Shown: piece after piece, positions 1-53,702 of the stretch
Position numbering within the stretch: position 1 is the first letter of the stretch
Layout of the letters: the number at the start of each line of letters is the position of its first letter
Source of the DNA: a virus
DNA length: 53,702 nucleotides
Reading direction: 5' to 3' (one strand)
IMG/VR virus record: IMGVR_UViG_3300033153_001952
Span: 1-53,702 of that record
The notes under the pieces: generated by a model
Told to the model about the DNA's origin: nothing
The model's database searches: none
What the model saw: the letters and a program-made list of their open reading frames with translations, nothing else
Translations under genes and position numbers: made by a program

Positions 1-175
1 GATAGAATGCAAGGGTTTATTGTGCCTAGCATACATAACAGCCGGACGCAAGAGCTTTAGCACAAGAGTTTTCTATGAGCCTATAAGTGCATAAGCCCCC
101 CTTATACCCCAATAGAGCGGACGAAGGACTGTCGCCTACCCAACCTCGCACTACAGAAAATTTGAAGTATGCGTT

Positions 176-355
176 TTAGCGAGCACTACTCTCCTTCTTC
201 AGCGACTTCTTTATAGGCTTAGCGCCACAGACAGAACACTTCTCATTAGGCCCAACTAAGTTCCTATCACAATTGTAGCACCAATACAAGCCGCTAGAGG
301 GCTCCATAGCCTGTTCTCTGTTACTCTTCTTGTACTCATAGTCATCATAGTCCAT
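176..355 (-). CDS. Small zinc-ribbon protein
   Basis: This 59-residue protein has two CxxC pairs (WCYNC and CSVCG) about 15 residues apart, which is the layout of a zinc ribbon. The N-terminus is acidic and tyrosine-rich, the C-terminus lysine-rich. The frame is open further upstream, but a GAGGAGG ribosome site just before the ATG at 355 decides the start. It is transcribed away from the rightward genes. A role in nucleic-acid or protein contact is likely for such ribbons, but nothing specific can be read. Confidence 0.7.
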   Translation of the reverse strand: MDYDDYEYKKSNREQAMEPSSGLYWCYNCDRNLVGPNEKCSVCGAKPIKKSLKKESSAR

Positions 356-382
356 ATTCACCTCCTCAGTTATAGTCGCTTT

Positions 383-411
383 AGTGTATAGAAAAAAATA
401 AATTAAGTCAA
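383..411 (-). promoter_or_regulatory. Leftward sigma70-like promoter
   Basis: On the minus strand TTGACT (406-411) is followed after 17 bases by TACACT (383-388). It lies directly upstream of the zinc-ribbon gene and is back to back with the rightward promoter at 415-444. Confidence 0.45.
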
Positions 412-414
412 CCC

Positions 415-444
415 TTGACAACCCACCTTGCCGTGCTCTATACT
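415..444 (+). promoter_or_regulatory. Rightward sigma70-like promoter
   Basis: A perfect TTGACA (415-420), an 18-base spacer and TATACT (439-444). It lies 37 bases upstream of the first rightward gene and probably drives the small-gene operon to about 4.04 kb. Confidence 0.75.
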
Positions 445-480
445 CGCCCCATATCAATATGAAAAGCCAGAGGAGAGATT

Positions 481-651
481 ATGATTAGTAGCGCAGATAT
501 GTACGGTTGGGCTTCAACTATGGAGCTTGCTTATTATAAACATAACACAGCACATGGAGCAATCACTGAAGTGGTGGCTAAGTTCCCACTAGCAGATAGG
601 CAGACACTGAGAGCTATGTGGGTTGTATTTAATATCAAAGAGGTAGAATAG
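481..651 (+). CDS. Hypothetical 56-residue protein
   Basis: ATG at 481 is preceded by an AGAGGAGA ribosome site and a strong promoter, so this is the first gene of the operon. The protein (starting MISSADMYGW) has no motif I recognise and no membrane segment. Its TAG stop shares a base with the GTG start of the methyltransferase (TAGTG), which suggests translational coupling. Confidence 0.65.
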   Translation: MISSADMYGWASTMELAYYKHNTAHGAITEVVAKFPLADRQTLRAMWVVFNIKEVE

Positions 652-1163
652 TGACTACAGCACAACTAATAAATCAAGATTCAGGGAATACAGAGTACTA
701 CACTCCACAAGAAATAGTTGAGATGGCAAGAGAGGTGATGGGCAGCATTAGCCTTGACCCCTTCAGTAGCGACATTGCTAATCTATCTGTAGGAGCTGAA
801 GAATACTTTGATGAGTGGCTTGATGGACTATCTCAGCTCTGGTGGGGTAATGTCTGGATGAACCACCCTTTCGGCAGAGCTATGAATAAGAAAGCTATTA
901 ACAAGTTGGTGTATGAGTATAGAATGGGTAATATTAATCAAGCCTGCTGCATTACCTTCAACTCTACTAGCGAGACATGGTTCAGACCGCTACTTCAGTA
1001 TCCTCAGTGCTTCATACACGGCAGAACTAATTACTACCTACCTGACGGCACTAAGAAGAAAGGGGTTACCAAAGGCAGTGTAGTCACTTACCTCGGAGGG
1101 GATGTAGATAAATTCGCAGAGGTGTTTTCTAGGATAGGGACAGTTAAGGTTAAAGGAGGGTAG
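651..1163 (+). CDS. Phage DNA N-6-adenine methyltransferase (Dam-like)
   Basis: The 170-residue protein matches the layout of the phage Dam family (PF05869). The N-terminal YYTPQEIVEMAREVMG is followed by LDPFSS, then WMNHPFG, which occupies the place of the catalytic [DN]PP[YF] tetrad of N6-adenine methyltransferases. Here the second position is His rather than Pro. The enzyme would transfer methyl groups from SAM to adenine in phage DNA, which can shield it from restriction. The start is GTG, overlapping the previous stop by one base. No cognate endonuclease is next to it. Confidence 0.82.
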   Translation: MTTAQLINQDSGNTEYYTPQEIVEMAREVMGSISLDPFSSDIANLSVGAEEYFDEWLDGLSQLWWGNVWMNHPFGRAMNKKAINKLVYEYRMGNINQACCITFNSTSETWFRPLLQYPQCFIHGRTNYYLPDGTKKKGVTKGSVVTYLGGDVDKFAEVFSRIGTVKVKGG

Positions 1164-1166
1164 AGT

Positions 1167-1487
1167 ATGCGAGAGATTAAGTTTAGAGGAAGAATATCAC
1201 AGTGCTTAGAAAATGCTGGGGCATGGGTATATTGGGGAATTAACGGAACCGATATGCTTGATGCTATTGACCCAGACACTATCGGGCAATACACCGGCCT
1301 AAAGGACAAGAATGGAGTAGAGATGTATGAGGGAGATATTGTTAAATGTAATAATTGTTTCATAGCCCCTATTGAATTCTCTAGTGGGGTTTTCTACGGT
1401 CATAATGGACTGGCGCTCAATCAATGGTACACTAAGGAAGTACTTGGCAACATCCACCAACACCCTGAACTATTAGAGGAGGCTTAA
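1167..1487 (+). CDS. YopX family protein
   Basis: The 106-residue protein has the YopX signature (PF09643): IKFRG near the N-terminus, GQYTGLKDKNG in the middle followed by MYEGDIV, and the C-terminal VLGNIHQHPELL. Family members are common in phages and form homo-oligomers of unknown function. A strong AAAGGAGGG site precedes the ATG. It sits between the methyltransferase and a small unknown gene in the same operon. Confidence 0.85.
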   Translation: MREIKFRGRISQCLENAGAWVYWGINGTDMLDAIDPDTIGQYTGLKDKNGVEMYEGDIVKCNNCFIAPIEFSSGVFYGHNGLALNQWYTKEVLGNIHQHPELLEEA

Positions 1488-1721
1488 ATGAGTATAGTAG
1501 GGAGAAATTGTAAAGCTAAGATAGACGGAGAACAGGTGATAGCTAGAGTAATCACTGACCCTGTACCTGCGAGTCTAGGCCGTCATGTGTATTTCTACAT
1601 CACAGTAGAGTATAACTTAGAGGTGTATAAGCTATCAGCGTCCGCTATTAGGCTAGAGCCTGCCGTCACTTACTCTATGCCAGTTGTCTTTCCACCGCAG
1701 CTTTATAGGAAGGTTGTATGA
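1488..1721 (+). CDS. Hypothetical 77-residue protein
   Basis: ATG follows directly after the YopX stop with a GAGGAGG site six bases upstream. The sequence looks beta-rich (alternating hydrophobic residues such as VYFYITVEYNLEVYKL). No known domain is recognised. It overlaps the next gene through an ATGA junction. Confidence 0.6.
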   Translation: MSIVGRNCKAKIDGEQVIARVITDPVPASLGRHVYFYITVEYNLEVYKLSASAIRLEPAVTYSMPVVFPPQLYRKVV

Positions 1722-2578
1722 AATTTACAGTGAATGATAATAGAGATGTAGTTAAGGGGGTCTGTGACAGGGGCTCTGAAACCTGCGTGAAGAGCGTTGA
1801 TGAGGTGAGCACAGAGAAGAGTACAGTGTTTATCTCCAGCTCTGTAGGATGCCCTATGAAGTGTAAGTTCTGTCACCTGACAATTAATGACACTAAGTAC
1901 CAATCTCTATCTCAGGAAGAGATTGAAGCTAATACGATAGATGCAGTTGGTATGGCAGGCTACTGGAATAATGACATCATGAATAGAACTCTGAAGCTCT
2001 CTTGGATGGGTATGGGTGATGCTATGCTGCACCCTGAGATTATTCTGGATGCGTCTTCTTGGATTATAGATATTCTTGAGGATTGCGAAGATGTTAAGGG
2101 TTTGCAACGAATAGACGTATCAACTGTGATGCCTAAGTCTGTAAGCTTTAATGATATGGAGTATGTATCTAGACTGTACAAGATTATGGACAAAGACGGC
2201 TTCCGCATGTTCTATTCACTATTCTCAGCGATCCCCGAGACACGGGACTACATGATTCCTAACTGTAAGAGTGCTGAAGACGCTATGCAGATGTTCCGTG
2301 AGGCAGGTATGACTGTCACTATTCACCAGATATTTATTGAAGGGGTGAATGATAATATAGACGAAGTTAATGCTATGATTGAGTTTGTTAATGATAATAA
2401 AGATGTCATTGATGAGTTCCGTGTGCTAGAATACAATGAAGCAGATAATTCATGGTGGTTCGAGAGTGCTTGCTATGGCGCTATTGGCGAACACCTTATG
2501 TACCGCCTACAAGTGCCTGTTAAGTTCCAAGTAAGCCCCGGAAAAGAGATTAAGGCTGCTTGCGGGATGTTTAACTGA
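1718..2578 (+). CDS. RlmN/Cfr-like radical SAM protein
   Basis: 286 residues. The radical SAM cluster motif is C45-x3-C49-x2-C52 (VGCPMKCKFC), preceded by SSS as in RlmN. Other RlmN landmarks are MGMGDAML (RlmN MGMGEPL), DVSTVMP and the C-terminal IKAACGMF, whose Cys282 aligns with the methyl-carrying Cys355 of E. coli RlmN. RlmN methylates C2 of adenine in 23S rRNA and some tRNAs. Two differences stand out. The N-terminal accessory domain of about 85 residues is absent, and the resolving cysteine (Cys118 in E. coli) is replaced by Phe38. The target is therefore uncertain: an altered RNA methylase or another reaction. The start is ATG with an AGGAAGG site. Confidence 0.75.
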   Translation: MKFTVNDNRDVVKGVCDRGSETCVKSVDEVSTEKSTVFISSSVGCPMKCKFCHLTINDTKYQSLSQEEIEANTIDAVGMAGYWNNDIMNRTLKLSWMGMGDAMLHPEIILDASSWIIDILEDCEDVKGLQRIDVSTVMPKSVSFNDMEYVSRLYKIMDKDGFRMFYSLFSAIPETRDYMIPNCKSAEDAMQMFREAGMTVTIHQIFIEGVNDNIDEVNAMIEFVNDNKDVIDEFRVLEYNEADNSWWFESACYGAIGEHLMYRLQVPVKFQVSPGKEIKAACGMFN

Positions 2579-2766
2579 TGGATGTTCTAGGATCATTGAG
2601 AGGGCTCCTGACAGAGCCTGCACCTAAACACCCTAAATGTAAGCTCATATACTACGAGATGCAGGGAGATTATGATTGCACATACCCAAGTCATGTGTTA
2701 TCTTGTGATGAGTGTAAATATGGGGGCGGTAGGAAAGACCCTGAAGCTAAATGTAATAGACTATAA
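2578..2766 (+). CDS. Small cysteine-containing protein
   Basis: 62 residues, start overlapping the upstream stop (TGATG). It has cysteines at KCKL, YDCTY, SCDECKYGG and KCNRL, so metal binding is possible. It follows the radical SAM gene by direct coupling. No function is recognised. Confidence 0.6.
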   Translation: MDVLGSLRGLLTEPAPKHPKCKLIYYEMQGDYDCTYPSHVLSCDECKYGGGRKDPEAKCNRL

Positions 2767-2775
2767 GGAGGGATG

Positions 2776-3027
2776 ATGGATATATTTGATTTTGAAGAGT
2801 TGACAGCAGAGATGCTAGGTGTTACAGATGAGCAGCGAGAGGATGATGATTTCCTCCCTAATAAATTCTATTGTGAATTCGATATTGATTTTGAAACGGC
2901 TTTCGAGTTTGCACAAGCCTTGCTGCTACATACCGTACCTGTGGAGGCTGGACTGAGTGGGAAGAAGTATCATGCCTTCATTAGCAGGCAGCACCCCGCG
3001 ATGCTAATGAAGAGGGAGGCTGTATGA
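2776..3027 (+). CDS. Hypothetical 83-residue acidic protein
   Basis: Two adjacent ATGs exist at 2773 and 2776. The AAGGAGGG site ends at 2772, so the second gives workable spacing and is chosen. The N-terminal half is very acidic. No domain is recognised. It overlaps the next gene by four bases (ATGA). Confidence 0.6.
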   Translation: MDIFDFEELTAEMLGVTDEQREDDDFLPNKFYCEFDIDFETAFEFAQALLLHTVPVEAGLSGKKYHAFISRQHPAMLMKREAV

Positions 3028-3425
3028 TTATTGAAACTAAATATAATTTAGGTGACTTCGTGTATGTCATCTTACGTAAGCAGAAGTCAACAACAGTGGA
3101 TTGCTCTGCGTGTAGTGGGACTGGACGTATTACGCTGAACAATGGTAAGGATAGATCCTGCCCCGAGTGCTACGGTAGGCGTACAGAAACCACTTGGGAA
3201 CCTGAAGCTTGGGCTCTCTCTTATGAGAGTAGTGGTAATATCGGGAGGATCGGTGTGGAGCGTTATGCTGTAGAGTATCAAGACATGGAAGATGTCACTC
3301 AATACATGCTAAACTCCACAGGTGTAGGTAGCGGCACTCTATGGAAAGAGGAGAGATTATTCCTTACTGTTGAATTGGCTCAAGCTGAATGTGATAGACT
3401 AAACGAGGAGGATGGTAATGTTTAA
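3024..3425 (+). CDS. DnaJ-type zinc-finger protein
   Basis: The 133-residue protein carries CSACSGTGRI and CPECYGRR, a CxxCxGxG pair like one zinc-binding unit of the DnaJ cysteine-rich region, after an N-terminal segment with a beta pattern. No J domain is present. Such short proteins are frequent in phage early regions; their partners are unknown. The start overlaps the previous stop. Confidence 0.65.
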   Translation: MIIETKYNLGDFVYVILRKQKSTTVDCSACSGTGRITLNNGKDRSCPECYGRRTETTWEPEAWALSYESSGNIGRIGVERYAVEYQDMEDVTQYMLNSTGVGSGTLWKEERLFLTVELAQAECDRLNEEDGNV

Positions 3426-3633
3426 AGAAGGTGATAAGGTAGAACTAGTAGTTATAGGTATTCTTGATGGTTGGAGTATGGATTGGCCTGCTGAAGCTGG
3501 GTTACATATCGGAGATACTGCCACAATACTGATTAGCGTTATTTCTGGCGATGGTAACGAAGATGTTATACTGAAGGGCTACCCTTTCTTCATGGACTCG
3601 CGTTACTTCAAATTAGTAGAGGAGGTAGCATGA
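3418..3633 (+). CDS. Hypothetical protein, first of a tandem paralogue pair
   Basis: 71 residues. ATG at 3418 is chosen over 3412 because GAGGAGG ends at 3411, leaving six bases. The protein matches the next one along its whole length: F-x2-GDKVELV-x-G-x-LD, EAGL-x-IGD and a C-terminal FKLVEE. The fold is probably a small beta barrel (KOW- or SH3-like spacing of DKVEL and GD), which is an inference. Confidence 0.6.
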   Translation: MFKEGDKVELVVIGILDGWSMDWPAEAGLHIGDTATILISVISGDGNEDVILKGYPFFMDSRYFKLVEEVA

Positions 3634-3866
3634 ATACAAGCTTCAGAGTTAATGATGAGGTAGAGATTGTTGAGCTAGGCTGTCTCGACTGGGAAGATAT
3701 TGCTTGGCTGGAGGAAGCTGGGCTGGAGGTAGGAGATAGATTTATTATCAACTCTATAGGATTCTCAAAGACTAATGAACACCTTAGCTTAGTTGGAGAT
3801 ACTTCTGAGTTCCACTACTCACCTCTTCATTTTAAACTAGTGGAGAAACTTAGTTGTGAAGCCTAG
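3630..3866 (+). CDS. Hypothetical protein, second of a tandem paralogue pair
   Basis: 78 residues, overlapping the previous gene by four bases with a GAGGAGG site. It shares with it the blocks NDEVEIVELGCLD, WLEEAGLEVGD and HFKLVEK in the same order and spacing, so the two arose by duplication. Identity is low outside these blocks, so the duplication is not recent. Confidence 0.6.
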   Translation: MNTSFRVNDEVEIVELGCLDWEDIAWLEEAGLEVGDRFIINSIGFSKTNEHLSLVGDTSEFHYSPLHFKLVEKLSCEA

Positions 3867-4041
3867 CCTAGATAGTGGGAACAGACGGCGCATCGAGAAG
3901 GAAGTTAAGATAATGAAAGCTTACCTCAGAGGTGATAAGCTTGAAGCGCAGTATTGGATTAACTGTAAACCTACATGGATGGCTATGGCTGAAGATGAAG
4001 CCCTAATACTCGCAGAGTATGAATATCGTATTGCTAAATAA
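3856..4041 (+). CDS. Hypothetical small basic protein
   Basis: 61 residues from GTG at 3856, which overlaps the previous gene by 11 bases and has GGAG about ten bases upstream. An internal ATG at 3914 would give only 42 residues. The C-terminal part (DEALILAEYEYRIAK) is helical. It is the last gene before a terminator. The start is uncertain. Confidence 0.5.
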   Translation: MKPSLDSGNRRRIEKEVKIMKAYLRGDKLEAQYWINCKPTWMAMAEDEALILAEYEYRIAK

Positions 4042-4048
4042 CAAGAAG

Positions 4049-4068
4049 CCCCTTAATTGGGGTTTTCT
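4049..4068 (+). terminator. Rho-independent terminator candidate
   Basis: CCCC (4049-4052), a 6-base loop and GGGG (4059-4062) are followed by TTTTCTTT. The stem is short, but the position right after the last gene of the operon supports it. Confidence 0.5.
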
Positions 4069-4080
4069 TTCGTCTAGCTA

Positions 4081-4109
4081 TTGACATTTAATTACTATTG
4101 ATATACATT
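4081..4109 (+). promoter_or_regulatory. Rightward sigma70-like promoter
   Basis: TTGACA (4081-4086), a 17-base spacer and TACATT (4104-4109), directly after the terminator and about 30 bases before the next gene. It would drive the second small operon (4.14-5.34 kb). Confidence 0.6.
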
Positions 4110-4139
4110 ACTAGTCCCGATAAGGAATAAGGAGAGAAT

Positions 4140-4364
4140 ATGAGTCAACTTGCAGATATAAAGAATGTGTTCACCAACGCACATATGGATGGGGTGCTAG
4201 ATAGGCGTATGGCTACAGATATGTACTTAAATATCCTTGGCGCTCTTGAATGGGATACATACGATTTTAATTGTAAGCTAGAAGGTAGGGAGTTTGAAGC
4301 GGCACTCAAGAACGAGCAGAATGATGCTTGTATGGATCTCTTCGGACTACGTTACTATGACTGA
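4140..4364 (+). CDS. Hypothetical 74-residue protein
   Basis: ATG with a strong AAGGAGAG site, first gene after a promoter. The protein is mostly helical and acidic. No domain is recognised. It overlaps the wall hydrolase start by eight bases. Confidence 0.6.
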   Translation: MSQLADIKNVFTNAHMDGVLDRRMATDMYLNILGALEWDTYDFNCKLEGREFEAALKNEQNDACMDLFGLRYYD

Positions 4365-4731
4365 TCCACTAACATGCTTAGCACTAGCCATCTACTTCGA
4401 GGCTCGCAGTGAGTCTCTGGCAGGTCAGTACCTAGTTGTTAATACAATTATGAATAGGGTGGAGAGTGTACGGTATCCAAGCACAATCTGTGGTGTGGTA
4501 GCCCAGAAGCACCAGTTTAGTTTTTATTGGGACGGTATACCTGAGAGGATGTCAAATAAGCTTGCAGCTGACAGGTCGCTACGGGTAGCTACCAATGCAG
4601 TAGCAGTTGATATGTCTTACTACGATGGTTGTCACTACCACGGCGATTGGATTGCTAAGCCACATTGGGCATATAGCTACAAAGAAGTATTACGTGAAGG
4701 TAAACATATATTTTATGAAGGAGGTTGTTAA
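4357..4731 (+). CDS. SleB-like cell wall hydrolase
   Basis: The 124-residue protein matches the Hydrolase_2/SleB family (PF07486): LALAIYFEARSESLAGQ, with the family's conserved Glu in the YFEAR block, then NTIMNRVES, CGVVAQKHQFSF and the C-terminal PHWAYSYKEV. Spore cortex enzymes and related phage proteins with this domain cut peptidoglycan. There is no signal peptide. It lies in an early-type small-gene operon, 35 kb from the lysis cassette. The ATG at 4357 overlaps the previous gene; an ATG at 4294 in the same frame would add only non-conserved residues. Confidence 0.8.
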   Translation: MTDPLTCLALAIYFEARSESLAGQYLVVNTIMNRVESVRYPSTICGVVAQKHQFSFYWDGIPERMSNKLAADRSLRVATNAVAVDMSYYDGCHYHGDWIAKPHWAYSYKEVLREGKHIFYEGGC

Positions 4732-4982
4732 TGAGTGAAGTAGAGAAGCAGTATAGTGAGGAAGAGAAGAAAGGATTGCCACGAATTGAAAACTGGCATG
4801 CAGGGCCAAGCTGGGACAATACTGAGGAAAGTTTTGTTATGTATGGAATCGTCTACAATGACTCAAGATTTCTGGATGGGGAGCCTATCCGTACTTCTAT
4901 TCTCAAGCATGTAAGTGATGATGGCGTTCTTGAGACTGCCAATACTACCTACCTACTAGGAGAGCCTTATGCAGGAGTTTAA
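4731..4982 (+). CDS. Hypothetical 83-residue protein
   Basis: ATG overlaps the hydrolase stop (TAATG) and has a strong AAGGAGG site. The N-terminus is highly charged (SEVEKQYSEEEKKG). No domain is recognised. Confidence 0.6.
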   Translation: MSEVEKQYSEEEKKGLPRIENWHAGPSWDNTEESFVMYGIVYNDSRFLDGEPIRTSILKHVSDDGVLETANTTYLLGEPYAGV

Positions 4983-5157
4983 TAATGTGAAGTACGCTGT
5001 AATTGACAAGGAGGCTAATATCATTGCTGGCGCAGGCGGTGATGGGTATGCTTTATACAAGACGCTCAAACATGCAAATGCCAAGGCGGCTAGATGTGGC
5101 CGAGATAGGTACTTCGTAGTGCCAATTTATTGCGGGGAGCCCTTAAATGACTATTAA
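4969..5157 (+). CDS. Hypothetical 62-residue protein
   Basis: Overlaps the previous gene by 14 bases, with AGGAG upstream of the ATG. It has a glycine-rich turn (AGAGGDGYALYKTLKHA) but no known motif. Confidence 0.5.
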   Translation: MQEFNNVKYAVIDKEANIIAGAGGDGYALYKTLKHANAKAARCGRDRYFVVPIYCGEPLNDY

Positions 5158-5344
5158 CGTGACTGGCGATGAAGTTATTGAAGCTATGGAGAAGTATAGT
5201 GCAGGTATGATTTCAGGTAAGGATCTAGCTCTTCGTGATAAGGCTCGCGGCTATATGTTAGAAGCTAGGCAGCTGTACGCTGAAGGCGATCTCGATGGAG
5301 CGTACAAGTTACAACAAGAAGTTGTAGAGTATCTAGTAGGATAA
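5147..5344 (+). CDS. Hypothetical helical protein
   Basis: 65 residues, last gene of the operon, overlapping the previous gene by 11 bases. The C-terminal half (YMLEARQLYAEGDLDGAYKL) resembles a single TPR-like helix pair, but one repeat is too little for a family call. Confidence 0.55.
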   Translation: MTINVTGDEVIEAMEKYSAGMISGKDLALRDKARGYMLEARQLYAEGDLDGAYKLQQEVVEYLVG

Positions 5345-5365
5345 CCACACTAGCAACGTGGTTTT
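5343..5365 (+). terminator. Rightward terminator
   Basis: AACCAC (5343-5348) pairs with GTGGTT (5358-5363) across a 9-base loop and runs into TT. It begins at the stop codon of the last rightward gene. Confidence 0.55.
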
Positions 5366-5380
5366 ACATTTGCATTAAAC

Positions 5381-5407
5381 AAAAAAAAAAGGGGCTTTCG
5401 CCCCTTT
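5381..5407. terminator. Bidirectional terminator between convergent operons
   Basis: Ten A residues (5381-5390), GGGGC (5391-5395), TTTC loop, GCCCC (5400-5404), then TTT. Read leftward it is a strong intrinsic terminator with a ten-T tail; read rightward the T tract is short. It separates the rightward small genes from the leftward operon. Confidence 0.85.
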
Positions 5408-5469
5408 ACTGATTCTTCTAAGATAAATAATAATTTAAAATAAGAAATGCTACAGCTAATACAACAGCC

Positions 5470-5721
5470 TTAAGCATATTGCTTAGCGTCATCCAGCACT
5501 CCCTTAGCCCAAGCCTTATATTCATAAGCTTCACCGTCCATCTCAACTATACGTTTAAGTACGTGCTTATATATTGAAACTTGATTGGTTAGCTCGCGCA
5601 GCTTATCGTGCTGCTCTTGATAAGTTAGACATACAGTGTATTTATTACAAGAATCCCTAAGCTCGCCACCTACCATATGAGAGTACCTTATATCTCTACC
5701 ACACCCGCACATATTACTCAT
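5470..5721 (-). CDS. Small cysteine-containing protein
   Basis: 83 residues starting MSNMCGCGRDIRYS. CxC near the N-terminus plus two later cysteines suggest a metal site; the C-terminal half is helical. ATG overlaps the upstream stop (ATGA) and has GGAGG four bases before it. It is the last gene of the leftward operon. No function is recognised. Confidence 0.6.
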   Translation of the reverse strand: MSNMCGCGRDIRYSHMVGGELRDSCNKYTVCLTYQEQHDKLRELTNQVSIYKHVLKRIVEMDGEAYEYKAWAKGVLDDAKQYA

Positions 5722-6068
5722 ACGTCCTCCATATGTAAAAACGATAGGCTCTCTATGATTATATTACCACTACCCCACCCGCACTCAAGACGTACATGCT
5801 CCGTAAAATCAGTTAACCACGTCTCTGCACCCGCCTTCTCAACTAGTGCCACTATACCACCTGACACTTTGCGCTTATTACCGTCAATATCGTATAGAAC
5901 AGCACAGTAGTGATACACATATCTAGGATCTGGCGTATGAGGGGTCTGTAAGGGCGCTGAGTCGTCTTTCCTCTCTTCACCTATACCATCGGTAGGGGTA
6001 GGCCACGGTGTAGGGTTATACGGGACTTCGAGAAGAGGCCCATATACTCTATTACAATCGCAAGTCAT
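5718..6068 (-). CDS. Hypothetical 116-residue protein
   Basis: The N-terminal third is proline-rich (VPYNPTPWPTPTDG); the rest looks like a compact beta domain (YVYHYCAVLYDIDGNKRKVSG). ATG has a GAAGGAG site and overlaps the tiny upstream gene. No family is recognised. Confidence 0.6.
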   Translation of the reverse strand: MTCDCNRVYGPLLEVPYNPTPWPTPTDGIGEERKDDSAPLQTPHTPDPRYVYHYCAVLYDIDGNKRKVSGGIVALVEKAGAETWLTDFTEHVRLECGWGSGNIIIESLSFLHMEDV

Positions 6069-6142
6069 GCTAAAACTCCTTCAAGAGCCTTTAGCTTACG
6101 TACTGCGCGTTCATACTCATCCAACTGTTCTGTAACACTCAC
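6065..6142 (-). CDS. 25-residue microprotein
   Basis: A GTG start with GAAGGAG at good spacing encodes MSVTEQLDEYERAVRKLKAL plus five residues, one amphipathic helix. Its start overlaps the upstream stop (GTGA) and its stop overlaps the downstream start (ATGA), so it fits the coupling chain on both sides. This supports real translation. Confidence 0.5.
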   Translation of the reverse strand: MSVTEQLDEYERAVRKLKALEGVLA

Positions 6143-6438
6143 AATTCATCTCCTTCTTTCATTAATGTCGAAATACATTCTGGCCCTGTACGCGGTGCAT
6201 ACCTCCACATGACACGTCTAACCACCATACCCTCCATTACATCTAAAAGCTGCTTACGCCTATATGGTGTATTTGCTTTACTCTTTGATGGGAGATAATA
6301 GGTAGAGTAGAAATGTCTGATAAGTGCTGCTTTGTTCTTGAAGATGGGGCTTGCACCTCCCCCATCTGCGGCATATGCTAAACTCCAACCGTAAGTCTCT
6401 ACTATCTTGTTAGGAGTGGTATTGAGTATATGATTCAT
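6139..6438 (-). CDS. Hypothetical 99-residue basic protein
   Basis: The start ATG at 6438 has GCAGGAGAGG upstream; in-frame codons above it would overlap the previous gene further. The protein is rich in Arg, Lys and Tyr (SKSKANTPYRRKQLLDVMEG), so nucleic-acid contact is possible. No family is recognised. Confidence 0.55.
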   Translation of the reverse strand: MNHILNTTPNKIVETYGWSLAYAADGGGASPIFKNKAALIRHFYSTYYLPSKSKANTPYRRKQLLDVMEGMVVRRVMWRYAPRTGPECISTLMKEGDEL

Positions 6439-6715
6439 TAAGCCTCTCCTGCTGCTCCTCAGCACAGCAACTTCCATGCACTAGGTGCGTAGGCTTATCA
6501 GCATTAATCTTGACATAAAGTTGAGCGAAGTCAGGAAACAACGGAAGCATAGTGCCATCACTGGCGCAAGGCCACCCACACCACCCGCAACGGTAGATCT
6601 CTTCTGGGTAGTTCACCATAGCAGCTTCTACGTGTTGATTTACTGGTAGAGAGCCTATCTCATATTCATAGTGAGCGTCGAACTCTTCAAGAGATAGCTC
6701 GTCACTACAGCTCAT
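6410..6715 (-). CDS. Zinc-binding protein with three cysteine pairs
   Basis: 101 residues from ATG at 6715, with GGTGAGG upstream. A GTG at 6733 would add six residues but lacks a ribosome site. Cysteine pairs are MSCSDEL, RCGWCGWPC and SCC near the C-terminus. The middle CGWCGWPC with a preceding helix resembles a zinc finger. It overlaps the Ntn-hydrolase gene by 11 bases. Confidence 0.6.
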   Translation of the reverse strand: MSCSDELSLEEFDAHYEYEIGSLPVNQHVEAAMVNYPEEIYRCGWCGWPCASDGTMLPLFPDFAQLYVKINADKPTHLVHGSCCAEEQQERLNESYTQYHS

Positions 6716-7172
6716 ACACAAGAACCTCACCACCTGTGTAGGGGTCTAGCTTCATAGCGATATGTACAGCCTCTTCTGGTGTGGCTCCAGCAAGCATTGC
6801 GCCCATGGCAAAAGTAGACCCGCTACCAACAGCCATAGGTACATCTAACTCGATAGGTTCACAATAACCTTCATATGAATACAGAGTACCATTATTGAAC
6901 ATAATAAGCTCACTACGCTCTCCCTCATCCTCAACATATTCATCTGGATCTGCGCCCCGACTAATCCAATCAAAGAACTTATGAATCTTTGCATATGTAC
7001 CGGCCCCTGCTAGTGTAACCTTACCAGCAGGCACTACCTCACAACCGCAGTTACTAGTCTCAGCCTCTACTTCATGCTGAATAACCTTAACTGCCTGTCC
7101 GGGCATGATGAATGCGCCTGTCATTCGTGTATCTGTAGCTAGTGTTTTTCCATCGGTTGCTATGGTTGTAAT
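6705..7172 (-). CDS. Proteasome/HslV-like Ntn hydrolase with ATT start
   Basis: The C-terminal two thirds show the proteasome beta fold signature: VGSGSTFAMGAM (Ser129 region) and LDPYTGGEV (Asp166/Ser169 region). The first ATG (7124) would cut off the catalytic N-terminus. Upstream in frame is TTIATDGKTLATDTR, matching the mature proteasome/HslV start with Thr1 nucleophile, the Asp17 equivalent in TDTR and the Lys33 equivalent in AVKV. No ATG, GTG or TTG precedes it before a stop, but ATT at 7172 lies eight bases after AGAGGAG. I infer an ATT start; Met removal would expose Thr1. The product is 155 residues. Self-compartmentalised peptidase activity is likely, the substrate unknown. No HslU-like ATPase is in the window. 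Confidence 0.78.
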   Translation of the reverse strand: MTTIATDGKTLATDTRMTGAFIMPGQAVKVIQHEVEAETSNCGCEVVPAGKVTLAGAGTYAKIHKFFDWISRGADPDEYVEDEGERSELIMFNNGTLYSYEGYCEPIELDVPMAVGSGSTFAMGAMLAGATPEEAVHIAMKLDPYTGGEVLVYEL

Positions 7173-7375
7173 AGTGTATTCTCCTCTTTAGGTTCAAACC
7201 AGCGGCCAGATCGGCCACATTCTTTAAACATGATAGCGTAAACCGTAATGAGTCTACGGGCATTCCAAGTGTACTTACGCAGTGGAGCTGTGCCACGCGA
7301 GTTCAAGCCGTTCTTTGGATTGCTGCACATATCGTATTCAGGCGTATGGTGCTTACAACCTTCGCATGTCACCAT
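7160..7375 (-). CDS. Small cysteine-rich protein
   Basis: 71 residues starting MVTCEGCKHHTPEYDMC. The pattern CxxCxxH...C...C with a later C and FEP tail resembles short phage proteins that bind zinc or an Fe-S cluster. ATG overlaps the previous stop, and the 3' end overlaps the start region of the Ntn hydrolase by 13 bases and supplies its ribosome site. Confidence 0.6.
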   Translation of the reverse strand: MVTCEGCKHHTPEYDMCSNPKNGLNSRGTAPLRKYTWNARRLITVYAIMFKECGRSGRWFEPKEENTLLQP

Positions 7376-7557
7376 CTCATATGCTCAATATCTTCAACAT
7401 CATCCAGCAGGCATAAGATTGCACTATGCATCTCGTTTGCATCTAGATTTTGTGTGGAAGAGCGTAAAGCCCCTAGATTGTCGCGCAACACGCTGCCCAT
7501 GCAACTAGACATAAGCATCTCGATGCGCTCTTCTTCAGTTAATTCTAATTTTATCAT
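7369..7557 (-). CDS. Hypothetical helical protein
   Basis: 62 residues from ATG at 7557 with AAGGAGG at good spacing; in-frame codons above it would give hydrophobic residues of no apparent value. It is acidic and helical (LTEEERIEMLMSS, LLDDVEDIEH). First gene after an internal promoter. No family is recognised. Confidence 0.6.
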   Translation of the reverse strand: MIKLELTEEERIEMLMSSCMGSVLRDNLGALRSSTQNLDANEMHSAILCLLDDVEDIEHMRW

Positions 7558-7577
7558 TAATACCTCCTTAATCAGTA

Positions 7578-7606
7578 AGACTACCATACTCTGTAGGTTG
7601 TGTCAA
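7578..7606 (-). promoter_or_regulatory. Internal leftward promoter
   Basis: On the minus strand TTGACA (7601-7606), 17 bases, then TAGTCT (7578-7583). It sits in the gap after the polynucleotide kinase gene and before the next ribosome site. The -10 is weak. Confidence 0.45.
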
Positions 7607-7608
7607 CC

Positions 7609-8496
7609 TTAAAATTCAATCCAAGGATCACCAACATTAATAGTCTTGATACCGAGCTCCTGCCAAGTACGGCACATAACTGGTCGGTCATCAATAGCCA
7701 TGCAGACATTACACTTACCATCCAACTCATTCCAAAGAAGTTCTTCTTTAATGATTGAGTCTTTACGGTTGTCGCCAGCTTCGCGCATGTACAGTGAAAA
7801 GTGTATAGGTACGTTGATATCAAGCCATTGCTTAGTTTCATCATAGCAGCAGCCATCACGCCCAGACAAAAATACAATCTTGTAGCCGTCACGCTTAAGG
7901 CCAACAACTATATCAATCACTTCTTCAATAGGTTCATCCTCACCAACCTTATCCCAATGGAACGGCCCTCTACCAGCCATACGAGCCACTGTACCATCAA
8001 CATCTACGATAACAGTTTGTGGTAGTGACCAATCCTGTACATACTGCTTACGGCCCTTATACTTCAGCCACTGTCCATACATACGAGCAATTACAGAGTG
8101 GCCCACACCATTAGCACGACGAGCATCACGCTTCCAAGCCTCTTCTAGTGAGATGGGGAACTCTTTAATCTCTACTTCAAACCCAGCCTTCTCTAGATAC
8201 GCAATAAGCAACTTACGATACTTAGGGTTAATATTAGTGTCTGAGATAATAACATCATGACCAAAACCTCTGACAAGCTCAATCTCACTATACTGAATAT
8301 CAGTAACTTTAGATTCATTCTTCCATTTATACTTAGCCCAGTTGCGCTCACCCTTGCAGAAGATCTCGAAGCGGATATCATCACGATTGACATTATGCCA
8401 CTGCCTACAGTTTAACCGCCACTGCTCTTTGATAAACTCCTCTGCCCAAGTAGATTTGCCTGAGCATGGAATCCCTACTGTCACTATTGCTTTCAT
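7609..8496 (-). CDS. pseT: Polynucleotide 5'-kinase/3'-phosphatase (T4 PseT-type)
   Basis: 295 residues, close to T4 Pnkp (301). The N-terminal kinase has the P-loop GIPCSGKST (residues 8-16), NRDDIR and SDTN; the C-terminal phosphatase of the acylphosphatase/HAD class has DVDGTVAR (about 165) and LSGRDG, with DDRPV near the end. The enzyme heals RNA breaks by removing 3' or cyclic phosphate and phosphorylating the 5' end. Its start overlaps the RNA ligase stop by four bases, so healing and sealing enzymes are co-translated. Confidence 0.92.
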   Translation of the reverse strand: MKAIVTVGIPCSGKSTWAEEFIKEQWRLNCRQWHNVNRDDIRFEIFCKGERNWAKYKWKNESKVTDIQYSEIELVRGFGHDVIISDTNINPKYRKLLIAYLEKAGFEVEIKEFPISLEEAWKRDARRANGVGHSVIARMYGQWLKYKGRKQYVQDWSLPQTVIVDVDGTVARMAGRGPFHWDKVGEDEPIEEVIDIVVGLKRDGYKIVFLSGRDGCCYDETKQWLDINVPIHFSLYMREAGDNRKDSIIKEELLWNELDGKCNVCMAIDDRPVMCRTWQELGIKTINVGDPWIEF

Positions 8497-9794
8497 TCTG
8501 CGCTCTCCTCACTCTCAACATCAGCCTCACCCTTATCAAGCATCTTAGTCTCATGACCAAGGAACTTGAAGCTCTTGTACTTGAAGCATTCAATACCGTT
8601 TCCACGCTCCACTCGAACTACAATACCCTCCTCTGGCACTTTGTTATTGCAAAAGTAAGAGTCTTGGTCATACACATACTCGCGTCCTAGGTGACCAAAG
8701 AAGGATTCAGAGAAAGACTCGCCCTGATTGTATGCTTCGTCGTGTACACGATCATCCATGAGTTCATATGCATTTCCGTAGTAAATCTCAGGAACCGTCT
8801 TAAACCCCATCTCTTCACAACGATGCTTAACCTGATGCCAAGGCATCTCAATAACATCACCATCCTCATTGGTAGAGGTCATTCGGTATACGTAGATCTC
8901 GCTAGTATTCGGAGCACATTTATAATCGTAACCTTTCTGTATCTCTTTACCACCGTCCGTGTGACCGACAAGTTCATAATAGACGCTTTCACCTTTACGT
9001 AGTTTGGTCTTGAACATGTTACCTGCCATCGTCCACAAGTCGCTGTCATAGAAGTGGTGGTATACTTTATCGTCATTTTTAATCACCTTTCGTGAACTAA
9101 ACACGTAGTCGTAGTAAGTATCGACAATATCCAGACCGAGCTTCTTACCAATGAGGTTCCAGATGCTAAATTCAGTCTTCTTGCACTTGACATATGCCGC
9201 CACACCTGAAGTACCGTGGAACTTCCAAGTGATAGATATGAGATCGTCTGGCTGCACTTTGTGCATATTACGGCCAAGCTGAGCCGTATCGAAGTGGAAA
9301 TTAAACTGCCCCTCAACCACACGCGACTCGCGCTTAGCTTTCTTGCCGTTAAGGCTGTTGCCTTCGGACTGCATACGCTTTGGTAGTTCAAACTTCTTAC
9401 TAACTTGCATACCAGCTACGATGTCAAGGTCATCACCATCCTCAAGAATTAGAGCTGCAAACTCAGGTATCTTGAAGAAGTCAGTAATAGTCATGAAATA
9501 ACCCATAGACTTCTCACCACGGAAGCTCTGAGCCCGTACACGGCGGTTCTTATCGAACATACCACCAGCAGGCTTACCATCCTCATCTTTACGACGAATC
9601 AAATCATTAGCGTCTGCCAGCTCCTGCCCAATCTGAGCTTCAAGTGGGAAGTAGATCCCAACATCACCCTCTTTAGCATCTAAGCCTACGATGATGTTGT
9701 TACCGAAAATGGTGGTACACATAAGCCGGTCTGCATTACTATGCTTGCGTACTTCGCCTAGCCGTACCACAACTGCACTATAATTACTACTCAT
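8493..9794 (-). CDS. RNA ligase, Rnl5/DraRnl-like
   Basis: 433 residues. An N-terminal OB-like segment (HSNADRLMCTTIFGNNIIVG, residues 18-37) precedes the nucleotidyltransferase domain with motif I KFHGTSG (Lys191 as the AMP acceptor). Motif III-like YYELVG, motif IV EEGIVVRVE and motif V YKSFKF follow. This order (OB domain first) fits the Deinococcus-type Rnl family that seals 3'-OH/5'-P RNA nicks. It lies between RlaP and Pnkp in one leftward operon. The acidic tail (ADVESEESAE) is extra. Confidence 0.85.
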   Translation of the reverse strand: MSSNYSAVVVRLGEVRKHSNADRLMCTTIFGNNIIVGLDAKEGDVGIYFPLEAQIGQELADANDLIRRKDEDGKPAGGMFDKNRRVRAQSFRGEKSMGYFMTITDFFKIPEFAALILEDGDDLDIVAGMQVSKKFELPKRMQSEGNSLNGKKAKRESRVVEGQFNFHFDTAQLGRNMHKVQPDDLISITWKFHGTSGVAAYVKCKKTEFSIWNLIGKKLGLDIVDTYYDYVFSSRKVIKNDDKVYHHFYDSDLWTMAGNMFKTKLRKGESVYYELVGHTDGGKEIQKGYDYKCAPNTSEIYVYRMTSTNEDGDVIEMPWHQVKHRCEEMGFKTVPEIYYGNAYELMDDRVHDEAYNQGESFSESFFGHLGREYVYDQDSYFCNNKVPEEGIVVRVERGNGIECFKYKSFKFLGHETKMLDKGEADVESEESAE

Positions 9795-10796
9795 TTAAGC
9801 CTCCTTAGCTGTACAATCCCTACATACAATATTCTCGTAAATAGCGAGTAATTTATTATTAAAGAATTCAGGGTCTACTGAATCGGGTAAGTCGCTACTA
9901 TCCGCTAATTTGCTAACAATGTCAACAATACTTTCGAGCTCTGGCTGAACATTGGTTGTAAAGTCAAACCTACCTTGCTTCACATCGAGAATATACCGAG
10001 TCTCAGGTAGTGGATAAGAGAACGTGCCTTCTGAGTATAGATACTTTAGTTGGTAGCCAGCACGTAGTGCGTGAGATACAGCTTTCCAATCTACACCATT
10101 ATTCTCTTTAGCTAGCCGAGCTCTCTCACCATACTCACCCCACATCCTATCGAGGTGTCCACGAAACTCCTCTAACTTGACAGTAGATTGATACTTGCGA
10201 CCTAGAATCTCGTAGAATACATGGTTACCAGTACCAGTCTCCATAACAACAACACCTGAGTGGTCTGTCTTAGGGAGTAACCTGATAATATCACCTACAA
10301 TTGCGTACCTATCAGGTACACCTCCCTCTCTAAATATGTCGTCATGTTCGCTAACCTCTGAGATAGCTTCTTCAAGGGTCTTCATCCGTGAGCCTTTAAT
10401 ACCGTATTTATATGCCTGCTTCTTAACGTAGCCCATGTACGCGCTCATATCCTTGGATAGGAATAGCTCTCGGTTAGCCACAAGCCAATCCCACAAAGGG
10501 GATGATTCAAGGAAATGCGTGGCCGGTGCGTGGAGCATATCAATAGCAACAGTCTCTCCTTTGATAGCTAGTTTCAGGAATGCTTGGAGGGAGTACATCT
10601 CAGTATCTACATCGTCTGCACCATTCTTACTGTTATTATCTCCAGTGGATTCTGCATATGAGAAGTTACCCTCTCCTTTGAGAATCTGTTCCTTAGTAGG
10701 CAGAGAGATGCCCTTATAGTCACGGTCAGACTCTGGGGTATCCAATCCGTACATATGACTGCCGAACAGCATCTTTACAATTACTTTATTCTCCAT
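9795..10796 (-). CDS. RlaP-like nucleotidyltransferase (pol beta superfamily)
   Basis: 333 residues from ATG at 10796, chosen for the GAGGAGG site. The N-terminus has the pol-beta signature GSHMYGLDTPESDRDYKG, with GS and DxD catalytic positions, followed by long helices. Such proteins (PF10127) are repeatedly linked with RNA ligases and were named RlaP in comparative work on RNA repair. A terminal nucleotide transfer step during repair is likely but unproven. The RNA ligase ATG follows its stop immediately. Confidence 0.82.
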   Translation of the reverse strand: MENKVIVKMLFGSHMYGLDTPESDRDYKGISLPTKEQILKGEGNFSYAESTGDNNSKNGADDVDTEMYSLQAFLKLAIKGETVAIDMLHAPATHFLESSPLWDWLVANRELFLSKDMSAYMGYVKKQAYKYGIKGSRMKTLEEAISEVSEHDDIFREGGVPDRYAIVGDIIRLLPKTDHSGVVVMETGTGNHVFYEILGRKYQSTVKLEEFRGHLDRMWGEYGERARLAKENNGVDWKAVSHALRAGYQLKYLYSEGTFSYPLPETRYILDVKQGRFDFTTNVQPELESIVDIVSKLADSSDLPDSVDPEFFNNKLLAIYENIVCRDCTAKEA

Positions 10797-10953
10797 TATC
10801 AACCTCCTCTTCAATAAGTTTAGCATTCTCCATCCTCACTATACGCATAGCTTCCTCATAAGTCCAGTAGTTTGAGTCCTGAACCTCATACATAGTGCAA
10901 TAACCATCATCTTCAAAGTAGATGTTGTAGTAGCAACCTTCAAAATTAGACAT
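10786..10953 (-). CDS. Hypothetical 55-residue protein
   Basis: ATG at 10953 with TTAGGAGGG. The protein (MSNFEGCYYNIYFEDDGYCT...) is acidic and aromatic. Its 3' end carries the ribosome site of the RlaP gene, with an 11-base overlap. It is small but well supported by ribosome site and context. Confidence 0.6.
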   Translation of the reverse strand: MSNFEGCYYNIYFEDDGYCTMYEVQDSNYWTYEEAMRIVRMENAKLIEEEVDNGE

Positions 10954-10976
10954 TAACCCTCCTAAGTAATTACTTC

Positions 10977-11005
10977 TTGACTTTAAGCTCTAAATATGTT
11001 ATAAT
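10977..11005 (+). promoter_or_regulatory. Rightward promoter lying antisense to a leftward gene
   Basis: TTGACT (10977-10982), 17 bases, TATAAT (11000-11005). It fires towards the virion operon but must first cross the oppositely oriented gene at 11012-11209. A 39-base block around it recurs at 17421-17459 with 33 identical positions. Confidence 0.7.
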
Positions 11006-11011
11006 CCGCCG

Positions 11012-11209
11012 CTAAATGTTCTTATGTTTGTCACATATAGAGAATAGGTCTTCAAGGACTATAAGGTTCTCTAGACAATAATCATCCCTGTCAGAATAAG
11101 TCTCTTCGTGGTGCTCGCAGTTAATGCAGCAGTCGGGGAATGCCACTGGGCGCAATGTCACAGCAGGCTTAAGTTCAATAGTTGGTTTCTTAAAATCAAC
11201 AACACTCAT
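11012..11209 (-). CDS. Small cysteine-containing protein
   Basis: 65 residues. The cysteine cluster CCINCEHHEETYSDRDDYC plus a later SICDKH suggests metal binding. Its ATG has an AAAGGGGTGG site and it lies just downstream of the leftward promoter at 11246-11274, as first gene of that operon. The rightward promoter at 10977 would produce antisense RNA across it. Confidence 0.6.
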   Translation of the reverse strand: MSVVDFKKPTIELKPAVTLRPVAFPDCCINCEHHEETYSDRDDYCLENLIVLEDLFSICDKHKNI

Positions 11210-11245
11210 TTCAATACCACCCCTTTAGTTATTCAAGTTGCAGAT

Positions 11246-11274
11246 ATACTAGCAGCTTAGTAGAGGCGTGTCAA
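11246..11274 (-). promoter_or_regulatory. Leftward early promoter
   Basis: On the minus strand TTGACA (11269-11274), 17 bases, TAGTAT (11246-11251). It heads the operon that runs to the bidirectional terminator at 5.4 kb. Confidence 0.7.
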
Positions 11275-11294
11275 CAATTAGGAGAATAATAATT

Positions 11295-11618
11295 ATGGGT
11301 CAATCAATATTAGAAGTAGCAGACTCTACAACTATTGCACTAGGAGATGCAGGTACTGTCGATGGTAACGGTAGAATGCACAAAGTCCTCAAACAGAATA
11401 CAACACTACAGCTCATTGCGACAGGTACTGTAACATTCCAAGTATACGGGGCCAGTTCGAGTGCCAGCACTTTTGGAGATGCAGCGCTAACTTTAGAGGT
11501 TACACTGACCGACGAAGCTCAGTTATATGATATAACCACATACGCTGAACATGTTGGTGTAGCTATCACGGCAAGCTCAGGGTCAGCTCGTGCTTTCCTT
11601 GGAGCAGAGTATGCGTAG
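11295..11618 (+). CDS. Putative virion protein
   Basis: 107 residues from ATG at 11295 with TAGGAGAA upstream. The sequence is Ala/Thr/Ser/Gly-rich with alternating hydrophobics (TVTFQVYGASSSAS), typical of small beta-sandwich capsid-decoration or fibre proteins. It is the first gene of the rightward virion module and overlaps the large adhesin-like gene. No family is recognised. Confidence 0.55.
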   Translation: MGQSILEVADSTTIALGDAGTVDGNGRMHKVLKQNTTLQLIATGTVTFQVYGASSSASTFGDAALTLEVTLTDEAQLYDITTYAEHVGVAITASSGSARAFLGAEYA

Positions 11619-13989
11619 GATAGGTGGCGGGTCTTTAGTACCGCTTGCGCTGAGGGTGATAGCTCTTGCCGAGAGCGCAATATCACCACTTATGCGTTTA
11701 CTTGGTCTAAATAGATACATACGCACCTTTGACGGCACAGACACCTACGGTACGCTTGCAGACTCTGTGACGTTTACAGGGGATTTTGAGGTTGCGTTTG
11801 AGTTTGCCGCGCCTTCCTCAGCAACTGAAAGGAAGATAGTTGGTAGTTCAACATCTACACATTACATAGCTCTAAACACCTCTGGAGTGCTCTTCGCTGC
11901 ATTTAAGAATGCCGCTGGTGGTAATGCATTTCTAACTATACTAAATACCGATTGGGGAGACTCTAAGCTCCATAAAGGAAAGTTTACCCGAGTAGGTGAC
12001 ACCTTTACTTTGACCTGTGATGAGGGATCAGCTAATACTACCTCTGTGGGTGCGCTGTCCTGTTTTTATAGTCGGATAGGTATCTTAAATACAACGCAGT
12101 ATTTCAAAGGCGAAATCCTTTCTGTAGAGTTCACCGACAACGCCACAGAAGATGAGCTATTCCACGGTCTCACCCTCTCAGACTACCTCGATGCTGATGG
12201 AAGCTATGAGCGTGAGATAGCCACTTATGATGGGTCTGCTATGTATGGGACGCTTGGAGCGCCTGTTACGTTAGCGGCCTCTGATACTATTAAGATTAAG
12301 TTTGCGAATGTTACAACATACACATCAGCAACACATTTGACAGATGGGATTGACTCTAGTGATAGAGGGTACATATTTGCCTCTGCAACAAATAAAGTCA
12401 CATGGAATACTTCTGTATTCTCTGGGTGTACGCTTGACGGTGTAGCGGCCACCAGCGGTACTACAGTTATGCCCACGGATGGCAAAACGCACATATTTGA
12501 ATTAACCGCAAGCGCCACAGCAGTGCTAGGTACTGTTGGCTGCAACATCAATCAGACAGCAGGGACATTCTTTCTGGGAGAAATCCTCTCCCTCTCCACC
12601 ACCATCTCAAGCGTCACCACCACCTACCCCCTAAACTCAGGCTCCACTCTATACGAGATGCCAGAAGGGGAGGTGCTGGGAAGTGAGGAGGTTGCAGACC
12701 CAACCTTCGATACAGCCTGTGGAGTTAACTGGGGGTGTGAAACTGGATGGTCTATTGCTGGAGGTAAGGCAAGCTGTGACGGAACCCAAACAGGCAATTC
12801 AAGGGTTTCAGAAGTTATCACCGGCCTGTCAGCGGGGCAGACATACCAGCTTCAGGCAAATATCACACGGGTAGCAGGAGCCACTCGATTCTATGTCAGT
12901 GGGTTTGCCTCCGCCTCAGTCACGGACTCAGGGGTAAGAACTATCACCTTCACTGCTGGGGCATCAACCCTCGATATAGGTGTTCTTGGTGATGCCTCGT
13001 TTGTTGGTGATGTAGATGATCTCACCGTCAAACACATCCCCTCCGCCCTAATCTACACAGGCTTTGAGGCTGGAGACTGGAACACCTACGCTCGTAGCCC
13101 TGCCAGTGCTAACTACATCATTGATAATGATAGCACCCTGTATACACAGGCTCGTGGGTATGGGTTGGGGAGTGAGGAGGTTACTAATGGTGATGTCTCT
13201 GACGGCACTACAGGATGGACACCGGGCGATGCAGCCTCATTAGCGGCTGTCGATGATACATTAGAAGTTACCAACGGTAATGGGTATGACTGGGCACAAC
13301 AGTCATTCGCTACTGTGGCGGGCGAGTCATACTTTTTCGACATTGATCTACGGGCTGGAACAGGTAGCGCTGTAGCTGAGATTATCGGCATATCGGGAGC
13401 AGTTACAGCGGTAATCTCGTCAGGGACTTTTGTGAAGGAGTCGTTTACCTTTACGGCCACTGGATCAGCACATCAAATCAAACTGAAAGTCCAGTCAGCC
13501 ACAGCTAGTCACACAGCTTACTTCGATAACATATCCGTAAAGCACATCCCCAAAGCAATCCTCTGGACAAACTTCACCTCCTCAGACATCGAACTATTCA
13601 CCTACAACCAGCAGGCAGTACGATGGGAGGGCGTGGAGCGTATCACTAATGGTGGGTTTGGTGCTGATACAGATTGGAGTAAGCAGTCAGGGTGGAGTAT
13701 CGCAGGCGGGGTCAGTGTTGCTACCGCTGCTGATGGAACTTCACTATATCAAACAGGCGCTGTTGTCATCGGTCAAAGGTTTGCCGTCACCTACTCTTGT
13801 GTAAATATCACCGATGGAACTTTCACAACCATATGCGGTGGTACTTTTGGTGCAGGCCACACAGCAGTAGGTACTTACTCGGAAGTATTGGAGGCGGCAT
13901 CAAATACAAACATGAACTTGTTTGCTGCGGTGACCCTGACAGCGACATTCGACAACGTATCCGTCAAACGTGTATTGGAGTGCAGCTAA
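11611..13989 (+). CDS. Large repeat protein with LamG-like and carbohydrate-binding-like modules
   Basis: 792 residues from ATG at 11611 with GGAGCAG. After an amphipathic N-terminus come two LamG-like repeats (FDGTDTYGTLADSV and YDGSAMYGTLGAPV). Then follow three carbohydrate-binding-like repeats, each opening with EEV or ERI and GW, and closing with DDLTVKHIP, DNISVKHIP or DNVSVKRV. This suits a fibre or decoration protein that binds glycans on the cell surface. Base use looks more GC-rich than in neighbouring genes, hinting at separate acquisition. It lies upstream of the terminase, far from the other tail-fibre genes. Confidence 0.7.
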   Translation: MRRIGGGSLVPLALRVIALAESAISPLMRLLGLNRYIRTFDGTDTYGTLADSVTFTGDFEVAFEFAAPSSATERKIVGSSTSTHYIALNTSGVLFAAFKNAAGGNAFLTILNTDWGDSKLHKGKFTRVGDTFTLTCDEGSANTTSVGALSCFYSRIGILNTTQYFKGEILSVEFTDNATEDELFHGLTLSDYLDADGSYEREIATYDGSAMYGTLGAPVTLAASDTIKIKFANVTTYTSATHLTDGIDSSDRGYIFASATNKVTWNTSVFSGCTLDGVAATSGTTVMPTDGKTHIFELTASATAVLGTVGCNINQTAGTFFLGEILSLSTTISSVTTTYPLNSGSTLYEMPEGEVLGSEEVADPTFDTACGVNWGCETGWSIAGGKASCDGTQTGNSRVSEVITGLSAGQTYQLQANITRVAGATRFYVSGFASASVTDSGVRTITFTAGASTLDIGVLGDASFVGDVDDLTVKHIPSALIYTGFEAGDWNTYARSPASANYIIDNDSTLYTQARGYGLGSEEVTNGDVSDGTTGWTPGDAASLAAVDDTLEVTNGNGYDWAQQSFATVAGESYFFDIDLRAGTGSAVAEIIGISGAVTAVISSGTFVKESFTFTATGSAHQIKLKVQSATASHTAYFDNISVKHIPKAILWTNFTSSDIELFTYNQQAVRWEGVERITNGGFGADTDWSKQSGWSIAGGVSVATAADGTSLYQTGAVVIGQRFAVTYSCVNITDGTFTTICGGTFGAGHTAVGTYSEVLEAASNTNMNLFAAVTLTATFDNVSVKRVLECS

Positions 13990-14237
13990 TGGTTATAGCT
14001 AAAGATAAGCTAATGCACTTCGGCGGCGGCATCGTTCTAGCTGCCTTTGGTGCTACTCTAACTTACCTTCCCCCTATAGAAGCTGGGCTGGCCTTGGCTG
14101 CTGCTGTGGGCATTGGTAAGGAGGTATGGGACAAGCTCACCGGACGCGGTACACCAGAGGTGATGGACGCGGTTGCTACATTTGCAGGAGGCGTGTTGCT
14201 GGTGGCTTTGTTAGGAGCCTTTACCTATAGCGCATAG
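13989..14237 (+). CDS. Small membrane protein
   Basis: 82 residues; ATG overlaps the previous stop (TAATG) with TTGGAG upstream. Two hydrophobic segments (about 14-33 and 60-80) flank the polar stretch GIGKEVWDKLTGRGTPEVMD. The DKLMHFGGG start and the KEVWDK motif recall small phage/YfiM-like membrane proteins. A holin-like role is possible, but it lies far from the lysis cassette. Confidence 0.65.
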   Translation: MVIAKDKLMHFGGGIVLAAFGATLTYLPPIEAGLALAAAVGIGKEVWDKLTGRGTPEVMDAVATFAGGVLLVALLGAFTYSA

Positions 14238-14243
14238 GCTCCT
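14213..14243 (+). terminator. Hairpin at the end of the membrane-protein gene
   Basis: AGGAGCCT (14213-14220) pairs perfectly with AGGCTCCT (14236-14243) across a 15-base loop that includes the stop codon. No T tract follows, so it may be an attenuator, an RNA-processing site or a weak terminator. Confidence 0.4.
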
Positions 14244-14290
14244 TACCAAAGAGTCTAACTGGAGTTTTAAAATAAAGTTAACACTAATCA

Positions 14291-14314
14291 TAGCTTATTA
14301 ATAAAGATAAGCTA
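14291..14314. repeat. AT-rich inverted repeat in the leader of the next virion gene
   Basis: TAGCTTAT (14291-14298) and ATAAGCTA (14307-14314) form a perfect 8-bp inverted repeat with an 8-base loop. It lies 47 bases before the next gene. Operator or RNA hairpin cannot be told apart. Confidence 0.4.
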
Positions 14315-14360
14315 ATTACACTACCCAATATGGGTTTATTTAATAATCAGGAGAAACAAA

Positions 14361-15050
14361 ATGGCTAATAAGACATACCTAACACAAGACGATGCACCGA
14401 GCACACTGCAAGCAATCCGCGCAGGTAACGGTGGTCAACCTGAATCAGTAACTGCTGGCGGCGTACAGGCCGCAGGTTCTGTTCAATTCTCAGCTAACCC
14501 TACCGATGGTGATACTATCGTTATGAATGGCGTAACAGTTACCTTTGGTGCTGCTGGTGATGTTGCAGTCGTAACAGACCTTGCAACTACGCTTGACGAC
14601 CTACGCATCTTCCTCGAAGCTTCTGTAGATGCTCTGTTGACTGTTGCTACATACACCGACGACAACACAGATCTACTCACTGTCACTTATGATACTAATG
14701 CTGCTGCTGGTAATGAGTACACCATCGACGTATCTGACCTAACTGCTACACCTACTGCTGCTGATGCAACTCTGGAAGGTGGTTCTGATACGGAAGAAGT
14801 GTCTCTCGACACAGAGAACAGCACTTATGCTATGACAGCTGCTGTTGCACAAGACTTCACCCTTGCTGATGGTATTGAATTCCAGCGTAAGGCTCTCGTG
14901 ATGACTGCTACTAGCGGCTCTGTTGTAATCACTCCTACTAATCTGACAGGTGGTACTACTATCACTCTGGATGCCGCAGCTGAGTATTCTAATCTGCAAT
15001 TCCTGAATGGTTCGTGGGTTCAGGTAGCAGGTACAGCTACTGTAGCTTAA
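14361..15050 (+). CDS. Putative major virion/decoration protein
   Basis: 229 residues with strong AGGAGAAA site. It is Ala/Thr/Asp-rich, nearly free of Lys and Arg in the middle, with repeated beta segments (FSANPTDGDTIVMNGVTVTF, NEYTIDVSDL) and a C-terminal NLQFLNGSWVQVAG motif. Codon use is like that of the capsid gene, suggesting high expression. It lies just before the terminase and is flanked by hairpins. A head decoration or fibre role is an inference. Confidence 0.6.
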   Translation: MANKTYLTQDDAPSTLQAIRAGNGGQPESVTAGGVQAAGSVQFSANPTDGDTIVMNGVTVTFGAAGDVAVVTDLATTLDDLRIFLEASVDALLTVATYTDDNTDLLTVTYDTNAAAGNEYTIDVSDLTATPTAADATLEGGSDTEEVSLDTENSTYAMTAAVAQDFTLADGIEFQRKALVMTATSGSVVITPTNLTGGTTITLDAAAEYSNLQFLNGSWVQVAGTATVA

Positions 15051-15059
15051 TAAGCTTCT

Positions 15060-15085
15060 AATAGCTCTTCTCACGAGGGGCTATT
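15060..15085 (+). terminator. Intercistronic hairpin before the terminase
   Basis: AATAGC (15060-15065) pairs with GCTATT (15080-15085), extended by partial pairing inside. Only a short T stretch follows. It may lower downstream transcription or protect the upstream mRNA. Confidence 0.45.
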
Positions 15086-15108
15086 GTAGGTTTAACTAGA
15101 GAATAATT

Positions 15109-16443
15109 ATGACTGAAGATGAGATTAGGTTTAATAAGAAGTTCATATGGATGCGCGAGAATGAGCCCGAGAAGTTGGCTAAAGTATTACGCGCAATGTC
15201 TGAAGAAGAGCTTAAGTCGATTCTTTATGATTGGAACTTATGGGCAAGACCTAATCAGCTAGCACCGAAGGGTGACTGGCGTACTTGGCTTGTTCTAGCA
15301 GGAAGAGGTTTTGGGAAGACGCGATGCGCTAATGAGTGGGTAATTCAGAGAGCTCGTGAAGGTAAGGGGCCGATTGCATTGATTGGCAAGACTACATCGG
15401 ATGTACGTGATACTATCATAGAGGTAGGTGAGTCTTCTATAATGAAGATTTCACATCCAGACTTCAAACCTATCTACGAGCCTTCTAAGCGCCGCTTGAC
15501 GTGGCCTAACGGTGTTACAGCCACTACCTTCTCTGGTGATGAGTGGGATCAGCTACGTGGCCCACAGCATAGAACTGTACTAATTGATGAGCTACCTAAG
15601 TTCGCTAATCCTGAAGAACTCTACACTCAGATGGATATGGGATTACGTATTGGTGATGATGCTCAGTGTATTGTATCTACAACACCATTACCAATTAAAA
15701 TAATCAAAGAGCTGTATGAGAAGTCTCAAATTGAAGGTAGCGATGTAGTACTCTCCACTGGCTCCACAATGGATAATGCAGCTAACCTAGGAAAGCGCTC
15801 AGTGGCCTCAATGGTGGCTAGATACAAAGGTACACGTATGGAGCGTCAGGAGCTCTATGGTGAGATTTTATGGTCTAGTGAAGATGCTCTATTTACTAAT
15901 GAGAATTTAGATGAGTTTAGAATTAGTCTAGAAGCTCTACCTGAGATGGTTAGAATAGTAGTTGCTGTTGACCCTGCTGTTACAAACAATAAGAATAGTG
16001 ACTCTACAGCTATCGTAGTGGCTGGTATGGATGCGCGTGGTCATGGCTATGTATTATTTGATGGTACTATGAAGGGTACACCCTCGGCATGGGCTAAGCG
16101 CACTGTAGCGTTATATGATGAGTATTGTGCAGATGTTGTATCTGTAGAGACTAATCAGGGCGGTGACTTGGTAGTAAGCACATTAGAGCAGCAGCGTAGG
16201 AATCTCCCAATCAAGAAGATACATGCGTCTAAGAGTAAGATTGCAAGAATGGAGCCTATCTCACTCTTAGCAGAGCAAGGTAAGGTTCACATGGTTGGAT
16301 ACTTTAAAGAGCTTGAGCAGCAATGCGTAGAGTATTCTGGCAAAGGCCCAAGTCCAGATAGATATGATGCTATGTGTTATGCACTCTCTGAGCTTATGTT
16401 AGGTAAAGTTAGCTCAGCTAGCACTAGCCAGTTTCATTATTGA
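15109..16443 (+). CDS. terL: Terminase large subunit
   Basis: 444 residues. The ATPase domain has Walker A LAGRGFGKTR (about residue 63) and Walker B TVLIDELPK (about 155). The C-terminal RNase H-like nuclease has VAVDPAVTN (285), VSVETNQGG (343) and PDRYDAMCYAL (414), giving the acidic metal-binding set. It cuts and translocates DNA into the prohead. It belongs to the Terminase_6 type. No small subunit is recognisable nearby. It ends with zero spacing against the oppositely oriented ligase gene. Confidence 0.92.
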   Translation: MTEDEIRFNKKFIWMRENEPEKLAKVLRAMSEEELKSILYDWNLWARPNQLAPKGDWRTWLVLAGRGFGKTRCANEWVIQRAREGKGPIALIGKTTSDVRDTIIEVGESSIMKISHPDFKPIYEPSKRRLTWPNGVTATTFSGDEWDQLRGPQHRTVLIDELPKFANPEELYTQMDMGLRIGDDAQCIVSTTPLPIKIIKELYEKSQIEGSDVVLSTGSTMDNAANLGKRSVASMVARYKGTRMERQELYGEILWSSEDALFTNENLDEFRISLEALPEMVRIVVAVDPAVTNNKNSDSTAIVVAGMDARGHGYVLFDGTMKGTPSAWAKRTVALYDEYCADVVSVETNQGGDLVVSTLEQQRRNLPIKKIHASKSKIARMEPISLLAEQGKVHMVGYFKELEQQCVEYSGKGPSPDRYDAMCYALSELMLGKVSSASTSQFHY

Positions 16444-17358
16444 TTACATATACTCCATATCACGCCAGCCGTAGTACCTAGGGAAGCGTGGCTTATCCTT
16501 AACCCCATAACCAAAGAAGCGCATTGTGAAGGTTCTTCCCTCACTGGCCTCTTGACCTGCATCCCAGATCTCCTTCCTCTCATCGTGTTTAAGGATGCCA
16601 CAACCTACATCTAAGGTAAGGCCATCCATATCGACAATAAACCCGCCCAACGTGTTTGCAGGAACCATACCAGCCTTGTGTGAACTACGCTGTGACCGGC
16701 CAAGCTCATTAGTGGTCTTCTTATTGGTGTTGGTCATTTGCTCAACTAGTGAGATGACAGTTACCTCCACATCAGTGAAGCGCTTGAGCTTAAACAGTGA
16801 ACCTTGCTTCATAGTAGCTCGACCATACTTATAAGTGCCATCTACACTACGGCCCATGATTCCTTCATAGCCAGCATCGAGCTGAGTTTTCTCAAATACT
16901 TCTAAGTCAGTTAAGTTTCCGATAAGGCTGTGCGGGACTAGTTTAACTTGCGGGTGACTATAAGCTTCTACTAAATCTCTTGCGCGAGCATATCTCACAT
17001 GGAACGGCTCATCTTTATACTCATCTTCATTAGTGTCAAATACATAGAGAGTTACATCGTCAATAGAGCGAGCTTCTTTCTTCTTCATGATTACGCGCTG
17101 AGTGTTGTTGTACACATCCTCATCTGTAGGGCTACCAACTATAAACTCACCATCAAGACCGTGAAAGCTTCCAAACGTACCTACTAGTAAGGTGTTAGGT
17201 AAATCTTTCAAAGTACGACTCAGGACGCGCCCATCGCGTATATTGGTACGAATACCATCTAATTTAGGCGAAGCCATTGTAGGGAGTTGAACCAAGTCAA
17301 AGAACGCTGGGTTCTTTAGTGGGTCATCGTTTGGTGCAAGCATTGTCTTGAATGTCAT
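16444..17358 (-). CDS. ATP-dependent DNA ligase
   Basis: 304 residues from ATG at 17358 (GAAGGAGG site; the open frame continues 13 codons upstream). Motif I is SPKLDGIR with the adenylated Lys; DGEFIVG (motif III), EGIMGR (motif IV) and LFKLKRF (motif V) follow, and the C-terminal part forms the OB domain. It joins DNA nicks, probably between Okazaki fragments. It has its own promoter at 17386-17414 and is inserted, in the opposite direction, between terminase and tRNA genes of the late module. Confidence 0.88.
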   Translation of the reverse strand: MTFKTMLAPNDDPLKNPAFFDLVQLPTMASPKLDGIRTNIRDGRVLSRTLKDLPNTLLVGTFGSFHGLDGEFIVGSPTDEDVYNNTQRVIMKKKEARSIDDVTLYVFDTNEDEYKDEPFHVRYARARDLVEAYSHPQVKLVPHSLIGNLTDLEVFEKTQLDAGYEGIMGRSVDGTYKYGRATMKQGSLFKLKRFTDVEVTVISLVEQMTNTNKKTTNELGRSQRSSHKAGMVPANTLGGFIVDMDGLTLDVGCGILKHDERKEIWDAGQEASEGRTFTMRFFGYGVKDKPRFPRYYGWRDMEYM

Positions 17359-17385
17359 AAAACCTCCTTCGATAGTTAATAAATC

Positions 17386-17414
17386 ACTATAACACACTAC
17401 AAACTAGTATGCAA
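17386..17414 (-). promoter_or_regulatory. Promoter of the DNA ligase gene
   Basis: On the minus strand TTGCAT (17409-17414), 17 bases, TATAGT (17386-17391), 28 bases before the ligase ATG. It is divergent from the tRNA promoter. Confidence 0.6.
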
Positions 17415-17425
17415 GCAAATACTTC

Positions 17426-17454
17426 TTGACTTTATAAGCTAATTATGTTATACT
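17426..17454 (+). promoter_or_regulatory. Promoter of the tRNA/ncRNA/portal unit
   Basis: TTGACT (17426-17431), 17 bases, TATACT (17449-17454), 14 bases before the first tRNA. Embedded in a 39-base block that closely repeats the promoter block at 10972-11010. Confidence 0.75.
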
Positions 17455-17468
17455 CCGCCTCTTGTATT

Positions 17469-17545
17469 GCTTGTGTAGCTCCAATTGGTAGAGCACCTGT
17501 TTTGTAATCAGGATGTTGTAGGTTCAAGTCCTATCATAAGCTCCA
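17469..17545 (+). tRNA. tRNA-Thr (anticodon TGT)
   Basis: Acceptor GCTTGTG/CATAAGC (one GU pair), D stem GCTC/GAGC, anticodon loop TTTGTAA, T arm GTAGG-TTCAAGT-CCTAT and an encoded CCA end. The anticodon stem has one mismatch next to the loop. It would read ACA codons. Confidence 0.93.
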
Positions 17546-17551
17546 AACAAT

Positions 17552-17626
17552 TCCTCGGAACGTATAGGGTATACGGGCTGACTGTTAATCAGTTGTTACT
17601 TGGTTCGATGCCAAGTCGGGGAGCCA
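17552..17626 (+). tRNA. tRNA-Asn (anticodon GTT)
   Basis: Acceptor TCCTCGG/TCGGGGA, D stem CGTA/TACG, anticodon stem GCTGA/TCAGT with loop CTGTTAA, T arm CTTGG-TTCGATG-CCAAG, discriminator G and encoded CCA. It starts six bases after the tRNA-Thr and shares its promoter. Confidence 0.93.
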
Positions 17627-17709
17627 ATAAGTAAAGTGTAGCAGAGTGGAATGAGTTTAGCAACTATCTTTCCCCACTATAAATAATAATAAAGAAAGTG
17701 TTCGTTTAG

Positions 17710-17991
17710 TAGTTCATCTTTAGAGGGTGGATGTGCCTGACCTCACTCAGAGTGCTCAGGATAAAACAGCGATTATGTGGTGTCAACTAGTTATTTAGAT
17801 TAGTTGCTAGGATTCCTCACGGATGAGGACGGGGTTTATGAGTATCCCTCGACAGTAGATTCACTATCTATTCAAAACTGCGCTGATAATAACTACTAAC
17901 TGATTAGAGTAACTAATTTAAGTAATAGAGAAGTATAAGAGGTAGGGTCACTAATATCCCTAACCACTATATACCCTCTAAGTGACAACTA
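17710..17991 (+). ncRNA. Large structured non-coding RNA element
   Basis: The 380 bases between tRNA-Asn and the next gene have no convincing reading frame but strong RNA structure. TAGTT-N5-TTAGAGGGT (17710-17728) pairs with ACCCTCTAA-N5-AACTA (17973-17991), a 14-pair closing helix with a symmetric 5x5 internal loop. Inside are hairpins CCTGA/TCAGG with inner CACT/AGTG (17736-17760), CAACTA/TAGTTG (17784-17806), CCTCA/TGAGG (17815-17828), GGGG/TCCC (17831-17848), TAGAT/ATCTA (17856-17870), ATTAG/CTAAT (17903-17917) and GGTAGGG/CCCTAACC (17941-17965). It is read from the tRNA promoter. It lacks recognisable group I intron, tmRNA or hammerhead cores. Function unknown. Confidence 0.65.
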
Positions 17992-18009
17992 TATCTTGGA
18001 GAAAATAGC

Positions 18010-18315
18010 TTGGCCTTAATTAATAGTTTATATAACTACCACCCTGATGAGCATCCCACAGAAGAGGAAGCATGTCAGCCTGATTTTCATTATGAACTAT
18101 TCTCCATCTTACGTAAACAAGTTAGAAAAGACAAGCCTAAGTACAAGGTAAGGTCACTACATCAAATATACAAATATTTCTGTGAGCAATCACAAACCCG
18201 CATGAGACATAAAACTCGTGACGGTAAGACACTCTGGCTGTATCAAGTAGCTAGATATATAGAACGCCATCAATATGTCCACTGTGACATGAGGGCTTTC
18301 AAAACAAACATCTAG
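18010..18315 (+). CDS. Hypothetical protein upstream of the portal gene (TTG start)
   Basis: 101 residues. The only start with a ribosome site is TTG at 18010, eight bases after GGAG. The protein is basic and aromatic with His and Tyr (SLHQIYKYFCEQSQTRMRHK), perhaps a helical DNA- or RNA-contact protein. Its place before the portal gene would suit a small terminase, but I see no helix-turn-helix to support that. Confidence 0.55.
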   Translation: MALINSLYNYHPDEHPTEEEACQPDFHYELFSILRKQVRKDKPKYKVRSLHQIYKYFCEQSQTRMRHKTRDGKTLWLYQVARYIERHQYVHCDMRAFKTNI

Positions 18316-18326
18316 GGACTTCGCTT

Positions 18327-19769
18327 ATGCCAAGAAAAAAGAAAGCAACAGTTGCTACTCCATGCCCTCAGTACGTAAAAATGACTGAGAGTTGGGCATT
18401 ACCAGATGCCTTATTGGGTAGTACACCAGCAATGAAGGCTGGAGGCCGTACATGGTTACCTAAAGATCCTAAAGAATCTGACGGTGCTTACAAAGTAAGG
18501 TTAGAGAGGACAGTCCTCTACGGCGCTTACAAACGCACTGTACAAGCTTTATCAGGGTTACCTTTCCACAGGGCTGTAGTAGTTACTAAAGCACCAGCCG
18601 ACTTAGACTATTTATCGGAGGACTGCGATAGTGATAACAGCGACATTACAGATTTTTCACACACTCTTACAAAAGACCTTAATACCTACGGACTATCTCA
18701 CTTCCTTGTTGATAATCCTGACGTAGAAGCAGAGGTAACTCTTGCTTACAAAGAGAAGTATAAAGTCAGACCTTACTTCACTCACATATCACCAAAGAAT
18801 ATCATATCATGGAGTACAGAGTTAGTTGGCGGAGCCACTATCCTTCGTTCCATACGGATACTTGAAACAGTAACCGAAGATGTTGATGAGTGGGAAGTCG
18901 TAGAGGTTCAGCAGATTCGGGTAATCACTGAAGACTCTCATACTTTATATAGGCAAGCAAGTAGAGATAAGTGGGAAGTGTACGGCGTTCCTCTTATTAA
19001 TAACTTGGGGTATATACCTTTAGTAACTATATATGGTGAACGTACAGGGTATATGACAGCAAGCGTACCGTTAGAGGATTTGGCTTGGCTTAACTTAAGA
19101 CATTATCAGAAACTGTCTGACTTGGATAATATTGAGCATGTTGCTAATGTTCCACTACTCTTAGCTACAGGTGTAGAAGAGGGTCAGTTGGAAGGTATAA
19201 CTATCGGGCCTAACACGCTTATCAATCTATCAGACTCCTCAGCAACGCTTAAGTATGTAGAGCACTCAGGACAAGCCATTACAGCCTCTCAGAAGTCCAT
19301 AGACAAGCTCGAAGAGCGTATGGCTAGTATGGGTGCTGACCAAGTGATACGTAAGAGCGTAGACAGACAGACAGCCACTGCACGAGCACTTGATGCTAGT
19401 GAGAGTGTGAGTATGTTGCAATTGTTCATCAATAACGTAGAGACTGGTATTAAACGTGGATACGAGATTGCCGGTGATTGGATTGACGTAGAAGCTGAAG
19501 ACGTTAACGTAAGCATTGGTAGTTGGATGGATAGCGGTGCTGGTGGGCCTAACTTTATAGACTTGTTAGCCAATTACTTAATAGAGAACGAAGGTATGCC
19601 GTTAGACGAGGCAGTTAAAGAATTACAACGCAGGGGTTCATTATCAGATACGTTTGAGTTGCCGAAAGGCACTAAGCTTATTCCAGAACCAGCGCCAGTA
19701 CCTGCTGCATTTGCAGTTGCTGGTGAAGAAGAGATTAAACCTCTTGAAGAGGAACAACCGTCAGAGTGA
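18327..19769 (+). CDS. Portal protein (DUF4055-type)
   Basis: 480 residues, the usual size for siphovirus portals. It has the GAYKVRLERTVLYGAYKRTV helix near residue 55, the LTKDLNTYGLSHFLVD core, a PLEDLAWLNLRHYQ stem segment and a C-terminal helical clip ending in an acidic, proline-rich tail. This matches DUF4055 phage portals. Twelve copies would form the DNA channel at the head vertex. It follows terminase in the normal head-gene order once the ligase/tRNA insert is ignored. Confidence 0.82.
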   Translation: MPRKKKATVATPCPQYVKMTESWALPDALLGSTPAMKAGGRTWLPKDPKESDGAYKVRLERTVLYGAYKRTVQALSGLPFHRAVVVTKAPADLDYLSEDCDSDNSDITDFSHTLTKDLNTYGLSHFLVDNPDVEAEVTLAYKEKYKVRPYFTHISPKNIISWSTELVGGATILRSIRILETVTEDVDEWEVVEVQQIRVITEDSHTLYRQASRDKWEVYGVPLINNLGYIPLVTIYGERTGYMTASVPLEDLAWLNLRHYQKLSDLDNIEHVANVPLLLATGVEEGQLEGITIGPNTLINLSDSSATLKYVEHSGQAITASQKSIDKLEERMASMGADQVIRKSVDRQTATARALDASESVSMLQLFINNVETGIKRGYEIAGDWIDVEAEDVNVSIGSWMDSGAGGPNFIDLLANYLIENEGMPLDEAVKELQRRGSLSDTFELPKGTKLIPEPAPVPAAFAVAGEEEIKPLEEEQPSE

Positions 19770-19814
19770 TTCTGACACAACCCAATAGTGGGACACTAAA
19801 AAGGTAAACAAACA

Positions 19815-20615
19815 ATGGCATTAGAAGCATTCGTAGAAAATCTAGACTCTGTTGCAGAGACTATCCGTGGTGAGTACACCGAAGTAGAAGGTGGCTTTCA
19901 ACTTGACGTAACTAGCGTCAATGGGCTTCGGCTTGAAAATGTGGATAACTTGAAGAGCGCAGTTGCTAAAGAACGCTCGGCACATAAAGAGTTCGAGACT
20001 AAGTATAACGCTCTAGCTACTTCATTCGAGGGCATTGAACCAACTGATGTTATCTCTGCTCAAGCAGACCTCAAGAATCTGCAAACACGTTACGATAAGC
20101 TAGCTGCACTAGACCCAGAAGCAGAGGCAGATAAGATTGTTTCGGTTAAGGTTAAAGACCAAGTGGCTAAGAAGCAGAGAGAGTGGCAGACGAAATACGA
20201 TGAAGAGATCGGTAGCCGTGATATTAAGCAAGCTGCAACTACTAAGCAGCTAGAAGATATTATGATTAAGTCTGCCGCAGTCTCTGCTCTCTCTGAAGCT
20301 GGTGGAGGTAAGAACGTAGATTTGCTTACACCACATGTACTTGCCAATACACGACTTGCATTCGACAATGGAGTTTATGTCGTAGAGGTTGTGGATAGTG
20401 ACGGTAATGCTCGCGTAGGTGCTAACGGACAGAACATGGGTATCAGCGACCTGATGCCAGAGCTAAAAGAGAAGTGGCCTACAGCCTTTAACGTAACTGT
20501 CAAGCCCGGTGGTGGCAGTAAAGGCGGCGGTGGTGGTAAGCCAGTGCCTGTATCCGAAATGACCTCTAGCCAGAAAATTTCTGACGGCCTTAAGAAGCGT
20601 CAGGCAGGTGGCTAA
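19815..20615 (+). CDS. Putative capsid scaffolding protein
   Basis: 266 residues, directly before the major capsid gene. Long charged coiled-coil region (about 40-165), then a small beta region and a Gly-rich linker with Lys (about 232-246) before a basic C-terminus. This is the layout of siphovirus scaffolds such as GP20-type proteins, which steer capsid assembly through a basic tail. No protease motif is seen. Confidence 0.75.
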   Translation: MALEAFVENLDSVAETIRGEYTEVEGGFQLDVTSVNGLRLENVDNLKSAVAKERSAHKEFETKYNALATSFEGIEPTDVISAQADLKNLQTRYDKLAALDPEAEADKIVSVKVKDQVAKKQREWQTKYDEEIGSRDIKQAATTKQLEDIMIKSAAVSALSEAGGGKNVDLLTPHVLANTRLAFDNGVYVVEVVDSDGNARVGANGQNMGISDLMPELKEKWPTAFNVTVKPGGGSKGGGGGKPVPVSEMTSSQKISDGLKKRQAGG

Positions 20616-20810
20616 TGAGCACTGAAACTATTTAGTTATAATAACACGGATAATAATAACAAGGAAGTAACTAATTCGTTGTGTTGCAATGGTGCAGCAC
20701 GGCAAATGAAATTTCATAGTGGGGGAGCCACTTAGAAAGAGTCGAAAGACTCAAAACTGTTTGGTCACAATATGTGGCTTCCATAGGTAAATCTCATAAG
20801 GAGAAGTATT
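20616..20810 (+). promoter_or_regulatory. Structured leader of the major capsid gene
   Basis: The 195 non-coding bases hold several hairpins: AACTA/TAGTT (near 20631-20642), GTGTTGC/GCAGCAC (near 20679-20698), GAGTC-gaaa-GACTC (near 20738-20751), and a long-range AGCCAC (near 20727) to GTGGCT (near 20774). Only very short frames occur in it. A strong AAGGAG site precedes the capsid ATG. It may control capsid mRNA processing, stability or translation; no promoter with a good -35 is seen. Confidence 0.45.
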
Positions 20811-21740
20811 ATGCCTAGTATTACACTCGCAGAATCCGCAAAGTTGTCTAATGATACCCTGATTGCAGGCGTTATCGAGAACATTGTGACAGTTAATCAG
20901 TCTTTCCAAGTAATGCCTTTTGAAGGTATTGTTGGTAACTCTCTCGCTTACAACCGTGAGCTGGCTCTTGGCGATGTTGAAGTTATCGCAGTTGGTGATT
21001 CTATCACTGCTAACAACGCTGCTACAAGCACTCGTGTTACTTCCGAGCTGACCACAATCATCGGTGAAGCTTACATCAACAACCTGATTCAATCTACTCG
21101 TAGCAACTACACCGATCAAGCTGAGAACCAAATCCGTTCTAAAGCAAAGTCTGTTGGTCGTGAGTATCAGGACATGTTCATCAACGGCGATAGCGGCACA
21201 ACTGCTACTGACTTTGACGGCCTCCTGACTCTGGCTACTGTTGGTAACACAGTTAGTGCTACAGCTACCGATGGTGATGCACTTACTCTAGCTAAACTCG
21301 ATACAGCAATGTCTCTTGTAACTGCTAAAGACGGTGAGATTGACTTCATCATGATGAATGACCGTGAGCTGAATACCTACTTCGGTATCCTTCGCGCACA
21401 TGGTGGTGTTGGTATCGGTGAAGTAGTTACCCTGCCTAACGGCGCACAGGTTCCTACCTATCGTGGTACTCCTATCTTCCGTAACAACTACATCCCTGTT
21501 ACTCAGACTCAAGGCGGTAGCTCTGCTGCTTCCAGTGTCATCATGGGTTGCTGGGACGATGGTAGCATGGATAACGGTATCGTTGGTCTGACTGCTGAGA
21601 ATGACTTCGGCATCGCAGTTAACGAGCTGGGCCGTATTCCGGGCAAGGACGAGTCTGGTTGGCAGATCACCATGTATGCAGGTCTGGCCTGCTTCAATAA
21701 CAACGCTCTCGTTGTTGTAGACGGTATCGTAGTCGCCTAA
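20811..21740 (+). CDS. Major capsid protein
   Basis: 309 residues, HK97-fold size. It follows the scaffold and precedes the neck genes. The N-terminal arm (ITLAESAKLSNDTLIAGVIE), the central helix-rich SRSNYTDQAENQIRSKAKSV and the E-loop/P-domain pattern with DFDGLLTL and a conserved C-terminal GIAVNELGRIP fit capsid proteins of this lineage. Codon use is strongly biased, as expected for the most abundant virion protein. No cleavable delta domain is evident. Confidence 0.88.
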   Translation: MPSITLAESAKLSNDTLIAGVIENIVTVNQSFQVMPFEGIVGNSLAYNRELALGDVEVIAVGDSITANNAATSTRVTSELTTIIGEAYINNLIQSTRSNYTDQAENQIRSKAKSVGREYQDMFINGDSGTTATDFDGLLTLATVGNTVSATATDGDALTLAKLDTAMSLVTAKDGEIDFIMMNDRELNTYFGILRAHGGVGIGEVVTLPNGAQVPTYRGTPIFRNNYIPVTQTQGGSSAASSVIMGCWDDGSMDNGIVGLTAENDFGIAVNELGRIPGKDESGWQITMYAGLACFNNNALVVVDGIVVA

Positions 21741-21751
21741 TAAGGCATTGT

Positions 21752-21767
21752 AGGGGTTTCGGCCCCT
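21752..21767 (+). terminator. Hairpin after the capsid gene
   Basis: AGGGG (21752-21756), 6-base loop, CCCCT (21763-21767), with a further nested hairpin downstream (GCTCT/AGAGC around 21769-21805). No T tract. It probably trims or stabilises capsid mRNA rather than fully stopping transcription. Confidence 0.45.
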
Positions 21768-21831
21768 GCTCTCAAATGGGCTTACTAAGGTGAGCCTATC
21801 TCAGAGCAAATAACTAATTAACGGAGTTGTA

Positions 21832-22355
21832 ATGAAAGCTTATATTCACGGTGTACGCGCAGGTCAGACTATCAAACTTGGCAGAGTAAAGTTCATTAGA
21901 GGTGTTGCAAATGTAATTGCAATTACCGATACACTAGCACGTTACGATATAAAAAATTATGCGCCGGAAGTTGAGAAAGAAGATGAAGAAGTTACATCAC
22001 AGGATATGCCTGTTGTAATCTTAGAAGCTGATAAAGAAGAATCTGAAGAAGCTGATAAAGAAGAATCTGAAGAAGCTGATAAAGAAGAATCTGAAGAAGC
22101 TGATAAAGAAGAATCTGAAGAAGCTGATAAAGAAGATCTGAAGATGAGGATAACCTCGACGCTGAAAAAGAACTTGCTTCTGTAGTTGCAGAGCTGAAGG
22201 CTGAAGTTACTACCCCAACTTATAAAACAATTGAAGATTTCGGGAATATGACTGAGTGGCGCTCTTATGTTAAAGAGGTTACAGGCATACGCCCTAAGAA
22301 CAAAAACGAGGGTACAGAAATTATGAATAAGTTCCTTGAAGGTAAGGCTGAATAA
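21832..22355 (+). CDS. Acidic tandem-repeat virion-region protein, frame broken
   Basis: The first frame (ATG 21832) gives an N-terminal domain of about 60 residues (MKAYIHGVRAGQTIKLGRVK...), then four copies of ADKEESEE. It stops at 22185. A second frame resumes without a start and runs to 22355 with clear coding character (LASVVAELKAEV, TIEDFGNMTEWRSYVKEVTG). The fifth repeat copy lacks one A compared with the others, which shifts the frame by -1. With that base restored the gene would be a continuous protein of about 174 residues. A slippery GAAAAAG at 22164-22170 could alternatively allow -1 frameshifting. A head-completion role is possible from position between capsid and connector. Confidence 0.65.
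22027..22145 (+). repeat. 24-bp in-frame tandem repeat
   Basis: Four exact 24-base units (22027-22122) encode ADKEESEE, followed by a fifth, imperfect unit (22123-22145) that is one A short. Unit length is a multiple of three, so copy-number slippage would keep frame, but the single-base loss does not. Confidence 0.95.
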
Positions 22356-22861
22356 TGGCCTTTGTTGTCGAGACTGGTGACGGGGCTGACCCGTTAGCCA
22401 ATTCGTTTGTTAGTCTCGTGGAGGCTGATGCTTATTTCGTAGATAGAAACAATACAGACTGGGCTGGTTACACAGATGAAGAGAAGCAAGCTACCTTAAT
22501 CTACGCTACAGGTTATTTAAACAATCTCTTGCAGTGGTATGGCAGCTTGGTAGCAACAACGCAACCTCTATCATGGCCCCGTAGTGAATTCATTGATAGC
22601 GAGGGACGTACAGTTGAAACGCTTACAGTTCCAAAAGACTTAAAGAATGCAACGTGTGAGCTAGCATATCAAGACTCTGTAGAAGGTTTAAACACTGTAG
22701 CAACTACAGGCGTAGCTTCTGAGAAGATAGGTAGCAGCTCTATCACTTATGCTAACGGCGGTGGTCATAGCCCATCACGTAGCTTTGCATTTGTAAAATC
22801 AATGGTTAAACATCTAGGTATCACAGGAGCATCTAGCACCTCTAATATCTACAGGGGGTAA
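22355..22861 (+). CDS. Head-tail connector (adaptor, DnaT-like family)
   Basis: 168 residues; ATG overlaps the upstream stop (TAATG). The helical pattern SLVEADAYFVDRNN, WAGYTDEEKQATLIYATGYL and WPRSEFIDSEGR, then VPKDLKNATCELAYQ, is typical of siphovirus adaptor proteins that sit under the portal, often annotated DnaT-like. It is first in the neck cassette. Confidence 0.8.
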   Translation: MAFVVETGDGADPLANSFVSLVEADAYFVDRNNTDWAGYTDEEKQATLIYATGYLNNLLQWYGSLVATTQPLSWPRSEFIDSEGRTVETLTVPKDLKNATCELAYQDSVEGLNTVATTGVASEKIGSSSITYANGGGHSPSRSFAFVKSMVKHLGITGASSTSNIYRG

Positions 22862-22866
22862 TTGGT

Positions 22867-23193
22867 ATGGCATTTGTAACTAGAAATCATAAGCAAAACT
22901 TAACCTACTGGACTAGAGGGGCGAATGATGCTTACGGAAACCCCTCGTGGAATAACCCTATTCAAGTTAAATGTAGATGGGAAGATAGAAATGATAAAGC
23001 AGTTGATTTCCAAGGTAACGAGGTTATTACAAGATCTGTTGTTTATGTTGGTGTTGATATGGGAATCGGTACGTATCTATTTGAAGGGCTTAGCACAGAC
23101 CTTACACCTCCTACAGATGCGCTGGAGCTGAAGGGCTTCAGTAAGATACCTAGCATTAGCGGTAAGGTGTTTGAACGTAAGGCTATCCTCTAA
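22867..23193 (+). CDS. Putative head-closure protein
   Basis: 108 residues, beta-rich (LTYWTRGANDAYGNPSW, VKCRWEDRND). Position between adaptor and gp10-like gene and the TYW...W spacing fit the head-closure or minor-capsid group of siphovirus neck proteins. The last base of its stop is shared with the next start. Confidence 0.65.
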   Translation: MAFVTRNHKQNLTYWTRGANDAYGNPSWNNPIQVKCRWEDRNDKAVDFQGNEVITRSVVYVGVDMGIGTYLFEGLSTDLTPPTDALELKGFSKIPSISGKVFERKAIL

Positions 23194-23618
23194 TGGGTGT
23201 TGTAGTTAAGACTGCCGACTCCTATGTAGCCACACAACGTGATGTTAAGCGAGCTATGGCCGGAGTGCAGAATAACCTCCTATCTGTTATCGAGCAATTA
23301 GGCAATATCTCAGCAGAGGCTTTATTAGCTATAGGCGAAGATATTGAGACTCGTTCTAATGAGCTTGCTCCTAAAGATACAGGTGAGCTCAGAGAATCTT
23401 CTTATGTTGTATCAGCAAGAGAGGGTAATGAGCATACTGTCGAGATTGGGTATACAGACGATAAAGCACCATACGTTCATGAGAACACACCTAGTCACGA
23501 AGATTACAAAAACCCTACCACGAGTGGAACGCATTATAAGTTCTTACAAAGAGCCTCTACAGAGGTGGAAGCTAGATTAGCTAAGATACTAGCTGAGAGG
23601 CTTAAACGAGAATTCTAA
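23193..23618 (+). CDS. HK97 gp10-like neck/tail-completion protein
   Basis: 141 residues. Contains APKDTGELRESSYV followed by VEIGYTDDKAPYVHENTPSH and a C-terminal FLQRASTEVEARLAKIL helix, the classic HK97-gp10 family order (KDTG..L, Y...VE). These proteins help join head and tail. Confidence 0.8.
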   Translation: MGVVVKTADSYVATQRDVKRAMAGVQNNLLSVIEQLGNISAEALLAIGEDIETRSNELAPKDTGELRESSYVVSAREGNEHTVEIGYTDDKAPYVHENTPSHEDYKNPTTSGTHYKFLQRASTEVEARLAKILAERLKREF

Positions 23619-23627
23619 GGAGGCTGT

Positions 23628-24047
23628 ATGGCAAGTCCAGCATTTGATATAGCCACTATGCTTGTCTCTGACGGTGTAGGGACGCTAGGAACAGATTTAT
23701 TCGTAGGAAGAATACCAGAAGAAGCAACAAACTTTTCAGTTGGCGTAATGGACGCTGGTGGAATAGAACCTAATCCGGCTTATGTACGTGACGATTATGA
23801 TGTGCAAGTTATTGTACGTGGTGATGTTAACGGTTATAGCGCAGGCTGGGATAAAGCAGTAGTAATTAAGAATCTCCTGTTAGGACGTGCTCCTGAAACG
23901 GTTGGCACTGATATCTACGCAAGATTCATAATGAGAGGTAATGTTGGTTTCATAGGGTATGACACATTACAAAGACCTAAGTTTTCAATTAATTTTAGGA
24001 TAACAATTGATGGTGTCGATACAGGCAACCGTTCAGAAATAGCATAA
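23628..24047 (+). CDS. Putative tail terminator protein
   Basis: 139 residues, with AAGGAGG site. The N-terminal helix, then LFVGRIPEEATNFSVGVMD and DYDVQVIVRG with a C-terminal FSINFRITIDG strand, follow the tail-terminator/minor-capsid pattern (ferredoxin-like fold). Placed right before the major tail protein. Confidence 0.72.
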   Translation: MASPAFDIATMLVSDGVGTLGTDLFVGRIPEEATNFSVGVMDAGGIEPNPAYVRDDYDVQVIVRGDVNGYSAGWDKAVVIKNLLLGRAPETVGTDIYARFIMRGNVGFIGYDTLQRPKFSINFRITIDGVDTGNRSEIA

Positions 24048-24060
24048 CAGGAGAATTAAT

Positions 24061-25095
24061 ATGGCTAAAACAATTTCCGTATCAGCTGATGATATTACAT
24101 ACGCAGGACTTCCGGGTAGCTCAGGCGACTTCAACGTAGAAGGTGAGGGCTTGGATGATACAATCTTTGGTCAATCCTTTAGCTCCTCAGAGACTGGCCT
24201 CATGTCTTGGACAGTTAGTGCTAACGCATACTGGAAAGGTTTTGCGGGTTACACTGCAACAATCAAGAAGACTGGTACAAGCACAGTAATGACAGGCGAA
24301 GCAATGAGCGTAGTAGCTGGTCAAGAGTATCAAGTAGATGCTCCAGCTAAAGAAGTGTTTGACAGAGCAACCACAATCGTAGTTCTTGACGGCGTAACTG
24401 ATGTAACTGATGAAGTGGAAACTATTAGTTACCTATACGGTAAAGTTACTTTTGTAGGTACTTACTCAGTAGTAGGCGCAATAACAATCGACGGTGCTTA
24501 CCTCCCACTAGAAGCTTACGGTAAGGCTCAAGAGTTTACACTTACTCAGGCAGCTGAGAGTGTAGATACCACTGACTTCGATACAGCTCAGAGCAATGGC
24601 GGCTTCCGTACATTTAATCCCGGTCTGCGTCAAGTTAGTCTAGACCTCTCAGGCTTCTTCGCTACAGCTAATGCATTTAAAGCTTTGCTGGCAGCTCGTG
24701 AAGAGACTGTAATCGAGATTAGTCCTGATGGCGCTGGTGCATCTATGTGCCGTGGCTTCTTCAAACCTATGACCACAGGCCAATCTGGCGATGTTGGTGG
24801 TAATGAAACTGAGACAGTTACCTTTGAGCTTAGTGTTCCTTATGTTGCTGGTTCGGCTATTACACCGTTTGATTGGGCTCATACAGCATCTTCCGGTATC
24901 CCTGATGGCGTTAAGACTTGTCTTGATGCTTGGGAAGCTGAGACAGCTATCTATACTAAGTACCTGCATGACGGTACGAATGGTTGGAAAGGAACTACTG
25001 TAATTACTGACTTCTCCCTCTCCAGTGGCTTGTCAGCTATGAACGAGTTCAGCTTCTCAGGTCAAGGTAGCGGTGAGTACACAGTAGTACCCTAA
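24061..25095 (+). CDS. Major tail tube protein
   Basis: 344 residues with AGGAGAAT site. Beta-rich throughout, with tail-tube landmarks EFTLTQAAESVDTTDFDTAQ and SLDLSGFF, and later MSEF-like MNEFSFSGQGSG near the C-terminus. It follows the terminator gene and precedes the chaperones, the usual order. Codon use suggests high expression. The N-terminal 130 residues may be an added surface domain. Confidence 0.82.
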   Translation: MAKTISVSADDITYAGLPGSSGDFNVEGEGLDDTIFGQSFSSSETGLMSWTVSANAYWKGFAGYTATIKKTGTSTVMTGEAMSVVAGQEYQVDAPAKEVFDRATTIVVLDGVTDVTDEVETISYLYGKVTFVGTYSVVGAITIDGAYLPLEAYGKAQEFTLTQAAESVDTTDFDTAQSNGGFRTFNPGLRQVSLDLSGFFATANAFKALLAAREETVIEISPDGAGASMCRGFFKPMTTGQSGDVGGNETETVTFELSVPYVAGSAITPFDWAHTASSGIPDGVKTCLDAWEAETAIYTKYLHDGTNGWKGTTVITDFSLSSGLSAMNEFSFSGQGSGEYTVVP

Positions 25096-25113
25096 TAACT
25101 AATTAAACAATCT

Positions 25114-25135
25114 GGCTAGCCAATGGTGGTTAGCC
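25114..25135 (+). terminator. Intercistronic hairpin after the tail tube gene
   Basis: GGCTA (25114-25118) pairs with TAGCC (25131-25135). Without a T tract it is more likely a processing or stabilising hairpin than a terminator. Confidence 0.4.
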
Positions 25136-25156
25136 TAACTTAATAAAGGTAATAAA

Positions 25157-25513
25157 ATGTCTAATCGTGATGATATTCGTAAAGCTCTTCTATCAGGTAA
25201 ATCAGAGTTTAAGTCTAAGTCTGTAACAGTTTGTGGTATTGATGTAGAGGTGCGACAGCCTAGCGTTAAATCTCGTCGTGACCTTATGAAGAGAGCTACT
25301 AACGAAGATGGCGTTATTGATACAGGCGAATTCCTCGTATGGAGTGTAATCTTTAATACTTTCGTACCTGATTCAAAAGAGCTTGTGTTTGAACCTGCTG
25401 ATTATGACGCTCTGGTTGAAAAGCCTGTAGGTGGTTTCATGGACGGCATTGCCGAGGTTGCTGCTGAGATGATGAACGTGGATAGTGACCTGAAGGCAGA
25501 GGCAAAAAACTAA
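25157..25513 (+). CDS. Tail assembly chaperone G
   Basis: 118 residues, ending in AEAKN at a TAA that follows directly after an AAAAAAC slippery site. Small acidic/helical protein between tail tube and tape measure, corresponding to lambda gpG. It shields the tape measure during tail assembly. Confidence 0.85.
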   Translation: MSNRDDIRKALLSGKSEFKSKSVTVCGIDVEVRQPSVKSRRDLMKRATNEDGVIDTGEFLVWSVIFNTFVPDSKELVFEPADYDALVEKPVGGFMDGIAEVAAEMMNVDSDLKAEAKN

Positions 25514-25686
25514 GACACGATCCTGATGAAGTAAACATACTCAGGGTCTGCGATAAACTAAATAAGTTTCCAAGTGAAGTAGAAGCTTTACCTATTGAAG
25601 AGTTTGATAGGTTAGTTGTCTACTACTTGTTTGAAGCTGAAGAGATGGAGAAAGCCAGAAAAAAGGCTGCTAGAAGAACAAAATAG
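25157..25686 (+). CDS. Tail assembly chaperone GT by -1 frameshift
   Basis: A -1 shift at AAAAAAC (25504-25510) continues into 58 further codons (starting LRHDPDEVNILRVCDKLN), ending with a basic AARRTK tail and TAG at 25684. The fused product would be 176 residues, equivalent to lambda gpGT, whose T part contacts the tape measure. The extension has no start codon or ribosome site of its own, which supports frameshifting. Confidence 0.85.
25504..25510 (+). promoter_or_regulatory. -1 ribosomal frameshift site
   Basis: A AAA AAC is a canonical X XXY YYZ heptamer in the zero frame, immediately followed by the TAA stop of G. No strong stem immediately downstream was identified by eye. Confidence 0.85.
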
Positions 25687-25698
25687 TTTGAACATTAT

Positions 25699-25735
25699 AA
25701 GCTGGCGTGTCCTACATGGTGCGACCAGCTTTTTT
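25699..25735 (+). terminator. Intrinsic terminator between chaperone and tape measure
   Basis: AAGCTGG (25699-25705) pairs perfectly with CCAGCTT (25725-25731) and runs into a T tract (25730-25735). It is a well-formed intrinsic terminator inside the tail operon. Confidence 0.75.
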
Positions 25736-25765
25736 ATTATTTGAAGTAAAGAGGAGTTGTAAGAT

Positions 25766-28700
25766 ATGGCAATTGATTTAGGTACGATCTATACAACCCT
25801 AGTTACGAAGTCAGAAGGTCAGGAGAAAGCTGCGAAGGCAACAGATAAGACCAGCAAAGCTTTAATCAGACAGGCAGATGCTTTAGCTAAGGCTAGGCTC
25901 GCTATAGATAAAATGAAGGCAGAGTTGAAAGGTGTTAAGGAAGCAGCGCCGCACGTAAAGAAAGCAGAAGATGCCTTAAAGCAGTTTGAGCGTAGAGCAC
26001 AAGCAGCTAAGAAAAGCTCTATAGCCTTTACAGCTGCACAGAAAGATTTCAAGAATAAAATAACTAAGACACGCATAGGTATGACCAAAGCTGGCGTTGC
26101 CACTAATGGCTGGCAAGACCGTATGCAGGAACTTACCAAGTCAGTGCAATTGGCGTTAGGCCCACTGTCAGGAGTTGCAGCGAGAATCACAGCATTGAGC
26201 TCTCTGTTCAATAAAGCCACATTAATATGGGCAGGCTTCTTCGCTAGTATAACAGGCGTTGTAGTTGCTATGCATAAAGCCGTAGGCGCTGGCGCATTGT
26301 ATGAAAACTCTATGGCTAAGATACAGAGGCAGCTAGAGCTTACAAGACATGCTTCAGGGCAGACTACAGGCTCTATAGACGATATGACTAAGGCTCTGGC
26401 ACGTAACACCTTAGCTTCTGTACAGGGAGCTCGTGACGCAGCCACAGCGATACTTACATTTACCTCCATAACAGGTAAGAATGTAGAGCGCACATTGTCG
26501 TTAGCACAGGATTTAACTGACTCACTTGGTGGTGACTTATTAGGTAATGCCAAGAAGCTTGGTAAAGCTATTGAAGATCCTAGTGAAGCATTCAAAACTC
26601 TTAATGAAATGGGAGCTCGCTTAGCTCAATCAGAGAAAGATAGATTGAAGAGTATGGTTGCTATGGGCAAACATGCTGAGGCTCAAGAGTTCTTATTCGG
26701 TAAGATTGAGGAGCGTATTGAAGGTATTGGTAAAGCTGGCGGAACAGGTACTCTCGCTGGAGCTATGGATACACTCGGTGTAAACGTAACATTGTTCTTT
26801 GAAGCCTTGTCTAAGAATTCAGGCATGATAGATAACTTCAAGAAGACTATCGAGAACGTATCTGAGACGGTGCTGCGCTGGACTTCTTCCGTAGAGAGGG
26901 GCGTACCAGCTCTAGAGGCATTCGGTTCTGCTGTGGGCGCTGTAAGTAATGCAGGTGCTTTCCTTATTAGGAACTTGGATTCTGTAATTAATGCATTAGG
27001 TGGTCTAGCTATACTGAAGGTTGCCACAGCTTCCGTTAGCCTATTAAGACTTTCTTACAGTAAGTTAACTACAAGTATAGCTGCTAATGTTGCTGCCACT
27101 AAGGTTGCTACCCTCGCTACTGGAACTTACACTAAAGTTACCATAGCTCAAACTGTAGCTACGCGAGGCGTGACAGCAGCTACCAGCACATTCAATAAAG
27201 TAATGAGAGCTACCCCTTGGGGTATGGTTGCTAGTTTAGCTGCTATGGCTGCTGCTGCTATATGGGGCTACAGCGATGCTACTGACGGTGCAGCAGAGAG
27301 TACTAAAAGACTTTCTATGACTATGAATGAAGTTGCTGATGCTGCTATGGCTAGGCAAGTTGCAGCTACAAAACTTCGCCTTCAAGAGACAGCTGCTACG
27401 ATAGTACACTTAACTGCTAAACTCGTAGAGCTTGAACGCATGAATGGTAAAGGTACAGCCGGTTGGAACAGATGGACAATGCAACTGTCTGATGCAAAGG
27501 TTGCAATGAAGAGAGTGTCTGGTGAGCTGGCAGCTATGCTTACCCTCCAGAAGAATACATCCAGCGAGACTAAAACTTCAACCAAAGCTACACTAAAGCA
27601 AATAGATGCTTTGAACGCACTGACTGCTTCTTACAATCCATCAGTAGCTGCTCTCAAGAAGTACAATCAAGATGTAGCTGTAATGAAGGCTGCTCTCACA
27701 GGTACTAATGGAGAGCTGATGACCTTAGAAAGGTTCTTAGCCGCTAACACTAAAAAGCAAAAACTCAACGGTAAAGAAGTTGAAGAGCTGACAGCTAAGT
27801 ATAAAATGATGGCAGCTGTATGGAAAGGTACAGAGTCTGTTATGTCTGATGCCGATCCGTTCAAGAAAGCTAAAGTAACGCTTGAGAACATGATTAAAGA
27901 GCAACGTAATGCCGCAGCTTCTGCTGGTGGTAGCGGAGCTATGATTGATCTTAACTTCAGCACAGATAATGACCGCATCACTAAAACCATTAACACGGCT
28001 ATGGGTCTTATCAACGATGGTAAAGATATTGCAGGGTTGAAGATACATCTTGATAGCGGAGTTCTGGTAGAAACTAAGGATCAGTTGGCTCAGTTCATGC
28101 GAGAGACTGACGCAGAGATTAAGCAGACAAATAAGATTGCTCCATTCTCAGCTATGCTTGAGAGTGCTAGAGTTAAGATTGATTCTGTAGCCAAAGCAAC
28201 TAGCGGAGATATATTCGGTAGGTTATTTAATACTAAAGCATATCAAGATGCAGTTAAGCTTGAGCAGAGCATTGATGGAATCGGTAAGAGGTTATCATCC
28301 CAGAACATTAAAGAGGGCTCAGCCGAGTTCGCAAGAATGGGCAAAGAGCTGCAAGAGATGGCTGGTAATAGAGGCTTAGGCGACTTAGTAGATGACGAAG
28401 CTATCAAGAATCTGGACGGCTACTCTACAGCGTTAGCTAAAGTACTGGAGGCTTCCAATAAAGCTCCTGTGTCTATGGCTAAGATTATGGGTGGCGTACA
28501 AACTATGATGGGTCAGTTAGAGACTATCATGGGCGGTATCGTAGATAGATACGGCGAGATGGCTTCTGCATCCACTGAAGCTGCTCAACGAGCTCTTGAG
28601 AATGCTAAGAGCCAGAGCGAGTTTTATATGGAGCTTGCTAACTCTGTTCACTATTCTAATAACGAACAGGCTAGATCTTTCGAGGACAAAGCAAAGGCCG

Positions 28701-29215
28701 CTGCTGAAGCTGGAGCTATGGAGTATGCAGCTCAGAAAGCTGCTGCTGCTAAAGCTAATGCGTTGGCCGCTGCTGCGTTTGAGAATCAGAAGAAGCTACA
28801 GATAGCTCAAGTAATAATGTCAACAGCAACCGCAGCGATGAAAGCTTACGAGCAGTTCGGTGTATACGGTGCAATTGCTGCTGCTGGTATGGCTGCTGTA
28901 GGCGCTATGCAAATCTCTGCTATCTCATCCCAACAGTACACTCCTCGTGAGAAGGGTGGAAGTTTGACAGGTGGTAAGCCTTATCTGGTTGGTGAGAAAG
29001 GCCCAGAGTTAATGATTCCCGGTGCTGGTGGTACGATGATCCCCAACAATAAGCTTGATGATTTCGCCGGAGGCGGTGGTGGAGCTAGCAATATCACATT
29101 CGAGATACATGCTAACGATACCAAAGACTTCGATAAGCTACTTACAAGCCGTAGAAGTATTATTCAGAACATGGTAGCAGAAGCTAACGATAGAAATATG
29201 AGGAATGAAAGATAA
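25766..29215 (+). CDS. Tape measure protein
   Basis: 1149 residues, the second longest gene. Helical and Ala/Lys-rich N-terminus (about 20-110), hydrophobic segments near 154-175 and 484-500, coiled-coil regions, and an Ala-rich hydrophobic segment near 1035 followed by GGSLTGGKPYLVGEKGPELM, the conserved tape-measure C-terminal motif. By the usual rule of about 1.5 A per residue the tail would be roughly 170 nm (inference). It injects with DNA and sets tail length. Confidence 0.95.
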   Translation: MAIDLGTIYTTLVTKSEGQEKAAKATDKTSKALIRQADALAKARLAIDKMKAELKGVKEAAPHVKKAEDALKQFERRAQAAKKSSIAFTAAQKDFKNKITKTRIGMTKAGVATNGWQDRMQELTKSVQLALGPLSGVAARITALSSLFNKATLIWAGFFASITGVVVAMHKAVGAGALYENSMAKIQRQLELTRHASGQTTGSIDDMTKALARNTLASVQGARDAATAILTFTSITGKNVERTLSLAQDLTDSLGGDLLGNAKKLGKAIEDPSEAFKTLNEMGARLAQSEKDRLKSMVAMGKHAEAQEFLFGKIEERIEGIGKAGGTGTLAGAMDTLGVNVTLFFEALSKNSGMIDNFKKTIENVSETVLRWTSSVERGVPALEAFGSAVGAVSNAGAFLIRNLDSVINALGGLAILKVATASVSLLRLSYSKLTTSIAANVAATKVATLATGTYTKVTIAQTVATRGVTAATSTFNKVMRATPWGMVASLAAMAAAAIWGYSDATDGAAESTKRLSMTMNEVADAAMARQVAATKLRLQETAATIVHLTAKLVELERMNGKGTAGWNRWTMQLSDAKVAMKRVSGELAAMLTLQKNTSSETKTSTKATLKQIDALNALTASYNPSVAALKKYNQDVAVMKAALTGTNGELMTLERFLAANTKKQKLNGKEVEELTAKYKMMAAVWKGTESVMSDADPFKKAKVTLENMIKEQRNAAASAGGSGAMIDLNFSTDNDRITKTINTAMGLINDGKDIAGLKIHLDSGVLVETKDQLAQFMRETDAEIKQTNKIAPFSAMLESARVKIDSVAKATSGDIFGRLFNTKAYQDAVKLEQSIDGIGKRLSSQNIKEGSAEFARMGKELQEMAGNRGLGDLVDDEAIKNLDGYSTALAKVLEASNKAPVSMAKIMGGVQTMMGQLETIMGGIVDRYGEMASASTEAAQRALENAKSQSEFYMELANSVHYSNNEQARSFEDKAKAAAEAGAMEYAAQKAAAAKANALAAAAFENQKKLQIAQVIMSTATAAMKAYEQFGVYGAIAAAGMAAVGAMQISAISSQQYTPREKGGSLTGGKPYLVGEKGPELMIPGAGGTMIPNNKLDDFAGGGGGASNITFEIHANDTKDFDKLLTSRRSIIQNMVAEANDRNMRNER

Positions 29216-29811
29216 TGATTGACTACCCAGTAGATCCAGCATTCAGGGAAATAACTGTCAGTTCTAAAGACCCTACTGTAATACACAGGGCTCAGAACGG
29301 CAGACGTATTGCACGTAAGGTTGATGGTCATATCTGGACATTAACTCTCACGTACCCTCCAATGAAGCGTAGCACTTTTGCACCTGTATTAGGAGCGATT
29401 GCTGCTGCTCGTGGAGCTTACGATACGTTCACTGTAATTGCACCTAACCTACGTACACCAGAAGGCTCGCAAACTGCTGACACGGCTGTTGCTGCAAATG
29501 CAGGGGCTGGTAGTACATCGGTGGATATCTCTGGTGCAGGAGCAGGGGCTACCTTTTATGCTGGCGATATAATGAAGCTAAGTAATAGCTCTAAAGTTTA
29601 TATGTTAACAGCCAGTGAGACAGCAGATGGTGGTGGACTAGCTACGGTGAGTTTCATGCCTCCTTTAGTTGAGGCTTGCACTACAGCCGACACCATGAAG
29701 CATAGTGAAGTGTTTTTCACTGTAGGTATGACAGCCGATGTTCAGGAGTTTAAGACTAGCGTATCTGGTTACATTAAATATGAGCTAGATGTTGAGGAGG
29801 TATTCCAGTGA
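29215..29811 (+). CDS. Distal tail/minor tail protein
   Basis: 198 residues, ATG overlapping the tape-measure stop (TAATG). The region FREITVSSKDPTVIHRAQNGRRIARKVDG and WTLTLTYPPMKRS fits the distal-tail-type proteins that follow the tape measure in this phage group; a Gly/Ala-rich insertion lies at about 90-130. It forms part of the tail tip. Confidence 0.7.
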   Translation: MIDYPVDPAFREITVSSKDPTVIHRAQNGRRIARKVDGHIWTLTLTYPPMKRSTFAPVLGAIAAARGAYDTFTVIAPNLRTPEGSQTADTAVAANAGAGSTSVDISGAGAGATFYAGDIMKLSNSSKVYMLTASETADGGGLATVSFMPPLVEACTTADTMKHSEVFFTVGMTADVQEFKTSVSGYIKYELDVEEVFQ

Positions 29812-30401
29812 GTCGTGATTTACATGCACAAACAAGCGCAGCATTAAGTAATAGTGATTTACAAATATTTCATCTAGTTACATTTTATTTCGATACAGAG
29901 ATGAGACTCACTGATCATGCTCATGATATTAGTTATGACCTTGGAGCTGGTACTGAGACTTTCACATCTTCAGGTAGACTATCTAGTGCAACAGATGTAA
30001 CAGAAGATTTAGAAATGTCGAATCAGAAGTTCACTATTGTACTTACAGGTGCTAATGAAGCTGACATAGCTCTAGCACTTGCTGAGAACTATAACAACAA
30101 GCGCGTAGTGGTTTATAGAGGCTTCTACGACGACACTGGAGCGACTACTGACGCTAACATCATACCTACACCCTTTATACTATTTGAAGGCACTGTAGAC
30201 TCATTCTCAATCAATGATGACCCAGAGGCAGGAGAGAGTAATGTTGCTTGGAAGATAGCATCCCATTGGGCAGATTGGGACAGGGTTACAGGTAGACGGT
30301 GTAACACACAAAACGCACAAGCTTACTTTGCTGATGAAGAAGGCTTTAGTCATGTATATGATCAAGTTGGCGAGAAGACTTGGGGTAGAATTAGGAGTTA
30401 A
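29808..30401 (+). CDS. Minor tail protein (DUF2163-like)
   Basis: 197 residues, four-base overlap with the upstream gene. N-terminal LVTFYFDTEMRLTDHAHD and C-terminal WKIASHWADWDRVTGRRCNT, with one Cys in the position typical of tail-tip proteins of the lambda gpL/DUF2163 type. It lies between distal tail and J-like genes, where the tail hub proteins are coded. Confidence 0.7.
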   Translation: MSRDLHAQTSAALSNSDLQIFHLVTFYFDTEMRLTDHAHDISYDLGAGTETFTSSGRLSSATDVTEDLEMSNQKFTIVLTGANEADIALALAENYNNKRVVVYRGFYDDTGATTDANIIPTPFILFEGTVDSFSINDDPEAGESNVAWKIASHWADWDRVTGRRCNTQNAQAYFADEEGFSHVYDQVGEKTWGRIRS

Positions 30402-30403
30402 TA

Positions 30404-33400
30404 ATGGGCTGGATTAATTTAATAATAGCAATATTTGCGGTAGTTACAGCACTCAATACTAAGACACCTAAGCTCAGTATGGATGAACGAGAGTCGAGGG
30501 TTAAGAATGTACTCAACCCCGATTACCATGTACCTGTTATATATGGAGAGGGCCGCACTGACGGTAACTTAATCTTCTATAACACAGCTAACGATGCTGA
30601 AGAGGATGAGATAAATAACGACTTCTTAGATGTAGTTGTAGTTGTTGCCGAAGGTGAGATTGACGGCTTCACTAAAATATTCATGGATGACGGTGAATAT
30701 CCAATATTTGATGCTAGTGAGTATAGCAGAACAACTCTTGAGGCAGGTGTTGAGTTGGAGTCCACGCACCCTCTCTATGGAGAGACTGTTGCTCGCACTA
30801 CGTTGAGAGTTGATCTCGATAAGTTAAGTGAATCTACTTTCTATTATGGCAACCACCTTAAGGCTACAGGAAACACCATACAAGAAGTTGCTGATAACCT
30901 CAGTGCAGCAGCATCTGCTTGGGTGACGGTAACCGTCCGCGATAATACCGATGACGTGTTAAGTATACGTGCTCTGGTAACTGGTAAGCGGGAGAACGGC
31001 CAATCGGTCAGGCAGCAGTGGTATGAAACGAGTACCGATGATTATGGCACATACAGCAACAGAAAAAAATTAGTAGCTAACATGAAGGGTGGCAGAGAAA
31101 CAATACATGCTTATGGTACGTTCTACAACGGCACTGAAGATCAAACAGCTAATGCTACATTAGTAGATTCCTACGCACCAACAGCAACTAGTGACGGCTG
31201 GACTACAGACCACAAGCTAGACGGCTTTGCATATATCTACATACGTCTGCGCCATAACGCTGATTTATTTGGTGGCGGCATACCTAAATTTTCTTGTGAG
31301 TTACGTGGCAAGAAGGTACTTGATACGAGAACTTCAATAACAGCTTACTCTGAGAATACAGCAATGTGTCTCAGAGATTACCTGCTTAGTGGGAGATATG
31401 GGAAGGCGCTTGAAGTTTCTGATATAGACGAAGCCACTTTCATAACTGCTGCTAACGATTGCGATACAGTTAGGGATGGCAAAAACGTAGCAGGCGACCC
31501 GATAACTTACACTGCATACACAATTGGTGCGGTAGTGGATACATCTAAGAAAGTGAAGGATAATGTGGGTCACTTCTTGCAAGCAATGAACGGAGCTCTA
31601 CCCTACTTCAACGGCATCTACTCACTGACAGTTATGAAGGCGGGCAATGCAACTGTAACTCTAGATAAGACTAATATCATAGGTAAAGTGAGTCTAACAT
31701 CCTCCTCCAAAAGAGATAGGATGAACAAGAGCTTAATGACTTTCCCTGATAAGAACAGACATTATGCTAAGGGCGATGCGGTTATTGATCCTGTCACTCC
31801 CGGCACATCTTCTTATAGTGCAGAGGCAGCTGCTTTCTTAGTTATTGATAATGACCAACTACTAGAGACTAGAACAGAGCTTCCATACGTTAACTATTAC
31901 CCGCAAGCTAGAGATGCAGCTGAGCTAGCTATGAACTTGTCACGTATTGGTTTGGTTATCAACTTAACGACTACATTAGAAATTCTTGATAATGTCGTAG
32001 GCGATATAACAGCAGTAACTTACGAGCCGTTTGGATGGACAGGTAAAGAGTTCAGGATAGAGCAGATTATATCACGCCTTGATGGCATGTGCGATGTGTC
32101 TTTATCTGAGCATAGCGATGCTTTGTATGATCTAGTAGATAAGCAAGAGCTACCTGAGCCAAACGTAACCAGCTTACAGACAACATCAGAGGTTATGGAA
32201 CCTGTAATTACAAGCGTACTCTCAGATGCTAGTACAGCGTTAGTCAGCACTGACGGCATCGTGAGTCCACGTATCCTTGTACAATGGGATAACTATGACG
32301 CTTACCCGTTAGAGCACAAGATATATGCTAAGAAGTCCGATGAGGATTTGTTTGTAAGAGCTGGGCAAGTTACAGCTGGCGATGATTTGACTTTCTATAT
32401 TAATAATATTGATTGGGATACCAGTTACGATGTAGCAGTAACTACAGTAAACACACTAGGCTACGAGTCTATTAAGGTTGTACGCAGCTTGGCAATCGCT
32501 AATCCGCTTGCACTAGCAACATACAACTATCCAGATGTTATCGGCTTAGAGTTGATTGGTGCTGGCACGGATTTAGGCGCGGGTCTTAGTGACGAGTTCA
32601 CTGGTCAAGATATAAGACTGCAATGGAGACTCAGCTCTGAGAATGTAGAGTTTGAGTGGGGCAGTGATGTATCAGAATCTCTTGGTGGTGTAGGCGGCGT
32701 AGTTCCATTGACACTCACAGGCTATAGAGTAGAGGTGTTCCACTCAGGCGATACAGAGCCTAGGCAGGAGTACACAGTTACTGATCCAAACTTCACATAC
32801 ACATATGATAAGAACTTCGAGGATGGTGATGGTAGTGCGGCTCGTGATGTGTCTTTCAAGGTATATGCTTTCGGTAGCGTAACTAATGCTGGAGTGAGCG
32901 GCGAGTCCGATATACCAGCGACAATATCAGTTAGTAATCCACAACCTGAGCTACCAACTAATTTATCTATCAGCGCTAGATACCAAGTTATTACAGTAGA
33001 CTTTGATGTACCTGTTGACAACGACTATGCGGGTATATTGGTTTGGGCATCTGAGAGCACAAGCTTTACTCCAGACGCTTCTACACTGGTTTATGATGGT
33101 AGTGATAGCTCAATAACTATTGACGGATTAGAGAAAGATACGCCGTACTTCATAATTGTAGCTCCTTATGATGGCTTCGGTATAGCAGGTATTAATTACT
33201 CATCTGAATATTCAGTAACTACACTCAACACTATAGATAATGATGATTTATCTGGGCTATCTAATTGGGCTCTTGAGACAGACCCTGTTGATCTCACGTT
33301 CATCACAGATAACATGGCTGACGATGCTATTAGCTCAACACAGATTGAAGGCGTAGTTGCTGGCAAGATTCAGGCAGGTACGATTGCTTCTGTAGTCAAT

Positions 33401-34192
33401 ATTTCTGGCGTGTTTACAGCTGTTGGTGGAGGTACACCAGAGGCAGTGTTTAATAAGACACTATCAGTTGGTGATTGGCGAATGGATATGGGGCCGGTAG
33501 CTGATACTGGTGCTACATACTTGTTACGTTATTACAACGGGTACGACGATGCTCATGGTAGTTACGAAGAGGCGTTTAGTATTGATGATAGTGGCAGTGC
33601 TAAGTTTAGTGGTGCTGTGCAGGCATCTAGTTTTATTACGGCAACTACTGGTAAGCGGATGGAGATCAACCCTTCCGATGATAATGAGATGCACTTCTAC
33701 GGCGATCAAGGCGATACGAATATAACGGAATTAGCTACTATAGGTATTCGATCTTATGGTGGTGATAACACGATAGGATTTTTTGGTAATTACCAATTAA
33801 CCTATACAGCTGTTGCTGCCTTGTCTGGGACTGGCACAGGTTTATTTGCAAGGTCTGAAGGTACAGCTATCCTTGCGCTATCTGTAGATGGTAGTCCTAT
33901 CGAAACGGAATCTACGAATGGTATAGCAGGGAGATTTGAAAGCCAAACCTCATTTGGTATGGCAGGCTTTTCCACTGATAGTTATGGATCTTATGCCTAC
34001 TCAGGGCTTGATGTTGGAGGCTTCTTCGGCTGCGGTTCAGGTGGTAAAGGGCCAATCTACTTACTCCCCTCAACTTCAAGCTCAGCGCCGGTACACTCTG
34101 CTGATAAAGGTACGTTGTGGGTAACAAGTACTGCGGTGTTGTACATCAATACAAATGGCTCAACAACTTGGGGTAAAGTAGGGGCTCAGTAA
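30404..34192 (+). CDS. J-like central tail-tip protein
   Basis: 1262 residues, the longest gene here. A hydrophobic N-terminus and YHVPVIYGEGRTDGNLIFY precede a hub region; the middle has the phage tail hub order (about 300-600), and fibronectin type III-like repeats follow (for example TGYRVEVFHSGDTEPRQEY near 772 and LPTNLSISARYQVITVDF near 845). The C-terminal third is a fibre-like beta region. By analogy with lambda gpJ it closes the tail tube and binds the receptor. Confidence 0.85.
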   Translation: MGWINLIIAIFAVVTALNTKTPKLSMDERESRVKNVLNPDYHVPVIYGEGRTDGNLIFYNTANDAEEDEINNDFLDVVVVVAEGEIDGFTKIFMDDGEYPIFDASEYSRTTLEAGVELESTHPLYGETVARTTLRVDLDKLSESTFYYGNHLKATGNTIQEVADNLSAAASAWVTVTVRDNTDDVLSIRALVTGKRENGQSVRQQWYETSTDDYGTYSNRKKLVANMKGGRETIHAYGTFYNGTEDQTANATLVDSYAPTATSDGWTTDHKLDGFAYIYIRLRHNADLFGGGIPKFSCELRGKKVLDTRTSITAYSENTAMCLRDYLLSGRYGKALEVSDIDEATFITAANDCDTVRDGKNVAGDPITYTAYTIGAVVDTSKKVKDNVGHFLQAMNGALPYFNGIYSLTVMKAGNATVTLDKTNIIGKVSLTSSSKRDRMNKSLMTFPDKNRHYAKGDAVIDPVTPGTSSYSAEAAAFLVIDNDQLLETRTELPYVNYYPQARDAAELAMNLSRIGLVINLTTTLEILDNVVGDITAVTYEPFGWTGKEFRIEQIISRLDGMCDVSLSEHSDALYDLVDKQELPEPNVTSLQTTSEVMEPVITSVLSDASTALVSTDGIVSPRILVQWDNYDAYPLEHKIYAKKSDEDLFVRAGQVTAGDDLTFYINNIDWDTSYDVAVTTVNTLGYESIKVVRSLAIANPLALATYNYPDVIGLELIGAGTDLGAGLSDEFTGQDIRLQWRLSSENVEFEWGSDVSESLGGVGGVVPLTLTGYRVEVFHSGDTEPRQEYTVTDPNFTYTYDKNFEDGDGSAARDVSFKVYAFGSVTNAGVSGESDIPATISVSNPQPELPTNLSISARYQVITVDFDVPVDNDYAGILVWASESTSFTPDASTLVYDGSDSSITIDGLEKDTPYFIIVAPYDGFGIAGINYSSEYSVTTLNTIDNDDLSGLSNWALETDPVDLTFITDNMADDAISSTQIEGVVAGKIQAGTIASVVNISGVFTAVGGGTPEAVFNKTLSVGDWRMDMGPVADTGATYLLRYYNGYDDAHGSYEEAFSIDDSGSAKFSGAVQASSFITATTGKRMEINPSDDNEMHFYGDQGDTNITELATIGIRSYGGDNTIGFFGNYQLTYTAVAALSGTGTGLFARSEGTAILALSVDGSPIETESTNGIAGRFESQTSFGMAGFSTDSYGSYAYSGLDVGGFFGCGSGGKGPIYLLPSTSSSAPVHSADKGTLWVTSTAVLYINTNGSTTWGKVGAQ

Positions 34193-34211
34193 TAATTCAA
34201 CTAGGAATAAA

Positions 34212-34382
34212 ATGGAAAACTTAAAACAAAGCATCAAACAAGAAGCAGCTTCAGTAGCATTATCTCTCTATGAAGTTAACAAAGAGAAAGAGAAGCTTGA
34301 GAAACGTATGGACGAGCTAGCAATAGCTCTCTCTACTATAGCAGCTATTCCTACAGGAGAAGAGAAAGATGGCTCAGTATAA
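34212..34382 (+). CDS. Small coiled-coil protein between tail genes
   Basis: 56 residues with ATG at 34212 and a TAGGAA site. Nearly all helix with heptad-like Leu spacing (EVNKEKEKLEKRMDEL). It overlaps the next fibre gene by 14 bases and provides its AGGAGAAG ribosome site. Possibly a minor tail or chaperone component. Confidence 0.6.
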   Translation: MENLKQSIKQEAASVALSLYEVNKEKEKLEKRMDELAIALSTIAAIPTGEEKDGSV

Positions 34383-36834
34383 AACAGGTACAGTTGAAGT
34401 CACTAATGGCTCTACTGTAGTTACAGGCACTTCTACCACTTGGGTTACTAGCTTGATTACAGCTGGCTACTCATTCTTAGTAACTATAGCTAACGGCGGT
34501 GATGGCATTCTTTATGATGTCGCTAGTGTAGATAGTGAGACTCAAATCACTCTAACAACAGTTTACAATGGTGATACAAACGCCACTGCCTTGTATGCTA
34601 TTCAGAAGGACTATACAAGCCCTGATAACATCCCTGAACTTACTAATGGCGATGTTGGTATGGCTGCAATCTTTACAAGAGCTATGCGTGTAATCCAATC
34701 ATCTATCAGCAGCTTCTTATCAGCGTCTGATATAGGTGTTACGGTACAAGGGTACGATGCTGATACAGTGATTGATGCTGACTATGTAGCTACAGATAAT
34801 AACTACACTACACCAGAGAAGACTAAGCTTGGTTATATAACTGTAACACAAGCTGTTGACCTAGACGCAATAGAGCTACGAGTTAATGAGTTAGATGCTG
34901 CCGTTGTTTTGGTAGGCGAGTGGGACGCTTCTGTAGGTACTTTCCCCGGAGCTGGTATAGCTGAAAGTGGCTGGTCATATATTGTCTCTGTTGGCGGTAC
35001 GGTAGATGGTGTTGTGTTCACAGCAGAAGACCGTATTGTTGCACTTACAGATAATGCTTCAACATCGGTGTACGCAAGCAACTGGCATCACTTAGATTAT
35101 ACAGACCAAGTATCATCTGTTGCTGGTAGAACAGGAGCTGTTGTAATAACTGCTAGCGACCTTGCTGATTTCGCAGATGGCATTGCAGATGGTATTCACG
35201 GTGCTTCAGCTAAGACAACATTAGTAGATGCTGATGAGCTGGGACTATCTGATAGTGCTGCAACATGGGGTATTAAGAAAGTCACTTGGGCGAATGTTAA
35301 AGCTACTTTAGAGACATACTTCGACTCTGTTTATGCAGCAATCGTACATAGACATGAAACTGATGAGATCGACTTGTCAAACATCATTGGCTCTCCTACA
35401 CATGCAGACACTTTAGATAGAACACTAGACCACATCTACTCGGCTGGTATTGTTGATGGCGGAGCAGTCACTGATAATACAGATGGTACGGTAGCGATAA
35501 CTTCTGGTGAATGTTTTATACGAGCGACTGACGATAGTCACGTTGCTTTAATTTATGCTACATTTACAGCTAACAGTAGCATAACCTTGACAGATAATGC
35601 AACAAACTATATATATGTTGATTATAATTCTGGCTCTCCTATACCCGGTGTAACTTTAGATCCTACCACAATCAATATGACAACCCGCATAGCTGGTGCT
35701 GTTGTAACGAGAGAGGATTCACACCTTCACATATTAGATGTTGGGGATGATTCTGTAGATGCTAATGCAAAACTACGAAAACGCTTATTCTATACTGAAA
35801 CCTTTAAAAGAACATCTGGCGGCATTATATCTAACCCATCTGCACTATATCTTGGCTGTACAGAAGCACAGTTTTATTTTGGATTGACTCTATTAGATTT
35901 ACCTGCTTTAGATACATCTGGAGCAGATACTTTTATGTACTACTATACTACAGATGGGACAACATGGGTACATAATGATACATCATCGTCCCTTAGTAAC
36001 ACACAGTATAATGATGTAAATTCTGGCCTTGTTACATTAGGTAATAATCAGTATATGAACCATTGGATTTATGCAGCAATGAGCTCAGGGGGGGCTACTC
36101 ACTATACGGTAGTATACGGCCAAGATGAATTTACGTCTGTAGCTAATGCATCAAACGAGGCTCCACCAGTAATAGTACCGCCTGCAATTAAAGTAGTTGG
36201 AATTCTATTAGGTGTAATTACTACGCAAGAAGGTTCATCAGTAGTTCATAGAGTAGATACTTCTTTTACAGAAACATTTAATACGGCTCAAGTAACAAGT
36301 CATACTGAGCTCACTGATATTGGCGTTACTTCTCATGCCGCAATTGATACGCATGTTGGTTTGACTGATGAGCATATTAATTGGACTTCAGATCAAGGCG
36401 CTACTAATATCCATACAGGGAACTATGTAAATACTACTTACTCAGTAGGTGATGGCGGGTTGACTGAAATTAATTTCACTACGACCATTCGTGATAATAT
36501 AGCTAGTATAAACACAATAAATACGTTTACATTGCAGCAGAATTTTAAAGAAATATCTGAGACTGTTTATAGCTTAACTGGTACAGTAATTGACCCTGCT
36601 AACGGGACTATCCAGTATAAAACTTTAGGCTCAAACACAACATTCACAGAGTCATTAGAGGATGGTCAATCAGTTACATTACAAATTGATGATGGTACTG
36701 TATACACTATTACATGGCCTACGATGACATGGGTTGGTGGTTCAGCTCCAACACTACCAACTACGGGATATGCCGTCATTGTTATATGGCAGGTTGCTGG
36801 TGTTGTGTATGGCCTACATACAGGAAATGTATAA
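34369..36834 (+). CDS. Tail fibre protein
   Basis: 821 residues. The N-terminus (YKTGTVEVTNGSTVVTGTST) is the widespread phage fibre anchor module; further on come DTVIDADYVATDNNYTTPEK and VSSVAGRTGAVVITASDL, common collar repeats in tail fibres, then a long beta region. It probably attaches to the J-like tip and binds the host surface. Its C-terminal domain looks unrelated to known enzymes by eye. Confidence 0.8.
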   Translation: MAQYKTGTVEVTNGSTVVTGTSTTWVTSLITAGYSFLVTIANGGDGILYDVASVDSETQITLTTVYNGDTNATALYAIQKDYTSPDNIPELTNGDVGMAAIFTRAMRVIQSSISSFLSASDIGVTVQGYDADTVIDADYVATDNNYTTPEKTKLGYITVTQAVDLDAIELRVNELDAAVVLVGEWDASVGTFPGAGIAESGWSYIVSVGGTVDGVVFTAEDRIVALTDNASTSVYASNWHHLDYTDQVSSVAGRTGAVVITASDLADFADGIADGIHGASAKTTLVDADELGLSDSAATWGIKKVTWANVKATLETYFDSVYAAIVHRHETDEIDLSNIIGSPTHADTLDRTLDHIYSAGIVDGGAVTDNTDGTVAITSGECFIRATDDSHVALIYATFTANSSITLTDNATNYIYVDYNSGSPIPGVTLDPTTINMTTRIAGAVVTREDSHLHILDVGDDSVDANAKLRKRLFYTETFKRTSGGIISNPSALYLGCTEAQFYFGLTLLDLPALDTSGADTFMYYYTTDGTTWVHNDTSSSLSNTQYNDVNSGLVTLGNNQYMNHWIYAAMSSGGATHYTVVYGQDEFTSVANASNEAPPVIVPPAIKVVGILLGVITTQEGSSVVHRVDTSFTETFNTAQVTSHTELTDIGVTSHAAIDTHVGLTDEHINWTSDQGATNIHTGNYVNTTYSVGDGGLTEINFTTTIRDNIASINTINTFTLQQNFKEISETVYSLTGTVIDPANGTIQYKTLGSNTTFTESLEDGQSVTLQIDDGTVYTITWPTMTWVGGSAPTLPTTGYAVIVIWQVAGVVYGLHTGNV

Positions 36835-38165
36835 TGTTGTTAACGAAGAAGTTATTAGCTGAAACGATTGGAGCTGGTGGTGTTACTTTTGTTGGAAAAA
36901 CTTCGGTTAACTCTGAGACAGAAGTTTATACTTTACCTTTACCAGTAGGTACACAAGAAGGGGATATGTGTCTTTTAGTTGCTGGAGCTGGTCATAAATT
37001 TACAGCTTATGAAATTCCTACAGGATTTATGGTACTGCAAGTAAAAGCAGAATTACTCGAAGATATTGACAGAGTTTCATATATCAAATATTTAGATGCT
37101 GCTGATATAACCGCTGATGAGATAGTTCTTGATGAGGGTAATGCTAGTCAGGTACGAAGAGGAGCAGCAGCAATATTTGTATTTCATGGGGCAGGTATAC
37201 CTAATATTAAAGCTATAGAGAATACTGGGAATGATGCTACTCTTGAATTGAATGCTATAGATACAGTGGCAGATAGTTTTTATGTAGGTATTGGTGGTCT
37301 TGATGATGATAAAGCTGTAACAGTTAGTGCTTACCCTACATCATTCACTGATGAGAGATTTATTCAATTATCGTACAGACAAAATACTGACTATTCTTTT
37401 TCATTAGTAGGTGCAATATTTAAAGAGGATACAGGAACTACTGTAACTGGAGAGTCCTTTACCGTATCCCTTGCAGATGAGTGGTATACTGATATATTCG
37501 AGATACCTCCATATGATTCTACTGCACCTGTTTCAGAATTTCTTGGTGAGGCTAATATAGAATCTGTATTGACAATATATACTTATTCATCACAAGCTTT
37601 AGGGGATGTTTCAGATAATCGGCATATATTGGTAGGTGTATCCTACGGTGCTGAAGCTAATAGAGATGTGGATACCGTGAGTGTAGATGGTATCTCTGCC
37701 ATACAGCTAACAAATGAATATGTACCTAACCTAACATCATCTCATGGAGGAGCAACTTGGTGGATGGCAGATCTAAGTAGTAATAGTAATACTTCAGGTG
37801 ATATTGTTATTACAGGAACTGCTGCACTAGCTCGTACCGGTATTTCCTTATATAGTTTGGATACCGGAGCCACACCAACAGTATACGCATCTTCAACAGA
37901 TCAAGATTTAGATAATTTAACTTTGGATGTTAATGTCCCTGCAAATGCAGCAGTATTATTTGGTTGTTCTTATGCTAGTGGTGATCCAACGCTAGCACAT
38001 TGGGTAGGTATGGGAACAAGCCATGCTACCGAGTTTGGGGGTGGTAGTACTAGATGGCATACAGGAGCGATGAATAGATCTACGGCGGCAGAAACACCAA
38101 AGAGTATAGAGCTTCAATTTATATCTGGTACTTATGAATTAGCATCAGTAATTGTAATGGAATAG
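36834..38165 (+). CDS. Putative tail fibre/adhesin protein
   Basis: 443 residues from ATG at 36834, which overlaps the previous stop (TAATG); the frame is open above but lies within the fibre gene. Two similar halves are visible: GDMCLLVAGAGHKFTA... with AAAIFVFHGAG, and DNRHILVGVSYGAEAN... with GISLYSLDTGA, each a beta sandwich. Base use is AT-richer than the upstream tail genes. A receptor-binding or fibre-tip role is inferred from position. Confidence 0.65.
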   Translation: MLLTKKLLAETIGAGGVTFVGKTSVNSETEVYTLPLPVGTQEGDMCLLVAGAGHKFTAYEIPTGFMVLQVKAELLEDIDRVSYIKYLDAADITADEIVLDEGNASQVRRGAAAIFVFHGAGIPNIKAIENTGNDATLELNAIDTVADSFYVGIGGLDDDKAVTVSAYPTSFTDERFIQLSYRQNTDYSFSLVGAIFKEDTGTTVTGESFTVSLADEWYTDIFEIPPYDSTAPVSEFLGEANIESVLTIYTYSSQALGDVSDNRHILVGVSYGAEANRDVDTVSVDGISAIQLTNEYVPNLTSSHGGATWWMADLSSNSNTSGDIVITGTAALARTGISLYSLDTGATPTVYASSTDQDLDNLTLDVNVPANAAVLFGCSYASGDPTLAHWVGMGTSHATEFGGGSTRWHTGAMNRSTAAETPKSIELQFISGTYELASVIVME

Positions 38166-38176
38166 GGTGATATATA

Positions 38177-38665
38177 ATGAAATATGTAAATATAGAAACT
38201 AATGAAATATGTTCTTTACAAGAGGTTCGTAGGTTACATAGTAATATGTCCATACCTCAGAATATAGACCTTACTGTATTAGGGTATAAGCTTCTAATAG
38301 AGACACCTCGGCCAACTGCATTACCTTGGCATACTATAAGTGAAGGTGCAATTGTTGATTTTACTCAAACTTGGGAACAAGTACCACAATCAATAGAGAG
38401 CATTGAACAGAAGTTTATTAGGGCAATTCAACACCATCTTGATACTACAGCAAAGAAGCGAGGCTATGACAGTATCCTCTCAGCGTGTAGCTATGCCACT
38501 TCATCTAATCCAGTCTTTGCAGCTGAAGGTCAGGCATGTGTAGAGTGGAGAGATGCGGTTTGGGGGTATTGCTACCAGCTACTTGCTGATGTTAAGGCTG
38601 ACGTTACACCTATGCCCGAAACTACTGATGAATTAATATCAAACTTACCAGTAATTAAGTGGTAA
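38177..38665 (+). CDS. Tail fibre assembly-type protein (DUF4376-like)
   Basis: 162 residues. C-terminal part HLDTTAKKRGYDSILSACSY, then NPVFAAEGQACVEWRDAVW and LPVI, is a well-known phage module placed right after fibre genes. The function is presumed to be fibre assembly or a fibre tip. Confidence 0.75.
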   Translation: MKYVNIETNEICSLQEVRRLHSNMSIPQNIDLTVLGYKLLIETPRPTALPWHTISEGAIVDFTQTWEQVPQSIESIEQKFIRAIQHHLDTTAKKRGYDSILSACSYATSSNPVFAAEGQACVEWRDAVWGYCYQLLADVKADVTPMPETTDELISNLPVIKW

Positions 38666-38677
38666 TAAGGAAATAAA

Positions 38678-38980
38678 ATGAACATCGACGAGCAAATAAG
38701 AGAGCTTGAAATAAAACAAGCCAAAATAGACGGGAAGCTTGAAGCTCAAGACGGGTTTCAGGATAAAGTTATTGAAGAGCTAGCTTACCTTAGAAAACGA
38801 AACGCTGATGTGTATCGTTACATGGAAGCTCACATGAGAGAGAGTCAAGCAAAAGCAGATATGGCTATGAATATTAAGTCTAAGATAATCATATCTGGAG
38901 TTTGGGGAACTATTGTGATAATGGCTGGTGTAGGCTGGTATGCTCTGAAAGCCTTCTTACTATCTGGAGGTGCTAACTAA
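38678..38980 (+). CDS. Coiled-coil membrane protein (holin-accessory type)
   Basis: 100 residues: a charged coiled coil (about 1-65) and one C-terminal membrane helix (IIISGVWGTIVIMAGVGWYA). This resembles XhlA/hemolysin-type proteins of phage lysis cassettes. Its stop overlaps the endolysin start. Confidence 0.7.
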   Translation: MNIDEQIRELEIKQAKIDGKLEAQDGFQDKVIEELAYLRKRNADVYRYMEAHMRESQAKADMAMNIKSKIIISGVWGTIVIMAGVGWYALKAFLLSGGAN

Positions 38981-39369
38981 TGTCCTTTGCATTGAGTAAA
39001 CGCTCTAAGGAACGGATGGTAGGAGTGCATCCCTATCTCGTCCTAGTTGCTAATAGAGCCATTCAGATTACACAAGTTGACTTCGGGATTCCGCAGGATG
39101 GTGGTGTAAGGACTGCCGAAAGGCAGAGAGTATTATTCGATGATAAGGCTTCCAAGTGTGACGGTACAGTTAAGAAGTCTTACCATCAATCAGCACGAGC
39201 TCTCGACTTCTACGCTTATGTAGATGGAAAGGCAAGCTGGGACAAGGGTCACCTTGCTCAAGTGGCAGCAGCGTGCTTACAGGCAGCTATAGAGCTGGAT
39301 ATTGATATTGAGTGGGGAGGCTTGTGGAATAACTTCCCAGACTTCCCTCACATACAACTTAAGAAGTAG
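38980..39369 (+). CDS. Endolysin, M15 peptidase (L-alanyl-D-glutamate type)
   Basis: 129 residues. Zinc-site motif SYHQSARALDFYAYV (H...D) plus DFPHIQL near the C-terminus, with the G-rich GVRTAERQRVLF block, matches M15C endolysins such as that of T5. It cuts peptidoglycan peptide stems at the end of infection. No signal peptide, so a holin must release it. Confidence 0.9.
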   Translation: MSFALSKRSKERMVGVHPYLVLVANRAIQITQVDFGIPQDGGVRTAERQRVLFDDKASKCDGTVKKSYHQSARALDFYAYVDGKASWDKGHLAQVAAACLQAAIELDIDIEWGGLWNNFPDFPHIQLKK

Positions 39370-39372
39370 GTT

Positions 39373-39513
39373 ATGACAGAAGATAAAGATAAGTCCCTTG
39401 AGCGTAAGCTTGAACGTGAAGAGCGTAATGACTATAAGCGACAGAGGGAAGAGGATAAGGAAGAAGTTTATGACGACCTTCCTGATTCTATCTATAATAA
39501 ACTGTATAAATAG
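39373..39513 (+). CDS. 46-residue highly charged protein
   Basis: ATG at 39373 with AAGTAGG just upstream. More than half the residues are Asp, Glu, Lys or Arg (SLERKLEREERNDYKRQREE), forming one helix. It sits inside the lysis cassette. Function unknown. Confidence 0.55.
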   Translation: MTEDKDKSLERKLEREERNDYKRQREEDKEEVYDDLPDSIYNKLYK

Positions 39514-39523
39514 AGGTAGCAAT

Positions 39524-39739
39524 ATGATTAAGCTAAAAGACAGTAGAGGTCAGGACAGCCTTACTTTAGGATTCGTAGTGTTGTCATGGATAGCAGGGAC
39601 AATTACATTCATGTTAGCCGCGTACAAGGGCGAATACTTCCTAGCTGAATATGGGATGTTCGTAGGAACTAGCTTAGCTCCTTTCATGTTTAGAGAGTGG
39701 CAAAACAAAGGTAATAAAACAGATGATGTTCTTACTTAA
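39524..39739 (+). CDS. Putative holin
   Basis: 71 residues from ATG at 39524 (AGAGGTAG site). Two membrane segments (about 12-35 and 42-58) separated by a short turn and a charged C-terminus (FREWQNKGNKTDD). Size, topology and position between endolysin and spanins fit a class II holin. Confidence 0.7.
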   Translation: MIKLKDSRGQDSLTLGFVVLSWIAGTITFMLAAYKGEYFLAEYGMFVGTSLAPFMFREWQNKGNKTDDVLT

Positions 39740-40061
39740 GAGATATTGGAAGATCATAGCCTTAGCACTTATGATTGGGGCAGCTGGATTAGCCGGTGTA
39801 ACCTTGTATAAGAAGAACGTAGCTCTGGAGGTGGAGGTGTCTGCTGTTACAATGCAGCTGAAGGCTTCTGAGAGCACGGTAGAGGCTATGGAAGACGATA
39901 AGCGTACACTTGATGCTATTCACATAGGTAATAAGCGTGAGCAGGCTCTGGTGGGACGTAAGATGGATGCATTAGAGAGTGAATTAGAGAGGTTAGCAAA
40001 TGAAAGCACTGATGAGTGCCTTGGCAGGGATATTCCTAGCGATATTTCTGACAGGTTGTAG
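39723..40061 (+). CDS. Inner-membrane spanin (Rz-like)
   Basis: 112 residues: one N-terminal membrane anchor (IIALALMIGAAGLAGVTLY) then a long periplasmic coiled coil. It overlaps the outer-spanin gene by 62 bases in another frame, the classic Rz/Rz1 arrangement. The ATG is doubled (39723 and 39726). It overlaps the holin by 17 bases. Confidence 0.85.
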   Translation: MMFLLKRYWKIIALALMIGAAGLAGVTLYKKNVALEVEVSAVTMQLKASESTVEAMEDDKRTLDAIHIGNKREQALVGRKMDALESELERLANESTDECLGRDIPSDISDRL

Positions 40062-40281
40062 TGAGCGCATTGTTTATAGGGATGTGTATAAGCTCCCTTC
40101 TAAAGAATGGTCACAACCCACACAATATGGTAGCTTCAGAGAGCTAGGGCTCAAGAGCTATGAAGAACTGATTGTTGTTTATGTACCTTATCTAAAAGCT
40201 GCTGTTGGTAGCTGCAATGTAGATAAAGGCTCAACGCTTGAGTACATACTTAAAGCAGAGAGTGAACAGGAAGAGAAATAG
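40000..40281 (+). CDS. Outer-membrane spanin lipoprotein (Rz1-like)
   Basis: 93 residues. A signal sequence ends in the lipobox LTGC, so the protein is lipid-anchored in the outer membrane. Together with the Rz-like protein it spans the periplasm and fuses the membranes in the last lysis step. It starts inside the inner-spanin gene. It is longer than lambda Rz1 (60). Confidence 0.88.
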   Translation: MKALMSALAGIFLAIFLTGCSERIVYRDVYKLPSKEWSQPTQYGSFRELGLKSYEELIVVYVPYLKAAVGSCNVDKGSTLEYILKAESEQEEK

Positions 40282-40285
40282 AGAG

Positions 40286-40305
40286 GGGGCTTTCGCCCCT
40301 TTTTT
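40286..40305 (+). terminator. Terminator of the late operon
   Basis: GGGGC (40286-40290), TTTC loop, GCCCC (40295-40299), then six T. It ends the rightward module and overlaps the stop codon of the convergent leftward gene. Confidence 0.85.
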
Positions 40306-40468
40306 ATCGTCTATAGAAATGTTCGCATTCCACTTCACCAGTGTGATCTGAGATAATTATATACTCAAAGGGAGCCCAATACTGATACTCACTCGCTACA
40401 GCTTGTTGCCTGTAGCACTTCTCAGCTAACGGGCAATCTTCATTCGTACACATAGTAATATCAGCCAT
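40304..40468 (-). CDS. Small cysteine-rich protein
   Basis: 54 residues from ATG at 40468 with TAGGAGGC upstream. MCTNEDCPLAEKCYR gives a CxxxxCxxxxxC pattern and an additional Cys follows; this resembles small phage zinc or Fe-S proteins. Its stop codon lies in the T tract of the late terminator. Confidence 0.65.
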   Translation of the reverse strand: MADITMCTNEDCPLAEKCYRQQAVASEYQYWAPFEYIIISDHTGEVECEHFYRR

Positions 40469-40646
40469 GATGTTTGCCTCCTATCAGTTGTAAATTCTCT
40501 TCTAGCATCTCATCTAGCTCACTAGCTATGCTTGGATGTGAGTCTACATGGAATCCGATATAGTGCTTGTTATCGTGAAGCCACTGAACAATCTCATTCT
40601 CATTAAGCATACGCTCATAAGCTCTCTCATATTGCAGGCAACTCAC
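40461..40646 (-). CDS. Hypothetical 61-residue protein
   Basis: GTG start overlapping the upstream stop (GTGA). Acidic and helical with several His (GFHVDSHPSIASELDEMLEE). No family is recognised. Confidence 0.5.
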   Translation of the reverse strand: MSCLQYERAYERMLNENEIVQWLHDNKHYIGFHVDSHPSIASELDEMLEENLQLIGGKHHG

Positions 40647-40738
40647 GAGAACAACTCACTAAACACCCAGTATAAAGCAAGGAAGCCAGTCGTAACAGCA
40701 AAGAGTGCAAACGTAGCTTCCTTCCTGTACAGGCTCAT
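40643..40738 (-). CDS. 31-residue membrane microprotein
   Basis: ATG overlaps the upstream stop (ATGA), with AAGAAG before it. A single membrane helix (ATFALFAVTTGFLALYWVF) fills the protein. Overlap on both sides supports translation. Confidence 0.5.
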   Translation of the reverse strand: MSLYRKEATFALFAVTTGFLALYWVFSELFS

Positions 40739-40977
40739 AGCTTCTTCACCATAGCTTCAGAGGCAGCTACCAATGCAGCTTTAAGCTCTTCTACACTGTT
40801 ACAGCGTACAGCAGTCTTATCCACTATCGCATCACACACTTGAATCAGCGTAGGGTGGTAGGTGGTGGAGCTCTGACGCTTAGGCTTACCATGACGGTCT
40901 GTTCCATCACGCCACTGATGAAGAGCCCAACCATGATTGTCGCCCTCACATTCAAACTCCTCATTGAATTTAATCAT
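40735..40977 (-). CDS. Hypothetical 80-residue protein (DUF5405-like)
   Basis: From ATG at 40977 (GAGAGGGG site). The block HGWALHQWRDGTDRHGKPKR and a helical C-terminal half (CNSVEELKAALVAASEAM) resemble small phage proteins of the DUF5405 type. Assignment is weak. Confidence 0.5.
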   Translation of the reverse strand: MIKFNEEFECEGDNHGWALHQWRDGTDRHGKPKRQSSTTYHPTLIQVCDAIVDKTAVRCNSVEELKAALVAASEAMVKKL

Positions 40978-41155
40978 CTGACCCCTCTCTGTTCCCGTAT
41001 AAATCTTCGTAAGCGTCGATAGCTGCAAGCATTACTTCAGCAAACTCGTAACTACAACCGTCTATTGTTGCCATCTCAGCAGCTGCATCATCTAGTCGTG
41101 AACATGCACGATAAGCTTCTACGGCAGCGTATGCTAAGTTGCTAAGATCTTCCAC
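40970..41155 (-). CDS. Hypothetical helical protein
   Basis: 61 residues, Ala-rich and acidic. The last base of the upstream stop codon and its own start are shared at 41155. No family is recognised. Confidence 0.55.
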   Translation of the reverse strand: MEDLSNLAYAAVEAYRACSRLDDAAAEMATIDGCSYEFAEVMLAAIDAYEDLYGNREGSDD

Positions 41156-41340
41156 TAATCCACCTCATCCGTATCAACCCAGACAGTAGCAAGACTAACT
41201 ACAGGTATGAGCCCTACACCGTGAACAACTTCACATTTGTATGGAGACTCGAAATCACACTGTGTGAATTTGTAGGCATTAGTTGCCCAACAAGTAATAA
41301 TCGCAATGACTAAAGTAATACCAAATAATCCAGCATTCAT
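41155..41340 (-). CDS. Small membrane protein
   Basis: 61 residues: an N-terminal hydrophobic helix (LFGITLVIAIITCWATNAY), two Cys in the outer part (TQCDFESPYKCEV) and a second hydrophobic stretch. It could be a signal-anchored envelope protein with a disulphide. First gene after the promoter at 41375. Confidence 0.6.
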   Translation of the reverse strand: MNAGLFGITLVIAIITCWATNAYKFTQCDFESPYKCEVVHGVGLIPVVSLATVWVDTDEVD

Positions 41341-41374
41341 AATAATAACCTCTCTGTTTTGTTAATGTGTGCGT

Positions 41375-41403
41375 AGCCTACCACTATAGATAAGCCACGT
41401 CAA
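41375..41403 (-). promoter_or_regulatory. Leftward promoter candidate
   Basis: On the minus strand TTGACG (41398-41403), 17 bases, TAGGCT (41375-41380). The -10 is poor, but it sits in the only larger gap of this stretch. Confidence 0.4.
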
Positions 41404-41406
41404 CAG

Positions 41407-41589
41407 TTAATTTAATCTCTGTCCAGCAGTAAGCCAAGCTTCTGTACGCTGAATCTTAAACGTAGAAGCTATTTGCTTAGACATATCGTAGCCACATGCA
41501 GGGCATGACTGAGGAGGATCTGATAATTTACTCAGCTTGTCAAGCACTTCCTCACCACATGCAGAGCACTTCCAATCGAATATTGGCAC
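41407..41589 (-). CDS. FmdB-type zinc-ribbon protein
   Basis: 60 residues with GTG start, overlapping the upstream stop (TAGTG). PIFDWKCSACGEEV and CPACGYDMSKQI give two CxxC pairs in the FmdB regulatory-type zinc ribbon layout. Its molecular role is unknown. Confidence 0.75.
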   Translation of the reverse strand: MPIFDWKCSACGEEVLDKLSKLSDPPQSCPACGYDMSKQIASTFKIQRTEAWLTAGQRLN

Positions 41590-41813
41590 TAAGCTATCAG
41601 GTTAGCCAGAGTACTACGTAGCATGTACGTGCTAGCATTCCTACCAACTACACGACACTTACGTTTAGCTTTAAGCAATGCAAACGGGCCTCGGCTACCG
41701 AGCAGCTTACGAGCTGTGTTAACATTAACCTTAGCATACTTCGCAATCTCTGACAAGGTTGCACCAGTGGTACGTGCGCTCATATATCTAATCATCATTT
41801 GTTGTGTGTTCAT
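41589..41813 (-). CDS. Small helix-turn-helix DNA-binding protein
   Basis: 74 residues. ATLSEIAKYAKVNVNTARKL reads as a helix-turn-helix (SEIAKYAKVNVNTARKLL), with a basic C-terminal part (KAKRKCRVVGRN). A candidate phage regulator at the end of the NAD/PRPP operon. Confidence 0.65.
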   Translation of the reverse strand: MNTQQMMIRYMSARTTGATLSEIAKYAKVNVNTARKLLGSRGPFALLKAKRKCRVVGRNASTYMLRSTLANLIA

Positions 41814-41826
41814 TTGTTTCTCCTAA

Positions 41827-42030
41827 TTAAAATTTAATATTAATATGAGCTCTACCAACAACATAGCTAGGGCTCGAACTACTTATGGTATGTGTCTCTA
41901 ACACTTCTATACCTATATCAGATACAGCCAACCCTGTACTGTTGGAAAACTTAGCTACTAACTCACTAACTGAAGCAGCTATGTTACGTTCCAGTTCAGT
42001 TTTTAACCTTAGTGCGTCTGACACCTCCAT
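41827..42030 (-). CDS. Hypothetical 67-residue protein
   Basis: ATG overlaps the NAMPT-like stop (TGATG) with no separate promoter. Helical first half, beta second half (GIEVLETHTI, YVVGRAHINIKF). Its coupling to nadV may mean a related role; no family is recognised. Confidence 0.55.
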   Translation of the reverse strand: MEVSDALRLKTELERNIAASVSELVAKFSNSTGLAVSDIGIEVLETHTISSSSPSYVVGRAHINIKF

Positions 42031-43760
42031 CAGAGAGTGCCTAGACGCTTACGAATCCCACTGAGAGTCTGTGGATCAGTGTGTACACCATCCTCAAACA
42101 CTGTAGTCAATAGTGACTCAGCTTCCTGCTCAGGTGTAGCCGAGTTTCGTAGCTTAAGCTCACCGTCCTCGCTATACACTTGCAGCAGACCTTTAGCAGA
42201 CTTCTTTGTGCCATCATCTGTAGCAGGGTCTTTAAACAGCTCACGCGGTACACCATTCACTTCACCGTAGGTAGCTTTCACCGCCATGCCGAAAGTATCT
42301 CGTGTAACATATTGGTAAGTGTATGAGCCAATACCAAATACTACATTAGTGGAAGCAAAGCCTTTAGCCTCAAGTCGCTTGAAGATATCAGCAGCTCGTG
42401 CAAGGGTGATAGAGTCGCCGTAGATGAGTCCAATGTGCTCATCAAGCTCCTTGTATCCCTTCTCGTTAACAGAGCCTCCAAAGGTGTTCCAGAGGCACTG
42501 TACGCTGCCTAGCATTGCTGGAGTTGCTTCAACACCCGTACCCTTAGTGAGTCCTGCATCGCCGTAGCAGTCTATATAATAAAACTCTTTATCGTGACGA
42601 TTATACTCAAAAGTAGTTGACAACGAGACTGCCTCTCCCTCTACAAGGACTACTGTAGTGTACTCTTCATTACCACAACAGTACGAACCTTCGCAAGCCT
42701 CTTTAGCTTCGTACCAGTGACGGTCATTAATCTCTGCGATTGCATCATCAAGAGTTTTGAAGCTCTCAGCAGTGCCACAAATAATATCAGCAGGATCTCC
42801 ACTGTCAGGACGAATCACTACCTTATTGAAGCCAGCAGCATCTGGTGTACGTGCCATAATCTCATCCTTCAATGAGGGGATGGTTACAGTAAGTACGTTC
42901 CAGTAGTCCCAAGTATCACTCACAATAGAAATGATACCTGTCGGGTAGAGCTCAGTGATAAGGCGCTTGTAAGTATCAAACTCACCTTCCAAACTGCCCA
43001 TACACATTACGCTGTGCTCAGTAGCATTAACGCTGCCACCAATAAACTCACAACTAGCATCAGCTTGGTAGTAGCCTTCCAGATAATCAATAGCTGGAAT
43101 AGTGTCAGTGCCTAAGAATGACAGCAGGTGACCAGCTCCGCACTTAGCAGCATCATCTACACCGGACATACCGCGCATACTGAAATCGTGACCTTGGAAA
43201 GGTACAAAGCCAGCAAACCCGCCAGTGTCAGCAGCCCACTTATCAAACAGCAGCCGGTACTCATACGCAATGGTAGCGATAGTGGCAGGCTTCCACAGCT
43301 CAGCAGACATAGCAGTTTCAACAAAGTTAGTCAGCCAGAAGAAATTCGGCAGAGTATTAACAATGGTGAACATAGGGATGCCGATGGGTACACGAGTACC
43401 TTCTGGCAGAGCCTTAATCTTCAATGGTAGGAAGCCCAGATCGTGCAGAGCTTCAATGTGCTCTACAGGAGGCATACCATTACTGAGTGATGTACCTAGA
43501 CGATGCTTATAGCGCTCCACTACAGAACTCTTAGGCTGATTGAAGAACATATCATTCCACCAATCAATCAGATTATACTGAATGAAGCCACTCAAGCCAA
43601 ACTGGACAACCTTGTTGTCGAATGTTGCCTTATCCACAGGAGCATGTTTAGCACTACGTGGTGTCATGTTTGAGTACACCAGATCAGTATTGTCTGGATA
43701 CTGTGGTGGGTGACCTGTCTTGTAGAAATCAGCACCTGTAATTGGGTATGTCTTAATCAT
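42030..43760 (-). CDS. nadV: Nicotinamide phosphoribosyltransferase family (NadV/Namat-like)
   Basis: 576 residues, longer than human NAMPT (491). N-terminal TGADFYKTGHPPQYPDNT, FVPFQGHDFSMRGMSG, ATEHSVM (catalytic His region) and VIRPDSGDP with a later LIYGDSITL are NAMPT landmarks. A NAMPT makes NMN from nicotinamide and PRPP. In phage NARP1 systems a homologue instead joins nicotinamide to ADPR-pyrophosphate to make NAD+ directly. Which substrate applies here cannot be read by eye. It overlaps the deoxyribosyltransferase-like gene by four bases. An internal segment (about 330-380) with ACEGSYCCGNEEY looks like an insertion. Confidence 0.9.
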   Translation of the reverse strand: MIKTYPITGADFYKTGHPPQYPDNTDLVYSNMTPRSAKHAPVDKATFDNKVVQFGLSGFIQYNLIDWWNDMFFNQPKSSVVERYKHRLGTSLSNGMPPVEHIEALHDLGFLPLKIKALPEGTRVPIGIPMFTIVNTLPNFFWLTNFVETAMSAELWKPATIATIAYEYRLLFDKWAADTGGFAGFVPFQGHDFSMRGMSGVDDAAKCGAGHLLSFLGTDTIPAIDYLEGYYQADASCEFIGGSVNATEHSVMCMGSLEGEFDTYKRLITELYPTGIISIVSDTWDYWNVLTVTIPSLKDEIMARTPDAAGFNKVVIRPDSGDPADIICGTAESFKTLDDAIAEINDRHWYEAKEACEGSYCCGNEEYTTVVLVEGEAVSLSTTFEYNRHDKEFYYIDCYGDAGLTKGTGVEATPAMLGSVQCLWNTFGGSVNEKGYKELDEHIGLIYGDSITLARAADIFKRLEAKGFASTNVVFGIGSYTYQYVTRDTFGMAVKATYGEVNGVPRELFKDPATDDGTKKSAKGLLQVYSEDGELKLRNSATPEQEAESLLTTVFEDGVHTDPQTLSGIRKRLGTL

Positions 43761-44155
43761 TTACCACCTCCGTTTAAATAGTTAGCTACATCTTGAAGGT
43801 CTGTAGTGAAGATACCTCCGTTACGAACAACCATCTTACCAACCTCTGTTAGACTGTGCAACTCTTTTTCTTCAAAAGCATACCACCCGTCTTCAGCTAG
43901 CACACAAAATACAGTTTTTTCGGGCCGCTTGTTACTGTCATCAATAACTTCCGCTAGCGAGTAGTACCCCTGCATACGTGGAGTAATAACATATAGGCAG
44001 TAGTCACATACCTCACGCTGGTGAAGCTCTTCAGCTTTACAATCCTCATTCCAATCATCAACTACAGGATTGAAATAAACAATCTCAAGAAGTCCGATAA
44101 GCTCCTCACGCCATGTTGAATCAGCGCAAGTGCCTCCTAAAAATACCTTATCCAT
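43757..44155 (-). CDS. Nucleoside 2-deoxyribosyltransferase-like protein
   Basis: 132 residues with VFLGGTCADSTWREELI at the N-terminus and VCDYCLYVITPRMQGYYSLAEV, features of the Nuc_deoxyri_tr2 group (PF15891). Such folds break or exchange N-glycosidic bonds. Its ends overlap the PRPP-synthetase-like gene (8 bases) and the NAMPT-like gene (4 bases), so it is built into the NAD module. It could release nicotinamide or act on ADP-ribose derivatives; this is inference. Confidence 0.72.
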   Translation of the reverse strand: MDKVFLGGTCADSTWREELIGLLEIVYFNPVVDDWNEDCKAEELHQREVCDYCLYVITPRMQGYYSLAEVIDDSNKRPEKTVFCVLAEDGWYAFEEKELHSLTEVGKMVVRNGGIFTTDLQDVANYLNGGGK

Positions 44156-44984
44156 TATAACCTTCTCCTTCTACTCTACCGCCACTCTGATATACTGAAT
44201 CTGTGGTGTATATATTATCATAAATACCATACAAAGCAGACGTACCTTTAGTGAAGAATCCATGAGTGATGAATAAGTTCAGGTGGCACTGCTCATTCAA
44301 ATCTCGCATTGCGCTTCCAAGTCCGAGGAAAGTTCCCCCGCCATCACAGATATCATCTACAACTAGGAAGTGCATATTACTACGCACAAGCTCTGGGTTG
44401 CGGATATCTATAGAAGTTATCTGCCCTGTCGATACATCACGTACCTTATCAGCATAAACAATATCAGTGATACCAAACTCCTTAGCGATAGCTTGAGTCT
44501 TTTTAACTGAACCTGCATCTGGCGATACTAATGTATAGCCAACCATACCATCAGCCCCTAGAGTCTCGTCTAGGATATCTCTCTGGTGTATGTTAAAGCA
44601 ATTATCAATTAAGGCTGTAGCAACATCACTGTGGTTATCCCAAGTAGTTACTTGATTAAAGCCCATATCATTGATGATGTTAGCGAACACCTTCAGTGAA
44701 AAGCTCTCTCCTACATTACACACTCTATCCTGTCGAGAGTATGGTACGTAAGGCATCACTAACTCAGTGAAGTAGATGAACTTAAACTTTGAGCGTAGTG
44801 CTTCAAGCAGTTGAGCTACAACAATTATGCCGTTGTTACCAAGCAGCCTCCAGTCATACACGATGCGTACACTCACTGCGCGAGCTAGATTTATCTCAGG
44901 AATAACAACACCAAGCTCCCCTGAAGGGAACTCATTAATGTGCGCCTCAAACTCTCTATCGTTTATGAAGAAGTTAAGCTTCAT
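44148..44984 (-). CDS. prs: Ribose-phosphate pyrophosphokinase family (Prs/Adps-like)
   Basis: 278 residues from ATG at 44984 (GAGGG site); the open frame reaches 45020. ATP-site block MPYVPYSRQDR, TWDNHSD and the PRPP loop VVDDICDGGGTF are clear. Cellular PrsA makes PRPP from ribose-5-phosphate and ATP and is longer (about 315). In NARP1 the homologue phosphorylates ADP-ribose to ADPR-pyrophosphate. The GGGT ending of the loop keeps the family chemistry. With the two overlapping genes downstream it forms one translational unit. Confidence 0.88.
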   Translation of the reverse strand: MKLNFFINDREFEAHINEFPSGELGVVIPEINLARAVSVRIVYDWRLLGNNGIIVVAQLLEALRSKFKFIYFTELVMPYVPYSRQDRVCNVGESFSLKVFANIINDMGFNQVTTWDNHSDVATALIDNCFNIHQRDILDETLGADGMVGYTLVSPDAGSVKKTQAIAKEFGITDIVYADKVRDVSTGQITSIDIRNPELVRSNMHFLVVDDICDGGGTFLGLGSAMRDLNEQCHLNLFITHGFFTKGTSALYGIYDNIYTTDSVYQSGGRVEGEGYNG

Positions 44985-45141
44985 TGATAGAACCCTCGAC
45001 TTGCTTAGCAACTCCATCAAGAATCTCCATCACGTTGCTAATAATCCCTACCTTGTACGATTCAGTACGGACAAGGATATTCTTAACAGTGGTTAGCTCA
45101 CGCAGGATATCTTCTGGCGTTGCTTCTTTTAATTCAGACAT
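44974..45141 (-). CDS. Hypothetical 55-residue protein
   Basis: ATG at 45141; the 3' end carries the ribosome site of prs and overlaps it by 11 bases. Helical, starting MSELKEATPEDILRELTTVK. No family is recognised. Confidence 0.55.
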   Translation of the reverse strand: MSELKEATPEDILRELTTVKNILVRTESYKVGIISNVMEILDGVAKQVEGSINEA

Positions 45142-45323
45142 AGTTTATACCCCTTATCATGTAAGTCTCTTTTAGTTTGTGTATACCAGTCAGTACCTCG
45201 CTGAGAATCCCAGTTTCTTAGGGCTGCATGACAGAACTTCGATAGTTGCTCGTCATTACTACACTTTCCTTCTACAAGAGTACTAATCAGCCACCGCAAT
45301 GCCGTGTTAAAATCTCCAGTCAT
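45129..45323 (-). CDS. Hypothetical 64-residue protein
   Basis: ATG with CTAGGAGG upstream, first gene after the promoter at 45351. Helical with Trp-rich motifs (LRNWDSQRGTDWYTQTKRDL). No family is recognised. Confidence 0.55.
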   Translation of the reverse strand: MTGDFNTALRWLISTLVEGKCSNDEQLSKFCHAALRNWDSQRGTDWYTQTKRDLHDKGYKLCLN

Positions 45324-45350
45324 AATACCTCCTAGTTAATTCGTATGGGG

Positions 45351-45379
45351 ATGATGGCACAGATAACCAGCCGTGTCAA
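45351..45379 (-). promoter_or_regulatory. Promoter of the NAD/PRPP operon
   Basis: On the minus strand TTGACA (45374-45379), 17 bases, CATCAT (45351-45356). The perfect -35 and its place just before a ribosome site support it; the -10 is weak. Confidence 0.55.
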
Positions 45380-45386
45380 GGCTAAT

Positions 45387-45425
45387 TATCACTTTAATGT
45401 GATAGTTTAATCTATATATTATCAC
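45387..45425. repeat. Iterated TATCAC/GTGATA elements
   Basis: TATCAC (45387-45392), six bases, GTGATA (45399-45404), then TATCAC (45420-45425). The three half-sites lie between the end of nrdJb and the -35 of the next promoter. They may be a regulator binding site or alternating hairpins acting as a weak terminator. Confidence 0.4.
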
Positions 45426-45432
45426 ACCAACT

Positions 45433-46020
45433 TTATCCGCACTTACTATCACCGCAGTTAAGGCAAGCATTGCAGCCATCCATAAGTATCACAGCCTTCT
45501 CACCACACTCATTACACACCGTAGCTGACTCAGGGTATTGCCCTTCCTCTATAACCTCTACAGGCTCTTGTACTACGGCCTGCACAGGCTCCTTTACATG
45601 GTGCTCAAGCACATAACCAATAGCTGCTGGGATGGAGGCAATAAACTTCGGCTTATCCATACCTACAACCTTCATGAACCCTACACCACCCGAAGGATCT
45701 GCCGTAGCCTTTAGCTCCTCTATCATAAATGCAACATCATCTGCTCTTCTGAACACAGCTGACATCATCCGCATTAGCGAGGTTACCCACTGGAAGTTCT
45801 TAGTATCTTTAGTGTTAATGAATATCTCGGCTGGTTTACCTTCATCATCATTATTGATAGTGATATAATAAGCATCCTGCATCGACCCACCCTTAACCTT
45901 GTAGGTGAATCCTCGCAGAGTCTCAGGCCGCGCCTTAAGCTTAAATGGCTCACTTACAATCTTCTTTTCAGTAGTGCTACCAACACTGTAGCTTACAATT
46001 TTACTTTTAATTATTACCAT
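45433..46020 (-). CDS. nrdJ: Class II ribonucleotide reductase, C-terminal part (NrdJb-like)
   Basis: 195 residues. TYKVKGGSMQDAYYITINND, EIFINTKDTKNFQWVTSLMR and AVFRRADDVAFMIEELKA are conserved near the end of NrdJ, and the tail has CNECGEKAVILMDGC and CGDSKCG, cysteines that re-reduce the active site. Start ATG overlaps the catalytic part's stop (TAATG). A split NrdJ is known as nrdJa/nrdJb in Pseudomonas aeruginosa, so this is not a broken gene. Confidence 0.88.
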   Translation of the reverse strand: MVIIKSKIVSYSVGSTTEKKIVSEPFKLKARPETLRGFTYKVKGGSMQDAYYITINNDDEGKPAEIFINTKDTKNFQWVTSLMRMMSAVFRRADDVAFMIEELKATADPSGGVGFMKVVGMDKPKFIASIPAAIGYVLEHHVKEPVQAVVQEPVEVIEEGQYPESATVCNECGEKAVILMDGCNACLNCGDSKCG

Positions 46021-48038
46021 TAATATTTACCGTAAGTACCTTCTTTAAGTGAATCGAAAAGATTAGACGCTTTGTGTGTTTCACCATCATAGAGCACATC
46101 CTCATTACCAGCCGCTTCGTACTCAGTTCCGTCCTCCGATGTAAAGGTATAGATTGTATTTGCCAAGTCTTCATCCTTAACAAGCACACCACTGAATGCT
46201 TCTGGGTTATATCTGAAAGTAGTGCAACCTTTCAAGCCCTTCTCATAAGCATACAGATAGATATCTTTGAAGTCCTCGAAAGGATAGTCAGTTGGTACGT
46301 TGCAAGTTTTACTGATGGAACTATCTATCCAGTACTGTGCAGCTGCCTGAATATCTACGTGAGCTTTGGGACTAATAGTATTAGTATCCACAAAGTAATC
46401 TGGTAGTTTAGCATCCTCACCGTACATGTGGGTGTAGAGAAGCTTCTCGTAAGACATAACTTTAACTTGCTCTTTAGTCTTCTTACCTTCACGAATAATG
46501 TTACGTAAATACTCGTGAGCAAAGCTAGGCTCAATACCGTTACTTGCATTGTTGGCTAGAGATAGAGCTATGGTTCCGGTTGGTGCAATAGAGCTATGGT
46601 GCGTGAATCTACATCCATACTCTTTAGCTTTAACTAGTAAGTCAGGACGCTCTGCCCAGATACGCTCCATGTACTTCGACTCTACCCACAAATTAGCGCC
46701 ATGAGTGTTGTACTCTTCAAACCACTCGGCCATAATAGGTGCAGCGCCCTTCTCTTTAGCTAACTCAATACCCACTTCAAAACCTGTGATAGCCAAGTCA
46801 TGAGTTACATTTGATGTGAACTTTATAGACTCTTCAGATCCATACTTAATACCTAGCATAGTTAGTGCTGAGCCTAGACCTAAATAACCCATACCGTGAC
46901 GGCGCTTACGAATAATCTCAGCACGCTGCTCTTCAAGAGGTAAGCCATTAATCTCTACCACGTTATCAAGCATACGTGTGAATATCTTAACTACCTTTTT
47001 AAATTCTTCGTAGTCGAAACTAGCTTCACTTGTAAATGGATTCTTAACAAACTTAGTTAGATTAACTGAGCCTAGTAGGCAAGCACCGTACGGAGGGAGT
47101 GGTTGCTCTCCGCATGGATTCGTAGCTCTAACATCTTCACAGAACCAGTTATTGTTTAGATCATTAATCTCATCAATCAATATGAATCCCGGCTCAGCGA
47201 AGTCATAGGTGGATTCCATTATTAAATCCCATAACCACCGCGCCTTGACTACCTCATATACTTTACAAGCTACCTTACCAGCATCGTCGTAGGTATAGCC
47301 TTCGCTCTTTAAAGGCCAGTTATCTTCCCACACAACCGAATCAGTATTAAGCAGATTAGTCTCTTTGATATGCAAAGGAAAAACTAACTTCCATTCAGTA
47401 TCGTTCTTTACTGCTTCCATGAAATTCTTAGTAATAAGAGCTGAGAGGTTAAACTGACGTAAACGACCATCCTCTCTCTTAGCCGTAATGAAGTCTGCAA
47501 TGTCTGGATGTCGTACATCAAACGTCATCATTTGTGCGCCTCTACGGCCACCAGCAGAGCTAATGGTGAAGCACATCTTATCGTATATATCAGCAAAGGT
47601 AAGTGGGCCTGAAGTGTGAGCACCAACGCCAGCTACTAATGCGCCACTCGGACGTAGAGTGGAGAACTCGTAACCAATACCGCAACCGCCATGCAATGTA
47701 AGACCAGCTTCATGCGACTTACGCATAATGTCGTCGATAGAGTCCTCAATAGTACCACTCACTGTGCAGTTAATAGTAGAGGTAGATGGTTTATATTCTC
47801 CGGCCCCTGCATTAGCTATGATTCTTCCAGCAGGGGTAGCACCCATACGCATAGCGTACATGAATTGATCATACCAGAAATCACTGTCTTCTGGCTCTTG
47901 GTTAGCCAACTCACGAGCTACCCTTGAGAAAGTACCTTCAATGTCTGCATCTACGGGATTTTGTTCTTGATCTTTCAACCTGTACTTCTTATCCCAAATA
48001 TCTTCCGAAGCTGGTTGCAGCTTAATGTTTTCTACCAC
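46020..48038 (-). CDS. nrdJ: Class II (B12-dependent) ribonucleotide reductase, catalytic part (NrdJa-like)
   Basis: 672 residues. STINCTVSGTIEDS and GCGIGYEFSTLRPSGA, then ATNPCGEQPLPPYGACLLGS (thiyl Cys, Asn and Glu on the finger loop, about residue 305), and THHSSIAPTGTIALSL near the C-terminus define the class II enzyme. It turns NTPs or NDPs to deoxy forms using adenosylcobalamin and needs no oxygen or separate radical subunit. It feeds phage DNA synthesis together with MazG and the kinase-like gene upstream. The first gene of the pair; MazG lies 12 bases upstream. Confidence 0.93.
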   Translation of the reverse strand: MVENIKLQPASEDIWDKKYRLKDQEQNPVDADIEGTFSRVARELANQEPEDSDFWYDQFMYAMRMGATPAGRIIANAGAGEYKPSTSTINCTVSGTIEDSIDDIMRKSHEAGLTLHGGCGIGYEFSTLRPSGALVAGVGAHTSGPLTFADIYDKMCFTISSAGGRRGAQMMTFDVRHPDIADFITAKREDGRLRQFNLSALITKNFMEAVKNDTEWKLVFPLHIKETNLLNTDSVVWEDNWPLKSEGYTYDDAGKVACKVYEVVKARWLWDLIMESTYDFAEPGFILIDEINDLNNNWFCEDVRATNPCGEQPLPPYGACLLGSVNLTKFVKNPFTSEASFDYEEFKKVVKIFTRMLDNVVEINGLPLEEQRAEIIRKRRHGMGYLGLGSALTMLGIKYGSEESIKFTSNVTHDLAITGFEVGIELAKEKGAAPIMAEWFEEYNTHGANLWVESKYMERIWAERPDLLVKAKEYGCRFTHHSSIAPTGTIALSLANNASNGIEPSFAHEYLRNIIREGKKTKEQVKVMSYEKLLYTHMYGEDAKLPDYFVDTNTISPKAHVDIQAAAQYWIDSSISKTCNVPTDYPFEDFKDIYLYAYEKGLKGCTTFRYNPEAFSGVLVKDEDLANTIYTFTSEDGTEYEAAGNEDVLYDGETHKASNLFDSLKEGTYGKY

Positions 48039-48050
48039 TTCTGTACCTCC

Positions 48051-48359
48051 TCAATCATCTTTAACAAACACCCCATTAACCATCTCACCGCTGCGTTTAC
48101 TTATCACATTGTAAGCTGACTGCAAACAATCTGTAGCATTGAGTCCATACAGTTCTGATAAAATTAATAGTGTGACTTGGATATCACCGATAGCATCAAT
48201 AATCTCATCTCTGTCTTCGTGGTTTACTGCATCTGCCAACTCACCAACTTCACTTACAGTTTTAAGCAGCTGACTCTTAGGATCTGAGTTTTGCAGGATA
48301 CCTTTACGTCCTGCCCATACCAGCACATCGTGGTATAGGTCTTCATAGTCTTTTAGCAT
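48051..48359 (-). CDS. mazG: MazG-like nucleotide pyrophosphohydrolase
   Basis: 102 residues. SEVGELADAV and DEIIDAIGDIQVTLLIL hold the ExxE...ExxD metal site of MazG-type all-alpha NTP pyrophosphatases. Phage MazG-like enzymes hydrolyse dNTPs or damaged nucleotides and help balance pools. It overlaps its upstream neighbour by one base. Confidence 0.85.
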   Translation of the reverse strand: MLKDYEDLYHDVLVWAGRKGILQNSDPKSQLLKTVSEVGELADAVNHEDRDEIIDAIGDIQVTLLILSELYGLNATDCLQSAYNVISKRSGEMVNGVFVKDD

Positions 48360-48535
48360 TACAAACCCTCCGTATCGTCCGAATATATATCATCAAAAGC
48401 GTCTAGGTTACTCATAATAGCCACCTGTAATTGAACACAGATAGTTTCAGAAGTCATCCCAAGCCTATCAATAATTTCCTCTGGATCTAGTGTATCAGCA
48501 ATTCGTTGCATAATGTCACTTTGTAATAGTGTCAT
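48359..48535 (-). CDS. Hypothetical 58-residue protein
   Basis: ATG at 48535 overlaps the upstream stop (ATGA), preferred over a TTG six bases further upstream. Helical and acidic, C-terminal DAFDDIYSDDTEGL. No family is recognised. Confidence 0.5.
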   Translation of the reverse strand: MTLLQSDIMQRIADTLDPEEIIDRLGMTSETICVQLQVAIMSNLDAFDDIYSDDTEGL

Positions 48536-48735
48536 ACCCAATCGCCTGTTCTAATGAACTTACCACTAGAGTCAAACGTGAACGTGAACTCGCCGCCCAC
48601 TACAACATCTGATACACCGTCATGATTATCCACGTAGAATACATCACCCTCTGTATCAGTGCTTTGTACCATGCCGAAACTCTTCAACAGTAGTTGCAGC
48701 TTTTTCAAATCTGTACCTATAATATTACTCATCAT
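48532..48735 (-). CDS. Hypothetical 67-residue protein
   Basis: Starts MMSNIIGTDLKKLQ; double ATG overlapping the previous gene. Helix followed by beta strands (GEFTFTFDSSGKFIR). No family is recognised. Confidence 0.5.
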   Translation of the reverse strand: MMSNIIGTDLKKLQLLLKSFGMVQSTDTEGDVFYVDNHDGVSDVVVGGEFTFTFDSSGKFIRTGDWV

Positions 48736-49063
48736 ACTTCTCCAGTCGCTCTATTTCAGCGTCGATGTAGAAACGAATCTTCTTAGCATCTCGTAGCTTA
48801 GGGGAGTGCTCCACTTCACCGTAGCGGTAGCAAGCTCTCACGATCTCAGCTATTTGCCCGTTCATATCTTTGTAGGATATTAAGTCCTGAAGCTCTTTGG
48901 CATTCTCTGGTAGCTCGTAGTAACTAGCTGTACTGCCATCTGAAGCTTCTTTAGTCAGGATGTCTTGCGGCAACCAATTAACATACTCACCAGTACATTG
49001 ATAGCACGGAGGGAAGCTAGCTTCCTCTTCCGCATATTTACAGTTCACGCATGACTCAATCAC
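48725..49063 (-). CDS. Small zinc-finger-like protein
   Basis: 112 residues with GTG start overlapping the phosphoesterase stop (GTGA). The N-terminal CVNCKYAEEEASFPPCYQCT has four Cys in a CxxC...CxxC layout; the rest is helical. Resembles short phage proteins with a treble-clef-like N-terminus. Confidence 0.6.
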   Translation of the reverse strand: MIESCVNCKYAEEEASFPPCYQCTGEYVNWLPQDILTKEASDGSTASYYELPENAKELQDLISYKDMNGQIAEIVRACYRYGEVEHSPKLRDAKKIRFYIDAEIERLEKYDE

Positions 49064-49845
49064 TTACCACCTCCTTTGTTTCCATACTTCCTAAGTAAGA
49101 AGTTTAGTGATAGTTCAAGCAAACAATAATCACCATTAGCTACTTCACTTAGATGGATACATCCTTGCCAGTGATCGTTAGCTTGATACCCTTTATAATC
49201 TTCAAAGTGCTGATAGTAACTACCAACTACCAAAGCTCTTATTGTTCTACCATTAGCAAGGTGCTTCATAGCCATATCCAAGCCCTGCTGATGTCCCATC
49301 ACAAAACTAAATCCAATGTTGTTTAGCTTAGTAGTTGCCTTACCACCATAAGCTTTACCTGACATTGGCTGATAGAAGTAATGAGAGTAGGTTAAACCAT
49401 CAATCTCTACTGGCTGCAAGAAGTCATAAACTTCCCAGCCCATCTCCTCTAGTTTCAAGTCCTGATAGCCTAGCTTACCATGCAGCTCTGGATGAGCGTT
49501 CACATGGCGCACAATCCTATACTCATGATTACCTAGTAAGAACACCATACGCGGGTTGTACGTCTTATGTTTACTCTTGCGCTGTCGTTTATTGAAGTCG
49601 TTAATCGGTTTCAAGAACTCCTTCATCGCCTTAATACCGGCATTAATATCTTTCTGGTACGTCTTACCCTCTGCCCGCTTAGTGCCTTTATCGTAAGAAC
49701 TTAGTGACGGCATATCAAAGAAGTCACCCAAGCATACAATTACTTTCGGTCTTTTAGCTAAGCAATACCTTCCAGCTGCAAACAAGTGGTTAGTTTTTAC
49801 ACCGTCCTTAACTTGTGCGTCTGGTAATATAAAATGGTCACGCAT
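49060..49845 (-). CDS. Calcineurin-like metallophosphoesterase
   Basis: 261 residues. LGDFFDMPS, LLGNHEYRIVRH, TYSHYFYQ and MGHQQGLD supply the Asp, Asn and His ligands of the two-metal site (GDxxD, GNHE, GH); the first DxH is present only as DAQ near the N-terminus. Phage relatives act on phosphodiesters or phosphoproteins; substrate unknown. It overlaps the upstream ATPase by eight bases. Confidence 0.85.
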   Translation of the reverse strand: MRDHFILPDAQVKDGVKTNHLFAAGRYCLAKRPKVIVCLGDFFDMPSLSSYDKGTKRAEGKTYQKDINAGIKAMKEFLKPINDFNKRQRKSKHKTYNPRMVFLLGNHEYRIVRHVNAHPELHGKLGYQDLKLEEMGWEVYDFLQPVEIDGLTYSHYFYQPMSGKAYGGKATTKLNNIGFSFVMGHQQGLDMAMKHLANGRTIRALVVGSYYQHFEDYKGYQANDHWQGCIHLSEVANGDYCLLELSLNFLLRKYGNKGGGK

Positions 49846-50368
49846 CTACATAACTCCTGTAAATATCTAAAATTGTTTCTGGTGCAAACTTATCAGCTTT
49901 CACTGTATAGAAACCACCGTATCTATTTGTCAATAGAGCCTTCATATCCGCGTCTATAGCTAGAGCCTCTTCTTCTGTCTGCATACGCCCGACAGGGTTA
50001 TAAGGTTTAACTCTTTCTAGCAAGATATTAATATTACTGTAGGTATCAAATGTATCTGACACATAAGGCCTAAATGTGTCTAACTGTGCATAGTCACCAT
50101 AGTAAGCATAGAGTGCTGCTAGTGGTAAAGGAGAATCAGTTACACATACATCAACCTTATCTTTCAATATCTGCAAACTGTGGTTCTGTTTAGCAAACAC
50201 ATATCCGGGCTCATCTAACATTGAGGTGCGTCCTGACCATACCAAATACTTAGCATACTCAGTTACCAACTCACTCTCGTATCCGCAGAGCTTCAATAAA
50301 TGAAACACACCCGCAGCTGTTGTTGACTTACCTGTTCCCGGCCCTCCATAAAGATTAAGTACCTTCAT
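49838..50368 (-). CDS. P-loop kinase-like ATPase
   Basis: 176 residues from ATG at 50368, coupled by ATGA to the upstream gene; the frame is open to 50413. Walker A NLYGGPGTGKSTT begins the protein, and VDVCVTDSPLPLAALY gives a Walker B-like strand with Asp. The fold resembles nucleotide or deoxynucleotide kinases in phages; it could phosphorylate dNMPs made by the neighbouring reductase, but this is inferred. Confidence 0.7.
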   Translation of the reverse strand: MKVLNLYGGPGTGKSTTAAGVFHLLKLCGYESELVTEYAKYLVWSGRTSMLDEPGYVFAKQNHSLQILKDKVDVCVTDSPLPLAALYAYYGDYAQLDTFRPYVSDTFDTYSNINILLERVKPYNPVGRMQTEEEALAIDADMKALLTNRYGGFYTVKADKFAPETILDIYRSYVDA

Positions 50369-50532
50369 GTCAAGATCGCGTAAATAATCACAACAGGTAT
50401 TGATAGGAACCACAGCCTAGATAATACCTTATCCACTATACTAGGCACTTTCCACTTCGTAGTTAGAACTATGAATACCCAAGCCCAGAACACTACAGTC
50501 CATACCCAGAACACATCTATCCAATCAATCAT
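50365..50532 (-). CDS. Small two-helix membrane protein
   Basis: 55 residues from ATG at 50532 (GAGG nine bases upstream). Trp-rich hydrophobic segments WIDVFWVWTVVFWAWVFIVL and LWFLSIPVVIIYAIL flank a charged loop. Function unknown. Confidence 0.6.
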   Translation of the reverse strand: MIDWIDVFWVWTVVFWAWVFIVLTTKWKVPSIVDKVLSRLWFLSIPVVIIYAILT

Positions 50533-50815
50533 CCTCAAACACCTCATCATCTATATAATTGAGTGGGTTATATCCTGATATGGTTGTCCCTAGCAGGTCA
50601 GCCAGCTTAGTAATGAACTCATCATCCTCAGATAACACTTCAAAGTCCTTAGCGCTTAGTGTACCGTATACCTCTGAATGCTTACCCAGAATCTCTCCGA
50701 AATAAACCTCCCTACCCAAGCTACCTGCAACGTCATCACTGTCAGCTACAAACAGTCCCTCTACTTCACCCTGTCTTCCATAGTCCCAGAAGAATCTGTA
50801 TAATCGTTTGCTCAT
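50525..50815 (-). CDS. Hypothetical 96-residue protein
   Basis: Starts MSKRLYRFFWDYGRQGEVEG; overlaps both neighbours by a few bases. Compact alpha/beta pattern with an acidic C-terminus. No family is recognised. Confidence 0.55.
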   Translation of the reverse strand: MSKRLYRFFWDYGRQGEVEGLFVADSDDVAGSLGREVYFGEILGKHSEVYGTLSAKDFEVLSEDDEFITKLADLLGTTISGYNPLNYIDDEVFEDD

Positions 50816-51030
50816 CGTATTTTATAAGAGAAACTAATCTCCACCTCGCTGTTATCTATTGTCCGGTAACTATTCTCCATGTACTTTGACACAGATACTT
50901 TAGCTACAAAACCATCGCATTCAATTACCGTCTGTTTGAGCTCTATGTACTGAGACTCACCTTGTCCTCGCAAACCGTCAGATGCAGACATAGCTCCAAT
51001 TAGGTACAGAGCTGTCATTGTATTACACAT
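50812..51030 (-). CDS. Hypothetical 72-residue protein
   Basis: N-terminal hydrophobic stretch (MTALYLIGAMSA), then beta-rich region ending YSYKIR-like SFSYKIR. A secreted or envelope protein is possible but there is no clear cleavage site. AAGGGAG site upstream. Confidence 0.5.
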   Translation of the reverse strand: MCNTMTALYLIGAMSASDGLRGQGESQYIELKQTVIECDGFVAKVSVSKYMENSYRTIDNSEVEISFSYKIR

Positions 51031-51040
51031 AACACTCCCT

Positions 51041-51124
51041 TTAGTAGTAATGCTTTACTAGTACCAATATAGTACCAGCAGCAAAACATAAACTACCCAC
51101 CAAATAAAACCAGTACGGTAGCAT
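51041..51124 (-). CDS. 27-residue membrane microprotein
   Basis: ATG at 51124 with GAGAGGGG eight bases upstream. The protein is one membrane helix (YLVGSLCFAAGTILVLV) with a KHYY tail. It fills the only gap of this stretch between two genes. Confidence 0.5.
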   Translation of the reverse strand: MLPYWFYLVGSLCFAAGTILVLVKHYY

Positions 51125-51125
51125 A

Positions 51126-51491
51126 CTATTTACCCCTCTCAGAGTTAGTCTTAATCTGGTGACATGGTTTACAAAGTACCTGAAAACCGTCTTCGGGAGT
51201 TAATCTCTCCAAAAACTCTTTCAAATCATCGCCACACTTTAACGAGCCAACTGGAGTTATGTGGTCAATCTGTACTTCTTTATCCATAAACCACTCTTCG
51301 CAATGATTACACTGATACTCAAACTTCTGCCTTTTATTCGGCCCTTTGTATGGCCGCTTAGCTTCTTGCTTGCAATGTGTTGCTGGTTTCCAATATCTGA
51401 AATGTCTGCGTAATGCGGATCTCACTGAGCCCCAATATGCAGCTTCAGACATCGTACCTTTATTGCGTGTCTTCTCTACACGTCTACCCAT
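51126..51491 (-). CDS. HNH endonuclease
   Basis: 121 residues. YQCNHCEEWFMDKEVQIDH is the zinc and first HNH part (IDHITPVG), with FQVLCKPCHQIKTNSE giving the Asn/His end and second CxxC. The basic N-terminus would bind DNA. Phage HNH proteins act in packaging, DNA recombination or as freestanding homing enzymes; the location away from terminase favours the latter two. Confidence 0.85.
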   Translation of the reverse strand: MGRRVEKTRNKGTMSEAAYWGSVRSALRRHFRYWKPATHCKQEAKRPYKGPNKRQKFEYQCNHCEEWFMDKEVQIDHITPVGSLKCGDDLKEFLERLTPEDGFQVLCKPCHQIKTNSERGK

Positions 51492-51706
51492 TAGTAAACC
51501 ACCTCTAACTTAACTTCGTCAGTAAGTCGGTCTTTAGACATACTCCAACCATGCTCTGAAATGAGCGCTAGTCTACTATTGCCTGTTAACCTAGCAAGAG
51601 CTATAGCCATATCCTTTAGAATGTCTTCAGCGCCCTTACAGAAGCCTTTGTTACGCTCTGCAACCAAGTGTGCTGACACTCGCATACTCTCATTAGTTAC
51701 TGGCAC
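51491..51706 (-). CDS. Hypothetical 71-residue protein
   Basis: Starts MPVTNESMRVSAHLVAERNK; overlaps the exonuclease gene by 14 bases. Helical first half. No family is recognised. Confidence 0.5.
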   Translation of the reverse strand: MPVTNESMRVSAHLVAERNKGFCKGAEDILKDMAIALARLTGNSRLALISEHGWSMSKDRLTDEVKLEVVY

Positions 51707-52199
51707 TAGGAACCTCCCACATCTTGTAACTACTATCTTCGTTATACTCTCTAACCATCCACAATAAAATAGCGTTCTCCTTTAATTGCGGTACAGCGAT
51801 CTTCAGTGCATTATCTGCATCTGGGTATAGAGCTACATATTGAGCCAATACAGCTTCATACATTTCAAACTCAGTGTTACAGTCAGCTAACACTTCAATA
51901 GCTTTAGCTGGGCCTACACCTACACGCCTGACTCTCCACTGCCCCTTCTTCTTTCCTGACTTATACTCACCACCTACTTTAAGCCCACACCCTACGATAT
52001 TATCAGTGTCATCTCCGGTTAGTAGTTGCTTGTAGAAGTTATAGATAGCTTCTTCCTCTGATATCCAAACAACACCTGCATCTGGATACTGCCAGTTAAA
52101 GTGCAAGCCAGCAGAGTTCTTCAGGTCTTTATCCTTAGTTGCTATGATTGTCTTAGCTGTTTTATCAGTCTTCACTATATAAGTCCTCATACTGAGCAA
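51693..52199 (-). CDS. FEN-type 5'-3' exonuclease, C-terminal half
   Basis: 168 residues if counted from a TTG at 52199 (ATG at 52190). It continues the exonuclease in a +1 frame: IIATKDKDLKNSAGLHFNW, LLTGDDTDNIVG and GVGPAKAIEVL are the DKD, metal-ligand and helix-three-turn-helix elements. No ribosome site is seen at the start. Neither half alone has all metal ligands, so the frame break matters. Confidence 0.75.
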   Translation of the reverse strand: MLSMRTYIVKTDKTAKTIIATKDKDLKNSAGLHFNWQYPDAGVVWISEEEAIYNFYKQLLTGDDTDNIVGCGLKVGGEYKSGKKKGQWRVRRVGVGPAKAIEVLADCNTEFEMYEAVLAQYVALYPDADNALKIAVPQLKENAILLWMVREYNEDSSYKMWEVPSASN

Positions 52200-52677
52200 T
52201 ACTCAGCATATCGTCAGCCTCTGCACCCTCAATAATCTCTGCACCCCATTCACTTACTAAGTGGTCACGGATAACTTGATGATGTATTGGCTTAGCAGAA
52301 GTACGGTTACCTTTGTATGGGACTATTGTTGCAACGTCTATACGGTAGTTACCATCACCTGTTAGGAATCCTCTATGGAATTGAGCGTTTGTTTTAAATA
52401 TCAATCCATTAATGAAAACATCTACGGCAGCTAGACATAGCTCTACCTTATCTGGGATTATCTTAGTATCATACTCTTCGTTTACGATTACTTTATGAGT
52501 TTTTGGATAGGCTTCATAGAGGGACTTCTTTGATTTATAATCGACACCTTTATACGAATAAATAGTGGACTGTGCTGCAAAACCAAGCTGGTATGCAATC
52601 ACGTCCATATCAATTAGTAGTGTGATGCCTGAGTTACATTTTACTGGTTCATTGTTGAACGTAAAACTCAGTGACAT
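52165..52677 (-). CDS. FEN-type 5'-3' exonuclease, N-terminal half
   Basis: 170 residues with TTAAGGAAG site. LLIDMDVIAYQLGF, VPYKGNR and EGAEADDMLS are FEN/T5-exonuclease landmarks (first Asp, basic helical arch, E-x-D-D). The frame stops at 52165, 35 bases into the overlapping C-terminal frame. A full enzyme would remove RNA primers and degrade DNA from 5' ends. Confidence 0.82.
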   Translation of the reverse strand: MSLSFTFNNEPVKCNSGITLLIDMDVIAYQLGFAAQSTIYSYKGVDYKSKKSLYEAYPKTHKVIVNEEYDTKIIPDKVELCLAAVDVFINGLIFKTNAQFHRGFLTGDGNYRIDVATIVPYKGNRTSAKPIHHQVIRDHLVSEWGAEIIEGAEADDMLSIAQYEDLYSED

Positions 52678-52693
52678 ATTACACTTCCTTAAA

Positions 52694-52930
52694 TTACATA
52701 AAACCTAGTTGCTTAACCTCGTCAATAACATCTGATGCTTTCTCAGCAGCTTCCTCAGCAGCATAGATATCATAAGCAGCTTTGACACGAGCATTAAAAT
52801 CAACTGCTGCCATATCGAACCCTTCCTTGACATCCTCTCCTAGCATCTTACGGAAATCTTGCTCTGCTCTAACTCGTGCCATAGAGTCTACACCCTTCTG
52901 CACTTGTTCTTTAAATGCTTCTTTGTTCAT
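52694..52930 (-). CDS. Hypothetical helical protein
   Basis: 78 residues with AGGAGAATG start region. Ala/Glu/Lys-rich helices (AYDIYAAEEAAEKASDVIDE). It is the first leftward gene after the tRNA cluster. No family is recognised. Confidence 0.55.
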   Translation of the reverse strand: MNKEAFKEQVQKGVDSMARVRAEQDFRKMLGEDVKEGFDMAAVDFNARVKAAYDIYAAEEAAEKASDVIDEVKQLGFM

Positions 52931-52967
52931 ACATTCTCCTAGTGTTATGTAATGGCTATACCGATGT

Positions 52968-53084
52968 GTGACGCAATGGGACTCGAACCCATGACCAGCA
53001 GGTTCTCAGCAACTTTAAGATAGGATATCTCCTACCAGCTATTACTGAGTTTACCTGTTGCTCTTCCAACTGAGCTACACGCCT
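52968..53084 (-). tRNA. tRNA-like gene interrupted in the anticodon loop
   Basis: Minus strand. D arm GCTC-AGTTGGAA-GAGC, T arm ATGGG-TTCGAGT-CCCAT and 5-base variable loop are canonical. The anticodon stem CAGG/CCTG encloses 51 bases (53003-53053) instead of seven, an insert of about 44. The insert folds by itself: CTCAG/CTGAG and TAGGA-gata-TCCTA. The acceptor stem AGGCGTG/TGCGTCA has three GU pairs and a 1-72 mismatch, and no CCA is encoded. If the last loop bases CTGAGAA are used, the anticodon would be GAG, which does not suit the short variable loop. Identity unknown. Confidence 0.5.
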
Positions 53085-53228
53085 CGCCTCTATCTAGAAT
53101 GAGACTTGTTACACATCTATATAACCACTACTGTTTAAATCGGTGCGAAAATAGATTAGAATCCGTATAGAAAGAGGAGACACCCTCTGATCTACTTTGA
53201 CATGGACTTTCACCTATTCTCGCATGTT

Positions 53229-53342
53229 TGGCAGATAGTGATGGATTCTCACCACCGAGTAGCCTCATTGGCCGAGACTAGCATAAGTTCAGCTCGTGTG
53301 TACACACTCTCTTTTTGGTCGCTTACTTCCTGCTTACTATCT
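53229..53342 (-). ncRNA. tRNA-like element with CCA end
   Basis: Minus strand. Perfect acceptor AGATAGT/ACTATCT with discriminator G and CCA. T-arm position has GGTGG-TGAGAAT-CCATC, but the loop lacks the TTC signature. A 7-bp variable-like arm TAGTCTC/GAGGCTA precedes it. The 5' half, with palindrome GTGTGTACACAC, does not form a standard D or anticodon arm. It lies nine bases before the 3' end of the Leu-like gene. It may be a tRNA mimic or a degenerate tRNA. Confidence 0.4.
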
Positions 53343-53351
53343 ATTGTCCGG

Positions 53352-53475
53352 TGCGGATGGCAGGGCTCGAACCTACACTCTCTTAATAGAACCGTTTTCG
53401 CCCTACCTCGCATTGAATAAGCAATACTTAGTAGTTAGCTACTCACAGCGTGTCTACCAATTCCACCACATCCGC
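53352..53475 (-). tRNA. tRNA-Leu-like gene interrupted in the anticodon loop
   Basis: Minus strand. Acceptor GCGGATG/CATCCGC, Leu-type D arm GTG-GAATTGGTAGA-CAC, long variable arm around TTCT/AGAG, and T arm GTAGG-TTCGAGC-CCTGC. The anticodon stem GCTGT/ACGGT encloses 49 bases (53396-53444), an insert of about 42. The insert has hairpins AGTAG-ctaa-CTACT and ATTG-cttatt-CAAT. Length is 124 against about 85 for normal tRNA-Leu. The anticodon cannot be stated. Confidence 0.55.
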
Positions 53476-53480
53476 ATTAT

Positions 53481-53557
53481 TGGTTCCCCCGACTGGATTC
53501 AAACCAGTGACCCGCACCTTAGAAGGGTGCTGCTCTATTCAGCTGAGCTACAGGGGA
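53481..53557 (-). tRNA. tRNA-Arg (anticodon TCT)
   Basis: Minus strand. Acceptor TCCCCTG/CGGGGGA, D stem GCTC/GAGC, anticodon stem GCACC/GGTGC with loop CTTCTAA, T arm ACTGG-TTTGAAT-CCAGT and encoded CCA. Reads AGA codons. A normal tRNA directly beside the interrupted ones. Confidence 0.95.
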
Positions 53558-53566
53558 ATTGTCTAG

Positions 53567-53702
53567 TTACTCGTCAAGCATTGCTTGAAGGTCTGCAATA
53601 TCTGTATCCTCAAGTGCAGCATCCTGCTTCGTAGCAATGATGGAGCGGATACGATCTTTGCGTTGCTTAGTCACTGCGGCCTTCTCTGCCTTCTCAGCAG
53701 CT
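53567..53702 (-). CDS. Partial hypothetical protein at window edge
   Basis: The frame enters from beyond the right edge and ends with TAA at 53567. The visible 44 residues are Ala/Lys/Asp-rich (AAEKAEKAAVTKQRKDRIRS) and helical. The start is outside the window; no function is recognised. Confidence 0.6.
   Translation of the reverse strand, partial: AAEKAEKAAVTKQRKDRIRSIIATKQDAALEDTDIADLQAMLDE

What the first reader, a model, noticed from the sequence alone, without database searches (positions are those of the whole stretch)
17710..17991. New candidate 280-nt structured RNA closed by a long-range helix
A 14-pair interrupted helix with a symmetric 5x5 internal loop joins sequences 244 nt apart and encloses at least seven hairpins. 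It lies in a promoter-driven transcript after two tRNAs and before the portal operon, has no convincing ORF, and fits no class I know.
Basis: seen in the sequence. Interest (0 to 1): 0.75.

Follow-up and report, generated by a model that had tools for sequence, protein, structure and literature searches.

The report
Orphan structured spacer beside phage tRNAs
Between two tRNA genes and the portal gene of an uncultured phage lies a gene-free stretch that can fold around an unusually long RNA stem, but no relative of it was found, so whether it is a working RNA or only a spacer stays open.

Summary
The described pairing is in the sequence at the stated coordinates. The 14-pair interrupted closing helix (17710-17714/17987-17991 plus 17720-17728/17973-17981) is rarer than chance within this gap (about 1 in 300 shuffles), but it is weakly populated in longer transcripts. 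Whole-segment folding is only marginally better than shuffles (8 of 200), and the whole gap is no better (42 of 100). The stretch is noncoding, follows tRNA-Thr and tRNA-Asn behind a good promoter, and ends just before the ribosome site of a 101-aa orphan ORF and the portal gene. It sits in an accessory islet between terminase and portal. No homologue turned up in phages, plasmids, IMG/VR patterns or about 140 relatives' loci, so covariation cannot be tested. Best reading: a tRNA-operon trailer/portal-operon leader with one real structured domain, placed like T4 rnaC/rnaD. A chance-structured spacer is nearly as likely. Two tRNA-like genes with swollen anticodon arms at the window's right end, in a phage encoding an RNA-repair trio, may be the better lead.

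The parts
17420..17459 (+). Promoter (TTGACT-17-TATACT, extended -10 TG) that reads into the tRNAs and onward
   Evidence: a second copy of the same sequence block lies at 10972-11010
17469..17545 (+). tRNA-Thr (TGT)
   Evidence: ARAGORN; Rfam tRNA 59.3 bits
17552..17626 (+). tRNA-Asn (GTT)
   Evidence: Rfam tRNA 37.7 bits
17627..18009 (+). Noncoding gap, co-transcribed by position; no terminator-like site found between the tRNAs and the portal gene
17710..17728 (+). 5' strand of the closing helix (TAGTT, 5-nt loop, TTAGAGGGT)
17973..17991 (+). 3' strand of the closing helix (ACCCTCTAA, 5-nt loop, AACTA)
17790..17808 (+). 5' strand of the 19-bp helix, best-supported element
17908..17926 (+). 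3' strand of the 19-bp helix
17809..17907 (+). 99 nt enclosed by the 19-bp helix, three predicted hairpins
18010..18315 (+). 101-aa orphan ORF (TTG start, GGAG 8 nt upstream) directly after the element
   Evidence: no homologue; low-confidence model without fold match
18327..19769 (+). Portal protein (PHROG 145, DUF4055)

Best explanation
The stretch is the noncoding spacer of one transcription unit: trailer of the tRNA-Thr/tRNA-Asn operon and leader of the 101-aa ORF and portal operon. It carries one locally folded domain (17785-17931, a 19-bp helix topped by three hairpins), perhaps enclosed by a weaker outer helix. Most likely it works in cis: once the tRNAs are cut out of the precursor, the domain shields the new 5' end of the late mRNA or offers a long duplex for a processing ribonuclease, so tRNA maturation and portal-operon expression are uncoupled. 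Shown: position, lack of ORF, promoter match, pairing. Inferred: co-transcription, processing and function.
For: Promoter upstream of the tRNAs, with a second copy elsewhere in the genome. No terminator-like site from the tRNAs to the portal gene. The 19-bp helix is rare by shuffling (1/1000), longest in the window and stable in every transcript context tried. Local domain z=-2.94, 2/200. The four departures from perfect inverted repetition are all G-U on the + strand, which fits selection on the RNA of that strand. The element ends 7 nt before the GGAG of the next ORF, whose ribosome site is mostly unpaired in the 17627-18100 and 17700-18100 folds.
Against: No relative, so no conservation or covariation. 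Whole-gap stability equals shuffles. In a transcript 17461-18150 the ribosome site is predicted paired, so the fold depends on where processing starts. The p-values were computed after the region was chosen: across the whole window one helix of 19 bp is not surprising.
Confidence: 0.38

Rival explanations
1. Unselected spacer of an accessory islet. Genes come and go between terminase and portal in this phage group; what lies between the tRNAs and the 101-aa ORF is left-over sequence, and the pairing is chance found by looking.
For: Whole-gap z=-0.22; segment only 8/200; relatives place other things at this junction: portal directly after terminase (L136), an HNH-like ORF (L003), attC-flanked cassettes (L001); no homologue anywhere searched.
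Against: Two nested compatible helices, each about 0.1-0.3% in shuffles; phage genomes rarely keep about 380 nt of noncoding DNA, and this is the longest clean gap of the window.
Confidence: 0.33
2. A stable trans-acting small RNA cut from the tRNA precursor, like T4 rnaC/rnaD, with an unknown target.
For: Same place as T4 rnaD and rnaC, which directly follow the last tRNA of the T4 operon and are annotated as small stable RNAs; GOLLD and ROOL RNAs are also often near phage tRNAs (PMC12286853; PMC7567579); the phage has RNA-repair enzymes.
Against: No sequence or model similarity to the T4 region or to any Rfam family; no terminator-like 3' end; the predicted structure runs almost into the ribosome site of the next ORF, which suits a leader.
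Confidence: 0.23
3. A DNA element (packaging, recombination or replication site) near the terminase and portal genes whose inverted repeats act as DNA.
For: Position between terminase and portal genes.
Against: As DNA the long arms match at only 15 of 19 positions, whereas all 19 pair as + strand RNA; no shared repeat elsewhere in the window.
Confidence: 0.06

Closest known systems
T4 rnaC and rnaD (species 1 and 2 RNAs)
   Same: Noncoding RNAs directly 3' of the last tRNA of a phage tRNA operon
   Different: 139 and 119 nt; no match to the R2 model; rnaC carries a T-arm-like hairpin (GGGUUCGAAUCCC), absent here
GOLLD and ROOL RNAs
   Same: Phage ncRNAs often beside tRNAs (PMC12286853)
   Different: GOLLD often exceeds 800 nt and both are conserved classes with complex folds; no Rfam match here
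Theta (HDV-like) ribozymes
   Same: Follow phage tRNAs (PMC10879173)
   Different: Cleavage site lies within 5 nt of the tRNA end; here the tRNA is followed by ATAAGTAAAG, no HDV-like match
Retron msr-msd RNA
   Same: Outer helix enclosing hairpins and one long stem
   Different: No reverse transcriptase in the window

Membership tests
T4 rnaC/rnaD-type stable RNA | Directly 3' of the last tRNA of a phage operon | tested here: met
   gap starts at 17627, right after tRNA-Asn
T4 rnaC/rnaD-type stable RNA | Sequence or structure similarity | tested here: not met
   no match of model R2 in the T4 region; no blastn hit to T4
T4 rnaC/rnaD-type stable RNA | Discrete stable RNA in vivo | not testable with these tools
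   Needs RNA-seq or northern blot
GOLLD / ROOL | Match to the Rfam covariance models | tested here: not met
   permissive threshold
Theta ribozyme | HDV-like fold with its cleavage site within 5 nt of the tRNA 3' end | tested here: not met
   no HDV-like hit up to E=5; sequence after the tRNA starts ATAAGTAAAG
Retron | Reverse transcriptase gene | tested here: not met
   PF00078 absent, controls rang
New conserved structured-RNA class | Covarying homologues | tested here: inconclusive
   No homologue found; near relatives of the record may be hidden from the tools

The most novel reading that the evidence does not exclude
A new class of phage RNA made from the 3' end of a tRNA operon, built around a 19-bp stem with three hairpins and an outer closing helix, acting in trans or as a substrate of the phage's own RNA-repair enzymes.
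Probability: 0.1. Interest if true: 0.55.

Novelty: new member of a known kind. Interest (0 to 1): 0.27.

Why it matters
Noncoding RNAs beside phage tRNA genes (T4 rnaC/D, GOLLD, ROOL) are long known and functionally unexplained. If this one is real it adds an orphan case in a phage that also encodes RNA kinase/phosphatase, RNA ligase and RlaP, a setting in which tRNA-linked RNAs could be tested as repair substrates or decoys. If it is a spacer, it shows how easily a convincing long-range fold can be drawn in AT-rich phage DNA.

Tried and rejected
Rfam at permissive thresholds: only a chance snoRNA match. Blastn against phages and plasmids: tRNA similarity or matches of up to about 30 bases only. 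Two exact patterns in IMG/VR: nothing. Single-sequence covariance models over relatives' loci: L078 13.6 bits is a terminator-like hairpin at the end of a putative capsid gene; L135 12.0 bits is 52 nt and at chance level. An nhmmer hit in L072 just before portal lies inside a large ORF. Complementarity to tRNA-Asn equals shuffles, P=0.38. TATAAATA, resembling a T4-type late promoter (recalled from memory), at 17678: not enriched. Retron: no reverse transcriptase. No convincing tandem repeat. Decayed gene: judged only by the many stops in all six frames; the frames were not searched against protein libraries. One genome-wide stability run timed out and was repeated smaller.

Full report
Setting. 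The window is a 53.7-kb virus record from IMG/VR. Around the finding the order is terminase large subunit (15109-16443, +), ATP-dependent DNA ligase (16444-17397, -), promoter (17426-17454), tRNA-Thr, tRNA-Asn, the noncoding gap 17627-18009, a 101-aa ORF with a TTG start at 18010, and portal at 18327. The gap is the longest clean intergenic stretch in the window (nominal gaps as long or longer overlap ORFs).

The observation. The closing helix is real and correctly placed: TAGTT/AACTA, 5x5 loop, TTAGAGGGT/ACCCTCTAA. In shuffles of the whole gap a long-range interrupted helix this good appears in about 0.3%. The lowest-energy fold of the segment has seven enclosed hairpins. It is the longest such helix with span up to 300 nt on either strand of the window. 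Across 53.7 kb one such helix would not be surprising; inside one 282-nt segment it is.

Limits of the observation. Whole-segment energy is only marginal (z=-1.9, 8/200); the whole gap is average (z=-0.22). In 160-nt windows along the + strand, only one start position in the gap (17760, z=-3.7) falls in the lowest 1% of the genome (20 shuffles per window). The outer helix is 0.53-0.69 populated at 37 C in the 17627-18012 fold, under 0.1 at 20 C, and about 0.15 in a longer transcript; the 19-bp helix holds at 0.94-0.98. The local domain alone has z=-2.94, 2/200. The opposite strand has z=-1.18.

Relatives. Portal searches gave one relative at 66% identity (L001), one at 55% (L002) and many near 30-41%; the capsid protein added L136-L138 at 47-51%. 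None has a similar sequence by blastn, nhmmer or covariance models built from the single sequence. A single-sequence model finds only fairly close relatives, and records very near the window may be hidden, so absence is weak evidence. The interval between terminase and portal differs among relatives: portal directly after terminase (L136), an HNH-like ORF (L003), cassettes with attC-like sites upstream of portal (L001; the L001 contig ends before its terminase). So the finding lies in an accessory islet.

Interpretation. The surroundings fit one transcription unit from the tRNA promoter to the portal gene: no terminator-like site was found in between, and the promoter block occurs twice in the genome. 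The element ends 7 nt before the GGAG of the next ORF. I favour a trailer/leader spacer with one true structured domain, working in cis on processing or stability (0.38), closely followed by a spacer with chance structure (0.33) and by a stable trans RNA like T4 rnaC/rnaD (0.23). In T4 those two RNAs follow the last tRNA of the operon, the same relative place, but there is no sequence or model similarity.

Known kinds. No Rfam family matches. GOLLD and ROOL (PMC12286853), theta ribozymes (PMC10879173) and retrons (no reverse transcriptase) were considered and do not fit.

Side finding worth more attention. On the minus strand at the right end two tRNA-like genes have the anticodon arm swollen by an insert: 53475-53352 (Rfam tRNA 39.1 bits, 124 nt) and 53084-52968 (33.8 bits, 117 nt), the second a clean cloverleaf with an extended anticodon arm (z=-3.8). 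T4 rnaC (139 nt) likewise keeps a T-arm-like hairpin (GGGUUCGAAUCCC) on an enlarged RNA, though Rfam's tRNA models do not accept it above their cut-off. The phage encodes PNKP, RNA ligase and RlaP homologues at 7609-10826.

Noticed in passing
window 52968-53084 and 53352-53475, minus strand: Two tRNA-like genes with roughly 35-50-nt inserts in the anticodon arm (Rfam tRNA 33.8 and 39.1 bits); the first folds as a cloverleaf with a long extended anticodon arm. They could be T4 rnaC-like RNAs or intron-bearing tRNAs.
   Followed up: partly
window 7609-10826, minus strand: RNA-repair trio: PNKP-like kinase/phosphatase, RNA ligase, RlaP, in a phage with unusual tRNA-like genes.
   Followed up: no
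window 53085-53351, minus strand: A second ~267-nt stretch without a large ORF between two tRNA-like genes, with long stems (z=-2.0, 8/200), similar in layout to the finding but not in sequence.
   Followed up: partly
window 20616-20810, plus strand: Noncoding leader of the major capsid gene, far more structured than the finding (z=-3.5, 0/200); it overlaps the lowest-z 160-nt window of the + strand.
   Followed up: partly
L001 1-1680: Phage contig with three attC-like integron sites and gene cassettes (one a SocA/Panacea-domain protein) directly upstream of portal; integron sites in phages are described in PMC9892861.
   Followed up: partly
window 10972-11010 and 17420-17459: Two copies of one strong promoter block, TACTTCTTGACTTT..AAGCT..ATGTTATA(A/C)TCCGCC.
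   Followed up: partly
window 17910, 20668, 21811, 25096: TAACTAATT occurs four times, all on the + strand in gaps of the head-gene region, against 0.8 expected.
   Followed up: no
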